Part shown: one piece after another, positions 1 through 64,000 of the stretch
Numbering within the stretch: the first letter of the stretch is position 1
Layout of the letters: each line of letters opens with the position of its first letter
Source of the DNA: Acidobacteriota bacterium
GTDB lineage: Bacteria > Acidobacteriota > Terriglobia > Terriglobales > Acidobacteriaceae
Reading direction: 5' to 3'
Assembly (NCBI GenBank): GCA_021846985.1
Contig: JAJZVX010000012.1
Coordinates: 1 to 64,000 of the forward strand
DNA: 64,000 nt
Made by a program: the position numbers and the translations under genes
Notes under the pieces: generated by a model
What the model was told of the DNA's origin: nothing
Databases searched by the model: none
The model's input: only the letters and a program-made list of their open reading frames with translations

Positions 1-1
1 G

Positions 2-124
2 GGCGCGGACCAGGTACAGGTGACCACGGCCGACTACGGAACGCGCTTTATTGTGGTGGCGGGTCTGCTGAACGTGATTGCGGCGGTGGACGCCCACAAC
101 CTGCGCACGGGGAGGAAATCCTAA
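2..124 (+). CDS. C-terminal end of a small membrane protein (partial)
   Basis: The reading frame enters from the left edge and gives about 40 residues ending in NLRTGRKS before TAA. The visible part contains a hydrophobic stretch (FIVVAGLLNVIAAV) that would form one membrane helix, with a basic tail. The next gene starts directly at the base after this stop, so the two are almost certainly co-transcribed and probably work together. I do not recognise a function and the N-terminus is outside the window. Confidence 0.6.
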   Translation, partial: GADQVQVTTADYGTRFIVVAGLLNVIAAVDAHNLRTGRKS

Positions 125-304
125 GTGTTCCGGCCCTCACACTTCACGGCGCTGACGCTGTTTGCGCTCTTTGCCTCGATCATCTTTGGGATCACCATGC
201 GCGATACGCCGCGGCGCATGGCGCGCTACGGCGCGTACTGCTTTGTTCTGTTCGTAGGCTCGGCGATTGTGCTGAGCTGGGTGATGTATTTCATCGCGCG
301 GTAA
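125..304 (+). CDS. Small two-helix membrane protein
   Basis: A 59-codon frame starts with GTG immediately after the preceding TAA and ends TAA. It has two hydrophobic segments, roughly residues 7-24 (TALTLFALFASIIFGI) and 40-57 (FVLFVGSAIVLSWVMYFI), separated by a short basic loop (RDTPRRMAR). That is the shape of a small helical hairpin membrane protein. The zero-base spacing to the upstream frame suggests translational coupling. The function is unknown. The case rests on the tight coupling and the clean hydrophobicity pattern, not on family recognition. Confidence 0.55.
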   Translation: MFRPSHFTALTLFALFASIIFGITMRDTPRRMARYGAYCFVLFVGSAIVLSWVMYFIAR

Positions 305-362
305 CAGCCGCGCCGGCGCGGATGCGCATCCTTACTCCCCCAAAGACAATGTCTGAAGAAGA

Positions 363-417
363 GAACAGAAAGAGAATATATACCCCCCGGGGGGGTAGGG
401 GGTATATTTTTCTGTTC
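363..417. promoter_or_regulatory. C/G-rich palindrome inside a larger inverted repeat; CsoR/CstR-like
   Basis: Outer arms GAACAGA (363-369) and TCTGTTC (411-417) enclose ATATACCCCC (378-387) and GGGGGTATAT (398-407). The core TACCCCCCGGGGGGGTA (381-397) is itself a palindrome. Operators of the CsoR/RcnR/CstR repressor family have the general form ATACCC...GGGTAT, which this resembles. No repressor gene and no obvious target gene adjoin it, so an operator role is a guess; it may simply be a hairpin. Confidence 0.35.
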
Positions 418-665
418 GCAGTCCGGTTTGCGGGCTTGCCGGCGCGGCCTTATCCGCACCTGTCCTTTTTGCGATTATCCACCTGCGGACGGGAATCTTC
501 TGCAAAGCGGACGGCGCATGGAGTTTGACCGGCAGCAAATGGGGAAGAGTGCGGTTCCCGAGCTTCCGTAGCCTGTGCAATTGTGGGCAACGCGGCATTT
601 TCCCGAGAAATCTGCGGGCGGGCCGGGACGTTTGCGGGATGCAACTACGCCGAAGGCGCAACAAC

Positions 666-703
666 GAGCGTCCAGGTCTCGCAAGGGCGAGACCTGGACG
701 CTC
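666..703. repeat. 17-bp perfect hairpin with AAGG loop
   Basis: GAGCGTCCAGGTCTCGC (666-682) is followed by a four-base AAGG loop and its exact reverse complement (687-703), then ATTTTC on the plus strand. It could act as a terminator or be a dispersed intergenic palindrome. A second hairpin at 9415-9460 also has CCAGGT in its arms. Confidence 0.6.
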
Positions 704-826
704 ATTTTCGAATCGAGTCCGCGTGCGCCGTGGGCCCCGCGCGCGGCTGTTTTGCGGCGAAGGGATCCGGCCTGACGCTGGCGCGCCGGCACGCGGCAGC
801 CGCTGGAGCGGCGCACGCAAAGGGGA

Positions 827-865
827 CGGCCTCAGCAGTTTACGGCACGTCTGAAGCTGAGGCCG
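827..865 (-). terminator. Candidate terminator hairpin of the sulfur operon
   Basis: CGGCCTCAGC (827-836) pairs perfectly with GCTGAGGCCG (856-865) across a 19-base loop. It lies 32 bases past the stop codon of the last minus-strand gene (897). There is no clear U-run on the minus strand, so classification as an intrinsic terminator is tentative. Confidence 0.4.
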
Positions 866-896
866 TGTCCTTTCAAAAACGGGACATGGACGACTG

Positions 897-1376
897 CTAG
901 GTAAAGATAATCTGCCCTCCGGCGGCCTTTTCGTAGAACTGTCCGACCGAGATGACGCCGTCCACCTCCGGGCAGAAGTCGTCTGGCTTGAGGTGGAACA
1001 TGTCCACAGTGGCCCTGCAGGCGTAGATTTCGGCTCCGGTGTCGTGGATCATGGTGAGAAACTCGCCCACCGGCGGGATGTCGAGCTTCTCAATTTCCTT
1101 CTTCATCATGGAAGTCGCGAGGGACGACATGCCGGGGAGGGCGCCAAGCAGGGTGGGCATGTGCATGGCGGGATTGCCGACGGTCGCCACTTTAAGGTTG
1201 TTCATGCGCTTCTTGATGACGGCGTCAAGCCCGAAGAAAGTGAAGAAGAGCGAGGCCTCAATGCCCTCCATGCGCGCGCCGTTGGCCATGATGAGCCCGG
1301 GGTAAACGCCCTCCAGCGATCCATGGGAGACAATGATCGAGACTTTTTCAATGGGTTGGGTCGAGTTGTGAGTCAT
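897..1376 (-). CDS. DsrE/DsrF-like sulfur-carrier family protein
   Basis: This 159-residue protein matches the DsrE/DsrF/DsrH-like group that binds or passes sulfane sulfur. It opens with a beta strand after a short hydrophilic leader (VSIIVSHGSLEGVYPGL), followed by a segment with FFTFFGLD typical of the larger DsrE2-like members. Cysteines near the C-terminal half (IYACRAT and FCPEV) are candidates for persulfide carriage. It is the last gene of the operon, 15 bases after the TusE-like gene, with GGAGAAAA before its ATG. With the SQR-like flavoprotein upstream it probably handles sulfur released by sulfide oxidation. Partner and direction of transfer are inferred. Confidence 0.8.
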   Translation of the reverse strand: MTHNSTQPIEKVSIIVSHGSLEGVYPGLIMANGARMEGIEASLFFTFFGLDAVIKKRMNNLKVATVGNPAMHMPTLLGALPGMSSLATSMMKKEIEKLDIPPVGEFLTMIHDTGAEIYACRATVDMFHLKPDDFCPEVDGVISVGQFYEKAAGGQIIFT

Positions 1377-1391
1377 CGTATTTTCTCCGCG

Positions 1392-1709
1392 TCAGATGCA
1401 TCCTTTGGGTTTGGGCAGCCCGGCGATGCGCGCTGCCTTTTTGGCCGGTCCTTTGGGAAAGAGCTGGTAGAGCGTCTTGGTATCGACGCCGCTCTCCTTG
1501 GTAAGCCGGCGGATGGAGGGCGAGTCGCCTTCCTTGTCGAAGACGGAACGCATGAAGTTGAGGACCGCCCAGTGTTGCGGGGTCAGTTCCGGAATGCCTT
1601 CGAGGGCGGCGATTTCGCGCGCAACCTCTTCATTCCAGTCGTTGCGGTCGGCGAGATTGCCATCCGCGTCGAGTGTGAGTGTTTTTCCGCCTAGTATCGC
1701 TGTCTGCAT
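1392..1709 (-). CDS. tusE: TusE/DsrC-family sulfur relay protein with a single C-terminal Cys
   Basis: A 105-residue protein of the DsrC/TusE family: the core has TPQHWAVLNFMRSVF and the tail is GLPKPKGCI. The family's carboxy-terminal arm normally carries a penultimate cysteine and, in true DsrC of sulfite reductase systems, a second cysteine about ten residues earlier. Here only the penultimate Cys104 is present; the earlier position reads KKAAR. This is the TusE-type pattern, so it should carry a persulfide rather than form a DsrC trisulfide. It starts 10 bases after the DUF1641 gene with AGAGGTG as ribosome site. No dsrAB is in the window. Confidence 0.85.
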   Translation of the reverse strand: MQTAILGGKTLTLDADGNLADRNDWNEEVAREIAALEGIPELTPQHWAVLNFMRSVFDKEGDSPSIRRLTKESGVDTKTLYQLFPKGPAKKAARIAGLPKPKGCI

Positions 1710-1719
1710 GATTCACCTC

Positions 1720-2424
1720 TTATGTTGTTGAAGCTGAGTTGGCACCGGAAGGCGCGGAGGGGGAGGCGTGCGATCCGCCGACGACCTTCAGGAATTCGAC
1801 CAGCATGGCAATTCCGCGGCGAGCCTCAGTGGAGTTGAGGTCGCGCAGAATGGCGAAGATGGACTTGTTGACATCCATGGTTGCCTGCACGCGCCCGAAG
1901 CCGTGGATGATGGCCGCAAGGGCGTCGAGGACCTCCGGCTTTGTCAGTTCTCTGACAAAGCCGACCAACTGCGGGACACTGGCCTCGACCTGATTCCAGT
2001 CTTCAGCGGAGTGGGCGCAAACGAGGGCGTCGCCCACGCGGGCTCCGGCAGACAGGGCGTGGAAGTAGCCTCTTTCCTGCAGGGACTGGTTGGCCTGAAC
2101 GATGCGCCGCATCCCGTCGCGCAGGATGGGTTGGGCATCCTGCAGGAAGTCCGCCGCACTTTGCAGTTGCTGGATGGCGTACTCAAACAGATGTGCATTG
2201 GCCAGGACGGCCTTGACGAGACTTACGATCTCCGTGGGGCGCAGGTCCGCGGTGCCGAAGGCCTTGACGGCATCGCGCATGGCGTTTTTACCCACCAGGG
2301 AGAGGTCGGCTGCGAGATCCTCGGCGCTGTTTCTGAAGCGCCTGAGGCTCGCCATCTCTTCCACGACGAAGTCCAGCTTGCGGTCCAGTTCCGCGAATCG
2401 ATCCTCAACCGTCGGAGTCGCCAT
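1720..2424 (-). CDS. DUF1641 domain protein
   Basis: A mostly alpha-helical, acidic 234-residue protein with no cysteine cluster or signal peptide; the middle (FVRELTKPEVLDALAAIIHGF) is the recognisable DUF1641 core. Genes of this family are commonly found next to SQR-like flavoproteins, as here, and may form an accessory or membrane-docking subunit, but no biochemical role is established to my knowledge. The ATG at 2424 overlaps the SQR stop in a TGATG arrangement, implying translational coupling; a GTG one codon earlier is the alternative start. The C-terminal 15 residues are Ser/Ala/Pro-rich. Confidence 0.8.
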   Translation of the reverse strand: MATPTVEDRFAELDRKLDFVVEEMASLRRFRNSAEDLAADLSLVGKNAMRDAVKAFGTADLRPTEIVSLVKAVLANAHLFEYAIQQLQSAADFLQDAQPILRDGMRRIVQANQSLQERGYFHALSAGARVGDALVCAHSAEDWNQVEASVPQLVGFVRELTKPEVLDALAAIIHGFGRVQATMDVNKSIFAILRDLNSTEARRGIAMLVEFLKVVGGSHASPSAPSGANSASTT

Positions 2425-3656
2425 CACACCACCTGCTTTCCGGCCATGAGCATTTCGTTGGCGATGGGCAATTCCACGCCACGGAGGAGCAGGTTCCAGT
2501 AGACCCAGCGGAACATGAGCTTGCCGTAGTGATTGATGGCGCTTTCGCCGAGGAGCTTGAAGGGCCCCACGCCGGGAAGTGGAAAGGCGCCGGGCAACGG
2601 CTCGGTTTCGTAGTTGAAGTCGATGAGCATGCCCTTGCCGAAGCCGGATTCGATGAAGCAGTTGGCATGCCCGTCGAACTCGGCGCGTGGAGGCCGTCCC
2701 TCGATGTGCTCCATGATGTTTTCAAAGAGGATCTCGGACTCGAAGTGGGCCACGGAGCCGGCCTTGGAAGCGGGCAGGTTGGTGGCGTCGCCGATCACGA
2801 AGACATCCTCGATCCCTTCGGCCGCCAGCGTCTTTCTGTTGGTGGGGACGAAGTTCAGTTCGTTGCCGATGCCGCTGCGGGCAATGGCTGGATCGCCCAT
2901 GTTGGTGGGGATCGACACAAGCAGATCGTAGTTCACCTCGGTTTCATCCCAGGCGACGAGTTTTTTCTGTTCGTTGTCCACGCGGGCGAGGCCGAAATCG
3001 GAGGTGACGGAGATGCCCTTGCGTTCGAGGAATTCGCCCAGCACGCGGCTGGAGGTGGGCTTGGTGAAGGCTCCCGAGAGCGGCGTAACGAGGTGAATGT
3101 CAACTTTGCCGCGCATGCCGCGTTCGGTGAAGTAGGCGTCGGCGAGGAAGAGAAACTCCAGCGGGGCGACGGGGCACTTGATGGGCATTTCGGCGATGCT
3201 GAGGACGAGTTTGCCGCCCTGCCAGGTCTTCAGGAACCGGCCCAACCGTTCGGCTCCGCGCGGGGTATAGAAGTCGAACTTGCTGACTCCCCATTCGTCG
3301 TCCATCAGCCCTTCAGTCTGCTCCGGGTGGATGTCGGCCCCGGTGGCGACGATAAGGCAGTCATAGCGGAGCGCTTCTCCGTTGGCCAGAACCACCTTTT
3401 TCTTCTCCGGGTCGATTTGGTCGATGCTGGAGAGGATAAAGCGAATCCGTCCGGGCAGGTACTGGCGGCGCGGCCGGACCAGATCGCGCATGCGGTATAT
3501 GTCGAACGGAACGAAGAGGAAGCCTGGCTGGTAATAGTGCTCTTCTTTGCCGTCGACGACAGTAATGCGCCAATCGCGCTCGTCCAGAGCATTGGCGAGC
3601 TTGTTGGCCATGATCGTTCCGGCAGTGCCACCACCGAGGATCAACATGTGACGCAT
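2424..3656 (-). CDS. Sulfide:quinone oxidoreductase-like FAD flavoprotein
   Basis: A 410-residue two-dinucleotide-binding-domain flavoprotein. It has the N-terminal FAD motif GGGTAG (residues 8-13), the ATGAD motif (104-108) and the second FAD-contact motif IGDATNLP (288-295). Cys161 (KCPVAP) and Cys333 (ANCF) sit where SQR enzymes hold the redox cysteine pair that accepts sulfide sulfur. The C-terminus is amphipathic and hydrophobic (FRWVYWNLLLRGVEL), as in SQRs that dip into the membrane to reach quinone. It heads the operon with DUF1641, TusE-like and DsrE-like genes. A sigma-54-type promoter lies at 3733-3748. NADH dehydrogenase or a flavocytochrome relative are less likely alternatives. 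Confidence 0.8.
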   Translation of the reverse strand: MRHMLILGGGTAGTIMANKLANALDERDWRITVVDGKEEHYYQPGFLFVPFDIYRMRDLVRPRRQYLPGRIRFILSSIDQIDPEKKKVVLANGEALRYDCLIVATGADIHPEQTEGLMDDEWGVSKFDFYTPRGAERLGRFLKTWQGGKLVLSIAEMPIKCPVAPLEFLFLADAYFTERGMRGKVDIHLVTPLSGAFTKPTSSRVLGEFLERKGISVTSDFGLARVDNEQKKLVAWDETEVNYDLLVSIPTNMGDPAIARSGIGNELNFVPTNRKTLAAEGIEDVFVIGDATNLPASKAGSVAHFESEILFENIMEHIEGRPPRAEFDGHANCFIESGFGKGMLIDFNYETEPLPGAFPLPGVGPFKLLGESAINHYGKLMFRWVYWNLLLRGVELPIANEMLMAGKQVV

Positions 3657-3732
3657 CGTGGATCTCCTTCAGGGCGGGCTGGATTTCGCGGAGAGCGTGT
3701 GGCGTTGAGTCCAGCCGTCTGACAGGGAGGAA

Positions 3733-3748
3733 TGCATGTGGGTGGCCA
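3733..3748 (-). promoter_or_regulatory. Sigma-54 (-24/-12) promoter of the sulfur operon
   Basis: On the minus strand the sequence reads TGGCCACCCACATGCA: GG and GC are separated by exactly 10 bases, matching the sigma-54 consensus TGGCAC-N5-TTGCA at the invariant positions. Predicted transcription start is near 3722, leaving a leader of about 65 bases before the ATG at 3656. A sigma-54 activator gene lies immediately upstream on the same strand. Confidence 0.7.
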
Positions 3749-3808
3749 AAGTAGAATATCTTTTATATCAATGACTTACCTGAATTTTTCGGCGGGGAGT
3801 AAACATTT

Positions 3809-3818
3809 TGTTGCAACA
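3809..3818. promoter_or_regulatory. Palindrome TGTTGCAACA, possible activator-binding site
   Basis: A perfect 10-bp palindrome lies about 65 bases upstream of the -24 element of the sulfur-operon promoter, in the gap between the activator gene and the operon. Its position suits an enhancer-type site. The core GTTGCAAC also occurs twice upstream of the Fur-family gene, so another regulator is possible. Confidence 0.4.
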
Positions 3819-3860
3819 TTTCGCATCAAATCTAACACAAAACGTATCAGGGAAGAGCTC

Positions 3861-5291
3861 TCAAGCCAAGCCCAGTTCCCGCATCCGGCGCCAGAGCGTT
3901 GCGCGGCTGATTCCCAATGCCGCGGCGACCTCGGCGCGTTTCCAGTGGTGAGCGTCGAGCAGGGCGCGCAGTCGTTCGGTCTGCGACTGGTTCTGGAGAA
4001 CCTGCGACTGGTCCGGGGAGATATTCCGGCGGGGCGGCAGAGCCGGACCAGGGACGGTCTCCGCTCCGAGGGCGGGCTGCTTGATCTCTTCCGGGAGGTC
4101 TTCGGGGAGGATCGTCTCTCTTTGCGCCACCGTGACGGCGTACTCGATGGCATTGGCCAGTTCGCGCACGTTTCCTGGCCAGGCGTAGTTCAGCAGCAGG
4201 CGCATGGCCTGCGGGGAGATGCGCCGGACGAGCCCATACTGCGCCGTGACGCGGTTGAGCATGTTGAGGGAAAGCGGGGGGATGTCTTCACGGCGTACGC
4301 GCAGGGGGGGTACCTCGATGGGCACGACGCAGAGCCTGTAATAGAGGTCCTCGCGGAACCTGCCCTGCCGCATCGCCACGCGCAGGTCGGCGTTGGTAGC
4401 GGAGATGACGCGCGCGTGGGTGGTTCGTGTCACGCTTTCGCCCAGGCGCTGGTACTGCTTTTCCTGGAGCACGCGCAGCAGCTTGACCTGGAGAGCGGGG
4501 GGCAGTTCGCCGATCTCGTCCAGGAAGAGGGTGCCATGGGAAGCCAGTTCGAAGCGGCCTACGCGATCCCGGATGGCCCCGGTGAAGGCGCCGCGCACAT
4601 GGCCGAAGATTTCCGATTCGAGCAGTTCGGCGGGGAGGGCGCCGCAGTTGACGGCGACGAACGGTCCTCCGCTGCGGGTTGAGTGCTGGTGAATGGCCCG
4701 CGCCACCACCTCTTTTCCGGCGCCGCTTTCTCCGGTGATCAGGACGGTGGCCTCACTCTGCTGCAGCGTCTCGACCAATTTGAAGATGCGAAGCATGGCG
4801 GGGGAACAGGCGACGGCGCCGGAGTAAAACACCGGCGCGGTGGGGCTGCTGCCCTCATCGTCGGCGAGCCGCAGGACGACAAGGTAGCGGACTTTGGGGT
4901 CGCAGATTTCCGAGTTGCCGGATGCCAGGGGGGCGGTGGTGATGGACACCAGCCGGGGCGATGTGCCGGCGAAGGCAAGGGTGGCGCGCCAGCCTTCGCG
5001 CATCTGCCCGTCGAGGAGCGCCTGCCGCAACGGGCCGCGCAACCCAAAAAGCTCCGTGCCGAGCAGCTCTTCCACGGGGCGGCCCACCACCGCCTTCGAG
5101 ACGCCCTCGGCTAAGTACCGGTCGAGCAGGTGCGAGGCATGCACAATCCTGAAGCCGGGGTCGAGGCAAATAAATGCCCTGCCCACCGAGGCGAGGGCCC
5201 AGGTGACGCCGTGAAGAGCGGCTTCGGTGAGCGGGCTTTCAAAGCGGTCCGAGGCGCCGGAGCCGTTCGCATCTGGCATGGTCGTGGTCAT
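3861..5291 (-). CDS. Sigma-54-dependent transcriptional activator (PAS, AAA+, Fis-type HTH)
   Basis: 476 residues in the classic enhancer-binding-protein layout: an N-terminal PAS-like sensor (about 25-150), a central AAA+ domain with Walker A GESGAGKE (near residue 190), the sigma-54-contacting loop GAFTGA and the segment [14 protein letters not shown], then a C-terminal Fis-type helix-turn-helix ([18 protein letters not shown]). It has no receiver domain, so it probably senses a ligand or redox state directly instead of a histidine kinase signal. It ends 205 bases before the SQR operon, which has its own sigma-54 promoter; it is the obvious candidate activator of that operon. Confidence 0.9.
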
Positions 5292-5701
5292 CCTCTCCCG
5301 TTTCTTCCGCGCCGGCGCGCGTCACCTGCGAGGGCGGCCGCGTCCGATCAGGGCAAGCGCGCGGCAGCAGCCGTCCAGAGAATTGTAGCTCGACTTTCGC
5401 CAGCTCCATCGTCCGCCTTTCGCAGTCTGGGGGGGAGAGTCGAGATTGCGGGGAAAGCGTCTCTCAGGGGCTCAAGCCGCATGGATCTTAAGGGCACTTA
5501 CAGCAGGGCTTGAAGCCCGTGCCCTTGCAAAACGGGAGCTTCAACCGAGTCGAGGAGAGTATGCGGTCCGCGAAGGCTCATGGGAAACAGGGAGACGGTC
5601 TTGTTTTTGATCCGGTCTGTTCGCAGCCGCGCGGGATGCCAGCGGGGTGGGCGAATTGGCGCCGCCTTCGCGCTACGGGCGAGATTCGCGCCGCGGTCCG
5701 C
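5292..5701. other. Gene-free stretch upstream of the activator
   Basis: No convincing coding sequence. It should contain the promoter of the minus-strand activator gene near its left end. A nested hairpin occupies 5490-5526: AAGGGCAC pairs with GTGCCCTT around an inner GGGCTT/AAGCCC stem. Confidence 0.5.
5490..5526. repeat. Nested inverted repeat
   Basis: AAGGGCAC (5490-5497) pairs with GTGCCCTT (5519-5526); inside it GGGCTT (5506-5511) pairs with AAGCCC (5513-5518 region). It is not next to a gene end on the plus strand; function unknown. Confidence 0.5.
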
Positions 5702-6055
5702 TCAGAAGACCAACCTTGCCGCGAGCTGAACAAGACGGGGCGAGGATGCATTGACGATCTGGCCAAAGGTGCTGTCGCTGATGTTGCCGTCTACGGCAGC
5801 GGGTCCAAAGAACTGTGCGTGATTGAGCGCATTAAAGACCTCCGCGCGCAATTCAAACGCTTTAGCTTCTGTGATCCGCACCTCCTTTTGCAGGGCGGTG
5901 TCGAAGTTTTCGATTCCCGGTCCGGCAAAGTAACGCCGTCGCGTATTGCCCATCGTGCCCAGATTCGGGAGGCTGAAGAGCGCGGTATTGAACGCCGGGT
6001 TGCCGCGGCGCGGATTGAAATTGAGGTTGAGGTTGACAGTGTCAATGGGTTGATT
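5702..6055 (-). pseudogene. C-terminal remnant of an Oar-like TonB-dependent receptor
   Basis: About 117 codons are open, from a TGA at 6056-6058 to the stop at 5702. The translation contains NFNPRRGNPAFNTALFSLPN, GNTRRRYFAGPG and ELRAEVFNALNHAQFFGP, then the barrel-closing end VQLAARLVF. This is the characteristic C-terminal end of the large Oar-type TonB-dependent receptors of acidobacteria, which are normally over 1000 residues. The N-terminal carboxypeptidase-regulatory domain, the plug and most of the barrel are missing, and a stop codon closes the frame upstream. It is a decayed fragment left by a deletion. Confidence 0.8.
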
Positions 6056-6065
6056 TCAGATTCTG

Positions 6066-6082
6066 TTGCAACTCTGTTGCAA
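6066..6082. promoter_or_regulatory. TTGCAA-N5-TTGCAA box upstream of the Fur-family gene
   Basis: TTGCAA (6066-6071), CTCTG, TTGCAA (6077-6082). The two GTTGCAAC palindromes are 11 bp apart, one helical turn. This arrangement equals the nickel-responsive Nur box (TTGCAA-N5-TTGCAA) described for Streptomyces. Lying 31 bases before the ATG at 6114, it probably serves autoregulation by the Fur-family protein. Confidence 0.6.
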
Positions 6083-6113
6083 CAACCCGCGCACCCGCTA
6101 AGGATTCCCGGCC

Positions 6114-6560
6114 ATGCCCTTTGCCAACACTGAAATCCCCGGAAGGTTCCAGACTCTCCTGGCCGAACGCGGCATTCGTATGACCGGACAACGGCGCGCC
6201 ATCCTCAATGTGATTGAGACGGCCAAGAAACACCTGGATGCTGGACAGATTCTTCGCCGCGCCCGCAAACTCGATGCCTCCATCGATCGCAGCACGGTCT
6301 ATCGCACCCTTGGATTGCTCAAGCGGCATGGCTTGATCGACGAGCTCGACCTGATGCATCTGGAGGGAGAGGCGCACTACTACGAGCGCAAGCCTGACCG
6401 CGGTCATATCCATCTCGCCTGTCTGCGCTGCGGCAAAATCATCGAGTTTGACAGTGATCTCTTCGAATCGCTGAAGGCGCAGATGGAAAAGGAGTGCGGC
6501 TACCGGATTGCCGTTGCGCGGCTCGAGGTTGGCGGGTATTGCTCCAAGTGCCGCACCTGA
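6114..6560 (+). CDS. Fur-family metalloregulator
   Basis: 148 residues with the Fur layout. The N-terminal winged helix (TGQRRAILNVIETAKKHLDAGQI and STVYRTLGLLKRHGLI) is followed by a dimerisation domain with GHIHLACLRCG and a C-terminal CSKC, so the structural zinc CxxC pairs (CLRC, CSKC) are both present. It acts as a metal-dependent DNA-binding dimer. Which metal it senses (iron, zinc, manganese/peroxide, nickel) cannot be settled from the residues alone, but the TTGCAA-N5-TTGCAA site in its own promoter favours a Nur-like nickel regulator or a relative using the same box. It is transcribed alone. Confidence 0.9.
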   Translation: MPFANTEIPGRFQTLLAERGIRMTGQRRAILNVIETAKKHLDAGQILRRARKLDASIDRSTVYRTLGLLKRHGLIDELDLMHLEGEAHYYERKPDRGHIHLACLRCGKIIEFDSDLFESLKAQMEKECGYRIAVARLEVGGYCSKCRT

Positions 6561-6697
6561 GGGCACAGGCGATCCATGCGGTTGATTTGGCATTGGACCG
6601 TGATTCTGGCTGCCGCCGGCCGTGTTTGCGGTCTTGTTTGCGCCGGGGGCGTTCCATGGCATCCAGCTCCGGGGAGCCGGAGCTGGATGGGCGGTGA

Positions 6698-7909
6698 TCA
6701 GAGACTGACCAGGGGCGTGGCGTGTTCGGGCTGGCAGAGGGCGGGCTGGTCGTCTTCGGTTTTGGGTTTCCAGTTGCGGGGCTGGTAGATGCAGCAGGGT
6801 TCCTGGGCCAGGGGGTCGCCGGTGAGGGCGTAGGCGCGGGCGCGCGAACCGCCGCAGATCTCCTTGTACTCACAGGCGCCGCACTTGCCTTCGAGCTTGC
6901 TGGTGTCGCGCAGGGCCTTGAAGATGGGCGCCTCGCGGTAGATGGCGGCGAGGGGCGTTTCGCGGATGTTGCCGGCGTGGATGGGCAGGAAGCCGCTGGG
7001 GTAGACGTTGCCGACGTGGGAGATGAAGAGGAAGCCCTTGCCGTCGTTGACGCGGCGGGTGGCCCAGCCCATGTTGCGGGTTTGGGCGTCGGCGGTAGGG
7101 TCGCCGGGCTCGTAGGCGTGCGCCGCGCCGGGGTGGCCGTGCCCCATGCGCTTTTCCTCGAGGTTGTGCTGGAGGAGGTAGCGGCGGTAGTGCATGGCCT
7201 CAGTGGTTTTGACCTGGAAGCTGGCGCGCTGGGAGAGCTCGTAGATTTTGCCGAAGACCTGCTCGAACTCCTCGCCGGAGAGCAGGTCGGCCTGTTGGCC
7301 GCGGCCCACGGGAACGAGGAAGAAGACGTTCCACATGACGATGGACATTTTTTCAAAGAGGGCGCAGAGGTTGTCGAGGTCGTGGGCGTTGTGGCGGCTG
7401 ATGGTGGAGTGGACCTGGATGGGGATGCCGGCCTCGTTGGCCCACTGGATGGCCTGGACGGTGCGGGCCCAGGCGCCGGGCAGGCCGCGGAAGGCGTCGT
7501 GAATCTCGGGGGTGGAGCCGTCGAGGGAGATGCCGAGGCGGACCAGGCCGGCTTCTTTGAGCTGGAAGATGGCTTCGCGCGTCAAAAGGGGTGTGGCGCT
7601 GGGGGTGAGCGCAACCTGTACGCCCCTGGAGGCCGCGTAGCGGATCAGCTCGAAGACATCTTTCCTTTTCATTGGGTCGCCGCCGGTGAAGACAAAGATG
7701 GGGATATGCATGTCGGCGATCTGGTCAATGAGGGCGATACCCTCGGCGTGGGAGAGCTCGTCGGGATGGGGGATGGGCTGGGCGGCGGCGCGGCAGTGCT
7801 TACAGGCCAGATCGCAGGCCTGGGTGATCTCCCAGATGGCGAGAAACGGGGTTTCGTCGTAGTTCAATCCGCCGCGTGCGGGAATATGGTGCATGGGCTG
7901 CATCGGCAT
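6698..7909 (-). CDS. Radical SAM/SPASM domain protein
   Basis: 403 residues. The radical SAM motif CDLACKHC near residue 25 binds a 4Fe-4S cluster and S-adenosylmethionine. A C-terminal SPASM-type region (CGACEYKEICGG, then EPCC) binds auxiliary clusters. The start region WEITQACDLACKHCRA resembles the subfamily labelled TIGR04053, related to the heme-d1/AhbD and peptide-modifying enzymes; the exact substrate is unknown. I chose the ATG at 7909 because GGAGG lies just upstream and the protein then begins a few residues before the family homology; a longer 510-residue frame reads through intergenic sequence. An FNR/CRP-like palindrome lies upstream at 8018-8031, suggesting oxygen- or redox-linked control. 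Confidence 0.85.
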   Translation of the reverse strand: MPMQPMHHIPARGGLNYDETPFLAIWEITQACDLACKHCRAAAQPIPHPDELSHAEGIALIDQIADMHIPIFVFTGGDPMKRKDVFELIRYAASRGVQVALTPSATPLLTREAIFQLKEAGLVRLGISLDGSTPEIHDAFRGLPGAWARTVQAIQWANEAGIPIQVHSTISRHNAHDLDNLCALFEKMSIVMWNVFFLVPVGRGQQADLLSGEEFEQVFGKIYELSQRASFQVKTTEAMHYRRYLLQHNLEEKRMGHGHPGAAHAYEPGDPTADAQTRNMGWATRRVNDGKGFLFISHVGNVYPSGFLPIHAGNIRETPLAAIYREAPIFKALRDTSKLEGKCGACEYKEICGGSRARAYALTGDPLAQEPCCIYQPRNWKPKTEDDQPALCQPEHATPLVSL

Positions 7910-8017
7910 GGAACGACCTCCAAGGCGATCAAGGCTCACCGGGCCGGTGGGAAGTTGCCAGGGCGGGGGAGCGCCTTGATTCATTGTAAGAAGACCAGCG
8001 GAAGGGGAGTTTGGGCT

Positions 8018-8031
8018 GTGATTCAGATCAC
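8018..8031. promoter_or_regulatory. FNR/CRP-like palindrome GTGATTCAGATCAC
   Basis: A perfect GTGAT-N4-ATCAC dyad 109 bases upstream of the radical SAM start. It differs by one base from the site at 60794-60807 upstream of the ferredoxin gene. The family consensus is TTGAT-N4-ATCAA (FNR) or TGTGA-N6-TCACA (CRP); this fits either. Confidence 0.6.
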
Positions 8032-8220
8032 CATAGCGGGCAATCCGGGAGGTGGGGACGGAGGCAGGGACGGATTTCTGACGGATTTCTGACTGGACAG
8101 ACGACCCAAAAGGGAACAAAATCATCCCTCTGGCAGGAGATTGTGCCGGAGGGATGCCGTTTCCGGAGGTAGAGTAGGAAGGGCTGGTGTTCCGGATGCC
8201 TGGAGATTGAGTTTCGTTGA

Positions 8221-8234
8221 TTGATTGCAATCAC
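8221..8234. promoter_or_regulatory. FNR-like site TTGATTGCAATCAC
   Basis: Matches TTGAT-N4-ATCAA at nine of ten defined positions. It lies about 190 bases upstream of the universal stress protein ATG at 8425. Tandem universal stress proteins are often under anaerobic control in other bacteria, which is consistent but not proof. Confidence 0.45.
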
Positions 8235-8424
8235 TTGGCTCTGTGTCACCGGGCACCGCAAGTCCGATCTTCAGACTGCCAGAGTATGGCGGCATCAAGG
8301 GCAGTTCCGGAGCGGCCGTGCGGGCGCGGCAGGCGGGCCGGACAGGATGCAGAAACGAAGAGCGCCGGCGGGCGCGGCTGCACACGCAGAGGCGCGCTCT
8401 GGAACCGCACCAAAGGAGGTTCCC

Positions 8425-9384
8425 ATGGCAATCCACATTGCGCCGGGTTGGAGCAAACCCTCCACCCTGCTGTTTGCCTCCGAAATTCCTGCCAACGAGA
8501 AGGCTTTCGCCTTTGCAGTGGCGCAAGCCGCGGAGTTCGGCGCGGACCTCATTCTGTTTCACGTGTACGACACGCTGGTGGTAGCGGCATCAGAGAGCTC
8601 GGGGATCCGCTACTACGATTACGCCGCGGCCGCGCGCAGCGAGATTCAGCATCTGGAGCCTCTGGCCAGGCGCGCCCGCGAGCGTGGGGTTCACTGCGAG
8701 GTGGTGGTGCGGCCGGGTCTGGCCGCCGATCAGATCCTGGCCTATACGCGCGAGCGGGCCATTGACCGGATCGTGATGGGCACGCACTCTCCCGGTCCCA
8801 TCGGCAAGCTGCTGGTGGGCTCTGTGGCCGAGGCCGTTCTGCGCACCGCCCAGGTGCCCGCGTATATTGTGGGCCCCGAGGTGGTAGACGGGACGTATCG
8901 GAACTTTGCCACGCAGACGATTCTGTGCGCGGTGAGCCTGCTGGAGGCCAGCCCGGTGGTAGTCGATTTCGCGGCTGAGCTTGCCGCCCAACACCATGCG
9001 CGGCTGGTGCTGCAGCACGTGATCCGGCCGCAGGAGCGGGCCGAACTGCTTGCCGGCCGGCCGGTGGAGGAGATCGAGACGGAGCTTCTGCGCATGCTCC
9101 CGGAGGGGCTCCACGACGAGGTGAGCGCGCAGGCCATTGTGGTTCCCGGCGATCCCACGGAGGAGCTGCTCTACCAGGCGCGCGCGCAGCAGGCTGATCT
9201 GATTGTTCTGGGCGCCCAGGGCGCTTCGGCCTTTGCGGCCATCACCCGCCATGGAGTTGTCTACAAGGTGCTGGCGCACTCGCATTGCCCTGTCATGACG
9301 CTCTCGCCGGTGGTTTTGGCCGCGTGTGGGGCCACGCTGGAAAAGCGCCACCAGGGCGAGGCGTATCTGGCCGGCGTCATCTAG
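8425..9384 (+). CDS. Tandem universal stress protein (two UspA domains)
   Basis: 319 residues made of two UspA folds. The first runs to about residue 150 and ends in GTHSPGPIGKLLVGSVAEAVL, the second to about 300 and ends in GAQGASAFAAITRHGVVYKVL. The first has a G-x2-G-x9-G-type ATP-binding loop; the second is more divergent (GAQGAS). Such proteins protect cells during starvation, oxygen or nitrosative stress, often by binding ATP. The start is well supported by AAAGGAGGT eight bases before the ATG. FNR-like sites lie in the upstream region. A convergent MFS gene follows after a hairpin. Confidence 0.9.
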   Translation: MAIHIAPGWSKPSTLLFASEIPANEKAFAFAVAQAAEFGADLILFHVYDTLVVAASESSGIRYYDYAAAARSEIQHLEPLARRARERGVHCEVVVRPGLAADQILAYTRERAIDRIVMGTHSPGPIGKLLVGSVAEAVLRTAQVPAYIVGPEVVDGTYRNFATQTILCAVSLLEASPVVVDFAAELAAQHHARLVLQHVIRPQERAELLAGRPVEEIETELLRMLPEGLHDEVSAQAIVVPGDPTEELLYQARAQQADLIVLGAQGASAFAAITRHGVVYKVLAHSHCPVMTLSPVVLAACGATLEKRHQGEAYLAGVI

Positions 9385-9414
9385 CTTGCGGGAGGCAGGA
9401 GGTATGAGGTTCGA

Positions 9415-9460
9415 GGCGGCCCAGGTTCCGTCGGCCGTGGCGGATGGAACCTGGGCCGCC
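9415..9460. terminator. 15-bp hairpin between convergent genes
   Basis: GGCGGCCCAGGTTCC (9415-9429) pairs exactly with GGAACCTGGGCCGCC (9446-9460) across a 16-base loop. It lies 30 bases past the stress-protein stop and between two convergent genes, the position of a bidirectional terminator, although it has no T-run. Confidence 0.5.
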
Positions 9461-9600
9461 CGGCCTGGACGCCCACTCATCGCCATCGAGCCGCAATGCA
9501 TGGGCGGCGCTCTTCCTGCCTCTGCGGGGATGCAGGGTGTGGCGAAATGGATGAGCGAGGCACCTGCCACTCCCCGACGTTATTCCTCGTCCTCTTCGGT

Positions 9601-10971
9601 TTACGACAAGAGCCTATTCCGGGTTCGCCCCTGCTCCAGTTTTCCGCCGTGTTTCTTGTCCGAGCGCAGGAGTAGAACGGCGAAGACCAGTCCGGCGACG
9701 CCGAGGCAGGCGAACATGATCTGGGTGGCCGTATAGGTTCCGGTTGCGTCGCGGAGCTTTCCATTGAGGAGGGGGAACAGCCCCAGGCCGAGGTTCTGGA
9801 TGGCCGTCATGAGACCGAAGGCGGTGCCCACGCGCTTTTCTTCGACCACGAGTGGCACCGAGGGCCACATGGCCGCCGGGACCAGCACAAAGGCGGCGCC
9901 CAGCACCACCATGCTGGGGATGGGATTCCATGGGGTGATGCCCATGACGAGGTGGGCGGGAATGAGCATGAGCGAGCCGGCGACCATGAGCGTGGCGCGC
10001 TTGCCGACGCGGTCCACGAGGTTGCCGGCGAAGGGCGCGAAGACCATGGAGGCGAAGATGACGATGCTGGTAATGCCCGGCGCCGTGGAGAACATGTGGA
10101 GGAAGTTGTCGAAGATCTGGGCCAGGAATCCGCCCGAGGTCTCGCTCACCAGCGGGATGCCCCATTTGTCGTGGAACATGTCCGTGGCCAGGGCCGTGAA
10201 GGGGAAGATGGCGCTGTAGAAGGTGACGCAGAGAAGGACCACGTACCAGTAAGAGGAGTTGAACTTGCGGATATCGGAGAAGACGATTTTGTCGCTGCCT
10301 TCCGGCTGGGGCAGGCTGAGCAGGCGCTCGCCATGGCGGTCCATGACGTTAAAGACCAGGTTGCACAGCAGGGAGAAGAGGCAAAAGCCGGCCGCGGCCC
10401 AGAGAGCGGTGCGATAGCTGCCGAAGTATTGGGCGATGAGCTCTTCGGTGTTGAAGCTGAACAGCGTTCCGACACGGCTGATGGTCAAGGCGATGCCGAA
10501 GGCGAGGGCCATTTCCTTTCCCTTGAACCATCGGCTGATGATGGCGCTCTGCACCACGATGAGCGACTCAGACCCCGCGCCGAAGATCAGGCGGCCGGCG
10601 AAGAGTTCCCAGCGGGCGTGGGCCATGGCCACGATGGTTGCGCCCACCAGCACCAGGGAGCAGAAGAGCAGGCTCGCGCGCCGCGGGCCGAGCTTGTCAT
10701 AGAGCATGCCGCCGAAAAAGACGATGACAATGGCGGCCACGGAGTAGGCGGTGTAGAGATTGCCGATGGTGCTGCGGTTCAGATGCAGCGCCTCGATCAG
10801 CGTGGGCGCGAGCGCACCGATGCTGTCGTAGGCGAAATAGCTGCCGAGCACGATCAGGCTGATGAACAACAGGATCGTGAATCGGTAGAAACGCCTTGCG
10901 GGGTGGAAGAATCCCACCGCATCGGGAGTTGCGACACGGTCGGCGGGTGAACCAGAAAGCAGGTCAGACAT
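9601..10971 (-). CDS. MFS transporter
   Basis: 456 residues with about twelve hydrophobic helices. The loop between helices 2 and 3 reads GGMLYDKLGPRRAS, the major-facilitator signature, and a second copy (GNLVDRVGKRATL) follows in the C-terminal half. The central loop carries a short hydrophilic segment (DRHGERLLSLPQPEGSDK). The substrate is not evident; anion or organic-acid carriers are possible. The start was set at the ATG at 10971 (MSDLLSG) because the longer 658-residue frame reads through noncoding sequence and the antisense of yggX. It is convergent with the stress protein gene and divergent from yggX. Confidence 0.85.
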   Translation of the reverse strand: MSDLLSGSPADRVATPDAVGFFHPARRFYRFTILLFISLIVLGSYFAYDSIGALAPTLIEALHLNRSTIGNLYTAYSVAAIVIVFFGGMLYDKLGPRRASLLFCSLVLVGATIVAMAHARWELFAGRLIFGAGSESLIVVQSAIISRWFKGKEMALAFGIALTISRVGTLFSFNTEELIAQYFGSYRTALWAAAGFCLFSLLCNLVFNVMDRHGERLLSLPQPEGSDKIVFSDIRKFNSSYWYVVLLCVTFYSAIFPFTALATDMFHDKWGIPLVSETSGGFLAQIFDNFLHMFSTAPGITSIVIFASMVFAPFAGNLVDRVGKRATLMVAGSLMLIPAHLVMGITPWNPIPSMVVLGAAFVLVPAAMWPSVPLVVEEKRVGTAFGLMTAIQNLGLGLFPLLNGKLRDATGTYTATQIMFACLGVAGLVFAVLLLRSDKKHGGKLEQGRTRNRLLS

Positions 10972-11162
10972 GAGCGCGAGGCTCCTCGGGTGACGCGGTT
11001 GAATTGGTATGCCGATAAAGATGCCGGCTTCAAGATAGCAGATGGCGGCGGATGGAAGCGCGCGGTGCGTGCGCTCTTTTGCGGCATCGGTCCGCGGCGA
11101 TGGGGCGGCGCACGCCCAGGCGGCGCATGCGGCATCCGGTAGAATAGAGGCAGGAGTTGAAG

Positions 11163-11435
11163 ATGGCACATACGGTGTTTTGCGTTCGTTATAAGAAGGA
11201 GATGGAAGGGCTGGACGAGCCCCCTTTCGACTCGGCGTTTGGGGAGAAGATTTACAAGAACGTCTCCAAGCAGGCCTGGGCGGAGTGGGCGGACCGGCAA
11301 AAGATGCTGCTGAACGAGTACCGGCTGCAACCCTGGACGCCGCAGGCGCAGCAGTTTCTGGTGGAACAGATGGACATGTACTTTTTTGGCGAGGGCCTGG
11401 GACTGCCGGCCGAGTACGTGCCGCCCGCGCAGTAA
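11163..11435 (+). CDS. yggX: YggX-type Fe(2+)-trafficking / oxidative damage protection protein
   Basis: 90 residues, the usual length of the family. The start MAHTVFCVRYKKEMEGLDEPP carries the conserved cysteine, and YKNVSKQAWAEWADRQKMLLNEYRL is the recognisable YggX core. The family protects iron-sulfur proteins from oxidative damage and is thought to handle labile ferrous iron, although the mechanism is debated. The ATG at 11163 has AGGAG upstream; a TTG two codons earlier is the alternative. The gene stands alone just ahead of tRNA-Pro. A GCCGGCCC/GGGCCGGC hairpin (11519-11539) lies between them. Confidence 0.92.
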   Translation: MAHTVFCVRYKKEMEGLDEPPFDSAFGEKIYKNVSKQAWAEWADRQKMLLNEYRLQPWTPQAQQFLVEQMDMYFFGEGLGLPAEYVPPAQ

Positions 11436-11518
11436 GCGGAAGCAGGCGGCGAAAGAAACGGGCGCGCGGCAGACAAGCGCAGCAAGCCCATGTGGTGTAA
11501 ACTGGTTTGGACCCCAAA

Positions 11519-11539
11519 GCCGGCCCTCCCTGGGCCGGC
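11519..11539 (+). terminator. Hairpin between yggX and tRNA-Pro
   Basis: GCCGGCCC (11519-11526) pairs with GGGCCGGC (11532-11539) over a 5-base loop, ten bases before the tRNA. It may end yggX transcription, but no T-run follows. Confidence 0.4.
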
Positions 11540-11549
11540 GCAACTATGT

Positions 11550-11626
11550 CGGGACGTGGCTCAGCCTGGTAGAGCACTCGCTTGGGGTGCGAGGGGTCGG
11601 CAGTTCAAATCTGCCCGTCCCGACCA
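11550..11626 (+). tRNA. tRNA-Pro (anticodon GGG)
   Basis: A full cloverleaf can be drawn. The acceptor CGGGACG pairs with CGTCCCG, the D arm is GCTCAGCCTGGTAGAGC, and the anticodon stem CTCGC/GCGAG encloses TTGGGGT (anticodon GGG, reads CCC). The T arm is GGCAGTTCAAATCTGCC, and CCA is encoded at 11624-11626. Its 3' half is the attachment site of the island that follows, and insertion preserves the gene because the left att copy completes it. Confidence 0.95.
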
Positions 11627-11629
11627 TTA
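11579..11629. repeat. Left attachment site (attL) in tRNA-Pro
   Basis: 51 bp identical to 19335-19385. It begins inside the anticodon stem and ends three bases past the encoded CCA. The flanking bases differ between the copies (T versus C before, G versus T after), which defines the repeat exactly. Confidence 0.92.
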
Positions 11630-11673
11630 GAATCAAACACTTATAAGGTATTCTTCCAGCGTCAATCTAAAAT

Positions 11674-11695
11674 TGTGGGGGAAATTGTGGGGACC
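11674..11695. repeat. 22-bp direct repeat near the left island end
   Basis: A 22-bp sequence beginning TGTGGGGGAAATTG and ending GGGGACC recurs in the same orientation at 19185-19206. The two copies lie 45 bp inside the left att and 129 bp inside the right att, and each contains two TTGTGGGG-like units. This suits arm-type integrase or excisionase binding sites. Confidence 0.6.
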
Positions 11696-11732
11696 ACGAT
11701 GCAATTTTCTGCTTTTGGCCCCCACACCGCTC

Positions 11733-12827
11733 CTACTGCGCGGGCCGTCCGGCCATCGCATCCAACGCTTCCACCGCCCGCCGCTTTGCCTCCAGCCGAA
11801 CATGGCTGTAATGCTCCAGCATCTTGCGGCTGAGGTGACCGCTGATTGCCTGAATGGTGGCGTCCGGGGTCTGGGTCTGCGCCAGCGCCGAAATGAAGTG
11901 GTGGCGTAGATCGTGGATGCGGCATTCCACCCCGGCTTGTTTCTTTGCCGTGGTCCATGCACGCTTCCACGCTCCGAGCGGTTTGCGGGGGTCTACATCG
12001 TAAGCCGTCATAACCCCCTGCTCTGGTGCGCCCGCTCCTTTGAACATGAGTTTCTCTGTGGGGAAAACGTAGTCTTGCGGCTGCGCATCGGGCCAGTGGC
12101 TCCGCCATTCTCTGAATGCACCAAGCGCCGCCTGATTTAACGGGATGATGCGCCCTTCGCCGCCCGCTGTTTTTGCTTTGCCAACCTGGAACTCCGCTTT
12201 CAGAAAGTCCACCTGGGACCACCGTGCGCGGCGCAGTTCGGCATTCCTGAGACCCGTATTGCAATAGACCACAACCGCTGTGTACAAGCTGGGCTGCGGA
12301 CTCTTGCGGCAAGCATCGAACAGCCGGACCTCTTCATCCGGCGTCAGTGCCCTGCCGACGTCTCGCCGTTCCGGGAGCATCCGCACGTCTTGGGAAATTG
12401 TCCCCCAAAGCCGCGCGGCCTTCATCATCAGGCGGAGAGTGGAAACCTCCATGTTAATCGTGCGGTTGGATGCGCCTTCCTTCTGACGCATCCCCTGATA
12501 CTTGCCGATGTGCTGAGGGGTAATGTCGGCAAGCAACATGGAACCAAAGTAGACGGAGAGATGCTTCAAGTTGAATTCCTGAATTGCGATATTCGACTTG
12601 CTCCACCGCGCCCGGCTCGCGGCCATCCACTCACGCGCTGCAATCGGAAACAGCATTGGGCGGCGGGCGGCGCGAACCCCGTTTGCAGACTCTTCCAACT
12701 CCCGCCGCCGCTGGCGCTCCGCCTTGACCGCGAGTGTCTTTGATTCGCTGCCCGTAGATTCACGAATGCGCTGCCCGCGAAATACGAACTCATACCACCA
12801 GACACCACCGCGCCTGTAGATGGCCAT
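11733..12827 (-). CDS. Tyrosine site-specific recombinase (island integrase)
   Basis: 364 residues. The N-terminal arm-binding domain begins with RRGGVWWYEFVFRGQRIRES; a core-binding SAM-like domain spans about 60-150. The catalytic domain shows the first arginine in NTGLRNAELRRARW, HDLRHHF for the H-x-x-R box, GHLSRKMLEHYSH with the second histidine, and a tyrosine in the same segment as nucleophile. It should integrate and excise the island at the tRNA-Pro site next to its own 3' end, the usual arrangement. It is transcribed toward the att site. It is 27 bases from the gene upstream and possibly co-transcribed with it. Confidence 0.93.
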   Translation of the reverse strand: MAIYRRGGVWWYEFVFRGQRIRESTGSESKTLAVKAERQRRRELEESANGVRAARRPMLFPIAAREWMAASRARWSKSNIAIQEFNLKHLSVYFGSMLLADITPQHIGKYQGMRQKEGASNRTINMEVSTLRLMMKAARLWGTISQDVRMLPERRDVGRALTPDEEVRLFDACRKSPQPSLYTAVVVYCNTGLRNAELRRARWSQVDFLKAEFQVGKAKTAGGEGRIIPLNQAALGAFREWRSHWPDAQPQDYVFPTEKLMFKGAGAPEQGVMTAYDVDPRKPLGAWKRAWTTAKKQAGVECRIHDLRHHFISALAQTQTPDATIQAISGHLSRKMLEHYSHVRLEAKRRAVEALDAMAGRPAQ

Positions 12828-12854
12828 TCTCGCCTTCCTCTCTGCGGCTATTTC

Positions 12855-13919
12855 CTACCTCTGTTTCGCCTTGTCCGTGGGGACCTCTCGGAGCTTCTCT
12901 TCTGCCTTGGCTTTCATCTTCCGCTCTCGTTCATTTCGCCGGGACTTCCTTGAGTGCGCTGCATTCTTGCATTGCCGCTGGTTGCAGAATTTCTTGCTCT
13001 TTTGCCTGCCAACCGGGAAGAGCCTATTGCAAAACTGGCAAGTCCGATACTCCACACCGTTGCTGTAGTCGGCGTAAATCGCCGCTGCAATGGCGTGGAG
13101 CGTAGTCCAGGGATGAATCACAAACGCGGGCCGCAAGGATTTGCGCGGGAGTAGAAATTCGATCATGGCTCCGCCCTTTCGGAGCAACGGCAAAACTGCA
13201 TCTGCATCTTCCTTGCGCTTTGGAATCCACTCAATTGAGCAAAACTTGCCGGGAGGCCCCTGAAACCACGTCCATAGTTTGCGGCGCTCTTTCTCCTGGT
13301 GTTGTTGACCTTCCAGGATCATGGGAACGATTTCAGGATGCCGAAGTTTTTCGCGCTCCATCCATTCTGCTTCTTTGCTTGAAACAGGCTCCCTATTGAC
13401 ATCGAAAAATGAGCTTGCGTAGTCGCCAGTCAATGCTTTCAGGACTTCCCAATGCTCGCCGCTCGTATCGCCGCGCTGCATCGCAGAGGCGAGTGGCTCA
13501 TGTTCCAGAACCAGACGGGTGAAGCGCTGCCATCGTTGAAACTCACTCCATGTAATCGTGTCATCGAGTGGCGAAAATATTCCAGTAGTGGTCAGGAAGT
13601 CGTAGGCTCCGCTCCAATCCTTGACATTCAGGAATTCATCCCGCACTGCGTGAGCATTCAGGGGTTTTTCTTCCCATATTTCATCGGGTTCATGGCCAGC
13701 CACAGTACGCGTGATTCTGAAGCAATGCTCTTCGCCGCGTTTGTAATGCTCCACCCGCCCGACAATTGCCATGTAGGGAACAATCACCGGCATCGCTGAA
13801 ATTGCCCGCTCGGGAGGTAAATTCCGCATGGCATCCATTGCCGCGCGCAAGCGATCTAGCTCGCTGAAGCGCTGCGGGGTTAGCTCCGGGTAGTCCTCGT
13901 TTTCCACAGTACCCCTCAT
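12855..13919 (-). CDS. Island protein with a C-terminal CGNR-like zinc-finger motif
   Basis: 354 residues. The N-terminal two-thirds shows no family I can name with confidence. Near the C-terminus the segment RTCQFCNRLFPVGRQKSKKF is followed by CNQRQCKNAAHSRKSRR. It has two paired-cysteine sites and a basic helix, resembling the zinc-finger of CGNR-type regulators, so DNA or RNA binding is likely. The last 30 residues are highly charged (RNERERKMKAKAEEK). It lies upstream of the integrase on the same strand and is divergent from the excisionase-like gene, so it could help decide between integration and excision; that is inference. Confidence 0.65.
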   Translation of the reverse strand: MRGTVENEDYPELTPQRFSELDRLRAAMDAMRNLPPERAISAMPVIVPYMAIVGRVEHYKRGEEHCFRITRTVAGHEPDEIWEEKPLNAHAVRDEFLNVKDWSGAYDFLTTTGIFSPLDDTITWSEFQRWQRFTRLVLEHEPLASAMQRGDTSGEHWEVLKALTGDYASSFFDVNREPVSSKEAEWMEREKLRHPEIVPMILEGQQHQEKERRKLWTWFQGPPGKFCSIEWIPKRKEDADAVLPLLRKGGAMIEFLLPRKSLRPAFVIHPWTTLHAIAAAIYADYSNGVEYRTCQFCNRLFPVGRQKSKKFCNQRQCKNAAHSRKSRRNERERKMKAKAEEKLREVPTDKAKQR

Positions 13920-13984
13920 GTACCACTTTTCAGCGTTCGCGTATCCCTCTACGTTAAATTACGGTAGCACAAGGAGTGGAGAGG

Positions 13985-14173
13985 ATGCCAGTAGCAAAGC
14001 TGCTCAAGGTACCGGAGGCGGCGGCAATGCTCGCCTTGTCCCAAAAAACAGTGTGGCAGTGGATTGGCGAGCGCCGCATCGGAGTGGTGAGGCTGGGCCG
14101 CGCTGTCCGGGTTCCGCTCTCGGAAATTGAACGGCTCATGGAAGAAGGGACAACCCCGGCTTTGCGCGGATGA
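13985..14173 (+). CDS. Small helix-turn-helix protein of the excisionase type
   Basis: 62 residues with the MerR-like excisionase helix-turn-helix: VPEAAAMLALSQKTVWQWIGERRIG, then the wing RLGRAVRVPLSEIERLM. In integrative elements a protein of this size, encoded divergently from the integrase side, usually steers excision by bending att DNA or acts as a repressor. Purine-rich GGAG lies upstream; a GTG three codons earlier is possible. Its TGA overlaps the ATG of the next gene (ATGA), so both are translated together. Confidence 0.8.
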   Translation: MPVAKLLKVPEAAAMLALSQKTVWQWIGERRIGVVRLGRAVRVPLSEIERLMEEGTTPALRG

Positions 14174-14778
14174 ATGGATCAGCCCGAAATCGACATCATA
14201 CGGTAACTTGGAAGGATCGAAAGTCGCCGTTTTTCCAGATTGGGAGCGAAATAGCTCATGTATTCCTACCGCTCATGGGGTCAGATTGCTTCACGATTTA
14301 CGTCTATCTGGCGAGCCGCTGCTTCAAAAACCCTGAATTGGAACACACCACTCTGGAGTTGAAAGACGCAACCCGCATCGGAGCCTCTACGGTGTGCCGT
14401 TCGCTCGAAATCCTGGAAAGTTTGGGATTGATTCGACTCATTCGACGTGGAGGCTCCCAAAAGAGCAGATGCACGCTCCTTGATTCTGAGAAGGCCGCCG
14501 AAGACTTAGGGGCGGTTTATCAGCAAAAGACGCTTTCCTGGTCATTGCCAAACGAAGCAAAACAAGACATCAAGGCAAAAATTGAGGAAATCCGGCAGAG
14601 ACAGCAAGGAAAGAGGGACCAGAAGGCCTCAATCTTCTGTGGAAATCAGCCATTGCGCGTTTCTCAGAGAAACGCTGGCGTCTCTCCAGAGAAACGCCAG
14701 CGTGCCACCAGAGAAACGCAAACGGGAACCCATCTAAATACAAGAAGAAGAAAGAATTGTAGAAACCCCTATCTGTAG
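14170..14778 (+). CDS. Winged-helix protein, possibly frameshifted
   Basis: 202 residues. The N-terminal part (KFxx-like region through VFLPLMGSDCFTIYVYLASR) and the segment KDATRIGASTVCRSLEILESLGLIRLIRRGG form a MarR/replication-initiator-like winged helix. A charged linker rich in Lys, Gln and Arg follows. It overlaps the preceding stop by 4 bases. The protein ends in a basic run just where the next frame opens, and the two frames overlap between 14737 and 14778, so the original gene may have read into the next frame. It may regulate or start replication of the excised element; this is not established. Confidence 0.65.
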   Translation: MNGSARNRHHTVTWKDRKSPFFQIGSEIAHVFLPLMGSDCFTIYVYLASRCFKNPELEHTTLELKDATRIGASTVCRSLEILESLGLIRLIRRGGSQKSRCTLLDSEKAAEDLGAVYQQKTLSWSLPNEAKQDIKAKIEEIRQRQQGKRDQKASIFCGNQPLRVSQRNAGVSPEKRQRATRETQTGTHLNTRRRKNCRNPYL

Positions 14779-15154
14779 TCTTTCCCCAAACGGCAGTGGC
14801 AAAGCCGAGAAAGACAAAGACTCACCTGATGAAGATGAACCGGATAGGCTGCTGAAGTGGGCCAGAGATGAATTCACCGGCGTGATGAACGACTTGGGAG
14901 ACGGACTGTTCGATACCAGCCGACCTCTGGTGCCGCACCTCGCCAACGGCGCTGCCGATTGGCTAAATTTCGGGATGAACAGTCTTGCCGTGGAGCGGAC
15001 GGCGCGGCGCGGCAAAACGCTGGAGCTGGTGCTCTCCGCGTCCGACCCGGCGGCAGTGCGACTCGGCTTAAACAAGTACCGCAAGCGATGGGAGGCGAGT
15101 CTGCGCAAATGGTACGGCTGCGAGGTGAGCTGGGAGATTCAACAGACCACCTGA
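14737..15154 (+). CDS. Island ORF, possible continuation of the winged-helix gene
   Basis: The frame opens after a TAA at 14734-14736 and continues to the TGA at 15152. It reads about 138 codons, containing KAEKDKDSPDEDEPDRLLKW and, later, LNKYRKRWEASLRKWYGCEV. No ATG occurs before 14885; GTG at 14882 is the first ordinary start and has no good ribosome site, yet the sequence upstream of it looks protein-like and acidic. A single-base shift would fuse it to the preceding gene. I cannot name a family; the tail resembles nothing I recognise. Confidence 0.45.
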
Positions 15155-15479
15155 ACCTGGTGGAGGGCGGATCGAAATGTACGAAGCCGGGCGCGGGGGG
15201 TAGGGTGGCAAAAATACGCGAACCGAAGCAATTCCTAGACCGTGCCCCAAGAACGCTTATACATCCACAAAATTGGGGCTTTTTCTGGATTTCACATCCA
15301 ATCGGGCGGCTTCTGAATCAGCCGCATAGTCGTGCGCAATGGTTGCGGAATGGCGCTCTGTCGCGTCTGCGAGTGGCTGAGAGGCCGCGCGCATCCCTCC
15401 GCCCCCCGGGCGGCATCCCGCATTGCACTTCCCAAGCCCGGCCAGCCCTGCGAAAATTGGACTTCGCCCAAGGGACTTC
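15155..15479. other. 325-bp gap before the restriction-modification gene
   Basis: No coding sequence I can support. It presumably holds the promoter of the MmeI-like gene. Minus-strand frames here are shadows. I see no clear inverted repeat or binding motif. Confidence 0.4.
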
Positions 15480-18320
15480 ATGCCGCTCTCGCTTGCCGAG
15501 TTTGTCGAACGCTGGAAGGCCGTCACGCTCAACGAGCGCGCCGCCGCGCAATCCCATTTCATCGACCTCTGCGAAGTCCTGAGCCAGCCCCATCCCGCCG
15601 CCGCCGACCACACTGGAGAGAGCTTCACTTTTGAAAAGGCCGTCTCCAAGCTCCACGGCGGCAAAGGTTTTGCCGATGTGTGGAAGCGCGGATTCTTCGC
15701 CTGGGAGTACAAGGGCAAGCATAAAGACCTCGCAGCGGCCTACCACCAGCTCGCTGACTACCGGGACGACCTGGAAAACCCGCCGCTCCTGGTGGTCTGC
15801 GACATGGACGTTTTCGAGGTCCATACCAACTTCACCGGCACGCAAACGCGCGTCTACAGGTTCACCCTCTCCAATCTGCTCGCCAGCGCGCCCACGCCAA
15901 ACTGCGCCTTGCCGCCGCTGGAAGTGTTGCGCGCCCTGTTCTCCGATCCTGAAGAGCTGCGCCCGGAGACCGCTGCCCGGCGCGTCACCGAACAGGCCGC
16001 CGCCGAATTCGCCAAGCTCGCAACCAGCCTCCGCGACCGGGGAGTGAACTCCGAACGCGCCGCGCACTTTTTGATGCGCCTGCTCTTCTGCCTCTTTGCC
16101 GATAGCATCGGCCTCTTGCCAGACAGGCTCTTTCGCCAGATGCTCCAACTGTCCCGGGATCGCGCCGCCAGTTTCACGCGCAAGCTCCGCCAGCTTTTCG
16201 CTGCCATGTCCACCAGCGGGAACAGCTTTGGCGTCCATGACATTCACTGGTTCAATGGCGGCCTGTTTGCCGACGATGAGGTATTCGAGCTTTCGGCGTG
16301 GGACCTGGCGACGCTGCGCGCCGCCGCCGGGCTCGATTGGTCCTCAGTCGAACCGGCCATCTTCGGAACCCTCTTCGAGCGCAGCCTTGACCCCGGCAAG
16401 CGCTCCCAACTCGGGGCGCACTACACCAGCAAAGAAGACATCCTGCTTATCGTGGAACCCGTTGTAATGGCCCCCCTGGAGCGCCGCTGGCAGCAGATGA
16501 AGGCAGAGGCCCTGGAAATCGCAGCGAAGGCTCAGGAGGCCAAAGGCGGGGCATACTTGAAGCTCCGGGCGCAGCTTCAAGACAAGCTCTTTGCCTGGGT
16601 TGAGGAACTGTCCAAGGTGCGCATTCTTGACCCCGCCTGCGGGAGCGGCAATTTTCTTTACGTAGCCTTGCGCCGGATGTTGGACCTCTGGAAAGAGGCA
16701 TACGTCTTTGCCGCCGCTCACGGCCTGCCCACGTTTCTTCCCTTCCAAGTCACCCCCGCGCAGCTTTACGGCCTGGAAACCAACGTCTACGCGCATGAGC
16801 TGGCCTCTGTGGTGGTCTGGATTGGTTATCTGCAATGGCTCAATGACAACGGCATCGGATGGCCGACAGAGCCGATTCTGCGCAAGCTCGATAACATCCA
16901 ACACCGGGACGCGATTCTCACCCATGATGCGGACGGCAGGCCGGTAGAACCCGTATGGCCGGAGGCGGACTTCATCATCGGCAATCCGCCGTTTCTGGGA
17001 GGCAAGCGCCTCCGCACAGAGCTTGGAGATTCCTACGTGGAAGAAATTTTCCGTGTGTACGCGAGCCGCGTTCCGCCAGAGGCCGACTTGGTGACGTACT
17101 GGTTTGAAAAGGCGCGGGCGCAAATTCAGGCCGGGAAGGCAGGCCGCGCCGGACTCCTTGCAACGCAAGGCATACGCGGCGGCGCAAACCGTGCAGTCCT
17201 GGAGCGGATTCTCGAAAGCGGCGGTATCTTCATGGCCTGGAGTGACCGCGATTGGATCTTGGACGGGGCAAATGTTCACGTTTCAATTGTGGGCTTCGAC
17301 GGTGGTGCGCAAACAGAACGGAGCCTTGATGGAACGTCAGTTGCGAGTATTCATGCAAACCTGACAAGTGCAGCAAATACCACGACAGCGCGGTTACTCT
17401 CAGAGAATGCCGGGCTTTGCTTCATGGGTACGACGAAGATTGGGGCATTCGATATTGCGTCGGATGTGGCTCAAAAGATGCTGGCCGCGCCGATGAACCC
17501 GAATGGGCTCCCTAACTCTCTCGTGGTGAAGCCATGGGTCAACGCGATGGACCTCACGCGCAGACCTCGGGGCATGTTCGTCATTGACTTCGGCACAACA
17601 ATGCCAGAGGCGGAAGCCGCTCTCTTTGAATTGCCGTTTGAGTATCTCAGGCAAAACGTCTACGCCAAACGCGCCGAAAACAACCGGGAGGGCTATCGAA
17701 CGAAATGGTGGCTCCATGGTGAGCCAAGGCCCGATATGCGGGAGGCGCTGTCTGCATTGACCCGCTTTATAGCCACACCGCGCGTCTCGAAGCATCGGCT
17801 TTTTTGTTGGCTGTCTTCGGATACCCTTGCTGACTCTGCAACCTTCGTCTTCGCCCGTGAGGACGATTACTTTTTGGGTGTTCTGCATTCGCGCTTGCAC
17901 GAGCTATGGGCGCGTGCCCAAGGGACGCAACTGCGCGAGGTGGAAAGCGGCTTTCGCTACACTCCCACCTCAACCTTTGAAACCTTCCCTTTTCCTTGGC
18001 CGCCGGGCCATGAGCCGCAAGACTCGCCGCTGGTGGGAGCCATCGCAGAGGCCGCGCGCGAACTGGTAGCGAAGCGGGACGCATGGCTCAATCCACCGAA
18101 CGCCAGCCCGGAGGAATTGAAGAAGCGCACGCTCACGAATCTCTACAATGCCCGCCCCGCGTGGCTGGCAGACGCCCACCGCAAATTGGATGAAGCCGTC
18201 TTCGCCGCCTACGGCTGGCCCTCCACCCTCGCCGATGCGGAGATTCTGGAACGGCTGCTCACCCTCAACCACCAGCGCGCCGCCGGAGGCCGACAGGAAA
18301 GCAAGGGGCAGCCGGGTTGA
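15480..18320 (+). CDS. MmeI-like type IIL/IIG restriction-modification enzyme
   Basis: 946 residues combining nuclease, methyltransferase and specificity regions. The N-terminal segment GFADVWKRGFFAWEYKGK has aspartate, nine residues, then EYK, the D-x9-E-x-K catalytic motif of MmeI-type nucleases. The adenine methyltransferase motifs follow: DPACGSGNF (motif I, binds AdoMet) and NPPF (motif IV, catalytic) in FIIGNPPFLGGKRL. The last 250 residues should hold the target-recognition domain (SGFRYTPTSTFETFPFPW is typical of the family end). One protein would both methylate and cut DNA, so no separate methylase is needed. The ATG at 15480 matches the family start (MPLSLAEFVERWK). The recognition site cannot be read from sequence by eye. 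Confidence 0.92.
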   Translation: MPLSLAEFVERWKAVTLNERAAAQSHFIDLCEVLSQPHPAAADHTGESFTFEKAVSKLHGGKGFADVWKRGFFAWEYKGKHKDLAAAYHQLADYRDDLENPPLLVVCDMDVFEVHTNFTGTQTRVYRFTLSNLLASAPTPNCALPPLEVLRALFSDPEELRPETAARRVTEQAAAEFAKLATSLRDRGVNSERAAHFLMRLLFCLFADSIGLLPDRLFRQMLQLSRDRAASFTRKLRQLFAAMSTSGNSFGVHDIHWFNGGLFADDEVFELSAWDLATLRAAAGLDWSSVEPAIFGTLFERSLDPGKRSQLGAHYTSKEDILLIVEPVVMAPLERRWQQMKAEALEIAAKAQEAKGGAYLKLRAQLQDKLFAWVEELSKVRILDPACGSGNFLYVALRRMLDLWKEAYVFAAAHGLPTFLPFQVTPAQLYGLETNVYAHELASVVVWIGYLQWLNDNGIGWPTEPILRKLDNIQHRDAILTHDADGRPVEPVWPEADFIIGNPPFLGGKRLRTELGDSYVEEIFRVYASRVPPEADLVTYWFEKARAQIQAGKAGRAGLLATQGIRGGANRAVLERILESGGIFMAWSDRDWILDGANVHVSIVGFDGGAQTERSLDGTSVASIHANLTSAANTTTARLLSENAGLCFMGTTKIGAFDIASDVAQKMLAAPMNPNGLPNSLVVKPWVNAMDLTRRPRGMFVIDFGTTMPEAEAALFELPFEYLRQNVYAKRAENNREGYRTKWWLHGEPRPDMREALSALTRFIATPRVSKHRLFCWLSSDTLADSATFVFAREDDYFLGVLHSRLHELWARAQGTQLREVESGFRYTPTSTFETFPFPWPPGHEPQDSPLVGAIAEAARELVAKRDAWLNPPNASPEELKKRTLTNLYNARPAWLADAHRKLDEAVFAAYGWPSTLADAEILERLLTLNHQRAAGGRQESKGQPG

Positions 18321-18421
18321 TTGTGTAATGGGAGGAAGCCTTTCCCGGCTCTACTCCCAGAGAGCGGCGTCCGCCGCGCCTACCCTGTGACAAACAAAAT
18401 CTGCGCCGACAATCGAGGCGG

Positions 18422-18709
18422 CTAGGCGGCGTTCTCCAGCCGTGCAATGCGCGGGCGCTTCTTGTGCGCGGCTTGCCACATGTCATAGCTGGCCTGCATG
18501 TCGTACCAGAACGAGGGATGCGTGCCCATCGCCTCGGAAAGACGCAGGGACATATCCGCGCTGATGCCAGCCGCGCCGTTGAGAATGCGCGAGAGAATGA
18601 CCCGCGAAACACGCAAATGCTTTGCCAGCGCGGTCACGCTCATTTCCCCCATGTACTCCCGCAGCACTTCGCCGGGACGGGGAGGGTTGTGCATTTGGCT
18701 GATGGTCAT
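18422..18709 (-). CDS. higA: HigA-family antitoxin
   Basis: 95 residues. PPRPGEVLREYMGEMSVTAL and LAKHLRVSRVILSRILNG form the HigA/XRE-type helix-turn-helix; the tail (FWYDMQASYDMWQA) is typical of HigA. It neutralises the HigB RNase by binding it and represses the pair's promoter. It follows the toxin gene with only four bases between stop and ATG, and GGAGG overlaps the toxin end. Toxin-first order is the hallmark of higBA. In this island it probably acts as an addiction module that stabilises the element. Confidence 0.92.
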   Translation of the reverse strand: MTISQMHNPPRPGEVLREYMGEMSVTALAKHLRVSRVILSRILNGAAGISADMSLRLSEAMGTHPSFWYDMQASYDMWQAAHKKRPRIARLENAA

Positions 18710-18713
18710 TCCA

Positions 18714-18998
18714 TTACCTCCCGTGATAGTCCTGATAATCCACCAGAATAGTGTCTTCGCCTTCAAAGCGAAACGTGACTCGCCAGTTCCCGTTGACCTT
18801 GATGGACCAATGCCCCGCAAGATCGCCTTTGAGCGGATGCAGATCCCATCCGGGCCGGGACAGGTCGGCGGCAGACTTCGCCAAATCGAGGGCGAACAGT
18901 TGCAGTGAGAGCTTCTTTGCATGTACCGGCTGAATTCCCGCCTTGCTGCCCGTTCTGAAGAATCTTTCAAGCCCGGCGTGCTGGAAGCTCTTAATCAC
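18714..18998 (-). CDS. higB: HigB-family toxin (RelE/ParE fold)
   Basis: 94 residues from a GTG start at 18998 (VIKSFQHAGLERFF); longer frames read into noncoding sequence. The family pattern is present: FRTGSKAGIQP, KKLSLQLFALD, LHPLKGDLAGHWSIKVNGNW and RVTFRFEGEDTILVDYQDYH. HigB toxins are ribosome-dependent mRNA endonucleases. The segment GHWSIKVNGNWRVTF holds the conserved basic and aromatic residues. The gene precedes higA by 4 bases. The promoter should lie in 18999-19334; no clear palindrome is seen there. Confidence 0.9.
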   Translation of the reverse strand: MIKSFQHAGLERFFRTGSKAGIQPVHAKKLSLQLFALDLAKSAADLSRPGWDLHPLKGDLAGHWSIKVNGNWRVTFRFEGEDTILVDYQDYHGR

Positions 18999-19334
18999 GC
19001 TCTCACTGTAAACAACATATTTACAGTTGTCAAAGGATTCTTGAGAAAAGGCGCGTCCCGTTGCGCGAACCGAGTCTGCATCCATGCGCTCCCGCCAGCG
19101 TCGATGGGATTTCCTGCTCTGCCCTATAGCGCCGCCTCAGCGCCCATCCGGGTGGATTTCAGAGCGGAAATCGGCGCGAAAAACTGTGGGGGAAATTGTG
19201 GGGACCCTGTGCGAAAAATGGCGGTAAACGGCGGTAATTTGCGCCCGCTTTGGACTGGCAAAAATCGAAGATAAATGCCTATTATCCAGCAAGTTATGGG
19301 AAGCCACGGTAAAGGGCAGAAAAAACCGGAAGGC
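18999..19334. other. Right-end noncoding segment of the island
   Basis: No supported gene. Contains the right copy of the 22-bp repeat (19185-19206), a GGCGGTAAAC/GGCGGTAA doublet (about 19219-19240), and presumably the higBA promoter. Confidence 0.5.
19185..19206. repeat. 22-bp direct repeat near the right island end
   Basis: Exact copy, same orientation, of 11674-11695. See the left copy for details. Confidence 0.6.
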
Positions 19335-19385
19335 CGCTTGGGGTGCGAGGGGTCGGCAGTTCAAATCTGCCCGTCCCGACCATTA
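19335..19385. repeat. Right attachment site (attR)
   Basis: 51 bp identical to the tRNA-Pro 3' half at 11579-11629, including CCA. The sequence before it (GGAAGGC) does not continue the tRNA, so this is not a second gene. Confidence 0.92.
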
Positions 19386-19427
19386 TTTTACTGAACGTCA
19401 TAAACAATTGCGCATGTTGCAGTAGTT

Positions 19428-20138
19428 GTGGTGTGGTGGAGGCATGCGACCTTTACGCATGGCCGACGCCGCAGCCATGATTCTGGGGCTGCAAGCTCTG
19501 CCTGCCGGATGTGGGTTGCGCCGGAAACCCGCTGTCCGGTGCTGCTGCATCATCCCACGCGCAAGAGCGTAGACTACTTCGGCGCGGTCCGTCTGCGCGA
19601 CGGCAAGTTCCTCTTTCGCCGGGAAACGGAGCGATTCAATGCCGTCACCTGCTGGCAGTTCCTCAAAGAACTGCGCGCCCGCAGCGCCCACGCCGGGCGA
19701 AAAGTAGTGGTGATTGTCGACAACGCCAAGTACCACCACGCACGCATGCATCGCGACTGGCGGCAGGCGCAGGCCGACAACTTTGTCCTGGATTTCCTGC
19801 CGCCCTACAGTCCGGATCTCAATCCTATTGAACGGGTATGGAAACTGGCCCGCCGACTCGCCGTGCACAACCGCTACTTCCCGCATCTCGACGATGTCGT
19901 GCTGGCCGTGGAAACGCAATTCGCCCAGTGGAAAACATGCAACGAATATTACGCAAATTATGCGCAATTACTTAAGACGCTGAGTATAATTCAGTATTTT
20001 GCCTATCCGTTCCTCTTGTCCTCGTTTGCAGGTGGGGCGAGCGGAGCGGTATCCGCCGTGAGGTGGGAGGGGGGCTGGAGAGAGGGCTGTTTTTCAGGAC
20101 CGATTGTGAAGGCCGTGATTTGCTTGGCGCCGGTTTAG
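19428..20138 (+). pseudogene. IS630-family transposase remnant
   Basis: The frame encodes the C-terminal half of an IS630/Tc1-like DDE transposase. It has VVIVDNAKYHHARMH, with the second catalytic aspartate, and LPPYSPDLNPIERVWKLAR, with the third acidic residue. The N-terminal DNA-binding domain and the segment with the first catalytic aspartate are absent; the frame's first 35 residues do not resemble the family. Homology ends near 19985 and the frame then runs into unrelated sequence. No clear terminal inverted repeats are visible. It is inactive and lies 43 bases outside attR, marking the tRNA-Pro locus as an insertion hot spot. Confidence 0.85.
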
Positions 20139-20364
20139 GTCCGCGGTCTCCCACTCATCCACGAAAAAGCTGTGGATGAATGGAGCACATAGCAAGATCG
20201 TGCTCGGTTGAGAGGGGCAGATCAAGCTTCCTGCTGTCCCGGCCCCCATCGCTCGGGGAAGAACTCGCTGCGCTCCCCGGCGCCCGGGCCACGCCTTGAA
20301 CCCGGCGGCGAAAGCTGAAAGAAGAGGGCGGAACCCGGAAACTCTGAGGGGGCAAGAGGTTGGA

Positions 20365-20441
20365 TGGTGCGCCCGGAGAGATTCGAACTCCCGACCTAAT
20401 GCTCCGGAGGCATTCGCTCTATCCAGCTGAGCTACGGGCGC
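20365..20441 (-). tRNA. tRNA-Arg (anticodon CCG)
   Basis: On the minus strand the acceptor GCGCCCG pairs with CGGGCGC; the D arm is GCTCAGCTGGATAGAGC. The anticodon stem AATGC/GCATT holds CTCCGGA (anticodon CCG, reads CGG), the T arm is GGGAGTTCGAATCTCTC, and CCA is encoded at the 3' end. No integrase or att repeat adjoins this one. Confidence 0.95.
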
Positions 20442-20472
20442 ACATTACCAGCATATCGCACTTTCAGCGCGA

Positions 20473-20745
20473 TCAGGTGGTGGGCTGGCGGTCGCGCCGG
20501 AGCCGGAGCTCTTCCATTACGGACTGGACAAGCTGCTTGGCTCCTTCCATTCCGCCGATGACGGATTGCAGGTCGAGGGCCGGCTGGTTGGGATTGCGAC
20601 TGGAGACGCAGTAGATTCCGTGCTGTCCCACCAGGACCAGCGCGTCTGTCAGCAGGTCCAGAGCAACGGCGAGTCTGCCGCGCTCCAGACCCATCATGAA
20701 CTCATGCTGCTCAAGTTCGGCGCGGTGTTCGTCGAAGACGCTCAT
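20473..20745 (-). CDS. Small hypothetical protein
   Basis: 90 residues, acidic and helical, with GLERGRLAVALDLLTDALVLVGQHGIYCV in the middle. It has no signal peptide and no recognised motif. It lies just upstream of tRNA-Arg on the same strand. The frame is on the strand where third-position GC is highest, and the composition looks protein-like, but I cannot name a family. Confidence 0.5.
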   Translation of the reverse strand: MSVFDEHRAELEQHEFMMGLERGRLAVALDLLTDALVLVGQHGIYCVSSRNPNQPALDLQSVIGGMEGAKQLVQSVMEELRLRRDRQPTT

Positions 20746-20911
20746 AGAACCAGCCTACCCGAAACGCGGCTCCGGCACGAGACAGTCTGCGCCCTGCGGA
20801 CAAAGACAGCACCGTTGGATTTGCCGGGACGGGCTGTGCCGCGGACTTTGACAGGCAGAACTCATGCGGGGTAGGCTTTACGGCAATCTCAGCAAAGGAA
20901 AGGTCTTTTGC

Positions 20912-21901
20912 ATGCGTGTGAATCCGGCTGGAATTCTGTTCGCTCGCTCGGGTCTGGTTGGGGCGTTGACGGCGCTGGTTTGCGCATTGGGGACGATATC
21001 TGCTCAGGAGCCGCCGAAGACGCTTGTGATTACAGAGGTGCTGCCGATACCGGTGGACGGTCCGATGCACGAGGGTCAGGGCGGGTCGCTCTACTATCGG
21101 GTGGAAGCGTCTTATCCGCAAGAGTGGCAAGACGCGGTGGAGAATACCTTTGCGGTGAAGGTGGACGGGCAACCCGCCACCTACCAGGCAACAGGCGCCG
21201 GCTTTGGCGGCGGCGCGGCCGACGAGGATTTCTGGGTTTATCTGGGCGGGCCGGGGAAGAAGAAGGTCGAAGTCACGCTGGTGAAGGACGGCAAAGTGAT
21301 CGGCGCGACGAAGGAGTTCACGGTAGCGCCGGTGGCCGTGCTTCGCGTGCTGGGCCACTACGACAACGAGTGTCTGCTGGACAACGATGCACTGAAGCTG
21401 ATTGCGTTCGGCGTGCAGGAGACGGCGGTGAAGGTGAACGGGCAGCCGGTGGAGACAAGCGCGCAGAATGTGAAGGGTTTTCACGGCATTTCCCTGGTCA
21501 TGATTCCGCCCAGCCTGAGGGCGGGCGAGAACACCGTCGAGTACGCGGGAAGCGATGCGGAGGGCAAGCGGGTCTCCGGCAGTCTGGCGCTCTATTACGC
21601 GGCAGGCAACAAGATGAAGGCCGGCGACCGTTGCCTGTTCCCGTACGGGAAGATAGCCAGCAAATCCGGTCCGTTCTATTACGTGGGCGCCGACGGCGAG
21701 GCGCTCGCCAATACGGGAGGGGTGAAGTGGGAGACGGTTCTGGAACAGGATGAGAAGGGCTGGATCGGCGCCATAGAAGCGCTGGGCAACCCCATCCAGG
21801 CGAAGAAGCCCGGCAAGGGCGTGCTGACGCTCTCGGTGAAGCATAACTTCTTGCAGCCCGAGGAATTGGATAAGAAGGTCGAAATCACGGTGGAACCGTA
21901 A
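20912..21901 (+). CDS. Secreted protein of unknown function
   Basis: 329 residues with an N-terminal signal peptide (GLVGALTALVCALGTISAQ, cleavage likely after AQ). The mature part is beta-rich and looks like two or three immunoglobulin-like repeats: KVDGQPATYQATG and KVNGQPVETSAQN are paralogous turns, and KKKVEVTLVKDGKVIG and LTLSVKHNFLQPEEL are strands. No catalytic motif is visible. The start at 20912 is supported by AAAGGAAAGG upstream. The gene stands alone and probably encodes a periplasmic or surface protein. Confidence 0.75.
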   Translation: MRVNPAGILFARSGLVGALTALVCALGTISAQEPPKTLVITEVLPIPVDGPMHEGQGGSLYYRVEASYPQEWQDAVENTFAVKVDGQPATYQATGAGFGGGAADEDFWVYLGGPGKKKVEVTLVKDGKVIGATKEFTVAPVAVLRVLGHYDNECLLDNDALKLIAFGVQETAVKVNGQPVETSAQNVKGFHGISLVMIPPSLRAGENTVEYAGSDAEGKRVSGSLALYYAAGNKMKAGDRCLFPYGKIASKSGPFYYVGADGEALANTGGVKWETVLEQDEKGWIGAIEALGNPIQAKKPGKGVLTLSVKHNFLQPEELDKKVEITVEP

Positions 21902-22014
21902 GGCGGGATTCGCCGCAGAAAGCGAGAAGCCGGAATCGCTGGCTGAGCAGCGGCACCGGCTCCCGGAGGTTCAGGCAGGTTTGGACAGACAGGCAAACCG
22001 AAGCGGCCTGCGGG

Positions 22015-22875
22015 CTAGTACTGCACGTGCTTCATGTACTCGGCGTCCTCATGGACGGCCTCGATGGGTTCAATGTGAATGAACTCTTCCTGTTCGATGT
22101 AGTAGTGCTTGAGGCCGGTGGCGGCGCGCAGAATGGATGGGATGTTGAGCTTGCCCTTGCCCATCACGGGCGAATGAACCACGCCATCCGGTTCCACGAC
22201 CATGTCCTTCATGTGCAGCAGCGGGAAGCGCTGGGGCGACTTCTTGAGGTAGGTGACGGGATCAACGCCGGCCGCGTACACCCAGCCGCAATCCATCTCG
22301 AAGACCACCAGCTTGGGGTCGCACAGCTTGAGCATTTCGTCGTAGTACACAACGCCGTCTTCTTTTTCGAACTCGGCGCGGTGATTGTGGTAGCCGAAGG
22401 TCATGCCGGCCTTTTTCACCATTTCGCCGATGCGGTTCAGTTCGCCGCAGGCCCAGCGGTAGTCGTCGAGCTTGAGCTCGCCTCTGACGTTCGGATCGCG
22501 GTGCCGCAGGCCGGGGCAGACGATGTATTCCAACCCCAGATTGTGCGCGTACTCGATCAGCTCTTCCTCGTGGCCGAGGAGGGCGCCGAGGGGATGATGG
22601 GTGCTGGTAATGGTAAGCCCGGCGTTGCTGAGCGACTTTTTGAATTCGGCGGCGCTGCGGTCGTAGTAGCCGGCCGCCTCCGTGTCTTGGATGCCGGCTT
22701 CTTTCAGCTTAACGAGCGTGCCGTCGAAGTCCTTGGCGAGCAGTTCGCGGACGCTGTAGAGCTGCAAGCCGATGGGCATGTGGAGCGTGCGCGCAAACAG
22801 TGTTTCGGCGCCCACGCAAGCCGCGGCGGAGACAGCCCCCGCAGCCTTCAAAAACGTTCTTCTCGATGTCTTCAT
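22015..22875 (-). CDS. Tat-exported sugar isomerase/epimerase (xylose-isomerase-like TIM barrel)
   Basis: 286 residues. The N-terminus SRRTFLKAAGAVSAAACVG is a twin-arginine signal. The rest is the AP-endonuclease-2/xylose-isomerase-like barrel: GLQLYSVRELLAKD, TSTHHPL, FGYHNHRAEFE and VFEMDCGWVYAAG carry the usual metal-binding His, Glu and Asp. HMKDM near the end is the typical final metal site. The substrate is unknown. It follows the oxidoreductase gene by 43 bases with a GGGCGGCC/GGCCGCCC hairpin (22896-22914) between, so the two act as an exported pair on sugars or inositol-like compounds. Confidence 0.88.
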   Translation of the reverse strand: MKTSRRTFLKAAGAVSAAACVGAETLFARTLHMPIGLQLYSVRELLAKDFDGTLVKLKEAGIQDTEAAGYYDRSAAEFKKSLSNAGLTITSTHHPLGALLGHEEELIEYAHNLGLEYIVCPGLRHRDPNVRGELKLDDYRWACGELNRIGEMVKKAGMTFGYHNHRAEFEKEDGVVYYDEMLKLCDPKLVVFEMDCGWVYAAGVDPVTYLKKSPQRFPLLHMKDMVVEPDGVVHSPVMGKGKLNIPSILRAATGLKHYYIEQEEFIHIEPIEAVHEDAEYMKHVQY

Positions 22876-22895
22876 TTGCTTGCTCTCCTGAAGGC

Positions 22896-22914
22896 GGGCG
22901 GCCAGCGGCCGCCC
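22896..22914. repeat. Intercistronic hairpin
   Basis: GGGCGGCC and GGCCGCCC separated by AGC, in the 43-bp gap between the oxidoreductase and the isomerase genes. It may lower expression of the second gene or protect the first message from degradation. Confidence 0.5.
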
Positions 22915-22918
22915 ACGG

Positions 22919-24274
22919 TTATCCCTTGATGGACTTGGAAGCCTCGTCCCAGACGGCCACAGTCTTGTGGAAGTAGGAGTAGTTGGCCATGTGGCAGCCG
23001 ATGGCGGCGTGGTTGCCGAAGACTTCGTCCTCGACCACATGCTGGCGGGTCACCACCGCGTTGAAAAAGTTGGCGAGGTGTGCGGCGGTATCGTCGTAGC
23101 CGCGCGGCAGAATGTAGCTTTCCGCGCCTTCCAGCGAAGGTGGCGGCGTGGGGTGGGCCTTGTGCCACTCGGCCAGGTACTGCTCCTTCAGCTCGATGGT
23201 CCAGCCGTCCGTCGAGTAGCCTTCCGGCTCGGGACGGGTGTCCTGCGGTATGACGGTGAGCCGGTTGCCGACCAGGATCATGCCGGCGTCAGAGCCTTCG
23301 ACGATGAGAGGTTCGTCGGACTGGTAATTCTGGTTGCAGTGCAGGCTCAGCACCATGTCGCCGGGATAATCGTAGTGGGTGGCCAGCAGGTCAGGAAAAT
23401 CGCGGCCATCCTTGAAGTGAGTGAGGTTCCCGGTGGACAGGGCGCGGATGGGGGGCGCATTGATTCCGGAGACGCGCAGGAAGCCGGAGATCAGGTGGAC
23501 GAAGAGGTCGCCGGCAAGTCCCTCTCCGTAGTCCTCAAAGCAGCGCCAGCGGAAGAAGCGCACGGGATCGAAGTCATGCGGTGGAGCGTCGCGGACGAAT
23601 TCCTTCCAGTCGATTGCTTCGGGGGTGAAGCCGGGGGCAATGGGATAGACCCACGCGCCGGAGGGGGAGTTGCGATTGGTATGGGACTCGATGTAATGAA
23701 CCCGTCCGAGCTTGCCGGAGGCGTAGATTTCAGCGGCTTTTTCAAACAGGATGTTGCTGACGCGCTGGCTGCCGGTTTCGAGGATGCGCTTGCCGCTCTG
23801 AACGGCCTCGACCATCTCAAAGCCTTGGGAAACCTTGTGGGACATCGGTTTTTCCACATAGACGTCTTTGCCGGCGGCCACGGCGTCGAGCACGACGTGC
23901 TTGTGAAGATGGTCGGAGGTGGCCACGATCACGGCCTCGATGCTCTTGTCGTCGAGGAAGCGGCGGTAGTCACGAGTGGTGGGAACGTCCTTGCCCCAGG
24001 CTTGTTTGCCGGCCTGATGGTGCATATCGTAGATGTCGGCAATGCCCACGCACTCGCAGGTGGGCACGTTTCTGGCCGAGCGCAGCAAGTCGCATCCGCG
24101 AATGCCGGTGCCGATGGACGCAAAGCGGATCTTTCGTCCGTCCGCTGCGCCGCTCGCGGCCTGGGCCATCAGCGTGGGCGGCTCCAGCAGCGTTGTTTTG
24201 ATCGCTGCTCCAGCCACGGCCGCGCCTGCGCCCATCCGCACAAAATCCCGTCGTGTCATCGAAGGTAGTTTCAT
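22919..24274 (-). CDS. Tat-exported Gfo/Idh/MocA-family oxidoreductase
   Basis: 451 residues. The N-terminal MTRRDFVRMGAGAAVAGAA is a twin-arginine signal; the mature part has the NAD(P)-binding segment FASIGTGIRGCDLL and the family's EKPMSHKVSQG (catalytic Lys-Pro motif). ATSDHLHKHVVLDAVAAGKDVYVEKP is diagnostic. Enzymes of this group oxidise or rearrange sugars and their derivatives, and exported members carry their cofactor with them. The ATG at 24274 follows GAGGGGAGAGG. It is first in a two-gene unit with the isomerase-like gene. Confidence 0.9.
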   Translation of the reverse strand: MKLPSMTRRDFVRMGAGAAVAGAAIKTTLLEPPTLMAQAASGAADGRKIRFASIGTGIRGCDLLRSARNVPTCECVGIADIYDMHHQAGKQAWGKDVPTTRDYRRFLDDKSIEAVIVATSDHLHKHVVLDAVAAGKDVYVEKPMSHKVSQGFEMVEAVQSGKRILETGSQRVSNILFEKAAEIYASGKLGRVHYIESHTNRNSPSGAWVYPIAPGFTPEAIDWKEFVRDAPPHDFDPVRFFRWRCFEDYGEGLAGDLFVHLISGFLRVSGINAPPIRALSTGNLTHFKDGRDFPDLLATHYDYPGDMVLSLHCNQNYQSDEPLIVEGSDAGMILVGNRLTVIPQDTRPEPEGYSTDGWTIELKEQYLAEWHKAHPTPPPSLEGAESYILPRGYDDTAAHLANFFNAVVTRQHVVEDEVFGNHAAIGCHMANYSYFHKTVAVWDEASKSIKG

Positions 24275-24509
24275 ATTGCCTCTCCCCCTCAAGTCCGCCA
24301 TTCTCGCTCGTAACCCCCCGCGGTGTCCACAAGCGCATCGAATACGGGGGATTGTATGACTTGCGCCGCGTTCCAGCCTTCGCCAGGTGGCGTTTGCACC
24401 GGGCAAGAGACTTCAATTGAAGTGCGGTTCAACTCGAAGCAGAGAGGCGCGCATCGCCCGCCCGCAGCCAGCCTCGGCCCCGGCATGTGAAAATGGATGC
24501 ATCAATCCG

Positions 24510-26252
24510 ATGACCCCCGAAAACCTTCCAGAATCGCAGCCCACATCTGAGATCGAGCCTCAACTTCCGCAGACCGCCGCGCCGTCTCCCGAGCCAGCGC
24601 CTGAGCCGGATGAGTCCTTTGCCGACCTGCTTACCGCCTTTGAGCGCAGCCATGCACGCCAGCCCGGCGAGGAGCAGAAGCAGTTGCAGGGAACCGTGAT
24701 CTCCCTTTCCGCCGATGAGGTTTTTCTGGACATCGGTTACAAGACTGAAGGCGTCCTGCCGCGTTCGGCCTTTGAGAAGAACGCCGACGACGTCAAGTCA
24801 GGCGACGTCTTTCCCGTATCAGTGACGGGGCGTAACGAGGAGCATTACTACACCCTTTCGCGCTTCAGAGTGGCACAGCCGCGCGACTGGACGGCGCTCG
24901 AAAAGGCATTCTCTGAGAAGACGGCCGTCGTGGGTACGGTAACTGAGGTGGTCAAGGGCGGCGTTTCAGTGGACGTGGGGGTGCGCGCCTTTATGCCGGC
25001 CAGCCGCAGCGGAACGCGCGACACCGCCGAACTGGAGCAGCTGGTGGGCACGGAGATCACCTGCCGCATCACCAAGCTCGATGTGGCCGATGAGAACGTG
25101 GTGGTGGATCGCCGCGTCGTGCTCGAAGAGCAGGCACGTGGAGCGCTCCAGGCGCGCTTGGAGGCCATGCAGGAAGGCGAGACCGTAAGCGGAACCGTGC
25201 GCTCGCTCATGCCCTATGGCGCGTTCGTCGATCTAGGGGGCGTGGATGGCCTGCTGCACGTCAGCGACATGGCGCACACGCGCGTCAGCAAGCCCGAGGA
25301 TGTGGTGACCGTGGGCCAGCAGGTCCAGGTCAGGATTCTCAAAATCGATCCCGAGACAAAAAGAATCTCGCTGGGCCTCAAACAACTCCAGCGCGAGCCC
25401 TGGGAGACAGTACCCGAGCGGCTTACCGTGGGCCAGCGCAGCAGCGGCACGGTTACGCGCCTGGCCGACTTCGGCGCGTTTGTCGAGATCGAGCCCGGCG
25501 TCGAGGGTCTGATCCACATCTCCGAGCTGTCCTGGAGCAAGAAGGTGCGGCATCCCGGCGATCTGCTCAAACAGGGCGACCGCGTAGACGTGATCATCCT
25601 GGCTGTCAAGCCAGAGGAGCGTCGGCTCTCGCTGGGGCTCAAACAGGCTTTGGCTGACCCGTGGCAAAGCGTGCACAGCCAGTTCCCCGTCGGCTCGCAG
25701 ATTCAAGGGCCCGTGACGCGACTCATGAACTTTGGTGCGTTTGTCGAGATTGCGGAGGGCGTCGAGGGGCTGGTGCATGTCAGCGAAATCGTGGCGGAGC
25801 GGCGGCTGAACCATCCTTCCGAGGTGCTGAGAACCGGGCAGGTAGTGAAGGCGCAGGTGCTGGCCATCGACGCGGAGAAACGGCAGATCAAGCTCTCCAT
25901 CAAACAGCTCATCCCCACCGGCATCGACGAATACATTGCCGAGCACAAGGTGGGAGACAAGGTCTCGGGCCGTGTGGTCGAACTTGCGCCGGCTGCAACC
26001 ATCGTCGAGCTGGGCGACAACTTGCGTGCAGTCTGCCGGGCACCGGCTACGGCGGCTCCGGTCGCGTTGGAAGCCACGAGCGAGCGCAAGGTGGATCTGT
26101 CGAGTCTGTCGGCCATGCTCAAGGACCGCTGGAAGGGCAAAACCTCGGCTCCCACAGCTCAACCCGAGCCGCTGAGCGAAGGTCAGGTGCGTACATTTAA
26201 GATCGTCTCTCTCGATCCCGAAGCCAAGAAAATCGAGGTGGAGCTGGCCTGA
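24510..26252 (+). CDS. S1-domain protein, 30S ribosomal protein S1-like
   Basis: 580 residues. After an acidic, proline-rich N-terminus (to about residue 45) there are six S1/OB-fold repeats. They begin near GTVISLSADEVFLDIG, GTVTEVVKGGVSVDVG, GTVRSLMPYGAFVDLG, GTVTRLADFGAFVEIE, GPVTRLMNFGAFVEIA and GRVVELAPAATIVELG. Repeats three to five are the best conserved. Six repeats fit ribosomal protein S1, which helps the 30S subunit capture mRNA; a second S1-like regulator is possible if rpsA lies elsewhere. The start at 24510 was chosen because the longer frame reads into intergenic sequence. A very long hairpin follows at 26325. Confidence 0.85.
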   Translation: MTPENLPESQPTSEIEPQLPQTAAPSPEPAPEPDESFADLLTAFERSHARQPGEEQKQLQGTVISLSADEVFLDIGYKTEGVLPRSAFEKNADDVKSGDVFPVSVTGRNEEHYYTLSRFRVAQPRDWTALEKAFSEKTAVVGTVTEVVKGGVSVDVGVRAFMPASRSGTRDTAELEQLVGTEITCRITKLDVADENVVVDRRVVLEEQARGALQARLEAMQEGETVSGTVRSLMPYGAFVDLGGVDGLLHVSDMAHTRVSKPEDVVTVGQQVQVRILKIDPETKRISLGLKQLQREPWETVPERLTVGQRSSGTVTRLADFGAFVEIEPGVEGLIHISELSWSKKVRHPGDLLKQGDRVDVIILAVKPEERRLSLGLKQALADPWQSVHSQFPVGSQIQGPVTRLMNFGAFVEIAEGVEGLVHVSEIVAERRLNHPSEVLRTGQVVKAQVLAIDAEKRQIKLSIKQLIPTGIDEYIAEHKVGDKVSGRVVELAPAATIVELGDNLRAVCRAPATAAPVALEATSERKVDLSSLSAMLKDRWKGKTSAPTAQPEPLSEGQVRTFKIVSLDPEAKKIEVELA

Positions 26253-26801
26253 TCTCCATCTCCCATCTCAATTCTTTACTCAGATCCAAGTGTCTTCTGC
26301 AGCCGTGAGCGATATCAAATGGTATTATTGATCCGGCATGAAAGGAATGCGTCTATGCGGCATAGGCGCATTCCTTTCATGCCGGATCAATAAGCTCTTC
26401 GAGTGTCGGCAAAAGCTCTGCTTCCGGACCGCGCCAGAACAATGAGTACTCGCTCTGCACCGCTGCGGCAAAGATAGCATTGGTGACCGCGGGCATGACA
26501 GGCGGCAGCATGGGTTCTCCGAGACCTGTGGGAGAGAACTCCGTCTTTCGGAAGTTCGCACCACGGGAGGCGTCTGCTGCGCGGCGGCGCCAATACCCAT
26601 CGGAGCCGCCCCCGCCAGGAAACAGAACTGATCATCCTGGAAGACGCCGGACTCTGTTGCCTAGTTCCACGTGCATTTCACCACTCCTCTTTATTGTTCC
26701 TACCTCTCAAGGCTGCTGCTTCCTTGTTCCCTTCTTTTCATTTGGGCCATTTGGTTTCCTGTCGGTCTTCCAATAAAGCTTCTCTCTCTGGAGATTTATG
26801 G
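26253..26801. other. Gene-free stretch with a long perfect hairpin
   Basis: No supported coding sequence between the S1 gene and the convergent NTF2-like gene. The hairpin at 26325-26393 dominates it. Confidence 0.5.
26325..26393. repeat. 69-bp hairpin with 27-bp perfect arms
   Basis: The left arm (26325-26351, starting TTATTGATCCGGC) is the exact reverse complement of the right arm (26367-26393, ending GCCGGATCAATAA). Inside, CTATG and CATAG extend the stem after one T-G pair, leaving a three-base loop. It lies 73 bases after the S1 stop. It could be a strong terminator, but there is no T-run and the length exceeds normal terminators; a mobile palindromic element is an alternative. Confidence 0.7.
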
Positions 26802-27308
26802 CTAATTCTTATTGCTATTCATTTTGACCGGCCTGAGCAGATGCGAGAACGTGAGTTGGGCGAGCTTCCACTTGCTGTTTTCCTTGATATAAACCTCAGT
26901 CACCATAAAAGGATTGGTAACTTCGCGCCCACCGACTACCGCCTGCAGGTCGATGTCCTCCAGCAGGATGGCGGTGTTACCGAATATGCGAGCGTCAACT
27001 GCGTAAACTACAGCTTTTTTGTACCAGATGCCGCCGCTCTTAATTGTCGCTAGTTCCTGGGTTTTTCCCCAGGTTCCTCCCATGTGAGTGAACATGGCTT
27101 TGTCATCGAACAGTGTCGCTAAGGAATCGACCTTCTTGTCGGCCATCCAATCCCATTTCATGTTTGAGAGGTTGATGACTTTCTGTTGCTCGGGCGTCTG
27201 ACTTGCGGCAGTTTGAATCGTTTCCGTGGGTGGCGCCGGCGATTGCTGCGCGTAGGACGATGGCGCAATCAGTGTTGATAGAAACAGACCTAACATCAAG
27301 ATTTTCAT
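26802..27308 (-). CDS. Secreted NTF2/SnoaL-like fold protein
   Basis: 168 residues: a signal peptide (KILMLGLFLSTLIAPSSYA), a short Gln/Pro/Thr linker, then a single cone-shaped NTF2-like domain. The domain carries WDWMADKKVDSLATLFDDKAMFTHMGG and ends WKLAQLTFSHLL, as in DUF4440 proteins. These domains bind small hydrophobic ligands or act as hydratases or isomerases; no catalytic set is evident here. It is divergent from an AraC-type regulator 292 bases away, which may control it. Confidence 0.8.
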   Translation of the reverse strand: MKILMLGLFLSTLIAPSSYAQQSPAPPTETIQTAASQTPEQQKVINLSNMKWDWMADKKVDSLATLFDDKAMFTHMGGTWGKTQELATIKSGGIWYKKAVVYAVDARIFGNTAILLEDIDLQAVVGGREVTNPFMVTEVYIKENSKWKLAQLTFSHLLRPVKMNSNKN

Positions 27309-27600
27309 GGCTCACCCTCGACATGTGTGGTTGACTCGTGGAGGAACTTGAAGCAGCGTGGCCGATCGTTCACGCTGCGCGGATACACGCAGAAATCTGC
27401 GCACTCAGGATTCGGGCTGACTGCACCAGACACCGGTATTCCCAACTTTAGCCCTGATCTGTCTCGCGCGCCCTGCCGGTCACGCCAATATGGCTTCCAA
27501 TCGCGCCAATTTCATTTGGCGCGTTTCGCTGGCATTCTGGCGCGGTCTGAATGGCGCATAAGCCGGCAATCCGGTACGCTCTTGCTTGGAGGACCTTGCC

Positions 27601-28608
27601 ATGCTGAAGCGTTTTCGGGTGCCGGGCCGCCTGGCCCTCAAATTGAAGGAACTCGGCGTGTCTGTTCCCGCAGTGCTGCGCAGCGCGGGTCTCCCTCGCG
27701 ATTTGTTCGAGCAGACGCGCGTTCTCGTGTCTACGGAAGAACTCTTTGCGTTGTGGCGGGGCATCGAAGTCGTGTCTTCCGATCCGCTCATCGGATTCAA
27801 GTTGGGCGTTGAGACCAAGACGGAACGCTTCCACCCCATGGCCATCGCGGCTCTCTCCACGCAGAACCTGGTCACCGCTACAGAGCACCTGGCTCGCTAT
27901 AAAAAGCTGACCGCCCCAGAAGAGATTCTCCACAATCTCAATCAGGAGGAGTTCAGCATCGGGTTTCGTTGGCTGTTGGCAGTTGATGCCGAGCCGCAGG
28001 TGCTCACGGACTATTGCTTCTCCTGGTCGATTTCTCTTGCCCGGCATGGAACTGGAGCGCAGCTAAACCCGATTCGAGTGGAGTATGTGCAACGGCGTTC
28101 GAATTTGCGCGTGCTTGAGCGCAGCTTTGGCTGCAAGGTGCTGAGCGGCGCTTCGCGCAACACGATAGTTTTCCGTGTTTCTGATGCCACGGCGCCATTT
28201 GTTACTCGGAACGTCGAGCTGTTTGACTTGCTCGCGCCTCAATTTGAAGAACAGTTGCGCCAGTACAAGGAAGAAGACAGCTTCCTCGAACTCGTGCGCC
28301 GCGCCATTCAGGACCGTCTGACTGGGCAGCGCCCTTCGATAGACGTAATCTCGCAATCGCTTCATATGAGCCCTCGCACTCTGCAGCGTCGCCTTCAGGA
28401 ATCCGGTTCGAGCTTTCAGCGGGTTTTGGACGAAGCACGACACCAGATGGCGCGGTATTACCTCTCCAACTCTGTACTGGAATTGAATGAGGCCGCCTAT
28501 TTGCTTGGCTTTGAAGACCCGAACTCGTTCGGTCGTGCTTTCCGCACTTGGGAAGGCGTGCCGCCGAGCGATTGGCGTGAGACGCACCGGGTCTCCCAGG
28601 TTAACTGA
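27601..28608 (+). CDS. AraC-family transcriptional regulator
   Basis: 335 residues. The N-terminal part (to about 230) matches the arabinose-binding-like domain of the OruR/ArgR-type AraC group; the C-terminal double helix-turn-helix reads VISQSLHMSPRTLQRRLQES and LNEAAYLLGFEDPNSFGRAFRTWEG. It binds DNA in response to a small ligand. GGAGG sits eight bases before the ATG at 27601; a TTG five codons upstream is inside the ribosome site and was rejected. It is divergent from the NTF2-like gene, its likeliest target. Confidence 0.88.
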   Translation: MLKRFRVPGRLALKLKELGVSVPAVLRSAGLPRDLFEQTRVLVSTEELFALWRGIEVVSSDPLIGFKLGVETKTERFHPMAIAALSTQNLVTATEHLARYKKLTAPEEILHNLNQEEFSIGFRWLLAVDAEPQVLTDYCFSWSISLARHGTGAQLNPIRVEYVQRRSNLRVLERSFGCKVLSGASRNTIVFRVSDATAPFVTRNVELFDLLAPQFEEQLRQYKEEDSFLELVRRAIQDRLTGQRPSIDVISQSLHMSPRTLQRRLQESGSSFQRVLDEARHQMARYYLSNSVLELNEAAYLLGFEDPNSFGRAFRTWEGVPPSDWRETHRVSQVN

Positions 28609-29005
28609 ACCGGATCGCGCACTGAACGGTCGGTGAGCGTTGAATCAGCGAATCGCGCACCGACACGGAAAAAGGAAGGGAGAGTCGGCCAGGATCCATC
28701 GGTCCATATCCCGTCAAGTGGCCGAGAAAAGGGCCAGCGCGCCAACGTGGCCTTGGGCGACCTGAAGTCACACAAACGGAGCACATTGCGACGGTAGGGG
28801 ATGATTAGTCCCGGTAAACGGGCATTGAACCTGTCTTCGATGATTCTTGCTTTCCATCTGCTGTTCAGGCGCCTGGATGACATCAAGTATGTGCGATTGC
28901 ACAAGCGCGATTTTTGCTCCGCCGCGTACATACACCGAAATGGGCGGAAAAGGGGTCAGGTCAAGCCGACGAAGCTCGAGAGGGCTCGGCCGCAACGTGT
29001 TGATG
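28609..29005. other. Gap between convergent genes
   Basis: 397 bp between the AraC regulator and the TonB receptor, which converge here. No gene, strong hairpin or recognisable site is seen. Confidence 0.4.
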
Positions 29006-31714
29006 TCAGCGGCCGAAGCGGTAGCGCAAGGTGAATCGCGCCTGAACGGGCTCGACTGGATGCATGACCCTTGTGAATGCCGCGTTGGCATTGACAGCAT
29101 CGGCAACCGCTTGCTGCCCGGCCAAACTCGTGGGCGGTGCCGTCGGCAGACCCAGCCCGGCCGCAGGCGTGATTTGCGATGCATAGGCGTAGTCGATGTC
29201 GTGATCCCTCCGGTTGAACATGTTCAGCACCTCGCCCACAAGACTCCATTTCTCATTGAATTCGTAACTGGCCTGCATATTGACCAGTGCCGTTGAGGGT
29301 GAGGTATACAACGCGTCGGACGTCAGAGGACGCGGGCCGAAGTAGCGCAGGCGCACGCTGCTCGAGAAGCCTTTGTAATCCTGTAGCGTGGCGCCGGCAG
29401 CGACCACCACCCGAACGGCTTCCGGCACCTCTTTGCCATGCGGGTTTTGCTGATAAGGGGCCGGTCCGAGCCCAACCCCGTAGCAATTCGAGTTTTTCGC
29501 GCAAAGCTGGTAAGAACTTGTCATTGAGTTGTAGTAGTAAAAGGTCGAGTCTGCCGGGTCGTCTTCTGTAAAGAGGGCGCGGGAGTCCGCAAAGTCGGCA
29601 TCGAAGACCCAATGCCGCGAGGGCGTGTAGTAGTTACCGACTTCGATGCCGTATCGGTTGCTCGGCTGTTCCGAGGGAATCGTGCCACCTGTGTCGCCGT
29701 CCTGCAGCAACTCGGAATTGCTATGGAGATACCAGAGCTCAACGGTGCTTTTCAGATGCGGGACAGCCTCAGTGCGAACGCCAACTTCCCCGCCTTTGGT
29801 TTGCACCAGGAAGGCAATTTTGTTTGGGTTCGGCGTATGGTAAACCGGCGTATTGTAGTAGGGATTGTCTGGCGAAACCGGTTCGTAAAGCTGCGTTGAG
29901 CCACGCACGTCATTCGTGTGGTAACTGAATCCACCCTGCACATAGAGCTCAGTATTGTTCCATGGGCCAAAGATCAAGCTTGCTTTGGGACTTGGCAGGA
30001 ACTTGGATGTCGATTGGCCTGTATTGGGATTCACATGGGCGCTATAGGGATCGTTCGGGTAGTTGGGGTTGGTGGGATTGGAAAAGCTGGTAAGGATTCC
30101 TTTGCCGTAGTCGCCGCGGAGGCCAAGGATCGAACGGAATTTGCCTGCCCACTGGATTTTGCTGGAAATCCAGGGACTGCCAATCGTCTCAGTAAATTTG
30201 TTGAGGTCAGTAGCGGCGGGTAAAACCGCAATTAGATCGAGAGATGAGGGTTCGTCCAGATAGTTAGCCGCATAGTCGGTTTTATCCGTACGCACGCGAT
30301 CGGACGACCGGTAAAGGCCGTTGTGGATCCAATCGTTGCGGAGTTGCATGCCGAGTGTGGTTTCCACCCTGCGGCCGTGCCACTCGCTAAAGATGGTGTG
30401 GCGCAGGTCGAAACCAGCCACCCAACGGCGGTCCTGCTGTTCGAACTGGTCACCCTTATAGGGATCGACCAGGTAGTAGGTAAAGTCCGACCACAGATTG
30501 AGATCGTAATAGAAGCCATAGGCCATGATGGTGGTCAGGGAATTTGCATCCCGGTGATGCCACTCGCCTTGCAGGCTGTAACGATGGCTATGGCCACCGT
30601 CGGTCGGATCCAGTGCCCCGAAGAAGCCGACGACGGGTATGGCGGTATAGGGGATCTGATCGCTTGAGTTCCAACGGGTTCCGGCGTAACCCATGGCTGT
30701 AATGCTGAAGCCCTTGTCATCTCCGTCCTGACTGTAGGTCGCAATGCCGTTGAATTTGTAGTAATTGTCCGGATGTACCCACGGGCCGCCGTCGTGATAC
30801 GCCTCTCCGCCGTAGAGCAGATTGCCGGCGCCCAGCTTGCGCGAGACCCCAAAGACGAATCGCGCAAACTGATACATGCCGCCATCCACCTGGGCAAAAT
30901 TCCGGGGCAGCGTATTGTAGAAAACGACTTTGGCATTTCCCGCCGAGCCATAGTCGCCGACACTGGCGTAATAAGGGCCTTTCTCGGCGTCTATTCGCTC
31001 TACAAACTCCGGGATGACGACGTTCATGTCCGAGTAGCCCTCGCCGTGCGCGTGCGACGGCAGGTTCAGCGGCATGCCGTCGAGGAAGATGGCGAAGTCC
31101 GTGCCGTGGTCGAGGTTGAATCCGCGCAGAAAATACTGGTTTGCCTTGCCACCGCCCGCATGTTGCGTGATGATCAGGCCGGGAAGCGTCTCCAGAACCT
31201 CTCCCGAGCGAAGCAGCGGACGATTTCTGAGTTCCTCCGCGCCTACGGTCACCTGGCCGGCAGAACTGGCAATTCCGATGAGGTCATCCGCCCGGCCCTG
31301 CACGCTGATGGTGGTGACCGCGCTGCTCACAGCCAGGGAGATGCGCAGCAGGGGCGGTGGCGCCGAGGCCGCGACGATCACGGGAATTTCTTTCGTCTCA
31401 AAATCGCGCTTGGATATTACGAGCCGATAATCACCTGCCGGGAGGCCGGAAATCATGAATGCGCCGTTTGCGTCCGCCTGATCCGTTCTGAGTACAGTGC
31501 CGTTCATGCTTCGCACCTGCACGGTCGCCCCGGTGATCACCGCGCCCGACGTGTCAACAACGGTCCCCGATAGCTGAATCGCGGGCCCCTGCGGATCAGT
31601 CGCCGCGCTGGCAGTCCCAGCACCGGTTTGCGCACCGGCCGCGTTAACCCCAAAGAGCGCTCCAATCACAAGCGCTGGTATCATGAAACTCATTTTTGTG
31701 TTACTGGCCCTCAT
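29006..31714 (-). CDS. TonB-dependent outer-membrane receptor with N-terminal carboxypeptidase-like domain
   Basis: 902 residues. A signal peptide (MIPALVIGALFGVNAAGAQ) leads to a carboxypeptidase-regulatory-like Ig domain (IQLSGTVVDTSGAVITGATV to about residue 125), then the plug (RPLLRSGEVLETLPGLIITQHAGGG..., FLRGFNLDHGTDFAIFLDGMP) and a 22-strand barrel ending in ARFTLRYRFGR. These receptors import iron complexes, vitamins or glycans using TonB energy. HAHGEGYSDMN is shared with a receptor group often associated with metal or siderophore-type uptake; the substrate is unknown. The ATG at 31714 follows GAAGGGGA. No vitamin B12 riboswitch motif is seen upstream. Confidence 0.88.
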   Translation of the reverse strand: MRASNTKMSFMIPALVIGALFGVNAAGAQTGAGTASAATDPQGPAIQLSGTVVDTSGAVITGATVQVRSMNGTVLRTDQADANGAFMISGLPAGDYRLVISKRDFETKEIPVIVAASAPPPLLRISLAVSSAVTTISVQGRADDLIGIASSAGQVTVGAEELRNRPLLRSGEVLETLPGLIITQHAGGGKANQYFLRGFNLDHGTDFAIFLDGMPLNLPSHAHGEGYSDMNVVIPEFVERIDAEKGPYYASVGDYGSAGNAKVVFYNTLPRNFAQVDGGMYQFARFVFGVSRKLGAGNLLYGGEAYHDGGPWVHPDNYYKFNGIATYSQDGDDKGFSITAMGYAGTRWNSSDQIPYTAIPVVGFFGALDPTDGGHSHRYSLQGEWHHRDANSLTTIMAYGFYYDLNLWSDFTYYLVDPYKGDQFEQQDRRWVAGFDLRHTIFSEWHGRRVETTLGMQLRNDWIHNGLYRSSDRVRTDKTDYAANYLDEPSSLDLIAVLPAATDLNKFTETIGSPWISSKIQWAGKFRSILGLRGDYGKGILTSFSNPTNPNYPNDPYSAHVNPNTGQSTSKFLPSPKASLIFGPWNNTELYVQGGFSYHTNDVRGSTQLYEPVSPDNPYYNTPVYHTPNPNKIAFLVQTKGGEVGVRTEAVPHLKSTVELWYLHSNSELLQDGDTGGTIPSEQPSNRYGIEVGNYYTPSRHWVFDADFADSRALFTEDDPADSTFYYYNSMTSSYQLCAKNSNCYGVGLGPAPYQQNPHGKEVPEAVRVVVAAGATLQDYKGFSSSVRLRYFGPRPLTSDALYTSPSTALVNMQASYEFNEKWSLVGEVLNMFNRRDHDIDYAYASQITPAAGLGLPTAPPTSLAGQQAVADAVNANAAFTRVMHPVEPVQARFTLRYRFGR

Positions 31715-32409
31715 CAACGTCCCCTTCAGGAGGTTTATCTCTGTGTCTGGCAGTCTTGGTTCTATGGGGAAAAGTGCGCTAATGTCTCAGAGGGGACGGC
31801 AACGAGGGAGGAACTGACGGCTCGTCGCATCAACCGCTCTCGCGATAGAAACGCCGCGGGAGTGGGAAGGAATTTCCGTGCTGTGCGCTGAGATTCGATT
31901 GGCGCGGGCGCACCCCTCGAGGCAAGGCAAGGCGGGCTCATTCTGTTCCCCGCACAAACAGCACGAAATGTGTCGAGACTACCCACGTGAAACTCCTGAC
32001 CGAAGCGCCAATACTCACGGGGAAGAAACAGAATAGCACGAATTTCCATATCATGCTATCCGATGGAATCGGCTCAGGCCGCACGTCCAGGAAGGCGGCG
32101 GGCAACCCGCGGGAACGAGGCTTACGCGCGGATCTCAGGAATCGGCGCTGGCTGGCGTTCCCTCCAACTCAAAAGAGCGCAAGCATTGAGCCATCCCGGG
32201 ATGCAAAGCTCCAAACAGAATCAAACCGAAAGCGAAATGGGAAGGGGGCGCCAGCCCGCATGGAGCGTTCATCTCCACATCCCGCTTTCAGATTGCCCTT
32301 CACTTCGTCGAGGGCGGGTATCATTTAACCGGCACAACTTTTTTGTACGCCAGCAGCGAATCCAGATCCGTAAACTGCGGCTGGAACCGGCGCCTGAGAG
32401 GAGAAATGA
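31715..32409. other. Divergent intergenic region, 695 bp
   Basis: Upstream regions of the TonB receptor (minus) and the PAP2 phosphatase (plus). Short frames here have no protein-like composition. No operator, riboswitch or tRNA is recognised. Confidence 0.4.
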
Positions 32410-33075
32410 TTGCTTCCGACCACTGGCAATTCCCGGCAAGACAGCGGACGCGCACTGGGCTGGAAAAACCTGCGGCTTCCGTGCCTGTGGTGGCTACTAT
32501 CCCTGCTGCTTTGCGCGCTATTCGTGGCAGTGACATTCGCGTACTTTGATGTGCCAATAGCCCGGCGCGTTTACGGGATTTGGGGAGCAACTGAAGGCCT
32601 GTCGACAGGATTTGCAAGTGCGGTTCTTCTCAGTGTCGAAACTGCCGTTGCGCTCGCACTGGTGATCATTCGAATCACCCGCGGACATCTGTCGCCTTTT
32701 CGTGAGGCGACTGTGCTCGCATGTCTTGCTTCCATCTGCGCATATGCAATCAACGACAGCACACTGAAGTTCGTTTTCGGGATCCCGAATCCTGGCGCCG
32801 TGGTACACGGAACCCGGCACGCTTTCAACATCCTGAAAGGATCTTCGAGCAGCAGCTTCCCCTCCGGTCACATGGTTCTCGCGGGCGCCTTTGCCGGCGT
32901 TTATATGCGACTCTATCGAACGAGTATTCTGCTACTCTCCCTGCTGCTTGGCATTGCGGCCGTGCTGCTGATTGTGGGCGACTGGCATTTCGTCAGCGAT
33001 GTAATCGCGGGCGCCTTTGCCGGCGTTTCTGCGGGCATTCTGGCTGCCGAGGTCTGGATCGCGCATGCACGATAA
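32410..33075 (+). CDS. PAP2-family membrane phosphatase
   Basis: 221 residues with five to six hydrophobic helices. The three phosphatase motifs are visible: KFVFGIPNP (a weak form of K-x6-R-P), SSSFPSGHMV (PSGH) and GDWHFVSDVIAG (the His-Asp pair). Such enzymes remove phosphate from undecaprenyl pyrophosphate, phosphatidic acid or phosphatidylglycerophosphate at the membrane. The start is a TTG after GAGGAGAAATGA; the ATG four bases earlier is in another frame. The first motif lacks the usual arginine (NP in place of RP), which may weaken activity. Confidence 0.82.
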   Translation: MLPTTGNSRQDSGRALGWKNLRLPCLWWLLSLLLCALFVAVTFAYFDVPIARRVYGIWGATEGLSTGFASAVLLSVETAVALALVIIRITRGHLSPFREATVLACLASICAYAINDSTLKFVFGIPNPGAVVHGTRHAFNILKGSSSSSFPSGHMVLAGAFAGVYMRLYRTSILLLSLLLGIAAVLLIVGDWHFVSDVIAGAFAGVSAGILAAEVWIAHAR

Positions 33076-33353
33076 GGAGTTTCGCAACCGGCTGTCCTGA
33101 GCTTCCTCCGTGATTACAGGTAGCGAGAGCCATATTGCCAAGGCAAAGACATTGCTGGCGGGGCGGAATTTGCGGGCTGCGGCACAACTTGCCGGCGCGG
33201 GTGAGATCTCCTGAAAGGCGGCAAACGAATTTGCTCAACAGCGCTTCTCTCCGAACTCCGGAGGTTGGGGGTGATGGATGCGCTGTTCGCTACGCCTGCC
33301 GCCTCAGGAGCGCCAGTTCAGGAGTTCGCGGTAAGCCGGCAAACAACTGAAGA

Positions 33354-34586
33354 TCAGGCGATCTGGCTCACCCTCGCGCTCGTCGGGCGCACCCGGTATT
33401 TGGTTGAGGTTACGGTCAAAGTGCGCTCGATCTTTTTGAGTGCGTGCGCTTCTTCTGGAGCGGCAAAGGTTGACGCCACGCCGTGGCTTGCGGCCCGGCC
33501 CGTTCGTCCCACCCGATGCACAAAGTCCTCGGCTTCCCGGGGAAGGTCGTAGTTCACTACGTGCGCAACGTCGGCAACATCGATCCCCCGCGCCACAACG
33601 TCGGTCGCCACCAGCACACGATGACGGCCCTCCGCGAATCCGCGCAAAGCCGAGCTGCGCTGCGACTGCGACCGGTCCCCGTGTATGGGAGCCGCCGCGA
33701 ATCCTGCCCGCGATAACCGCCGCGCCACCCGGTCCGCTCCGTGCTTCGTCCGCACGAATACCATGAAACTGCCGTCGTTCGATCCAAGAAGATGCTCCAG
33801 AAGTTCCTGCTTCCTTTCCATGGGAACCTCGAAGGTTTGCAGCTTCACATTGGGTGAGGGCTTCAGCTCCGAGCTGATGTCAATGCGCACCGGATTCCTG
33901 AGGTAGAGGCTCGCCACCTCACGAATCGCCGGGCTGACCGTGGCCGAGTAGCACAGCGTCTGCCGGTCCTGCGGCAAAACCGCCGCAATCCGCCGGATCG
34001 ACGGCTTGAAGCCCATGTCCAGCATTCGGTCCACTTCATCCAGCACCAGCATCTTCACACCGCTCAGGTTCACCAATCTGCGCGTCAGGTAGTCTTCCAA
34101 TCGGCCCGGCGTCGCCACGATCAGTCGCGCTCCCTTGCGGATTGCAGCCAATTGCGGACCTTCCGCCAGACCGCCGCACACCAGCGCTGCTTTGCCCTGG
34201 CCCTGCGTCAAATTGCGCCAGGCCTCCAGTACCTGCATGGCCAGTTCGCGCGTGGGCAGCAATACGAGAGCCTTCGTGTCCCTGGCGCCGGCAGTCATGC
34301 GTTCGATGAGCGGAATAAGAAAGCTCAGTGTCTTGCCGGTGCCGGTCTGCGCTGTCGCCAGCACGTCGCGCCCTTCGAGCGCCGGCGGCAGGGCCGCCGC
34401 CTGAACGGGGGTGGGATGGATAAAATGCGCATCGGCCAACTGCCGTTGCATGGCCGGTGAAAGTTGTAATTCAGAAAAGAGTCTCAATGTATTCCTGTTC
34501 TGCGCTTCGGCCGCGGGAATTCCACCCTCCAGAATCCTCTCTGGAATGCATCCATGGAATCGCGGCGGCAAACGCAGTCGCTTCAT
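33354..34586 (-). CDS. DEAD-box RNA helicase (RhlE-like)
   Basis: 410 residues with the helicase motifs in order: Q motif near FIHPTPVQAAALP, AQTGTGKT (Walker A), PTRELAMQV, DEVD in place of DEAD, SAT, and HRVGRTGRA. The C-terminal extension is short (about 30 residues), as in RhlE-type helicases that help ribosome assembly and RNA turnover in the cold. The ATG at 34586 gives a 30-residue N-terminal extension; a TTG giving LRLFSELQLSP is a better match to the family start, so the real start may lie about 30 codons in. It stands alone. Confidence 0.88.
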   Translation of the reverse strand: MKRLRLPPRFHGCIPERILEGGIPAAEAQNRNTLRLFSELQLSPAMQRQLADAHFIHPTPVQAAALPPALEGRDVLATAQTGTGKTLSFLIPLIERMTAGARDTKALVLLPTRELAMQVLEAWRNLTQGQGKAALVCGGLAEGPQLAAIRKGARLIVATPGRLEDYLTRRLVNLSGVKMLVLDEVDRMLDMGFKPSIRRIAAVLPQDRQTLCYSATVSPAIREVASLYLRNPVRIDISSELKPSPNVKLQTFEVPMERKQELLEHLLGSNDGSFMVFVRTKHGADRVARRLSRAGFAAAPIHGDRSQSQRSSALRGFAEGRHRVLVATDVVARGIDVADVAHVVNYDLPREAEDFVHRVGRTGRAASHGVASTFAAPEEAHALKKIERTLTVTSTKYRVRPTSARVSQIA

Positions 34587-34987
34587 GCTCCGCCGCCACC
34601 CGAAAATCGTCTCGGGCCGCGCCGGAAAACTTCACTTCTTGTATGCGGAAAACCCAGGAGCGCTTGCTCCAGACGATTCGAGATTCGCCACACCTATCAC
34701 GTCTTCGACTGCGATACGCCATCGCGTTGCAGCCTGGCCCGGCCGTCACTTTGAGTGGTGAAACCTTGACTTCAATGGACCATTACGCTGAGGGGCCTGG
34801 GGAAATTGCATGGTGGGCGATCTGGCGGATGTAGGCAAGAACGGCTCACAGCCAAACAACTGAGCGTGACCTAAGAATAGCACAGTGCGCCTAATTGCCC
34901 TCCCCGGCCACGCGCTGGCGTGCCAATCGTCCATGTGCTAGTATTAAATTCGTAATACCGAATATTCGAATTTAATGAGATTGCCAC
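34587..34987. other. Intergenic region with the ArsR promoter
   Basis: 401 bp; no gene is supported. The right part holds an inverted repeat over the expected promoter of the ArsR gene (34943-34976). Confidence 0.5.
34943..34976. promoter_or_regulatory. ArsR operator
   Basis: ATTAAATTCG (34943-34952) and CGAATTTAAT (34967-34976) are perfect complements 14 bases apart, ending 11 bases before the ATG at 34988. This is the normal layout of an ArsR-family self-repression operator, covering the promoter. Confidence 0.75.
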
Positions 34988-35320
34988 ATGCCCGATTCTT
35001 TACGCCGCTTCAAAGCAGATGTCTTTCAGGCACTCGCTCATCCCACAAGAATTGCCATCCTTGAGCTGCTCGGCACCGCGGAGCTCTCCGCGGGCGAGCT
35101 CATTGAAAGGCTGGGCATGGAGCAGGCCAACGTATCGCAGCATCTGGCCATACTTCGCACTCAGCGTCTGGTGATAAACCGCAAGTCGGGAAACCAGGTC
35201 TTCTATTCCGTACGCGATCCCATTTTGCTGGAAGTGCTGACGCTGATGCGGAGTTATTTTCAGAAGTACCTTACGGAGGCTCAACAGATGCTGCGAGAGA
35301 TGAGCGAGTCCGGAAGCTGA
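34988..35320 (+). CDS. ArsR-family repressor
   Basis: 110 residues with the winged helix AELSAGELIERLGMEQANVSQHLAILRTQRLV, preceded by ALAHPTRIAILELLG. It lacks the ELCVCDL metal site of classic ArsR/SmtB sensors, so the signal may be redox or another metal site. It opens the Ehr locus 132 bases upstream of the first subunit gene and probably represses it together with itself through the operator at 34943. An arsenic or zinc role is not supported by neighbours. Confidence 0.88.
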   Translation: MPDSLRRFKADVFQALAHPTRIAILELLGTAELSAGELIERLGMEQANVSQHLAILRTQRLVINRKSGNQVFYSVRDPILLEVLTLMRSYFQKYLTEAQQMLREMSESGS

Positions 35321-35451
35321 TCGCCATCGCATGCGGCGCAGGTTCTCTGATAACCGCCTGAAGACAAATTCATCCGGTCCGTTCGGGAGCGGACCTTGCC
35401 GGCGACGACACGCACTGCCTTTCCATAAAGGATTGAACAAGAGGACACTCA

Positions 35452-37491
35452 TTGAGTCCATTTTTCTGGGTCCATTCCGCCATCTCCTCTGTCTCCGCGC
35501 AGGAACTCGGTGCCGCGATGCTCATCGTCTCCGGCTGGCTGCTGCTAGCCATCGCGGGCATGCTCAAGCCGCACAGCATTCGTTATGTTGCGCGTATCCT
35601 CTTTCCGCTGGGCGCGGCGGCCTCTCTTGCCTTGTTCTGCGTGGCAGGAGAATTCCTGCTGGCCGGCCGTACGCCACAAACGATGACGCTCGCACTGGGC
35701 CTGCCGGATATGCCCTTTCATCTTCGTCTGGACGCACTCTCGGCTTTTTTCCTGATGGTGCTTGGCGTGGCCGGGACAGGAATTTCTACCTTTGCCGCCG
35801 GTTACTTCCGTAGCGGCGAAGGCACGGCGCCTGGACTGCTCGGATTGCACTACCACGTATTCATGGCCAGCATGGCTGTGGTCATGCTGGCCGACGATGC
35901 TTACCTGTTCATGGTGGCATGGGAGGTCATGGCGCTCTCCTCCTACTTCCTGGTCACATCGCAGCACCGTATTCCGGAGATCCGGCGGGCCGGTTTTCTT
36001 TATCTGCTCATGGCTCATGTCGGAGCTATGTGCATCCTGCTCAGCTTCGGCCTGATGCAGGGCGGAAGCTGGCAGCTTTCCTTCGACGCCATGCGCGGAG
36101 CCTCGCTCGCGCCGCTGCGGGCCACCTCGGCGTTTGCACTCGCGCTGGCCGGCTTCGGCGCCAAGGCGGGGGTCGTGCCCGCGCATGTGTGGCTGCCCGA
36201 AGCGCATCCGGCTGCGCCCTCCCCGGTCTCTGCCATGATGAGCGGCCTGATGCTGAAAACCGCCATTTACGGACTGCTGCGCGTCACCTTCGACCTGCTT
36301 CATGTGCGCTTCTGGCAATGGGGTATCGCGGCGCTTTTGCTGGGACTCTTTTCAGGCATCTTTGGCGCCATCTTTGCCGCCGTACAGACAGACATGAAGC
36401 GGCTGCTCGCCTACTCTTCGATTGAAAACATCGGCCTGATCGTCACCGCCGTAGGGCTCGCTATTCTCTTTGCCGCCAGCCACCTGCCACTCTATGCGGC
36501 ACTGGCTCTGGCAGCCGCCTTGATCCACGTGCTGAATCACTCTCTATTCAAAAGCATACTGTTTCTCACCACCGGGTCGGTCCTCCATGCCACCAAACAG
36601 CGCAGCCTGGGAAAGCTGGGAGGGCTCATTCGCTACATGCCCTGGGTGGCCTTGTTTGCTTTGATCGGCACACTTGCCATTGCCGGCCTGCCGCCTCTGA
36701 ATGGCTTCGTTTCCGAATGGCTGTTGCTGCAGGCCTTTCTGTTCACACCCCAGCTCCCGCACGCCTTCGTCAATATGCTCGTTCCGCTGGGGGCTGCGAT
36801 GCTGGCCTTGACCGTGGCCCTGGCGGCCTACGTGATGGTGAAGTTCTACGGCATTGTCTTTCTTGGCCAGCCCCGTGAGCCCTCGCTCGTTCAGGCCCAT
36901 CGCTCCAACTGGCTGGAGCGCATCGGGCTCGCCTGGCTCGCCGCCGGATGCATCGCAATCGGTGTCGAGCCGCAGTTGGCGCTGCACGCCGTGGGCAGCG
37001 TCACCGCCATGCTCGTGGGCCAAACCGTTGCCTCTTCCCCTTCGGCTTGGCGCATTGCCCCGATCGCGCCCCAACAGGCCTCCTACAGCGGCTGGGTCTT
37101 TCTCCTGGTGATCGTTTGCGTGGTTGCGATCACGTTTCTTGCTGTGCGCCTGCTCGTGCATGGCCGCGTGCGCCGGGCTCCGCCGTGGGACTGCGGATAC
37201 CGCTGGCAGGACGCGCGCATGCAGGATACGGCTGAAGGTTTCGGGCAGCCGATCCGCCAGATCTTCGGCTCCTTCTTCTGGATGCAGGTCCACCTTCCGT
37301 CGCCATCCGACGAAACGCCCCGCTACCGGGTGCACATCGAGGACCGCATCTGGCGCGTTCTCTACCGTCCCATCTCCGCGGCCATGCAGCGCATGGCGGA
37401 TGCCGTGAGTTTTCTCCAGGGCGGGCGGCTCGCGGTCTACCTGCTCTTCAGCTTTCTCACTTTGCTGGTCTTGCTGGTGTTTACGCTATGA
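35452..37491 (+). CDS. hyfB: Ehr/HyfB-like membrane subunit (antiporter-like)
   Basis: 679 residues with about sixteen membrane helices, homologous to HyfB/HycC and complex I NuoL/M-type proton-translocating subunits. The helix-5 glutamate is in MVAWEVMALSSYF and the key lysine loop is FGAKAGVVPAHVWLPEAHPA. These should carry proton or sodium translocation driven by the quinone/ferredoxin-linked core. The start is TTG at 35452, supported by GAGG upstream; no ATG fits. It is the first of six genes with overlaps or gaps of a few bases. Confidence 0.88.
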   Translation: MSPFFWVHSAISSVSAQELGAAMLIVSGWLLLAIAGMLKPHSIRYVARILFPLGAAASLALFCVAGEFLLAGRTPQTMTLALGLPDMPFHLRLDALSAFFLMVLGVAGTGISTFAAGYFRSGEGTAPGLLGLHYHVFMASMAVVMLADDAYLFMVAWEVMALSSYFLVTSQHRIPEIRRAGFLYLLMAHVGAMCILLSFGLMQGGSWQLSFDAMRGASLAPLRATSAFALALAGFGAKAGVVPAHVWLPEAHPAAPSPVSAMMSGLMLKTAIYGLLRVTFDLLHVRFWQWGIAALLLGLFSGIFGAIFAAVQTDMKRLLAYSSIENIGLIVTAVGLAILFAASHLPLYAALALAAALIHVLNHSLFKSILFLTTGSVLHATKQRSLGKLGGLIRYMPWVALFALIGTLAIAGLPPLNGFVSEWLLLQAFLFTPQLPHAFVNMLVPLGAAMLALTVALAAYVMVKFYGIVFLGQPREPSLVQAHRSNWLERIGLAWLAAGCIAIGVEPQLALHAVGSVTAMLVGQTVASSPSAWRIAPIAPQQASYSGWVFLLVIVCVVAITFLAVRLLVHGRVRRAPPWDCGYRWQDARMQDTAEGFGQPIRQIFGSFFWMQVHLPSPSDETPRYRVHIEDRIWRVLYRPISAAMQRMADAVSFLQGGRLAVYLLFSFLTLLVLLVFTL

Positions 37492-38450
37492 ATGGTATTG
37501 CATTTGTGTGGCAGTTCCTGGAAGTGGTGCTGGCTATCGCCCTCGCTCCCCTGTTCACAGGCTGGATTGCGCAGTGCCGGGCCTGGATGCAGAATCGATC
37601 CGCGCCGCCTCTCCTCCAGCCTTATCGCATGTTGCGCAAGCTCTTCCACAAAGAAGCAGTCTTGGCCGAACATGCCTCCCCCCTGCTCCGCGCCGCTCCC
37701 TATGCGCTCTTCGGCGCCATGGTGCTGGCGGCCGCCATCATTCCCTCGTTCGTCACCGACCTCCCCTTTGCCCGCGCCGCCGATGCCATCGCCCTCATCG
37801 GGCTCTTTGCCACGGCGAGAGTTTGCCAGGCGCTGGCGGCCATGGACATTGGGAGCGCGTTTGGCACCATGGGCGCGCGACGCGAGATGATGATCGGCTT
37901 TCTCGCCGAACCTGCCATCTTGATGGTGTTCTTCAACGCCTTTCTGCTCTTCGGAACCACCGCTCTGACTGGTGTGGTGGACAACTACGCATCCCACCCC
38001 TCGGTCGTCGATCCCAGTGTGATCTTTGCGGCCATTGGCTTCGTCATGGTGCTGCTGGCAGAGAATGCCCGCATTCCCATCGACAATCCCGCCACCCATC
38101 TCGAACTGACGATGATCCACGAAGCCATGGTGCTCGAATACTCCGGCCGCCATCTGGCTCTCATCGAGTGGGCCGCGAGCCTGAAGCTGTTCAACTACGC
38201 CTGCATCGGCATCGCGCTCTTCCTGCCCTGGGGCATCGCCATTCATGGCGCGGGCCTCGGCCATGTCCTGTTCGCCCTTGCCGCCCTGATCGTAAAGCTG
38301 GCGGTTTGCGGAGCGGCGCTGGCGCTGATCGAATCGCTCTCCGCCAAGCTGCGCCTGTTTCGTGCGCCGGAGTTTCTGGCCATGGCCTTCCTAATCGCCG
38401 TGCTGGGACTGCTCGTGCATCTGCTGATGGGAGCCAACACCAGTGCTTAA
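37488..38450 (+). CDS. hyfC: Ehr/HyfC-like membrane subunit (NuoH-like)
   Basis: 320 residues, about eight helices, matching HycD/HyfC, the NuoH-equivalent that links the membrane arm to the hydrophilic core. The tell-tale segments are RMLRKLFHKEAVL near the N-terminus and LAENARIPIDNPATHLELTMIHEAMVLEYSG, whose acidic residues lie at the quinone- or proton-path entry. It overlaps hyfB by 4 bases and hyfE by 8, so translation is coupled. Confidence 0.9.
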   Translation: MNGIAFVWQFLEVVLAIALAPLFTGWIAQCRAWMQNRSAPPLLQPYRMLRKLFHKEAVLAEHASPLLRAAPYALFGAMVLAAAIIPSFVTDLPFARAADAIALIGLFATARVCQALAAMDIGSAFGTMGARREMMIGFLAEPAILMVFFNAFLLFGTTALTGVVDNYASHPSVVDPSVIFAAIGFVMVLLAENARIPIDNPATHLELTMIHEAMVLEYSGRHLALIEWAASLKLFNYACIGIALFLPWGIAIHGAGLGHVLFALAALIVKLAVCGAALALIESLSAKLRLFRAPEFLAMAFLIAVLGLLVHLLMGANTSA

Positions 38451-39108
38451 ATCCTATCTCGTCGTCGAACTGCTGAAACTGCTCGCCGCCGGCATGCTGC
38501 TCATCTCCTTCGCTCTGCTGGCCACGCGGCGCACCCAGCGCCTGATTATGCTCTTTGCCGGACAAGGCGCAATCCTCTTCTTGTCCACATGCCTGGTTGC
38601 GCACGACGCGGGCTTGACCGAACTCTACTTCTCGGCGGCCTTGACGCTGCTTCTCAAAGTCGTCCTTCTCCCGCTCATCTTGCATGGACTCCTTCACCGC
38701 CTCGGCGCGCAGTGGGACAACGAGAGGCTCGTCCATGTTCCCGCCACCATGCTGGCCGGACTGGTGCTCGTCGTCCTCGCCTTCGGCCTGGCGCAACCAA
38801 TCAGCATGCTGGCCACCACCATCATGCGTCACACGGTCGGCATTGCGCTGGCCGTCATCCTGCTTTCTTTCCTGATGATGATCACCCGCCGCAAGGCCGT
38901 CTCGCAGGTGATCGGCTTCCTCGCCATGGAAAATGGCCTCTTCTTTGCCGCTACCAGCGCAACCTACGGAATGCCCATGGTGATCGAGCTGGGCATCGCG
39001 CTCGATCTCCTGGTCGCGGTCTTCATCCTGGGCATCTTTTTCTTCCAGATTCGCGAGCAGTTCGACAGCCTCGACCTGCATCACCTCGAAACCCTCAAGG
39101 AGGAGTAA
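38443..39108 (+). CDS. hyfE: Ehr/HyfE-like small membrane subunit
   Basis: 221 residues with about seven helices, matching HyfE, the NuoK-like subunit of formate hydrogenlyase-4-type complexes. GTG start at 38443 inside the hyfC end. The segment VIGFLAMENGLFFAATSATYGMPMVIELG holds glutamates typical of this subunit's proton path, and DLLVAVFILGIFFFQIRE closes the protein. Confidence 0.85.
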   Translation: MLKSYLVVELLKLLAAGMLLISFALLATRRTQRLIMLFAGQGAILFLSTCLVAHDAGLTELYFSAALTLLLKVVLLPLILHGLLHRLGAQWDNERLVHVPATMLAGLVLVVLAFGLAQPISMLATTIMRHTVGIALAVILLSFLMMITRRKAVSQVIGFLAMENGLFFAATSATYGMPMVIELGIALDLLVAVFILGIFFFQIREQFDSLDLHHLETLKEE

Positions 39109-39109
39109 C

Positions 39110-40561
39110 GTGGAAATCCTGCTGCTTCTGGGGCTGCCCCTCGCGGGCTCTCTGACGCTCGCCTTCCTGGGCGCGCGCCGCCACGCCCCGGAGGTCAACG
39201 CCGGCTTCAGCCTGGCCACCCTCGGCGCCGCCGCGCTGCTGGTCCTGCGCGTGCTGCACAACGGGCCGCTGCTTGCGTGGCGCGAGCAGTTCTACGTCGA
39301 TTCGTTCAATATCTTCCTGGTGGCGCTTACCGCGTTTGTCGGCTTCACCACCGCGGTCTTCTCCCGCCCGTACATGCGCGCCGAACATATCCATCGCAAG
39401 TTCAGCCCGCGCCGCCTGCGCCTCTATCACAGCATGTACCAGCTCTTCCTGGGCGCCATGCTCATGGCGCTCATGACCAACAACATGGGACTGCTCTGGG
39501 TGTCCATGGAAGCCGCCACGCTTTCGACCGTTCTGCTCGTGTCTCTCTACAAAACCAAAGCTAGCCTTGAGGCGGCGTGGAAGTACTTCATCCTGTGCGG
39601 CGTCGGCATCGCCCAGGCTCTCTTTGGCACCATCCTTCTCTACTTTGCCGCGGCGCGCGCGCTCGGCCATGAGGGAATGTCGTCGCTCCTCTGGACGCAT
39701 CTCTACGCAGTGCGCACGCAACTGGAGCCTACCGTGGTCGCTCTCGCCTTCACTTTTCTCCTCGTCGGCTACGGCACCAAGGTAGGGTTGGCGCCGCTGC
39801 ACAACTGGCTCCCCGACGCGCACTCCGAAGGCCCTGCGCCGGTCTCCGCCCTCCTCTCGGGCCTTTTGTTGAACGTGGCCCTCTATGCCGTGATCCGCGC
39901 CAAGACGCTGGCAACCGGTTCCATTGGTTCCATGCTGCCCAACCGCGTGCTGATGGCCTTTGGCCTCGTGTCGGCCCTGCTGGGCGCGCTGTTCCTGTGG
40001 AGGCAACGCGACATCAAGCGTCTCTTCGGCTACTCCTCCATCGAACACATGGGCCTCATCGCCTTTGCCTTCGGGATCGGCGGTCCGGTCGCCAACTTTG
40101 CCGCGCTCCTGCATATGACGGTGCACGCGCTCACCAAATCTTCGATCTTCTTCGCCGCCGGACATGCGGCCCAGACGGCAGGCACGCAGCAGATGGAGGA
40201 TATCCGCGGCCTGGTTCGCGTCAGCCCCGCACTGGGATGGGGCCTTCTGCTCGGCTCCCTCGCCATCCTCGGCTTTCCGCCCTTTGGCGTTTTCACAAGC
40301 GAGTTTCTCATCTTAACCACCGCGATGCGCCAGCATCCATGGACAACGCCGTTGCTGCTCCTTGCGCTCGCCATGGCATTCGCGGGCATCTTCTCCAAGG
40401 TCCAGCAGATGGTCTTCGGGGAAAACCCCGCCGCTAAGCTGACCCCTTCCCCCGCGCTGGTCCCCGTTTATGTTCATCTGGCCATCGTGCTGATGCTGGG
40501 AATCTACATTCCGCCCGCCCTGGCAGGGTGGTATCACGCTGCGGCGCAAATGATTGGTTGA
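39110..40561 (+). CDS. hyfF: Ehr/HyfF-like membrane subunit (antiporter-like)
   Basis: 483 residues with about fourteen helices, the second antiporter-like subunit (NuoN/NdhF-related). WVSMEAATLSTVLL carries the helix-5 glutamate and GYGTKVGLAPLHNWLPDAH the lysine loop, so it looks able to move ions. GTG start right after the hyfE TAA. SSIEHMGLIAF and the GFPPFGVFTSE segment are family hallmarks. Confidence 0.9.
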   Translation: MEILLLLGLPLAGSLTLAFLGARRHAPEVNAGFSLATLGAAALLVLRVLHNGPLLAWREQFYVDSFNIFLVALTAFVGFTTAVFSRPYMRAEHIHRKFSPRRLRLYHSMYQLFLGAMLMALMTNNMGLLWVSMEAATLSTVLLVSLYKTKASLEAAWKYFILCGVGIAQALFGTILLYFAAARALGHEGMSSLLWTHLYAVRTQLEPTVVALAFTFLLVGYGTKVGLAPLHNWLPDAHSEGPAPVSALLSGLLLNVALYAVIRAKTLATGSIGSMLPNRVLMAFGLVSALLGALFLWRQRDIKRLFGYSSIEHMGLIAFAFGIGGPVANFAALLHMTVHALTKSSIFFAAGHAAQTAGTQQMEDIRGLVRVSPALGWGLLLGSLAILGFPPFGVFTSEFLILTTAMRQHPWTTPLLLLALAMAFAGIFSKVQQMVFGENPAAKLTPSPALVPVYVHLAIVLMLGIYIPPALAGWYHAAAQMIG

Positions 40562-40565
40562 TCGC

Positions 40566-42113
40566 ATGACCTCTGACCTCATCAACGTGCAAATGGAATC
40601 AATGCCGTCGAATCTTCCCTGCCGGCGCCTCCGGGTGGGCGCCGTGGACTGGTGCCGCCGCGCCGCAAAACTCCGCGCCGGCGCAGCGCTGCTGCTCACG
40701 ATCTGGGGCGCCGACGATCGCGACCGCGACGGCCGCTATCGCGTCTTTGCCGCGTTTCTCGATCGCGACCAGATCACCGTGCTCGAACACGCCATGGATG
40801 CGGGCGCTCACCCCACTTATCCGAGCTTTGTGGAGTTCTTCCCGGCGGCCGCAAGAATGGAGCGCGCCGTCTTCGATCTCCTTGGCATCAGCAGCACCCA
40901 TCCCGACCATCGCGGCTGGTTGCGCCACGCGGGCTGGCCAAAGTCGGTCTTTCCGCTGCGCCGTGACGCCGATGCCGCGCAACAATTCGCTGCAGAAACG
41001 GAGCCCTATGCCTTCGTGCAGGTGGAAGGTGACGGCGTCCACGAGATTCCGGTGGGACCTGTTCATGCCGGCATCATCGAGCCCGGAAACTTTCGCTTCT
41101 CCGTGGTTGGCGAAAAGGTTCTGCGCCTCGAAGCGCGCCTTGGCTACACGCATAAAGGCATCGCAAAGCGCTTCGAATCGTTGTCTCTGCACGAAGGCCA
41201 TCGGCTGGCCGCGCGCATCTCCGGCGACTCGGCCGCCGCCTATGCCTGGGCGTACTGCGCGGCGCTCGAAGCCGCCACACAAGCGGCCTGCCCGCCACGC
41301 GCCGTGCATCTGCGCGCGCTAGCCCTCGAACACGAGCGCATCGCCAATCACCTCGGCGACCTGGGCGCGCTCGGAAACGACGCCGGCTTTGCCTTCGGGT
41401 TGACGCATTTTTCTCGCCTCAAAGAGGATCTTCTGCGCGTCAATCAATCCATTTTTGGTGCCCGCTACCTGATGGATTTCATCGTTCCCGGAGGGGTGGC
41501 CGCTGATCTGTCCCCTCATGCCCCGAAACGGCTCCGCGCTTTCTACGCAAGCCTCGAAGAGGATGTCGCCTCGCTGCGCGGAATCTACGAGAATCACGCC
41601 GGCGTGCAGGATCGCTTTCGCGGAACCGGCACCCTGACGGCTGCCACGGCGCAGATGCTTGGCGCGCTGGGGCTTGCGGCGCGCGCCTCCGGCATACCCC
41701 AGGATCTGCGCGCCACCCACCCCTGGCCGCCCTATCCCGAGATCGGGGTCGCCGCCATCACCCAGAGCGCGGGCGATGTCGCGGCCCGGGTTGCCTTGCG
41801 ATTGGATGAAATCTTCGCATCGCTTGGCCTTTGCCGCGCGCTGCTCGATAAGCTCCCCGCCGGAGAGATTCACGCCGGGATTCCCAGCGCCGCCCCCGGC
41901 ACCCTCGCCCTCGGTGTCATCGAAGGTTGGCGCGGCCCGGTTGCGATCGCCCTTGAAACCGGCCCCCACGGCGGCATCCGGCGCTGCCACGCCCACGATC
42001 CCTCATGGCAAAATTGGCCGCTGCTGGAGCATGCCATCCTCGGAAACATCGTTCCCGATTTTCCGCTGATCAACAAATCCTTCAACTTGTCCTATAGCGG
42101 CCACGACGGGTGA
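40566..42113 (+). CDS. hyfG: Ehr/HyfG-like large subunit without NiFe ligands
   Basis: 515 residues: an N-terminal NuoC-like domain (to about 155, with SFVEFFPAAARMERAVFDLLG) fused to a NuoD/HycE-like domain, as in HycE/HyfG. The [NiFe] cysteines are gone: where hydrogenases have a first CxxC the protein reads RISGDSAAAYAWAY, and the C-terminus SYSGHDG has no DPCxxC. So it cannot bind a NiFe centre and is an Ehr-type subunit, closer in role to complex I NuoCD. It keeps RLEARLGYTHKGI and ALEHERIANHLGDLG, the quinone-site helices. It starts 4 bases after hyfF. Confidence 0.9.
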   Translation: MTSDLINVQMESMPSNLPCRRLRVGAVDWCRRAAKLRAGAALLLTIWGADDRDRDGRYRVFAAFLDRDQITVLEHAMDAGAHPTYPSFVEFFPAAARMERAVFDLLGISSTHPDHRGWLRHAGWPKSVFPLRRDADAAQQFAAETEPYAFVQVEGDGVHEIPVGPVHAGIIEPGNFRFSVVGEKVLRLEARLGYTHKGIAKRFESLSLHEGHRLAARISGDSAAAYAWAYCAALEAATQAACPPRAVHLRALALEHERIANHLGDLGALGNDAGFAFGLTHFSRLKEDLLRVNQSIFGARYLMDFIVPGGVAADLSPHAPKRLRAFYASLEEDVASLRGIYENHAGVQDRFRGTGTLTAATAQMLGALGLAARASGIPQDLRATHPWPPYPEIGVAAITQSAGDVAARVALRLDEIFASLGLCRALLDKLPAGEIHAGIPSAAPGTLALGVIEGWRGPVAIALETGPHGGIRRCHAHDPSWQNWPLLEHAILGNIVPDFPLINKSFNLSYSGHDG

Positions 42114-42120
42114 ACTCCAA

Positions 42121-42702
42121 ATGATTCAAACCCTGAAACGCATCTTGCGCACCGGCATTCTCACCGAAACACCGCAGCCAACTGCGCCTGCTGAGTCCTC
42201 GGCTGCGCAGGCTCAAGAGAAGATTCTGAAGATCATGGGCCGGGCTTTGTGCATCCGCCAGGTGGATGCCGGCTCCTGCAACGGTTGCGAATTGGAGATC
42301 CAGGCGCTGAACAACGCTTACTACAACAGCGAAGGCGCTGGCATCAAGTTCGTCGCCAGCCCACGCCATGCCGACATGCTGCTGGTCACCGGGCCGGTCA
42401 CGGTCAACATGGAAGAGGCGCTCAAGCGAACCTTAGAGGCCGTTCCGCATCCCCGGTTGGTGGTTGCCGTTGGGGATTGCGGCGCTTGTGGCGGCGCGTT
42501 CGGCAAAAATTACGCCAGCAGGGGAGCGGTCGCGGATGTGATTCCGGTTGACGGCGCAGTCCAAGGCTGTCCACCAAGTCCCCAGGCTATCCTGGATGCG
42601 ATTCGGAGTGTTGTTTCTTCCGCGGCAACGGAGCGATCTAGTCGGAAGGAAGGCGATGCTTTACCCGCGTCGTCATGCGATTCAGTACAAACTCGCGGAT
42701 GA
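42121..42702 (+). CDS. hyfI: Ehr/HyfI-like small subunit (NuoB-like)
   Basis: 193 residues. The 4Fe-4S (N2-type) ligands are present: QVDAGSCNGCE, then GDCGACGG and VQGCPPSPQ. The cluster should pass electrons between a ferredoxin-like donor and the large subunit. No NuoI/HycF ferredoxin-like subunit and no NADH module follow, so the electron donor is unknown. The C-terminal 30 residues after the family core are unusual (Ser/Arg-rich) and overlap the end of the convergent gene by 65 bases. Confidence 0.9.
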   Translation: MIQTLKRILRTGILTETPQPTAPAESSAAQAQEKILKIMGRALCIRQVDAGSCNGCELEIQALNNAYYNSEGAGIKFVASPRHADMLLVTGPVTVNMEEALKRTLEAVPHPRLVVAVGDCGACGGAFGKNYASRGAVADVIPVDGAVQGCPPSPQAILDAIRSVVSSAATERSSRKEGDALPASSCDSVQTRG

Positions 42703-43708
42703 GATTGCCCAGCATGTTGCCGCCTATATTGCCAAAACCGTTGATGAATACCAGACTGGCGCCTCGCTCGCTGGCAGGGTAATAGACATTGGAGAGCGCC
42801 GCGGCGGACAGATCGCCAACGATCTCTGGAAAGTTCACCTTGCGAGAGCCATTATCGCCGCGCGTCACAAACGTGGAGGAGATGGCGTGGAACGCTCGCG
42901 CCCGGGTGCTGCCTTTCCCCATGACAAAGTAGCGCGGATCGGCATGAAAGACAGACGGTAAGACCGCCCGGGTCAACAACTCGCCGGAGGCAAAAGTGAG
43001 ATAGGCGGCGCCGTAACGCTTGCTGTAACCCTCCATCCCGCTTCCGAAACCGGGGAAGATATTGCGGTACTGCTCCACGCCGGCAATGGCTCCCGTGGTC
43101 AAGAACGAAACCGGATCAATCAGCGTACGCGCGGCCAGACTGTACTTTTGTTTGGGCAGCATGGGTGGCGCATTCCAGTCAAAGCTCGAATAGAAATTGG
43201 GAAACACTTTCAGAACACGCTGCTGCTCCGCGATTCTTACCTGCTGCACGGAGGCGGCTTCCTTGTCCATCACCATCACGCTCGTCGTGACGGGCGCTAC
43301 ACGCAGCATCACGTTCGGCACAAAGGCCGATGCTCCGGGTTGCAGAACAATTGGCTTTGAGACAAAGGCCGACATGCCGTTGCGTACAACCATGACCACG
43401 TACGTGCCGGGCTCAAGACCGGTGAATTCAAATTGGCCCATGGCGCCGGAATCCACCTGGCGCAGAATGGCAGGTGAATCCGTCTTCGACAACTCAACGC
43501 GCGCTCCTTCGAGCACGTCGCCGTTGGTGTCCTGCACGGTTCCTGAGATTCTCGCGGCGGCAGCGGATGGCGCGTCCTGCGCCTGAGCAGCCGCGGGTGT
43601 CTGATCGTGGGATTGAGCGTACACGGAGATTGTTGATAAAGCGGCGCTTGTGATGCCGCCGCACACGAGCAAAAATCGGCAGAAACGAACCAAACGGTTG
43701 GCCTCCAT
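42638..43708 (-). CDS. Carboxypeptidase-regulatory-like domain protein, secreted
   Basis: 356 residues: signal peptide (FLLVCGGITSAALSTISVYA), a spacer rich in Ala/Gln, a carboxypeptidase-regulatory-like beta-sandwich (ARISGTVQDTNGDVLEGARVELSKT to about 130), then a C-terminal part I do not recognise. The latter has LPKQKYSLAARTLIDPVSFL and GMEGYSKRYGAAYLTFASGEL, aromatic-rich and probably membrane-associated or barrel-like. The single-gene version without a TonB barrel is common in acidobacteria. It converges with hyfI, overlapping by 65 bases. A start at 43738 is an alternative; neither has a strong ribosome site. Confidence 0.72.
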   Translation of the reverse strand: MEANRLVRFCRFLLVCGGITSAALSTISVYAQSHDQTPAAAQAQDAPSAAAARISGTVQDTNGDVLEGARVELSKTDSPAILRQVDSGAMGQFEFTGLEPGTYVVMVVRNGMSAFVSKPIVLQPGASAFVPNVMLRVAPVTTSVMVMDKEAASVQQVRIAEQQRVLKVFPNFYSSFDWNAPPMLPKQKYSLAARTLIDPVSFLTTGAIAGVEQYRNIFPGFGSGMEGYSKRYGAAYLTFASGELLTRAVLPSVFHADPRYFVMGKGSTRARAFHAISSTFVTRGDNGSRKVNFPEIVGDLSAAALSNVYYPASERGASLVFINGFGNIGGNMLGNLIREFVLNRMTTRVKHRLPSD

Positions 43709-43738
43709 ACACACATGGAACGTGATGCTTGGACGCAT

Positions 43739-44292
43739 CGTTGGAGTCAACGTAAGCCTGCGCACAACTCCCGGGGCCGGGTAAAGAACCCCGCTTCAAT
43801 GACAATGGAGCGTATACCCCCGTGGCTTAAGGAGCGCTGAATGCGGAAACAACGCGAATGGGCCGCTTCTGATTGCGCGCATAAACCCGTTTGACGGCTT
43901 AACTGCTGCCATGCCAGCGCGGGAACCCTTTCCTGCGCCGGCGCGGCTGGGGCGGAAGATCCCGCTGCAGCGGTTTTACACCGCCAGAAGAAGCCGCGAT
44001 TCTTGGTACAAGGTTGAACCCCTTGCTCGTCTAGCGCATGCCGTCACGCCGCCGCGGCAAAACGCGCCACCCGCCGCCGCCGGCAGGAGCCGCAAGAATT
44101 CACGGCATTTTCACAATTACGCCGCCGCCCGCGCCGGGTTCTCGCATGGAGAGACGGTATAAATTACAACCAGTGATCGGATCCGCTCTGCGCCACCCTG
44201 CGCCGCATGCTCCCAGCCGCAGGGCGAGTGCTCCCTGTTTCTGCGCGAAACTCGCATCGTCGCCTCACGCGCGGCCGGTCTGTTTGCCGCAG
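43739..44292. other. 554-bp gene-free gap
   Basis: No supported gene between the carboxypeptidase-regulatory-like protein and the esterase. The long plus-strand frame that begins here is the antisense shadow of the esterase. No clear motif is seen. Confidence 0.45.
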
Positions 44293-45624
44293 TCAACTTT
44301 GCCGCGCGGCTCTAGCCCTGGCGTTTTGCGCCAGTCTCCCTTGAGACCGCGCCGGCGCCTGCTCAATAAACCGCATGGCCCTGGCTGCTTGGCGCGCACC
44401 AGATTCCACAAAAAGCAAAGGCGCGAACTGATAGAGGTAGTCTCTCCAGTTGTTCCAGGAGTGAAATCCTCCGCTCTCGTGCACGTCCGTCTTGATCCCT
44501 GCCTTGTTGAGCAGAGCCACGGAAGCGCGGGAGTTTTCAAGCGCGATGTCGTACTGGCCGGCGTCGACCCAGAAGAGCCGGAAAGGCTTGCCCCCGGCCT
44601 TGTATTGCGCAAGATCTTTCTCCGCATCGGTCTTCATGGCGTCTCCGAACCAGCCGGAGCTGAACATGCCCACCCAGCCAAAGTCGCCGGAGTGGGTCAG
44701 GCAAATGTCGAGCGTCTGCATGCCGCCCATCGAGAGACCGGCAATGGCGCGATGATCGCGGTCGGCCACGGTGCGGTAGTGGCTATCGACGTACGGCATC
44801 ACCACGGAAACGAGATCGTTCTCAAAGGCGGAAAAATCGAAATGCAGCCCCGGAGCCAAATGAAACTCCGAAGTATGGCCGGCAGGCATCACAACGATCA
44901 TGGGCACGGCCTTGCCCGCGGCGATCAGATTGTCGAGAATCGCCCCCGCTCTTCCCAACACGCTCCAGGCATCGTCGGCATCGCCGCCCCCGTGCAGAAG
45001 ATACAGCACCGGCAGCCGCGCGGTTCCGTTCTCGTAGCCGGGCGGCGTGTAGATGTGCATGCGGCGCAAAGAGCCCGTGACCTTGGAATCGTAGTAGACC
45101 ACGCTGACCGCGCCGTGAGGCACAGCGGGCTTGTACTCCAGAAAGTCGGCTCCCGGCACCTCGTAGAGGCTGCGCGCCTCGCTTGTGGTCTGGACCGTGA
45201 GTGAGTTGCGTGGATCTGTGGTGTGCACCCCATCCACGACAAAGTTGTAACGATAAAGGCCGGGCTCAATGGGGCCAATGGTCGCTTCCCATATGCCCTG
45301 GGCGCCCTTCTCCATGGCCACGCCGGCCATGGCCTTCCGCACCACGCCGGGCGTGGCGCCGGGTGTGGCTTCGGGGCCTTCGGCTTGCAGCTTCACATCC
45401 ATGGCCTTGGGCGCCCAGATGCGAAAACGTACATGGCGGTCGGCCTCGACCTCAACGGATTTCAGCGTGTCGTTGGGCGTGGGCGGCGGAAACTCGAGTC
45501 TTGGGGGAGCGGCCGTGGCCGCCGGCTGTTGAGCCGCCAACGGCATCAGACATCCACCACACAGTATCGCCACAACGATGGCCCCTCTCCGGGCAAACGC
45601 TCCCGCAGGCATCCCAGCTTCCAT
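44293..45624 (-). CDS. Secreted esterase (enterochelin/feruloyl-esterase-like alpha/beta hydrolase)
   Basis: 443 residues. A signal peptide (IVVAILCGGCLMPLAA, possible lipoprotein Cys) precedes an N-terminal carbohydrate-esterase Ig-like domain (HVRFRIWAPKAMDVKLQAEG) and an alpha/beta hydrolase. The hydrolase has LPVLYLLHGGGDADDAW (oxyanion region), the nucleophile elbow GLSMGG, and the late His in GGFHSW. This layout is that of secreted Fes/xylan-feruloyl-type esterases. The substrate is unknown, but it is next to a serine hydrolase and to genes for beta-keto acid breakdown. AAGGAG precedes the ATG at 45624. Confidence 0.85.
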   Translation of the reverse strand: MEAGMPAGAFARRGAIVVAILCGGCLMPLAAQQPAATAAPPRLEFPPPTPNDTLKSVEVEADRHVRFRIWAPKAMDVKLQAEGPEATPGATPGVVRKAMAGVAMEKGAQGIWEATIGPIEPGLYRYNFVVDGVHTTDPRNSLTVQTTSEARSLYEVPGADFLEYKPAVPHGAVSVVYYDSKVTGSLRRMHIYTPPGYENGTARLPVLYLLHGGGDADDAWSVLGRAGAILDNLIAAGKAVPMIVVMPAGHTSEFHLAPGLHFDFSAFENDLVSVVMPYVDSHYRTVADRDHRAIAGLSMGGMQTLDICLTHSGDFGWVGMFSSGWFGDAMKTDAEKDLAQYKAGGKPFRLFWVDAGQYDIALENSRASVALLNKAGIKTDVHESGGFHSWNNWRDYLYQFAPLLFVESGARQAARAMRFIEQAPARSQGRLAQNARARAARQS

Positions 45625-45832
45625 CGCGATTCTCCTTCCTCTAGCGCAGGTTGCCCAGACATGGGCAAACGGTGGCCGGGGCTTCCTCGCGCATCGGTCC
45701 GGCTGAAAAGACATTCCACCTGCCGGCGGCGGATGGCAAAACAAGGGAGCGCAAACAATCTTTGCGCCGTCAGAGGGATTCTCCGCCGGAAGCGCAGCCC
45801 GGTCAAGACCGTTTTTGCCGCGCCCGCACTGC

Positions 45833-47176
45833 TTACTTGCCTGGGTCCACAAGCGCCTGGTAGACCAGAGGACGGCTTTCGGATTCGATGTTGGGACTTG
45901 CCGGACCCATCATGCGCTGGAACATGCCCACAAAGACGATGTCGTTTGCAGGATCGACCCAGAACCACGTTCCCGCCACCCCGCCCCACGCAAACGAGCC
46001 TTTGCCCTCGATCAGATTGGCCTCCAGGGGATCGAACGCTACCGCCCCGGTGTAGCCGTAGCCGAAGCCCGGCCGCATGTGCATCACGCCAATGCCAAAC
46101 CGCCCATCAAGCAGCGAGGAGGCCAGATGGTTCGCCATCATCAGCTTCACCGTCAACGGCGCCAGAATACGCTTGCCGCCCAGTTCCCCGCCGTTCAGAA
46201 GCATCTGCCCAAAGCGGAAATAGTCCCCGGTCGACGAGACCATGCCTCCGCCGCCCATGGGCATCGCGGGCTCGGTTCTGTACATGCGGGAGAGACCGCC
46301 GCCGGTCGGATCGGCGACCAGCTCGCCATGCGGCCCGGTCACATAAAGCTGCGCAAAGCGGCCGCGCTTGGCCGCCGGAACGTAAAAGTCGGCATCCCTC
46401 ATTCCCAGCGGATTGAAGATATGGTCGCGCACAAATTGCGGCAGCGTCTGCCCGGATAGCTTCTCGATAATGTACCCATCGATATCCATCGAGACGCTGT
46501 AGACCCATCTGGTCCCGGGCTGGTAAAGCAGCGGAATCGTCGCCAGCCGGTCGACAAAATCCTCCAGGTTCCGGGACGCGAACACCTTCTTCTCGGCCAT
46601 CATCTTGTCGACCGGCGTATCCCCGAAGATGCCGTAGGTGAATCCGGCCGTGTGGGTCATCAGCTCGCCCATCGTCGGCGGATGAACCGGGTCTTCCAGA
46701 ATCATCTTGCCGCCGGCGTCGAGTTTCTTGAAGACCTTCAGGTGCGCGAACTGCGGAATGAACTTCGCGATAGGGTCCGAGGGCAGCCACTTGCCCTCTT
46801 CATAGAGGATCATCATGGCCACGCCGATGATCGGCTTGGTCATGGAGAAATCGCGGAAGATGGCGTCCCTGGTCATAGGCTTGCCGGCTTCCATGTCGCT
46901 GTCGCCATAGGCGCGGAAGTCCACGATCTTGCCGTGACGGGCCAGCAGGGTCACGATGCCGGCTACCTGCTTCTTGTCCACCGTCTCCCGCAGCGCCGCA
47001 TGCAGCCGCTCCAGCCGCTGGCGGGAAAAGCCCACCGACTCCGGTTTCACCTCCGCCATGCTCAGCGCCGCCTGCGGCTCCGGCGCCGCCTGCGCCACGG
47101 CCGTTTCCCAGCCGCACGCGCACATCACCCCGGCCAGCGCCATCCGCGCCGCCCACCGCCGCCCATGGATATTCAT
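45833..47176 (-). CDS. Secreted serine hydrolase of the beta-lactamase/esterase family
   Basis: 447 residues. After a signal peptide (ARMALAGVMCACGWETAVA) comes the class C beta-lactamase-like fold: FSMTKP holds the S-x-x-K nucleophile pair and YSVSM stands for the Y-x-N/S motif. GWGGVAGT-like GGVAGTWFW lies near the C-terminus in place of KTG. Members hydrolyse esters, lactones or D-amino peptides. Its place between the esterase and the SDR/BKACE genes suggests it releases an acid later oxidised in the pathway. It lies 208 bases from the esterase gene, same strand. Confidence 0.85.
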   Translation of the reverse strand: MNIHGRRWAARMALAGVMCACGWETAVAQAAPEPQAALSMAEVKPESVGFSRQRLERLHAALRETVDKKQVAGIVTLLARHGKIVDFRAYGDSDMEAGKPMTRDAIFRDFSMTKPIIGVAMMILYEEGKWLPSDPIAKFIPQFAHLKVFKKLDAGGKMILEDPVHPPTMGELMTHTAGFTYGIFGDTPVDKMMAEKKVFASRNLEDFVDRLATIPLLYQPGTRWVYSVSMDIDGYIIEKLSGQTLPQFVRDHIFNPLGMRDADFYVPAAKRGRFAQLYVTGPHGELVADPTGGGLSRMYRTEPAMPMGGGGMVSSTGDYFRFGQMLLNGGELGGKRILAPLTVKLMMANHLASSLLDGRFGIGVMHMRPGFGYGYTGAVAFDPLEANLIEGKGSFAWGGVAGTWFWVDPANDIVFVGMFQRMMGPASPNIESESRPLVYQALVDPGK

Positions 47177-47226
47177 TGGCCCTCCTCGTTGCAGGGGATT
47201 TCGTTCCAGAACGCTTTCGGCCTTTT

Positions 47227-48018
47227 CTATTTCAGGTATTCAACATTGCCGTCCACGCTGATGGCCTGGCCGGAGATGTTGTGGCCGGCCGGCGAGCAGA
47301 GAAAGAGGCAGGTTAATGCCACGTCGTCCGCGGTGACCATACGCCGCAGCGAGATTCTCTTCAGGTAGTCCTCGCGCATGGCCGCTTCCGTCACGCCGGC
47401 CATCTCCGCGCGGGCGCGGATGACTCCGTCCATGCGCGGCCCTTCCACGATGCCGGGCAGAATGGCGTTCACCCGGATGTCCTCGGGGCCAAGCTCCATG
47501 GCCAGCGTCTGCACCATGCCCACAATGCCCCATTTGGTTGCGCTGTAAGGCGTGCGAAACGGCAGCCCCAGCCGCCCGGCCACGGAAGAGATGCAGATGA
47601 CGTTGGCGTTCTTCGACTCGCGCAGCAGCGGCACGCCGTAATGCAGGCAGCGATACTGACCGCCCAGGTTCACGTCGATGGTGCGCTGCCAGTCCTTCTC
47701 CGCGATGGCATCCACCCCGGCGGTGGGTCCGGCAATCCCCGCGCAGTTCACCAGCACGTCGAGCCCGCCGAATTGCGCGCCCTGGATCTCGAACAGCGCC
47801 GCGACCTGCTTTTCGTTTGCCACGTCGGCCCTGGTCGCCTGGACTGCGGGAAAGCGCTCGCGGAATGCTGCCAGCGCGGCCTCGTCCATGTCGCAGATGT
47901 GAACCCTGGCGCCCGTCTCCACGAACGCGGAAGCAATGGCCGATCCAATGCCGGAGGCTCCGGCCGTCACCAGCACGCGCAGCCCCGCCTGGGGGCACAA
48001 CCGTTCCTTGTAGCTCAT
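47227..48018 (-). CDS. Short-chain dehydrogenase/reductase (beta-hydroxy acid dehydrogenase candidate)
   Basis: 263 residues with the SDR motifs: TAGASGIG (NAD(P) loop), NCAG, and YSATK (catalytic Tyr-x3-Lys) preceded by the SVAG serine. It starts at the ATG at 48018 (MSYKERL) with GGAGAC upstream. It is 55 bases after the BKACE gene in the same transcription direction. That suggests it oxidises a 3-hydroxy acid to the 3-keto acid that the BKACE enzyme then cleaves; the substrate itself is not known. Confidence 0.88.
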   Translation of the reverse strand: MSYKERLCPQAGLRVLVTAGASGIGSAIASAFVETGARVHICDMDEAALAAFRERFPAVQATRADVANEKQVAALFEIQGAQFGGLDVLVNCAGIAGPTAGVDAIAEKDWQRTIDVNLGGQYRCLHYGVPLLRESKNANVICISSVAGRLGLPFRTPYSATKWGIVGMVQTLAMELGPEDIRVNAILPGIVEGPRMDGVIRARAEMAGVTEAAMREDYLKRISLRRMVTADDVALTCLFLCSPAGHNISGQAISVDGNVEYLK

Positions 48019-48073
48019 TTCTGTCTCCGCTCCCGCTTGTTTCATTGCCCCTTCCGGGTTACATGCGCGTTCA

Positions 48074-49015
48074 TCAGTCGAAGCGAACGTTCTCCGCGCC
48101 CTTCAACTGCAACATCTCCCGCGCCTCCGCAGGCGTGGCGATCTCGTAGGAAAGCTCCTCGATAATGCGGCGGATCTTTCTCACCTGCTCGGCGTTGCTC
48201 TTTGCCTTCACGCCGGGGCCCAGATAGAGATTGTCTTCAAGGCCGCAGCGAACGTTGGCGCCCAGGATGGCGCCCATGGTCAGCACCGCCATCTGGTGGC
48301 GTCCGGCGCCCAGCACGGACATCTGGTAGCTGTCGCGGCCAAAAAGCCGGTCCGCCGTCGAACGCATGACAAACAGGTTCTCGGCATCCGAGCCCAGCCC
48401 GCCCAGAATGCCAAAGATCGCCTGGATAAACAGCGGCGGCTTGATGATCTGGCGATCGACAAAATAGGCCAGGTTATAGAGCTGGCCCACGTCGTAGCAC
48501 TCCAGCTCGAAACGCGTGCCGCCTTCGCCCAGGTTGCGCAGAATGTACTCGATGTCGGCGAAGGTGTTTTTGAAGACCAGATCCTTCATGCCTTCCACCT
48601 TCTCCTTTTCCCACGCATACTGCCACTGGGTGATCCGTTCGGCTATGGGATGAATGGAAAAGTTCATCGAGCCCATATTCAGCGAGCACATCTCCGGCTT
48701 CACCGTCATCGGGTAGGCGAGCCGCTCCTCGATCTTCATCTGCGTGCTGCCGCCGGTGGTGATGTTGATGACCGCCTTGGTGCGCCGGGACAATTCCGGG
48801 CAGATCATCCCGTAGTGCGCCGGATCGCCCGACGGCCGCCCGTTCTCGGGATGCCGGGCGTGTAGGTGCAGAATGGCCGCCCCGGCTTCGGCAGCCTCCA
48901 CGGCGCTCTCCACGATCTGCGCGGGAGTGGCGGGAAGATACTCCGACATGGTTGGGGTGTGCACCGAGCCGGTAATGGCGCAGGAAATAATGATTTTGCG
49001 ATTGTTTTTTGTCAT
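48074..49015 (-). CDS. Beta-keto acid cleavage enzyme (BKACE, DUF849)
   Basis: 313 residues of the family of 3-keto-5-aminohexanoate cleavage enzymes. IIISCAITGSVHTPTMSEYLP, AGAAILHLHARHPENG (metal-binding His-x-His), NITTGGS and RCGLEDNLYLGPGVKA are diagnostic. These zinc enzymes transfer the acyl part of a beta-keto acid to acetyl-CoA, giving acetoacetate and a new acyl-CoA. Substrates vary across the family (amino-hexanoate in lysine fermentation, dehydrocarnitine). Acetoacetate would feed the CoA-transferase and thiolase encoded next door. It is the first gene of the minus-strand side, beyond the AraC regulator. Confidence 0.9.
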   Translation of the reverse strand: MTKNNRKIIISCAITGSVHTPTMSEYLPATPAQIVESAVEAAEAGAAILHLHARHPENGRPSGDPAHYGMICPELSRRTKAVINITTGGSTQMKIEERLAYPMTVKPEMCSLNMGSMNFSIHPIAERITQWQYAWEKEKVEGMKDLVFKNTFADIEYILRNLGEGGTRFELECYDVGQLYNLAYFVDRQIIKPPLFIQAIFGILGGLGSDAENLFVMRSTADRLFGRDSYQMSVLGAGRHQMAVLTMGAILGANVRCGLEDNLYLGPGVKAKSNAEQVRKIRRIIEELSYEIATPAEAREMLQLKGAENVRFD

Positions 49016-49150
49016 TTGGGGTCGCGGCCTTGTGAAGAACCGATTCATCATAGGAAGCGCCGAACCCGGTGCGACAGGTTCCCGGCGGACATGTTCATGT
49101 CGTTTTCGGACATCGCCGCCGCGCCATTCCGCTCGCCGCCCACGGCCTTC

Positions 49151-50173
49151 TCACGAGCGATAGCGCGCAGGCGTGCTGCCCGTCCAGCGGCGGAAGGCGT
49201 GACGGAAATTCGCCGCCTCGCTGAAACCCACCAACTCCGAGATGTCTTCCGTGCTGAGCTTGGTGGAGCGCAGATACTCCTTGGCCAGATTGAAGCGTAC
49301 GTCGTCGAGAATCTGCGTAAACGAGGCGCCCTCGGCATGAAGTTTGCGATGGAGCGTGCGCACCGTGGTGGCCAGCCGCGCCGCCACCTCCTCCATGGTG
49401 GGCGAGTGCCCGGGCGTCGAGGCGATGATCTGGTACACCTCGCCGGCCACGCCGTTGGAGGTCTTCACTTCGCCCAGAATGCGGTCGCAGGTCTCGCGCA
49501 TGATCTTCGCGGTGAGGCCGTGGGCCATGTGCGGCTTTTCGGCGAGGATGGTCTTCGGATAAGAAAGCTCCGTGGTGGACTGTCCGAAACGCACCGGGCA
49601 CCCCAGATACCGCTTGTAGAGATGCGTGTGCGCCGGCGCCGGGTACGAGAGCTGCGCGTGCATGGGCTGGCAGCGGCCGCGCTCCACCACGTCTCTCAGG
49701 TGCGTCGCCAGTTGCGTCAAATGCTGTTCCATAAGAAAGCGCGTCAGCTCTTCCGGATACGTCATGGCCGCATTCATGGCCAGAATCCAGGTGGCGCAGC
49801 CTTTGGCCTCGCGCCAGGACATGGAAAGCAGCGGCGTGGCCAGTTGGTGATACTTCACCGCCACATGAAAGTACTCGCGAATGGTGGGACTGCACACCAG
49901 CGCGAATCCGTACATCCCATAGGCCGACAACGGAATGCGGCTGCCCACGCGGAAAGGAGTTTCGGGGTCCTTCGTCAGGCGCAAGGCGTTATGGCAGACG
50001 GTGATGTACTGGTGGACCGAGGTGAGCGTCTCCGGATTGGTCAGACTCTCCGGTGACAGGCCGGAGCCCGCCAGGCTCGCCTCCGGCGCGATGCCCTGCT
50101 CGCTGAGAACTGCAACCAGAGCCTCGACCTTGTAAGGCGCGTATCGCTTTTCGTTCCAAAGGGGAAGTGGCAT
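49151..50173 (-). CDS. AraC-family regulator of the catabolic cluster
   Basis: 340 residues. The N-terminal arabinose-binding-like domain of the OruR type covers residues 1-200; the C-terminal double helix-turn-helix reads [20 protein letters not shown] and [17 protein letters not shown]. It is transcribed away from the thiolase gene and lies upstream of the BKACE operon, so it is placed to control both sides in response to a pathway metabolite. ATG at 50173. Confidence 0.88.
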
Positions 50174-50318
50174 AACGGCAAAGCCATGTCCGAAACGAAC
50201 ATTCTTGTGTCCGAATGAAACCTACTTCCTGTCATTGTGCCTCAGTAGGATTCCGTTTTGGAAGAGGCTTGTGTCTTCTCCTGCAGGCTCGGGCCCATGT
50301 GGCCCGGAAGGAAATCTT

Positions 50319-51491
50319 ATGTCCACTTTCGTCATTACGGCCGCGAAGCGCACCGCCATCGGAGCCTTTCAGGGCGCTCTCAAGGATACTTCCGCGGTTG
50401 ACCTCGGCGTCATCGCCACCCAGGCAATCCTCCCCGGCCTTCCGGTCAACGAGATCGCCGATGTGATCGCCGGCAACGTGTTGCAGGCGGGCAGCGGCAT
50501 GAATCCAGCCCGTCAAATCGCCTTGAAATCCGGCCTGCCCCATCACGTGACCGCGCAGACCGTTAACCGCGTTTGCGGCAGCGGCCTGCAGGCGGTGGTC
50601 ACGGCGCTCCAGGGGCTGCAATGCGGCGACGGCCAGCTCTACCTTGCCGGCGGCACGGAAAATATGTCGCGCGCGCCTTATCTTTTGCCCCAGGCACGCG
50701 CCGGCTACCGCTATGGCCATGGCGAGCTGATCGACAGCGCCCTCAGCGAAGGCCTTACCGATCCCACCCTGGGCTGCGCTATGGGCATCACCGCGGAGAA
50801 CGTGGCCGAGCAGTTTGGCATTACCCGCGAGGAGCAGGATGCCTTCGCGCTCGAAAGCCAGATGCGCACGGCCCGGGCGCTGCGCGAAGGGGAGTTTGCC
50901 GAGGAGATTGTTCCCGTTGCCGTCAAAACCAGGAAGGGCGTGGTGGAGTTCGCCACGGACGAGCATCCGCGTCCGGATTCGAATGCGGAGGCCCTGGCGC
51001 GGTTGAAGCCGGCCTTCAAGCCGAACGGAACCGTGACCGCAGGAAACGCCTCCGGACTGAACGACGGCGCGGCCATGCTGGCGGTCGCCACTGAAGACTT
51101 CGCGCGCCATCATGGGCTGCCGGTGCTGGCGCGCGTCCTCTCCTACGGACTGGCCGGGATCGATCCCGCCGTCATGGGACTTGGACCCGCCGCGGCCGTA
51201 CCCATCGCCCTCAACAAGGCCGGCCTCTCCGCCGCCCAGATCGACCTCTTCGAGTTGAACGAAGCCTTTGCGGCGCAGTCGATCGCCGTCATTCGCCAGC
51301 TCAATCTCGATCCAAACAAGGTGAATGTGAGCGGCGGTGCCATTGCCCTCGGACATCCCATCGGAGCCTCCGGAGCGCGCGTGCTGGTCACGCTGATCCA
51401 TGCCTTGCGCAGGCTCGGCAAGCGCTACGGCGTGGCCAGCCTCTGCATCGGCGGCGGCATGGGCATCGCCGTCGCAATCTCCGCCGAATAA
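50319..51491 (+). CDS. Acetyl-CoA C-acetyltransferase (thiolase)
   Basis: 390 residues, full length. The first catalytic cysteine is in [11 protein letters not shown], the histidine loop is [16 protein letters not shown] and the second cysteine is in CIGGGMG. It condenses or splits acetoacetyl-CoA; here the neighbours favour splitting. GGAAGGAAAT lies before the ATG at 50319. It leads four plus-strand genes with the CoA-transferase halves and an SDR. Confidence 0.93.
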
Positions 51492-51563
51492 GCAATCGCG
51501 CCGGCCGCCTGCTCGCCGGCGAACAAAACAGGGAACGGCCGCGCCCCAAGGAGCGTGAATCGA

Positions 51564-52268
51564 GTGGACAAGGTTATCAACTCTCCCGATGCAGCGGTGG
51601 CGGATTTGCGCGACGGCATGACCGTGATGCTGGGCGGCTTCGGCCTGTGCGGGATCCCCGAAAACCTGATTGCGGCGCTGATCCGCAAGGGCCTCAAAGG
51701 CCTGCACACCATCAGCAACAACATGGGCGTGGACGGTTTCGGCATGGGCCTGATGCTGGAGGCGGGCATGATTGCCTCGCACATCGGCAGCTACGTGGGC
51801 GAAAACCGGCTGCTTGAAAAGCTCGTGATCGCCGGCCAGCTCGACCTGACCCTGGTTCCGCAGGGGACGCTGGCCGAGCGGATTCGCGCCGGCGGCGCGG
51901 GCATCCCGGCCTTCTATGTCCCCGCCGGCGTGGGCACCGTCGTTGCCGAAAGCAAAGAGGTCCGCGAGTTCGACGGCAAAGCCTATCTCATGGAGCGCGG
52001 CCTGCGCGCCGATGTCGCGCTGGTGAAGGCCTGGAAGGCCGACCGGCACGGCAATCTCGTCTACCGCATGACGGCCCGCAACTTCAACCCTGCCATGGCG
52101 ACGGCCGCCGACCTGACCATCGCCGAGGTGGAAGAGATTGTGGAGCCGGGCCAGTTGAACCCGGACGAGATCGTCACGCCGGGTATCTATGTTGACAGGG
52201 TCGTCGCCGGACCCGAGTACAAGAAGCCCGTCGAGGGACGCTTTATCAAGGAGCATGCGCAGCCATGA
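51564..52268 (+). CDS. 3-oxoacid CoA-transferase subunit A
   Basis: 234 residues matching the alpha half of succinyl-CoA/acetoacetate CoA-transferases (ScoA/AtoD type). The CoA-loop is MLGGFGLCGIPENLI, followed by TISNNMGVD and LVPQGTLAERIRAGGAG. It works with subunit B to activate acetoacetate. AAGGAG precedes two GTG codons; the one at 51564 fits the spacing, while 51555 is too close. Its stop overlaps the SDR start (ATGA). Confidence 0.92.
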   Translation: MDKVINSPDAAVADLRDGMTVMLGGFGLCGIPENLIAALIRKGLKGLHTISNNMGVDGFGMGLMLEAGMIASHIGSYVGENRLLEKLVIAGQLDLTLVPQGTLAERIRAGGAGIPAFYVPAGVGTVVAESKEVREFDGKAYLMERGLRADVALVKAWKADRHGNLVYRMTARNFNPAMATAADLTIAEVEEIVEPGQLNPDEIVTPGIYVDRVVAGPEYKKPVEGRFIKEHAQP

Positions 52269-53119
52269 CAGCAAACAATCTTGCATTCCCGGAACCTCCG
52301 TTCACGCTCAGCGGTAAATCCGCCATCGTGACGGGAGCAGGAAGGGGCATTGGACGGGCCATCGTGCAGCGGCTCGCCGCCGCCGGCGCCAGCGCGCTCA
52401 TCTGCGACCTCGATGGCGAGGCCTTGCGCCAGACGCAGGCCTCGGTGCGGGCTCCCGCATGCGTGGCCACGGTGCAGGGCGACCTGATGGATCCAGTTTT
52501 TCCGCAACAGGTTGTGGATGCGGCGCTGCAGAACTTTCATGCTATCGACATCGTGGTGAATTGCGCCGGCTTCAGTTGGGACGGCGTCATCCAGAAGACC
52601 ACCGACGAGCAGTTCCTGGCCATGCTCAACATCCACGTTGTCGCGCCCTTCCGCCTGCTGCGCGCCGCTTCCGCCTACCTGCGCGAAACCGCCAAGCAGG
52701 AGATCGCCCAAGGCCGTCGCACCATGCGCAAAGTCGTCAACATCACCTCCATCTCCGGCACGGACGGAAACCCGGGCCAGGCGGGCTACTCCGCCGGCAA
52801 GGCCGGCGTCATCGGCCTGACCAAAACGCTGGCCAAGGAGTGGGGACGCTACAACATCAATGTCAACGCCGTCGGCTTCGGCCTCATCCAGACGCGCATG
52901 ACCCAGCCGCTCACGCACGAGGGCACCATCAGCATGGCGGGCCGCGAGATTCCCATCGGCGTGCAGCCAGCGATGCTCGATTCCATGGCCGCCGCCTGTC
53001 CGCTGGGGCGCATCGGCACGCCCGAAGAGGCCGCCGGCGCCGTCCTCTTCTTCTGCTCCCCGCTGTCGGACTACGTAACCGGCGAAGTGCTCATCTGTGG
53101 CGGCGGATTCCATTTCTAG
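52265..53119 (+). CDS. Short-chain dehydrogenase/reductase between the CoA-transferase genes
   Basis: 284 residues with TGAGRGIG, NCAG and YSAGK. It is longer than a plain 3-hydroxybutyrate dehydrogenase because of an insert with IGVQPAMLDSMAAA. Its place between the two CoA-transferase halves is unusual, since these are normally adjacent. It probably oxidises a 3-hydroxy acid, or its CoA ester, that feeds acetoacetate. It starts in the ATGA overlap with subunit A. Confidence 0.87.
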   Translation: MTANNLAFPEPPFTLSGKSAIVTGAGRGIGRAIVQRLAAAGASALICDLDGEALRQTQASVRAPACVATVQGDLMDPVFPQQVVDAALQNFHAIDIVVNCAGFSWDGVIQKTTDEQFLAMLNIHVVAPFRLLRAASAYLRETAKQEIAQGRRTMRKVVNITSISGTDGNPGQAGYSAGKAGVIGLTKTLAKEWGRYNINVNAVGFGLIQTRMTQPLTHEGTISMAGREIPIGVQPAMLDSMAAACPLGRIGTPEEAAGAVLFFCSPLSDYVTGEVLICGGGFHF

Positions 53120-53173
53120 CGCGCCTGCTCGCGCCTGCAGCCCGGTTCCGGCGGAGATCCGGGGACAAGGAGA

Positions 53174-53836
53174 ATGAAGTTGAACGGAAAAGAACTCATC
53201 GCCCGGCGCATTGCCCGCGAACTCAAAGACGGCTTTTATGTCAATCTCGGCATCGGCCTGCCCACCACCGTCGCCGCCTTTGTGCCGCCCGGCATCGAGG
53301 TCGTCCTGCAATCGGAAAACGGCCTGCTGGGCATCGGCCCGCCACCCGCCCAGGACGAGGAAGATCCCGATCTGATCAATGCCGGCAAGCAGCCGGTAAC
53401 CCTTCTGCCCGGTTCGAGCTTTTTTTCGAGCGATCAGTCGTTTGCCATGATCCGCGGCGGCCACATGAACATGAGCATTCTGGGAGCGATGCAGGTTTCC
53501 TGCCGCGGCGACCTGGCCAACTGGACCATTCCCGGAAAGATGGTGAAAGGCATGGGCGGCGCCATGGACCTGGTGGCCAGCGCCCCGCATGTGGTGGTGG
53601 CCACGGAACACAATACCAAAGACGGCGGCTTCAAGATCGTCGAGGCGTGCTCGCTGCCGCTCACGGGCAAGGGTGTGGTGCATGATATCGTGACCGAACT
53701 CGGCTGGTTCCACGTCTCCGCCGCAGGTCTGGTGATGACCGAGATCGCCGAAGGCGTGACGAAGGAAGCCGTCGCGCAACGAACCGGCTGCCCGGTGCAC
53801 TTTGCCGCCGGTCTGCGCCCCATGCTCCCCTTCTAA
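53174..53836 (+). CDS. 3-oxoacid CoA-transferase subunit B
   Basis: 220 residues matching the beta half (ScoB/AtoA). The catalytic glutamate is in VVLQSENGLLGIG; GGHMNMSILGAMQVS and WTIPGKMVKGMGGAMDLV are family segments. With subunit A it moves CoA from succinyl- or acetyl-CoA to acetoacetate. ACAAGGAG precedes the ATG at 53174. It is the last gene of the catabolic operon. Confidence 0.93.
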   Translation: MKLNGKELIARRIARELKDGFYVNLGIGLPTTVAAFVPPGIEVVLQSENGLLGIGPPPAQDEEDPDLINAGKQPVTLLPGSSFFSSDQSFAMIRGGHMNMSILGAMQVSCRGDLANWTIPGKMVKGMGGAMDLVASAPHVVVATEHNTKDGGFKIVEACSLPLTGKGVVHDIVTELGWFHVSAAGLVMTEIAEGVTKEAVAQRTGCPVHFAAGLRPMLPF

Positions 53837-53890
53837 AGACCATTGCACCGACCGCCACAGACGTCCCTCTCGAGCAGTGCAATCAGCCCC

Positions 53891-54292
53891 TTAGTGATCG
53901 CAGGTGTTTTCTCCCGTAATCAGGCTTCCGGCAAGATAGTCCGCCACCAGCTTCTCGGGCGGCTCGGCGGGCGCGCCGACGATGACCTGGATGCCCTGCT
54001 GAGCGAAGAGCCCATGGGCGCGCTGCCCCATGCCGCCGGCAAGGATCATATTGACGCCTCTTTCGGCCAGCCACGGAGGCAGCAGGCCCGGCTGATGGGG
54101 TGGCGCATCGATGTCCTCGCGGCGAAGAAGCTTCTTTTCCGAAGCCTCCACATCGACAAGGGCAAAGCGTTCGCAGTGGCCAAAGTGCATGGCCAGTCTT
54201 CCGTCCGCAAGTGGAATGGCAATTTTCACGATTCTGCTCCCTTGAGTGTTGGAGTCGCCGGCCACAGCCGCGAACTCAATGGGTTGATTCAT
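53891..54292 (-). CDS. NifX/NifB-like iron-molybdenum-cofactor-binding family protein (second copy)
   Basis: 133 residues. The fold's features are VKIAIPLADGRLAMHFGHCERFALVDVE, then AERGVNMILAGGMGQRAHGLF and GSLITGE; this family includes NifX, NifY and the orange protein. It should hold a small metal cluster or cofactor. The C-terminal CDH tail and HFGHC are candidate ligands. The ATG at 54292 overlaps the end of the DUF364 gene by 17 bases, so it is coupled to it. It is the last of three genes behind the sigma-54 promoter at 55430-55445. Confidence 0.85.
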   Translation of the reverse strand: MNQPIEFAAVAGDSNTQGSRIVKIAIPLADGRLAMHFGHCERFALVDVEASEKKLLRREDIDAPPHQPGLLPPWLAERGVNMILAGGMGQRAHGLFAQQGIQVIVGAPAEPPEKLVADYLAGSLITGENTCDH

Positions 54293-55043
54293 CGCGGGCC
54301 TGCGCGCACCAGCGTTCCAGTGCCATGAACCGGCAGACCGCCGCCGCCGTGATGCCGAATACCACCAGTGGCTTGTTGTGCGCGCGCGCCGGCTTCTCAA
54401 TGGCATCGAAGGTGCCGTTCACCAGCGCCGTTCCGGTGACGAGAATCAAGTCGCAGGCCGCAATGAGACGGCCAGTCTCCCGGCGCCCATCCCAAATGGT
54501 CACGCCAAAGCGGCATTGACCGGTGTTTCGCGGGTTCAGGTCGGTAATGCATACCGCGCCGGGACCAAACTCGTCCGCCAGCGCCTCGGCAATGGCCGGA
54601 TTGAAGCCAATCAGCCCCACGCCGCGCGCGCCTTTCGCGCGGGCCGCGCGCGCCATCCCGGCAGCGCAGCGCTCAGGCTCCTCGTCCTTGCAGTGCAGAA
54701 CGCCCCCAATCTCCCCAAGCGACCGCATGACCGCATTCATCGTTGCCAGAAAAACCGCCCGGTTCCGCGTGTTATCCAGCGGCAAGGCCAACACATCGCG
54801 CAGTTGCCCTGAGAAATTCGAGGGCGCATCGGTGAACGCCTGCCCGCGCGCGCCCAGCACAGCAGCTTCGATCACCCGTTCCTTCCCTTCCAGAATGGGA
54901 TAGTCGCGCCGCGAGGGCCTCCCGATGGCCTCTTCGGGAGTCAGCGGCTGAGCGGTTACGGCCACCTCGGCGCGGTCCAGGTTGTGCCGCGCTGCCAGCT
55001 CCCGCAGCCGGTCGCGGCACTCTTCCAGAATTCCACGCCGCAT
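54276..55043 (-). CDS. DUF364-type putative heavy-metal chelation protein
   Basis: 255 residues. DYPILEGKERVIEAAVLGARGQAFTDAP and, later, GLIGFNPAIAEALADEFG and ITDLNP (Rossmann-like core) match DUF364/DUF4213-type proteins, which are linked to metal handling in anaerobes. HCKDEEPERC supplies a Cys/His set. The start at 55043 overlaps the upstream gene's stop region (TAGTGATG); GTG three bases earlier is possible. Its place between two NifX-like genes suggests work on metal-cluster delivery. Confidence 0.8.
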   Translation of the reverse strand: MRRGILEECRDRLRELAARHNLDRAEVAVTAQPLTPEEAIGRPSRRDYPILEGKERVIEAAVLGARGQAFTDAPSNFSGQLRDVLALPLDNTRNRAVFLATMNAVMRSLGEIGGVLHCKDEEPERCAAGMARAARAKGARGVGLIGFNPAIAEALADEFGPGAVCITDLNPRNTGQCRFGVTIWDGRRETGRLIAACDLILVTGTALVNGTFDAIEKPARAHNKPLVVFGITAAAVCRFMALERWCAQARDESTH

Positions 55044-55045
55044 CA

Positions 55046-55405
55046 CTACCAGTGTCCTTCCACGTCGGCCGCCGTCGTGGCCTTGAGCGATCCTGCTTTG
55101 TACTGGGCCAGGGCTTCAGCAACCGTGCCACCCGCAACGGGGTAAATGGCGACGCCGCCGGCTTGCAGCGCCGAGAACGCCTTGGGACCGACGTGCCCGG
55201 TGAGGAGGGCCTTGACGCCAAGGTCCACGAGCGTTTTGGCGGACTGAATGCCGGCTCCCTGTGCGGCGCCCAGATTCACGGTGTTGTTCACAGTGCTGAC
55301 CGCATTTGTCGCGAGATCAACAACGACAAAATACCTCGCCCGGCCAAAACGCGGATCGAGGGCGGACTGAGTGCCTTCTTCCTGAGAGGTGATTGCAAGT
55401 TTCAT
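55046..55405 (-). CDS. Orange-protein-like NifX/MTH1175-family protein
   Basis: 119 residues with MKLAITSQEEGTQSALDPRFGR at the start, then ARYFVVVDLATNAV and TLVDLGVKALLTGHVGPKAFSAL. This is the MTH1175/NifX-like fold that, in Desulfovibrio, includes the orange protein that binds a Mo-Cu sulfide cluster. Nothing in the sequence proves that this one binds molybdenum or copper. I took the ATG at 55405 with GGAGAAG upstream; the 214-residue frame reads through the promoter. It is the first gene after the sigma-54 promoter. Confidence 0.85.
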   Translation of the reverse strand: MKLAITSQEEGTQSALDPRFGRARYFVVVDLATNAVSTVNNTVNLGAAQGAGIQSAKTLVDLGVKALLTGHVGPKAFSALQAGGVAIYPVAGGTVAEALAQYKAGSLKATTAADVEGHW

Positions 55406-55429
55406 TCTGCTTCTCCGAGAAGGAGAACA

Positions 55430-55445
55430 TGCACGTGGCTTGCCA
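55430..55445 (-). promoter_or_regulatory. Sigma-54 promoter of the minus-strand ORP-like operon
   Basis: Minus strand TGGCAAGCCACGTGCA: GG and GC exactly 10 bases apart. The predicted start of transcription is near 55419, 14 bases before the ATG at 55405, with GGAGAAG in the leader. The palindrome at 55544-55558 is about 105 bases upstream, the usual enhancer distance. Confidence 0.75.
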
Positions 55446-55543
55446 AGGTCCGCGGAGGAAAATAGGCTGGCTCCAGTTGGCTGATCGCAAAGGAGTTGCC
55501 TCTCGCGCAAGCGGGAGGATTCCCGGCGCGGAACGCGGGAAGT

Positions 55544-55558
55544 GTTGCAATTTGCAAC
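55544..55558. promoter_or_regulatory. Enhancer-type palindrome GTTGCAATTTGCAAC
   Basis: A perfect odd-centred palindrome (TTGCA-N3-TGCAA with one more matching base at each end). It overlaps the first bases past the activator's stop codon region and lies upstream of the promoter at 55430-55445. Two similar sites are at 56931 and 56962. Confidence 0.65.
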
Positions 55559-55559
55559 G

Positions 55560-56909
55560 CTACGTGTTGCGCCCCCGCAGGGTGCGCGGACCAGCCGTGG
55601 AGTGCGCGGACTTGAGCCTGCGATACAGCGTGCTGGGATCGATTCCGAGCTCCCGCGCGGCCTGCCGGTGGTTGCCCCGGTTGCGGACAAGCGCGGCTTC
55701 CATCATCTGCCGCTGCGCCGCCCGCATATGCATCGCGGGCAGAAAGGCGCCGGACGGCGCGTTCGCCGGCCGCAGTTCCACCGGCAGGTGCTCGATCTCA
55801 ATCCGGCCTCCGCGGCACAGGACAAACGCCTGCTCCACGATGTTTTCCAGCTCGCGCACGTTGCCGGGATAGTCGTGCTCCATCAGGCGCGCCATGACCT
55901 CCGGAGAAACGCCGCCGATGTCTTTCTCCTGCAAGCGGTTGAACTTGGCCACAAGATGATCCACCAGAAGTGGCACGTCTTCCCGGCGCTCCCGCAACGG
56001 CGGAATCTTCAAATAGACCACGCGAATACGATAGAAAAGGTCTTCGCGAAATTTGCCCTCGTGCACTAACTGTTGCAGGTTCTTGTTGGTGGCGGCCAGC
56101 ACGCGGACGTTGACCTTCACAGGCTCGGTTGCGCCCAGCGGCTCCATGCTGCGCTCCTGCAGCACGCGCAGCAGGCGAACCTGCATGGCGGGCGAGATGT
56201 CGCCGATCTCGTCCAGAAAAATGGTGCCTCCGTCGGCCAGCGCAAAGCGTCCTGGCTTGTCCTTCTTGGCATCCGTAAACGCCCCCGCCTTGTAGCCGAA
56301 CAACTCCGACTCCAGCAGCGCATCGGGCAGCGCGGCGCAGTTCACGGCCACGAACCGCTTCTTGCCGCGAGGCGAAAGATGATGCATGGCGCGGGCAAAC
56401 AGCTCCTTGCCGGTGCCGCTTTCTCCTTCCACCAGCACCGTGCTGGGGCTGGCGGCGATCTGCGGCAGAATCTCAAACAGGCTCTGCATCGCCGCGCTGC
56501 GCCCCACGATGTCCTCGAACGTGTAGCGGGACTCCAGTTCCTTGCGCAATTGCTCAACGTAGCTGAGATCCTGGAAGGTCTCAACGCCCCCCGCAATCTC
56601 GCCCCCCGGCGCGCGCAGCAGCGCGGTCGAGATGCGAATGGGAATCCGGCTTCCATTCACGCCGATGATATTCGCGGTTACGCCCACCACCGGCTTGCCG
56701 CTGGAAAGCGTACGCCGCAGGGCGCAGGCCTCTTCGCATATGCTGGCCCGGAATACATCCGAGCACTGCCGCCCCAGGGCATCCTGGCGGCGAACGCCCG
56801 TAATGCGCTCGGCCGCGCGGTTGAAGGTTGTGATGCGCCACTGATGATCGACAGTGAAGACGCCTTCGTTGATCGAATCGAGAATGGGATCGCTGCGTGG
56901 CTCGGCCAT
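55560..56909 (-). CDS. Sigma-54-dependent activator of the ORP-like locus
   Basis: 449 residues: PAS sensor (about 5-125), AAA+ domain with Walker A GESGTGKE (near 165), LFLDEIGDISPAMQ-type Walker B (IFLDEIGDISPAMQ), and a Fis-type helix-turn-helix (HRQAARELGIDPSTLYRRL). The sigma-54 loop reads GAFTDA in place of GAFTGA. The PAS domain has cysteines 49, 58 and 62 (QCSDVFRASICEEAC), a possible iron-sulfur or redox sensor. It sits between the two divergent operons and should activate both. I chose the ATG at 56909; the longer frame runs over an enhancer palindrome. Confidence 0.9.
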   Translation of the reverse strand: MAEPRSDPILDSINEGVFTVDHQWRITTFNRAAERITGVRRQDALGRQCSDVFRASICEEACALRRTLSSGKPVVGVTANIIGVNGSRIPIRISTALLRAPGGEIAGGVETFQDLSYVEQLRKELESRYTFEDIVGRSAAMQSLFEILPQIAASPSTVLVEGESGTGKELFARAMHHLSPRGKKRFVAVNCAALPDALLESELFGYKAGAFTDAKKDKPGRFALADGGTIFLDEIGDISPAMQVRLLRVLQERSMEPLGATEPVKVNVRVLAATNKNLQQLVHEGKFREDLFYRIRVVYLKIPPLRERREDVPLLVDHLVAKFNRLQEKDIGGVSPEVMARLMEHDYPGNVRELENIVEQAFVLCRGGRIEIEHLPVELRPANAPSGAFLPAMHMRAAQRQMMEAALVRNRGNHRQAARELGIDPSTLYRRLKSAHSTAGPRTLRGRNT

Positions 56910-56930
56910 GGGAACAGCGTAGTGCGCCGT

Positions 56931-56945
56931 GTTGCATTTTGCAGT
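56931..56945. promoter_or_regulatory. Enhancer-type palindrome GTTGCATTTTGCAGT
   Basis: TTGCA-N3-TGCA with one mismatched end base. It lies 22 bases upstream of the activator ATG and about 93 bases before the promoter at 57030. Confidence 0.55.
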
Positions 56946-56961
56946 GACCGCTCTCACAAGC

Positions 56962-56976
56962 CTTGCATTCTGCAAC
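56962..56976. promoter_or_regulatory. Enhancer-type palindrome CTTGCATTCTGCAAC
   Basis: TTGCA-TTC-TGCAA, a perfect dyad. It is 31 bases (three helical turns) from the site at 56931, on the same face of the DNA, and about 62 bases before the -24 element at 57030. Confidence 0.6.
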
Positions 56977-57029
56977 TCCAGCACCACGCCTGTCCCAGCA
57001 ACCTCCTGCTCCTGAGTAAATTAGGGTTT

Positions 57030-57045
57030 TGGCCCTCCGGATGCA
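57030..57045 (+). promoter_or_regulatory. Sigma-54 promoter of the plus-strand ORP-like operon
   Basis: TGGCCCTCCGGATGCA: GG and GC exactly 10 bases apart. The predicted transcription start is near 57056, only about two bases before the ATG at 57058, so the message would be almost leaderless. Confidence 0.75.
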
Positions 57046-57057
57046 TCATCCCCTTGC

Positions 57058-57669
57058 ATGAGAATCGCGATCCCGCAATGGCAAGGGCGCATTGCACCCG
57101 TCTTCGACGTCGCTGGCCGTCTCCTGCTGGTGGACGTCGAGGAGGGCCGTGAAACTCACCGCGAGGAGAGGCGCCTTCTCAAAACGGAGTTGCCGGCCCG
57201 CGCGGCCGAACTGCTCAGTTACAGCGTCGATCTCTTGATCTGCGGAGCGGTTTCGACGCCCCTGCAACTGAGAGTTGCCGCTTCCGGCGTGCAGGTGATC
57301 GCCTTTGTCTGCGGCGCGGTCGAGGAGGTGCTGGCCGCTTACCTGAACGGCACGCTGGCCACTCCGGCCTTTGCCATGCCGGGTTGCCGCCGGTGGCGCC
57401 GGAGAGGCGGAGAAGATCGATTGCCCGCCGGCTTCGGGATGGGCCGCGGACGAGGCCGGTTCGGGCAAGACCAGGGAAGGACACCGTGTCTCCGGACACG
57501 CGAAGGCCTCGCCGCCACCGGTGAGGACAAGCCCTCGCTCTGTCCAAAGTGCGGCGGAAAAGTACGGTACAGAGCGGGAACGAGAGAGATAGAAAATGTG
57601 TGCTGGCAGTGCGGTGCGCGGACGGCGCCAGTTCGAGACCAGGATGCTTCATCCATCATTGAAACCTAA
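57058..57669 (+). CDS. NifX-like protein fused to a zinc-ribbon tail
   Basis: 203 residues. Residues 1-105 are the NifX/orange-protein fold (MRIAIPQWQGRIAPVFDVAGR, LICGAVSTPLQLRVAASGVQV). A Gly/Arg linker (GFGMGRGRGRFGQ) follows, and then a zinc ribbon with CPKCGGK and CWQCGAR. The fusion is not standard for the family. The start is firm because MRIAIP is the family's first strand. It opens the plus-strand operon and is followed by the DUF5320 protein 12 bases later. Confidence 0.85.
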   Translation: MRIAIPQWQGRIAPVFDVAGRLLLVDVEEGRETHREERRLLKTELPARAAELLSYSVDLLICGAVSTPLQLRVAASGVQVIAFVCGAVEEVLAAYLNGTLATPAFAMPGCRRWRRRGGEDRLPAGFGMGRGRGRFGQDQGRTPCLRTREGLAATGEDKPSLCPKCGGKVRYRAGTREIENVCWQCGARTAPVRDQDASSIIET

Positions 57670-57681
57670 GGAGGAATTCAA

Positions 57682-58014
57682 ATGCCATTTAGAGATCAAA
57701 CAGGTCCCAGGGGAGAAGGCCCGATGACCGGCCGCGGCCGGGGTGTTTGCGCAGGAGGGACAGCGCCCGGAAGTCTGACTGCGGGGCCGGGCTTCGGCAT
57801 GGGCAGAGGAGGCCGTGGCGGCCGCGGTCAGCGCAATCGACTTCGCGCCGTGGAGCCGTATGCAGACAGGACGGCAACTGTAGCGTCTGCCGCGCCGGCG
57901 GAGCGGCAGCAGGAGATGGCGGCCCTGAAAGCCACCATCGGCGGACTGGCGAGCACTCTTGGCGAAATACAGAAACGCCTGGAAGAGCTGGAAGCGGCGC
58001 GAGGAGGGGAATAG
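57682..58014 (+). CDS. DUF5320 Gly/Arg-rich protein with coiled-coil tail
   Basis: 110 residues. The start MPFRDQTGPRGEGPMTGRGRG is the DUF5320 hallmark, followed by a Gly/Arg-rich region (GFGMGRGGRGGRG) and a C-terminal coiled coil (LKATIGGLASTLGEIQKRLEELEAA). Such proteins recur next to MinD/ferredoxin ATPases and NifX-like proteins in anaerobes; the role is unknown. AAGGAGG precedes the ATG. Confidence 0.85.
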   Translation: MPFRDQTGPRGEGPMTGRGRGVCAGGTAPGSLTAGPGFGMGRGGRGGRGQRNRLRAVEPYADRTATVASAAPAERQQEMAALKATIGGLASTLGEIQKRLEELEAARGGE

Positions 58015-58176
58015 GCCCTGTTAGCAGGGGTCTGGCGGCGCTCATCCAACCAGGATCGCAGCAAGCGGGTGGGGGCCGATCCGGCAGGAGCAGGCGCCTC
58101 CGCAGAAACAAACTCGAAAGCGTGCAGCGAAGCTGTAGACCCGGCGACGCGTGACGCCGGGAAGGGAGGAAATCCG

Positions 58177-58686
58177 ATGAAGACGATGCGCACAGTGCCC
58201 ATTCTCGCGATCGTGTTGACTGCCTGTTTTGCGGCCTTGGCTTTTGCTCAAAGCGGCGCAGGCCAGTATTACAACTCCACCAGGGAAACCACCGCCAGAG
58301 GCACCGTGGAAAAGGTCACGAACGTGACCAGCGCGCAGGGGTGGTACGGCGTGCACCTGACCCTGAAATCGCAGGACAGGAGCTACGATGTGCGCCTGGG
58401 ACCATCCGATTTCATTGCGGAGAGCGGCTTCACTTTCGCTCCGGGCGACCGGATTGAAGTGTGGGGTGCACAGGCGGCTGCGCAGAGCGACAACATTCTG
58501 GTGGCCAGAGCGGTTGAGAAGAACGGCCAAACCCTGACGCTGCGCGATTCCGACGGGTTTCCAATGTGGGCCGGCATGGGCATGCGGGGCGGCCGGGGAT
58601 ACGGCGGCGGTTATGGCCGCCGCATGGGCTGGGGCTGCCGGCACGGCGGCTGCGGCTGCGATTGCGGCTGCCGCGGCGGCTGGTGA
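58177..58686 (+). CDS. Exported OB-like protein with Gly/Cys-rich tail
   Basis: 169 residues: signal peptide (TVPILAIVLTACFAALAFA), then a beta-rich core (ARGTVEKVTNVTSAQGW, RSYDVRLGPSDFI, GDRIEVWGAQAAAQ) that resembles small OB-fold proteins, and a C-terminal Gly/Arg-rich stretch ending CRHGGCGCDCGCRGGW with five cysteines and one histidine. The tail looks able to bind metal. GGGAGGA precedes the ATG. Lying inside the ORP-like operon, it may be a periplasmic partner; the family is not known to me. Confidence 0.7.
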   Translation: MKTMRTVPILAIVLTACFAALAFAQSGAGQYYNSTRETTARGTVEKVTNVTSAQGWYGVHLTLKSQDRSYDVRLGPSDFIAESGFTFAPGDRIEVWGAQAAAQSDNILVARAVEKNGQTLTLRDSDGFPMWAGMGMRGGRGYGGGYGRRMGWGCRHGGCGCDCGCRGGW

Positions 58687-58826
58687 TAACAAGCTTCTGG
58701 AGCCGCAGACGCGCAGCGAGAGAAGCTGAAAACCGGTGAAACCCCGGCTCAGGAACTCACTTCCCAAGGGAGCGTGGCATGGGTGCGCTCACGCGGAAAT
58801 AGCAGAAGGAGATCGAGCGAGCGGCC

Positions 58827-59684
58827 ATGAAAATTGCAATCGCCAGCGGCAAGGGCGGCACCGGAAAAACCACCGTGAGCACAAATCTGGCGCTTGCCGC
58901 GGCCCGGCGCGGACTCAGCGTGGCCTATATCGACTGCGACGTCGAAGAGCCCAACGGGCAGTTGTTTCTCAGGCCGGAGATGCGTGCATCGAAAGCCATC
59001 GGACGGCTGCACCCGAAGGTGGATGAGACGAAGTGCACACACTGCGGCCTTTGCGGCCAAATCTGCCAGTACAGCGCCATCGTCTGCCTTGGCCAGAGTG
59101 TGCTTGTCTATCCGGATCTCTGCCACGCCTGCGGCGGTTGCACCCTGGTTTGCAGTCCCGGCGCGATCACGGAGGTTCTTTCTGAAACAGGAAAGATCGA
59201 AACCGGCGTGGCCGGATCCATTCGCTTTGCGCAGGGGGCGCTCCGCATTGGCGAGGCCATGAGCGCGCCTCTGATCCGCGAAGTGAAAAGAGAGCTTCAT
59301 GATGAGGACCTGACGATTCTGGACTGTCCGCCCGGCACTTCGTGCCCGGTGGTCGAAAGCGTGCACGGGGCCAATCTGGTTCTACTGGTCACCGAACCCA
59401 CGCCCTTCGGTCTGAACGATCTTCGCCTCGCGGTGGAGATGATCGACGCGCTGCATCTCCCCCTGGCCGTGGTGATCAACCGCGCCGGGACTGGCGACCG
59501 CAAGACGTATGAGTTTTGCCGGCGCAAAGACATAGCCATCTGGGCGGAGATCCCCGACGACCGCCGTGTGGCCGAGTCCTACTCGCGCGGCGAGCTGGCA
59601 GGCGATTCCGTGCCGGAATTTCGCGCCGCCATGGAACAGGTTCTGGATGAGTTGGCTCAATACAAACAGGAGAACCGATTGTGA
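58827..59684 (+). CDS. MinD-type ATPase with inserted ferredoxin domain (first copy)
   Basis: 285 residues. The P-loop KGGTGKTT (residues 10-17 region) belongs to the MinD/Mrp deviant Walker A group. Two 4Fe-4S sites are inserted: CTHCGLCGQIC and CHACGGCTLVC. DCPPGTSCPVVES is the Walker B region. These ATPases occur as pairs in the orange-protein loci of sulfate reducers. They probably load or move metal clusters using ATP. The next gene follows 19 bases later. Confidence 0.93.
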   Translation: MKIAIASGKGGTGKTTVSTNLALAAARRGLSVAYIDCDVEEPNGQLFLRPEMRASKAIGRLHPKVDETKCTHCGLCGQICQYSAIVCLGQSVLVYPDLCHACGGCTLVCSPGAITEVLSETGKIETGVAGSIRFAQGALRIGEAMSAPLIREVKRELHDEDLTILDCPPGTSCPVVESVHGANLVLLVTEPTPFGLNDLRLAVEMIDALHLPLAVVINRAGTGDRKTYEFCRRKDIAIWAEIPDDRRVAESYSRGELAGDSVPEFRAAMEQVLDELAQYKQENRL

Positions 59685-59703
59685 AAGGCAGGGGAACGAG
59701 CCG

Positions 59704-60681
59704 GTGAACTCTCTCGTCAATCTTCGCTCCGGCGCTGTCCGGACGGTCAAGGAATTAGTTGTCATCAGCGGCAAAGGGGGAACTGGCAAAACCTCGCTGG
59801 TGGCATCGTTTGCCGCGCTGGCAAAGGACTCCGTACTTGCCGACTGCGACGTGGACGCCGCCAACCTGCACTTGCTCACGGCTCCCCGCGTGGTTCACCG
59901 CGAGCCCTTCACGGGCGGCAAACGCGCGGTCATTGACGCGCATCTGTGCGCGGCGTGCGGGCAATGCGAGGAACTCTGCCGCTTCGATGCCATTCAATCG
60001 GATGACTCCGGGAACATGGTCTATACGGCGACCTACCGGGTGGACCCCATGGCCTGCGAGGGATGCGGCGTTTGCGCCTGGTTCTGCCCCGAGCACGCAA
60101 TCGCGTTGGAGCCCACAGTCAATGGAGAGTGGTTTATTTCCGAAACGCGCTTCGGCCCCCTGGTGCACGCGCGCCTTGGCGCTGCCGAGGAGAACTCAGG
60201 CAAACTCGTAAGCCTGGTCCGTACAACCGCCAAAAAGATCGCCGAAGAGCGCCAGATCGGCCTTGTGCTCATCGACGGATCGCCCGGCATCGGCTGCCCC
60301 GTGATTGCGTCGATTACCGGAGCGGATCTGGCCGTGGTGGTCACAGAACCGACGCCCAGCGGCCTGCACGACATGGAGCGCGTGGCCGAACTGACACGCC
60401 ACTTCGGCATACCGGCCGCGGTCTGCATCAACAAATGGGATCTGAATGCGGAGATGTGCGGCCGCATGGAGGCAAAGGCGCGGGATCTGGGCATGAGATG
60501 GGCCGGAAAAGTGCGCTATGAGAAGGCTGTGACCGAAGCCCAGGTCGAAGGCAAGGCCATCGTCGAACAGGGCCGCAGTGGGAGCGCCAAGGACATTGAA
60601 CAGGTGTGGAAGGGCCTCCGGGAGCTTTTGGAGGGGGCCGGCGGCCAGGACCGCGCATCCGCGATGCGAATCATTGCGTGA
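59704..60681 (+). CDS. MinD-type ATPase with inserted ferredoxin domain (second copy)
   Basis: 325 residues from a GTG at 59704. KGGTGKTS is the P-loop, CAACGQCEELC and CEGCGVCAWFC bind two 4Fe-4S clusters, and DGSPGIGCPVIAS is the Walker B region. It is the partner of the previous gene (about the same layout). Pairs of such ATPases, together with NifX-like proteins and a sigma-54 activator, define the ORP-type cluster. It is the last clear member of the plus-strand operon. Confidence 0.93.
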   Translation: MNSLVNLRSGAVRTVKELVVISGKGGTGKTSLVASFAALAKDSVLADCDVDAANLHLLTAPRVVHREPFTGGKRAVIDAHLCAACGQCEELCRFDAIQSDDSGNMVYTATYRVDPMACEGCGVCAWFCPEHAIALEPTVNGEWFISETRFGPLVHARLGAAEENSGKLVSLVRTTAKKIAEERQIGLVLIDGSPGIGCPVIASITGADLAVVVTEPTPSGLHDMERVAELTRHFGIPAAVCINKWDLNAEMCGRMEAKARDLGMRWAGKVRYEKAVTEAQVEGKAIVEQGRSGSAKDIEQVWKGLRELLEGAGGQDRASAMRIIA

Positions 60682-60793
60682 CGGCATATCTTCGAGTCCT
60701 TCATCGCGCGCGAAACCGCTGCGGCGGATGCGCGGCGCCGGAACGGAAGGCGAGGGTATCTTGTCCCAAAATCGGAGACGTTTCCGCCGGGCT

Positions 60794-60807
60794 GTGATTC
60801 AAATCAC
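60794..60807. promoter_or_regulatory. FNR/CRP-like palindrome GTGATTCAAATCAC
   Basis: GTGAT-N4-ATCAC dyad, one base from the site upstream of the radical SAM gene (8018-8031). It lies 83 bases before the ferredoxin ATG at 60890, so a transcription start 41 bases downstream of its centre would leave a normal leader. Confidence 0.65.
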
Positions 60808-60889
60808 CGAGCCCCGCGCACCCCTTCGTTACTCTCAAACTGGCACAGATCTCAACCAACACACCGCAATTTACCCAGGAGTGATTTCC

Positions 60890-61141
60890 ATGGCTTATGT
60901 AGTAACCGATGCTTGCGTCAAGGACTTTGTCTGCGTGGCCGAGTGCGCCACCTCCGCGATTGCGCCTACCGCCGATGATCCCAGGGCCGGCGCTGTCTCT
61001 CAGGTCTACATCAATCCCGACGAATGCATCGATTGCGGCAGTTGCATCGCCGTCTGCCCGCAGAACGCCATCTACGCCGAGCACGAGCTCCCGGCCGACA
61101 AAGCCCACTTTGCCGAGGCCAACAGGGCCTATTTCAACTAG
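60890..61141 (+). CDS. Ferredoxin (4Fe-4S plus a second, 3Fe/4Fe-type site)
   Basis: 83 residues. CIDCGSCIAVCP is a standard 4Fe-4S site. The first cluster site is DACVKDFVCVAEC (C-x5-C-x3-C), like the 7Fe-type ferredoxins whose first cluster has one cysteine fewer. It carries low-potential electrons. AGGAG precedes the ATG at 60890. The gene follows the second MinD ATPase by 208 bases and has its own FNR-like site, so it is probably an independent unit that serves the ORP-like or Ehr proteins. Confidence 0.92.
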   Translation: MAYVVTDACVKDFVCVAECATSAIAPTADDPRAGAVSQVYINPDECIDCGSCIAVCPQNAIYAEHELPADKAHFAEANRAYFN

Positions 61142-61242
61142 CCCCTCAGAACTCCCGCAAAGAAACTGCTGCGGCTGGTTCCTTGCCGGCCGCGGCGCTT
61201 TCCTGCCTTGTTGCCCGCTTTGCCGCGCCCGGTACTGCCTCG

Positions 61243-63993
61243 TCAGTTCTGAGGATTTTGCGGGGCCTGCGTTTGAGGAGCGCCCTGCACGGGCGGCACG
61301 CCCTGCTGAGAACTGCCCGCACTGGACGGCGGCGCCGGCTTGCTGTCTGCCGGCGGCTGCGGTTTGGCTGGCTGTGCCGGTTGCTTTTGCGGCGGCGCAG
61401 CGGGCGCTTGCTGTTCTGTTCCCGGCTTGCTTTCCGGCAGCGTGCCGGGCGCCGTCTTGTCCCCGGCATTCGGCGCTTCTTCAGGAGCGGTTGCCGGGGC
61501 GGTTTTGTCTGCCGTCTTTGGCGCGGCCGGGGCCGCCGTCACCGGTGGTGTTTCGCTGTTTTTCGGCGCGGCCGCCGGAACCGTTTCGGTTTGCCCTTCC
61601 GGTGCAGCCGCGGGCGCTGCCTGGGGTGGAGCGGTCTGCGTCTGTTCCGGCGCCGGCATAGGCTCCCAGGTGACGGGTAAAGACAGCGTCTGGGCTGTCG
61701 CCGGATCGTCGCGCAGCTTCACATACAGCGCGCCATCCACAGGAGGCGGAACCGTCAACTGCGTTCCCGTGAAGTCGGGCGGCACCTCGGTGGCCCCCTG
61801 CAGATCCGCCGTGCTGCCCGCCGCCATCAAAAGAAACAGATCGTTCCCGCTCAGCGTGCAGCCTTTTGCCGGCGAGCGCGGGCAAAGCAGTTCCTTGAAT
61901 TCCGGTTCCCGCACCAGCGTGCCCAGTGGCTGCCATTGTCCCGCTGTGCCGTCCGCGGCCACTGCCCGCAACTGCAGCGGTCCGAAGGCCGAAGGACCAA
62001 AACGCGCCAGGGGTTTGAAGGTCCCCACCATCGTCTTGCGGTCTTCCAGCACCAGGCTTCCATCCGCCAGGCTCAGCGTGGTGCCAAAGCTGCCGTCCAC
62101 CGCCGACACTTCCACCGTCTCGTTGCGGGGAAAATTCGCCGGAACCAGCGACTTCAGGAAAAAAACGATGCGGCCATTCACGGGAAGATCGTCTGGACTG
62201 TTCAACCGTACGGGCGAGGGCGCCACGCCCGCGTCGCTCTGCGATCCCTTGTTCAGAAGCGTCACCTGCGGCCGCGGCGGATTTACGGTCAACTGGGTCT
62301 TCAGTTGCCGCCCGTCGTGCAACTGCACATTGACGGTGTAGTGTTTTCCTGGTTCCAGCCCGGCCGTCGAACTGTTCGCCTTCATGGTCAGTTCGTCGAG
62401 ATCCTTGACCCGGGTCAACCTGGCAGGCGTCCATGCCAGCGCGCCCAATTCGGCGTGCGCCACCTCATCGAGCCGCGTGCCTTTCAACACCGCATCCGGA
62501 TCTCCCGAGTTTAAGGTCAGTTGCTCGAGCGACGCCGCCTCGGCGTAGGCTTGCGCTGTCAGCTTGTCCGGATCGCTTCGGCCGTATTGATAGATCTCCA
62601 GCGTGGCCGTGCCGGGCGCAGCGTCTTTCATCTGCGCCACCACCTTCAACGTCCCCGCCTTGGCCTCTTTCCAGGTCACCGTCACCGGGCTGCCGTCCGC
62701 GGCCTTCATCGCTACCTTCTCTACACAGCGCGTGCTCTCGCCTTCCACGTGCAGAGTGTCGTCGCGCCCCACCACCAGAGCCGACCGGTCGCCGTCTGCA
62801 AGGGTCCAGTTGCTGCTTCCGTTGGTGCACAGGCGATAGGTTGGGCCCGTCCAGGAGCCAAATCCCCACTTGCCCTCCACTACCGCCTTCAGCTCGTCCT
62901 TCTCGGCGGGGAGTGCCGGAGGCGCCCCGGCCAGTACAAAACCACCCCGCGAGGGATCGGGCTTCAGCGGCAGGTCCACCGCCTTTCCCTTGGCTTCGAT
63001 GTGGAGGTTGAAGCCATACGCCATGTGCGTGCCGTAGACCAGAGGCGCGCTTTCCGTGGGCAGCACCAGGCCCGGCTGCTGCAGACAATAGCTCTCATCT
63101 CCTTGCGGGGGATACAGTTCCGGACTCTTCGAAACGCCAATCGGCGGCAGCGCGATCACCACCACCGACTTCGGGTCGCGAAACGATGGCGGCATATTCA
63201 AACGCAGATTGAGCGTGTCCTGCGCGGGCAGCGCCAGCGCCGGTATGTATTGGTAGTGCGCCGTGTGCAGCGAGGAAAGGATCTTCGCCGTATCCACAAT
63301 GGCGCCCACGTAAGGGCTGTATACGCCCCCGCCGGCCATGTTGCTCATGCTGATCTGGTTCATCAGGTCCAGCGTCGATCCGCTCGCCAGTTGATCCACG
63401 CGCGACTGGGCATTGGCGCTATCCATCACCATGCCTTCACTCAGTTGCGATAGGCACTGCGCCTGCTGATCGGGCGGCTTTTGAAAGCAATCCTCGTTGA
63501 CCTTGATTCCCAGGCTCCGCGCCGCCAGCTCCGTCCGCTGCTTCAGCAGGTTCGCGTCTGTCTGGTCTACCGCCTTCACCTGCGCCAGGTAGGTCTCAAG
63601 CCGCATCCGGTTCAGCCCCGCCGCCTGCAAATCCTGCGTGGCGCGCACAAAAGCGCCCGGCCGTCCGCGCACTGTGTTGCGCAGCGTGTTGAAGTCCCCG
63701 CCTGTCTCCGGCGCCAGAAAAAGAAGCGCCTGCTGCGCCTCGGCGGGCACGTTCACATACACGCCCTCATCGCGCACATCGCTGTTCCACGTCTCCACCC
63801 GCGTGAACCAGTCCGGCGGCGGCGGGTTCGTGGCGCCGCGCAAAAATGCCACCACCAGCACATACCGCGCCGACTGTGTCTCCGGAAGATCCGGATGCAC
63901 CCATAGCCGGTCGCCCGGCGCCAGGCTGGGCACTTCCCCTATCGGAAGCGTCACATCCCCGCGCTTTACCCGCACGTCCACCTTCGGACCCAT
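61243..63993 (-). CDS. Large protein with Pro/Ala-rich tail, N-terminus probably beyond the window
   Basis: At least 916 residues; the frame stays open from the ATG at 63993 to the right edge, so the true start is likely outside. The body (to about residue 750) consists of beta-rich segments, several resembling Ig-like or bacterial surface-domain repeats (YTVNVQLHDGRQLKTQLTVNPP). The last 160 residues are a low-complexity Pro/Ala/Gln/Thr tail, typical of a periplasm- or wall-spanning linker. I do not recognise a family. It converges with the ferredoxin gene, 101 bases away. Confidence 0.72.
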   Translation of the reverse strand: MGPKVDVRVKRGDVTLPIGEVPSLAPGDRLWVHPDLPETQSARYVLVVAFLRGATNPPPPDWFTRVETWNSDVRDEGVYVNVPAEAQQALLFLAPETGGDFNTLRNTVRGRPGAFVRATQDLQAAGLNRMRLETYLAQVKAVDQTDANLLKQRTELAARSLGIKVNEDCFQKPPDQQAQCLSQLSEGMVMDSANAQSRVDQLASGSTLDLMNQISMSNMAGGGVYSPYVGAIVDTAKILSSLHTAHYQYIPALALPAQDTLNLRLNMPPSFRDPKSVVVIALPPIGVSKSPELYPPQGDESYCLQQPGLVLPTESAPLVYGTHMAYGFNLHIEAKGKAVDLPLKPDPSRGGFVLAGAPPALPAEKDELKAVVEGKWGFGSWTGPTYRLCTNGSSNWTLADGDRSALVVGRDDTLHVEGESTRCVEKVAMKAADGSPVTVTWKEAKAGTLKVVAQMKDAAPGTATLEIYQYGRSDPDKLTAQAYAEAASLEQLTLNSGDPDAVLKGTRLDEVAHAELGALAWTPARLTRVKDLDELTMKANSSTAGLEPGKHYTVNVQLHDGRQLKTQLTVNPPRPQVTLLNKGSQSDAGVAPSPVRLNSPDDLPVNGRIVFFLKSLVPANFPRNETVEVSAVDGSFGTTLSLADGSLVLEDRKTMVGTFKPLARFGPSAFGPLQLRAVAADGTAGQWQPLGTLVREPEFKELLCPRSPAKGCTLSGNDLFLLMAAGSTADLQGATEVPPDFTGTQLTVPPPVDGALYVKLRDDPATAQTLSLPVTWEPMPAPEQTQTAPPQAAPAAAPEGQTETVPAAAPKNSETPPVTAAPAAPKTADKTAPATAPEEAPNAGDKTAPGTLPESKPGTEQQAPAAPPQKQPAQPAKPQPPADSKPAPPSSAGSSQQGVPPVQGAPQTQAPQNPQN

Positions 63994-64000
63994 CAGGTCA

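Follow-up and report, generated by a model that had tools for sequence, protein, structure and literature searches.

The locus behind a tRNA-Pro gene of this Acidobacteriota bacterium raises the question of whether it holds a self-contained defence-and-addiction cassette, as a preliminary description proposed, or a mobile element of another kind. In the window, by which we mean the whole 64,000-nucleotide stretch that was analyzed, the tRNA-Pro(GGG) gene (positions 11550–11626, plus strand; ARAGORN) is the integration target and is intact at the left end of the island. The final 48 nt of this gene and 3 nt more form the 51-bp attL core (11579–11629), of which an exact direct copy, attR, lies at 19335–19385, with an island of ~7.8 kb between the two. 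In our judgement, a 51-bp identity within 14 kb is highly unlikely to have arisen by chance, and the discrete tRNA-Pro island with its exact repeat is confirmed as first described. As in tRNA-integrated mobile islands, the integrase gene adjoins the tRNA gene, and the duplicated 3′ half of the tRNA stands at the far end. Each island end also carries a 27-bp arm-type repeat. The left one (11669–11695; repeat search, 96%), with two TGTGGGG units 12 bp apart, is probably an integrase arm site; the right one (19180–19206; repeat search) has the same orientation, and its 24-nt core is unchanged in the sibling L035.

Comparison of the tRNA-Pro locus across relatives, with one genome per species in the set, showed that the site is not uniformly empty, nor the same in every relative; its occupancy varies, which speaks in favor of the island as first described. 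A gene for an Fe(2+) trafficking protein (11157–11435, plus strand; PF04362) serves as a flanking marker outside the island; of the 24 loci fetched in which the tRNA-Pro matched in full, 20 have it. The sequence behind the tRNA-Pro differs in other relatives, and the stretches read from G004, G005, G011, and G079 hold a single repeat copy only. The right flank seen in the window was not recovered at any site in the loci fetched. The arm motif follows shortly after the tRNA-Pro in 7 of 79 genomes of the genus (G012 and G080 among them probably being one), and a reversed-pattern control gave 0.

The left end of the island is occupied by an integration module. The tyrosine integrase that had been placed there (364 aa; 11733–12827, minus strand) matches Pfam PF00589 with E=1.5e-25 as well as phrog_1, and it has all of the TGLR, HDLRH, GH, and HY motifs, which we take to be catalytic. 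It matched 246 phage records, all at <60% identity, with 27–28% for the eight of these 246 that were listed. Directly upstream of int lies a gene for a 354-aa protein (12855–13919, minus strand) with a C-terminal four-cysteine motif, the cysteines being invariant in an alignment of five sequences. This zinc-finger protein fell into no family of Pfam, NCBIfam, or PADLOC and gave only a weak HNH-type PHROG match; its L154 relative barely passes zf-CGNR (24.3 vs 24 bits), and its structure model is poor (mean pLDDT 48.9). It probably assists or regulates the integration module. The excisionase-size HTH protein of the preliminary description (65 aa; 13976–14173, plus strand) is borne out by HTH_17 and TIGR01764, the latter scoring 39.3 bits (cut-off, 28.8). 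That description had named its parts correctly, but it had missed the zinc-finger gene, the arm-type repeats, and the replication gene with its iterons and its DnaA-domain-I-like part.

The replication initiator follows the excisionase gene with a 4-bp overlap. Its N-terminal part (202 aa; 14170–14778, plus strand) gives only a weak match to phrog_270, replication initiation (E=7e-4), whereas its single-ORF relatives match phrog_391, 'replication initiation O-like' (L154, 4e-16; L036, 2e-11; L135, 1e-8). Searches of viral contigs returned no relatives of rep or of the zinc-finger protein. Within the rep gene lies an iteron block (14657–14719) of 22-bp spacing, consisting of three copies of GAGAAACGC and one inverted copy. 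The block is conserved at the DNA level, with 5 of 63 sites changed against 179 of 387 in the stretch before it. It is followed by a candidate unwinding element (14735–14774) with 70% AT over 40 bp; equal or higher AT content was found in 10 of 12,792 sampled 40-mers of the window. The C-terminal part (14882–15154, plus strand) is encoded in another frame, which is open from 14738, and was assigned by profile and structure model. DnaA domain I is the best match of this model (mean pLDDT 69.6), with the top two rows at Z scores of 8.0 (2.2 Å over 75) and 7.0 (2.1 Å over 71) and the next at 6.4, so the part is apparently DnaA-domain-I-like, although it gave neither a Foldseek hit at E ≤0.001 nor a Pfam DnaA_N match.

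None of 200 codon shuffles matched the lag-22 repeat in the window's rep. Across five elements, the strongest internal period of rep was 22, 22, 23, 46, and 46 bp, beating all 200 shuffles in four of the five. The repeats of the sibling genes (period 22–23 bp) differ in sequence and lie between the same two domains; of the four siblings, one has them only weakly. A value of 15.0, near L135 (15.8) and L035 (16.0), was reached by one of 11 control genes, and L036 (10.6) falls within the control range. The periodicity argument rests on this lag test, made after a 9-mer repeat count that was weak or negative (shuffles of 200 reaching the observed count: window, 8; L035, 199; L036, 12; L154, 22; L135, 200). 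The layout resembles that of phage lambda O, whose initiator gene likewise carries iterons in mid-gene and then an AT-rich stretch. It differs in that the single continuous frame of lambda O is absent in the window and that the C-terminal part is, by its model, DnaA-domain-I-like. A programmed frameshift as a single shared mechanism was rejected, the frame being shifted by +1 in the window but by −1 (or +2) in L035.

The cargo consists, as had been recognized, of a single-chain restriction-modification enzyme and a HigBA pair, with domains and families above cut-offs. The enzyme (946 aa; 15480–18320, plus strand) is of the MmeI type (Type IIL), with nuclease, helical spacer, methyltransferase, and target recognition domains in one chain (MmeI_N, hel, MTase, and TRD above cut-offs; MmeI_C below, at 24.8 vs 27 bits). 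It has the motifs D-x9-ExK at residue 66, DPACGSGNF at 384, and NPPF at 502. The domain order and the catalytic D-x9-E-x-K are the same as in MmeI, for which the published account gives V69-D70...E80-M81-K82 (PMC4833311), but the recognition region is unlike that of MmeI. Between relatives, this region, at about residues 600–850, has undergone exchange. An MmeI-type enzyme stands right after the initiator in four of the five distinct elements with this initiator, at three tRNA types; one of the four, that of G003, was located via its enzyme and carries this search bias. As a marker of such elements the enzyme was rejected, since the rep profile lies beside only 4 of 43 MmeI loci (the window's and 42 others that were read, a number of them on short contigs). 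Path distances from the window's enzyme are 0.16 (L035), 0.26 (L154), and 0.33 (L135); with L197, which is without the core, at 0.35 and the fork unresolved, monophyly of the element-borne enzymes was not recovered. At the right end, the HigB toxin gene (94 aa from a GTG start chosen by us; 18714–18998, minus strand; PF05015, 79.9 bits vs cut-off 27) is upstream of the HigA antitoxin gene (95 aa; 18422–18709, minus strand; TIGR02607, 90.5 bits vs 47.7, and HTH_3). Both families and the toxin-first order correspond to HigBA type II toxin-antitoxin systems, with no notable difference.

Related elements occur at the same and at other tRNA genes. The contig G012:C170 carries a sibling at the same tRNA-Pro with 90% (int), 91% (xis), 49% (rep), and 77% (MmeI) identity to the island. 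Along its whole length, including the flanks, it matches G080 contigs at 99.7% identity, despite only 76% identity between gyrB of G012 and G080; it is therefore probably misbinned and to be counted once with G080. A sibling in G014, again at this tRNA-Pro, shares int (86%), znf (64%), and xis (81%), with different cargo; sibling cargo at this tRNA in other genomes is partly or wholly different. The order int, xis, rep, MmeI recurs in G003 at tRNA-Cys and in G295, there with znf as well, at tRNA-Met; the integrases of these two are about 26% identical. The integrase and gyrB conflict on relatedness. Fourfold-site identity between G000 and G080 is 0.62 for int (with the gene of G012:C170, a contig 99.7% identical to those of G080) vs 0.49 for gyrB (p=0.005), and between G000 and G014 it is 0.38 vs 0.54 (p=0.001); of six pairs, five have the greater divergence in int, and only G000–G080 has it in gyrB.

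The tRNA-Pro site is also used by a prophage, L129, which encodes a terminase small subunit, a tape measure protein, DnaB, and an O-like protein, and whose integrase is 78% identical to that of the island. Outside int, the island and this prophage share no significant DNA, and no cos-like match was significant. The earlier statement that phage structural and conjugation genes are missing stands: no structural, packaging, or conjugation family was recognized in any of the eight island proteins (Pfam, NCBIfam, PADLOC, PHROGs; E up to 0.01). Taken with the shared att site and integrase type, this leans towards a need for a helper.

We consider it probable that the island is a small site-specific integrative element of the satellite type, which would excise, replicate from its own origin, and use a helper for transfer. 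A replication gene with an apparent internal origin, and a landing site and integrase type shared with a prophage, make it look satellite-like rather than like a bare defence cassette. The integrase would recombine the 51-bp core in tRNA-Pro(GGG) via the arm sites at both ends, assisted by the excisionase and probably by the zinc-finger protein. Replication of the excised circle would start at the iterons in the lambda-O-like initiator gene that it carries, and the host DnaB helicase would be recruited by the DnaA-domain-I-like part. Having no recognizable transfer machinery, the element would rely on a helper to spread, the simplest candidate being a temperate phage such as that found at this tRNA. 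The two cargo systems, MmeI-type enzyme and HigBA, may retain the host by restricting competing DNA and penalizing loss. This reading is weakened by the split initiator, the broken genes of siblings, the lack of a packaging gene and of significant DNA shared with the prophage outside int, the missing match to the window's right flank in the loci fetched, the search bias behind G003, and the control value in the lag test.

An appreciably less likely reading is a decaying, immobile remnant of such an element, fixed because its initiator is split and kept for the restriction enzyme. The initiator is in two frames in the window and L035 (one in L036, L135, and L154), the split in G012:C170 having an offset different from the window's; the znf of G012:C170 and the MmeI gene of G295 are also broken, so decay is common. 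Stubs stand at the same tRNA in relatives, such as G025 with the final 44 integrase codons only, and the GC content of the island per 500 bp (0.51–0.65) overlaps that of the flanks. However, the reading frames of int, xis, MmeI, HigA, and HigB are unbroken and have their motifs or domains, the C-terminal part of the initiator retains some third-position excess (26, 20, and 41 of 90), the att cores are identical, and int with xis could be enough for excision. That an integrated plasmid-like element is moved by conjugation or transformation instead of by phage is improbable: an own initiator with iterons, the lack of packaging genes, and a znf relative in G065 adjoining genes that by eye resemble ParA/ParB would fit, but by profile the initiators that are intact resemble phage O, no relaxase family matched (Pfam, NCBIfam, PHROGs), and the N-terminal part had no match in 72,556 plasmid records. 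Least of all do we expect the self-contained defence-and-addiction cassette of the preliminary description, with mobility incidental. Although MmeI-type enzyme and HigBA are present, an integration and replication module with origin-like iterons takes up almost half of the island, as far as about 15154. Relatives that gave no HigBA match, the nearest sibling among them, share this module, and G014 gave no MmeI match on its 9.2-kb contig.

Known satellites resemble the favored satellite-type element only in part. Like PICIs, the island is small and has a tyrosine integrase, an excisionase, its own initiator with iterons and an AT-rich region, accessory genes, and no complete set of particle genes. 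Published work on PICIs states that their attachment site is never used by temperate prophages and that the origin lies immediately 3′ of rep (PMC6092414), whereas the island shares its att site with prophage L129 and has its iterons inside rep. Int and znf of the island also diverge from xis-rep-MmeI, which differs from PICIs as described there, and no PICI packaging gene was seen. P4-like satellites are reported to have defence hotspots with restriction-modification and toxin-antitoxin cargo at a variable place (PMC9122126), and the island cargo is of these types; the P4 alpha primase(-helicase), psu, and sid, however, had no match in the eight island proteins (Pfam, PHROGs; E up to 0.01).

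The island and its relatives may, we tentatively propose, represent an undescribed family of Acidobacteriota phage satellites, with an initiator in which an O-like DNA-binding part is combined with a DnaA-domain-I-like helicase recruiter, 22–23-bp iterons in its gene as the origin, a near-core MmeI-type enzyme with exchangeable target recognition, and an integrase module swapped between tRNAs (Pro, Cys, and Met). They would provide concrete satellite candidates for Acidobacteriota, a phylum for which literature searches found none, with a candidate helper-type prophage known at the same site. The initiator layout is unusual, and the island shows a restriction enzyme, with a recognition region exchanged among relatives, carried on a mobile element.

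The tRNA-Pro island recognized in the preliminary description (11550-19385) was borne out. ARAGORN placed tRNA-Pro(GGG) at 11550-11626, positions 11579-11629 are exactly repeated at 19335-19385, and the integrase gene (int) adjoins the tRNA. The reported lack of phage structural and conjugation genes also held, as the eight island proteins gave no structural, packaging, or conjugation match in four libraries at E up to 0.01. What that inventory missed were a replication module and repeats inside both ends.

These 27-bp repeats (11669-11695 and 19180-19206) each consist of two TGTGGGG units 12 bp apart and, judged by sequence, look like arm sites that a tyrosine integrase would bind. The left arm motif was present behind tRNA-Pro in 7 of 79 genus genomes (the window's genome G000, G012, G080, G014, G089, G013, and G025), and the reversed pattern, used as a control, had no match in the 79. 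In the remaining 72 genomes, the site is variously empty, otherwise occupied, or unassembled; for G004, G005, G011, and G079, no second copy of the tRNA-Pro repeat was found within the stretches read. The right arm is preserved in the locus of the sibling element G012:C170 (L035), with 24 nt identical. The integrase remnant in G025 comprises the last 44 codons only. In G013, ~16.5 kb lie between two tRNA-Pro att copies (L158 1-16667). The arm motif is present, along with genes that by eye resemble those for a P-type ATPase and stress proteins; the 20 kb read from this genome yielded no integrase match.

The replication module centers on rep, located directly after the excisionase gene (xis). 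Its single-frame relatives match the PHROGs family "replication initiation O-like" (best E 4e-16), and the N-part in the window (14170-14778) itself gave weak replication-initiation matches only. Mid-gene, GAGAAACGC units recur at 22-bp spacing (14657-14719), followed by a 40-bp stretch with 70% AT, a content reached by 10 of 12,792 sampled 40-mers. Between the window and L035, 5 of 63 sites changed in this iteron block versus 179 of 387 in the coding sequence before it; at third positions, the changes were 2 of 21 versus 73 of 129 (p = 7.6e-5). The strongest internal period of rep was 22 bp in the window and L035, 46 bp in L036 (G014) and L154 (G295), and 23 bp in L135 (G003), and in all five elements the periodic stretch separates the HTH part from the C-part. 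None of these periods is divisible by three, so they are not accounted for by a repeat in the peptide. The period exceeded all 200 codon shuffles in four of the five elements, but not in L036, where 11 of 200 shuffles reached the value. As counter-evidence, one of 11 control genes (L135 integrase) reached 15.0 at lag 24, near the 15.8 of L135 rep and the 16.0 of L035 rep, and an earlier, cruder count of repeats in rep of the five elements was mostly negative.

The C-part (14882-15154) corresponds to the C-terminal domain that the initiator has in relatives. When its model (mean pLDDT 69.6) was compared by VIA, DnaA domain I took the top two places (Z 8.0, 2.2 Å over 75 residues; Z 7.0, 2.1 Å over 71), and the next row scored 6.4. 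Foldseek returned no match for the model at E at or below 0.001, and Pfam no DnaA match for the C-part. In known systems, DnaA makes contact with the helicase through its domain I; we therefore propose that the C-part would recruit the helicase. The C-part and N-part lie in different frames in the window and L035, with offsets that differ between the two, whereas rep is one frame in L036, L135, and L154. The split may be an assembly error or a lesion, or the initiator may exist as two genes; in the C-part, changes are somewhat in excess at third positions (by codon position, 26, 20, and 41 of 90).

The same core occurs at other tRNAs. In G003, the order is tRNA-Cys, int (~26% identical), xis, rep, and an MmeI-type gene (76%, cut by the contig end), and no match to znf, the four-cysteine gene upstream of int, was found in this element. 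G295 carries int (26.6%), znf, xis, rep, and a frame-broken MmeI-type gene beside tRNA-Met. G389, from another genus, has 10,556 bp in common with G295 at 99.98%; the identity stops within the tRNA-Met anticodon loop, and G389 holds the 5' half of this tRNA only. Either the segment was transferred recently or it is an artefact of assembly or binning. Right behind the G295 element, a second 3.2-kb segment lies between tRNA-Met 3' halves (L154 10550-10597 and 13764-13811), with no integrase match to the queries used. An MmeI-type enzyme directly follows the initiator in four of the five distinct elements that have this initiator (window, G012/G080, G003, G295/G389, and G014), a count biased by G003 having been found via its MmeI; among those found by other searches, excluding the window (G012, G014, and G295/G389), two of three have it. 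The converse fails, with the rep profile beside 4 of 43 MmeI loci. L137 (at tRNA-Val) and L044 have relatives of the integrase, four-cysteine, and excisionase genes next to a helicase gene that we take to be DUF3987-like, so the integration module is common to several element types.

The MmeI-type enzyme of the island has nuclease and methyltransferase motifs, and its catalytic residues agree with those in PMC4833311. Its body is closest to the G012 sibling: over aa 1-579, 50-aa windows were 0.72-0.98 identical to G012 versus 0.43-0.82 to G010 and 0.45-0.82 to G030. Over aa ~605-850, identity to G012 fell to 0.44-0.62, against 0.62-0.94 for G010 or 0.62-0.74 for G030. This switch shows that the recognition region has been exchanged. 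By profile, both HigB and HigA are intact, and G000 carries another HigA homologue (61% identical) elsewhere (C15, L067 4972-5247).

The sole relative of the integrase in the viral collection (78%) is on the prophage contig L129, which terminates in a complete tRNA-Pro(GGG) adjoining int. Upstream of int is a gene (250 aa) that carries a four-cysteine motif and for which no zinc-finger match was found in Pfam; farther along, PHROGs identified a terminase small subunit, tape measure protein, DnaB, and an O-like protein. Since L129 and the island have no significant DNA in common outside int, L129 is only a candidate type of helper. Satellites with restriction and toxin-antitoxin genes (PMC9122126), PICIs with iteron origins (PMC6092414), and a typical satellite size of 6-18 kb (review, PMC11389934) are already described. 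The PICI rule, as worded there, that the att site is never used by prophages (PMC6092414) does not hold here, as L129 occupies the same tRNA-Pro. Among the papers listed by our searches of the open-licence literature, none was on phage satellites or PICIs in Acidobacteria/Acidobacteriota.

A comparison of the tRNA-Pro locus in relatives, proposed in the preliminary description, showed that the sequence behind the tRNA varies. The window's gene upstream of the tRNA, an Fe(2+) trafficking gene, recurs in 20 of the 24 loci fetched in which the tRNA-Pro is matched in full. The window's own right flank was found in no fetched locus, possibly because of an IS630-type transposase fragment directly outside attR (19428-20138; 111.7 of 100 bits, profile 159-297 of 299 only). 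In L055 (G062), a 32-nt part of the tRNA-Pro repeat (positions 19-50) recurs three more times behind the tRNA at exact 160-nt spacing (6094, 6254, and 6414); similar single copies occur in L042, L057, L058, and L059.

G012:C170 has the same layout as the island within 8.2 kb, with znf frame-broken and, where the island has HigBA, an open frame of 180 aa that matches no Pfam family. It is probably misbinned, because it matches G080 contigs at 99.7% identity, including the flanks, whereas gyrB identity between the two genomes is 76%; the two probably count as one. G014 has int, znf, xis, and a rep, with a metallophosphatase, a cyclopropane synthase family protein, and a dynamin-like GTPase as cargo. 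Fourfold-site identity between G000 and G014 was 0.38 for int versus 0.54 for gyrB (p = 0.001), and int was faster than gyrB in five of six pairs. The exception was G000-G080, with 0.62 for int (taken from G012:C170) versus 0.49 for gyrB (p = 0.005). Because int, otherwise the faster gene, is more alike in this pair, the sequence comparison argues against simple vertical descent.
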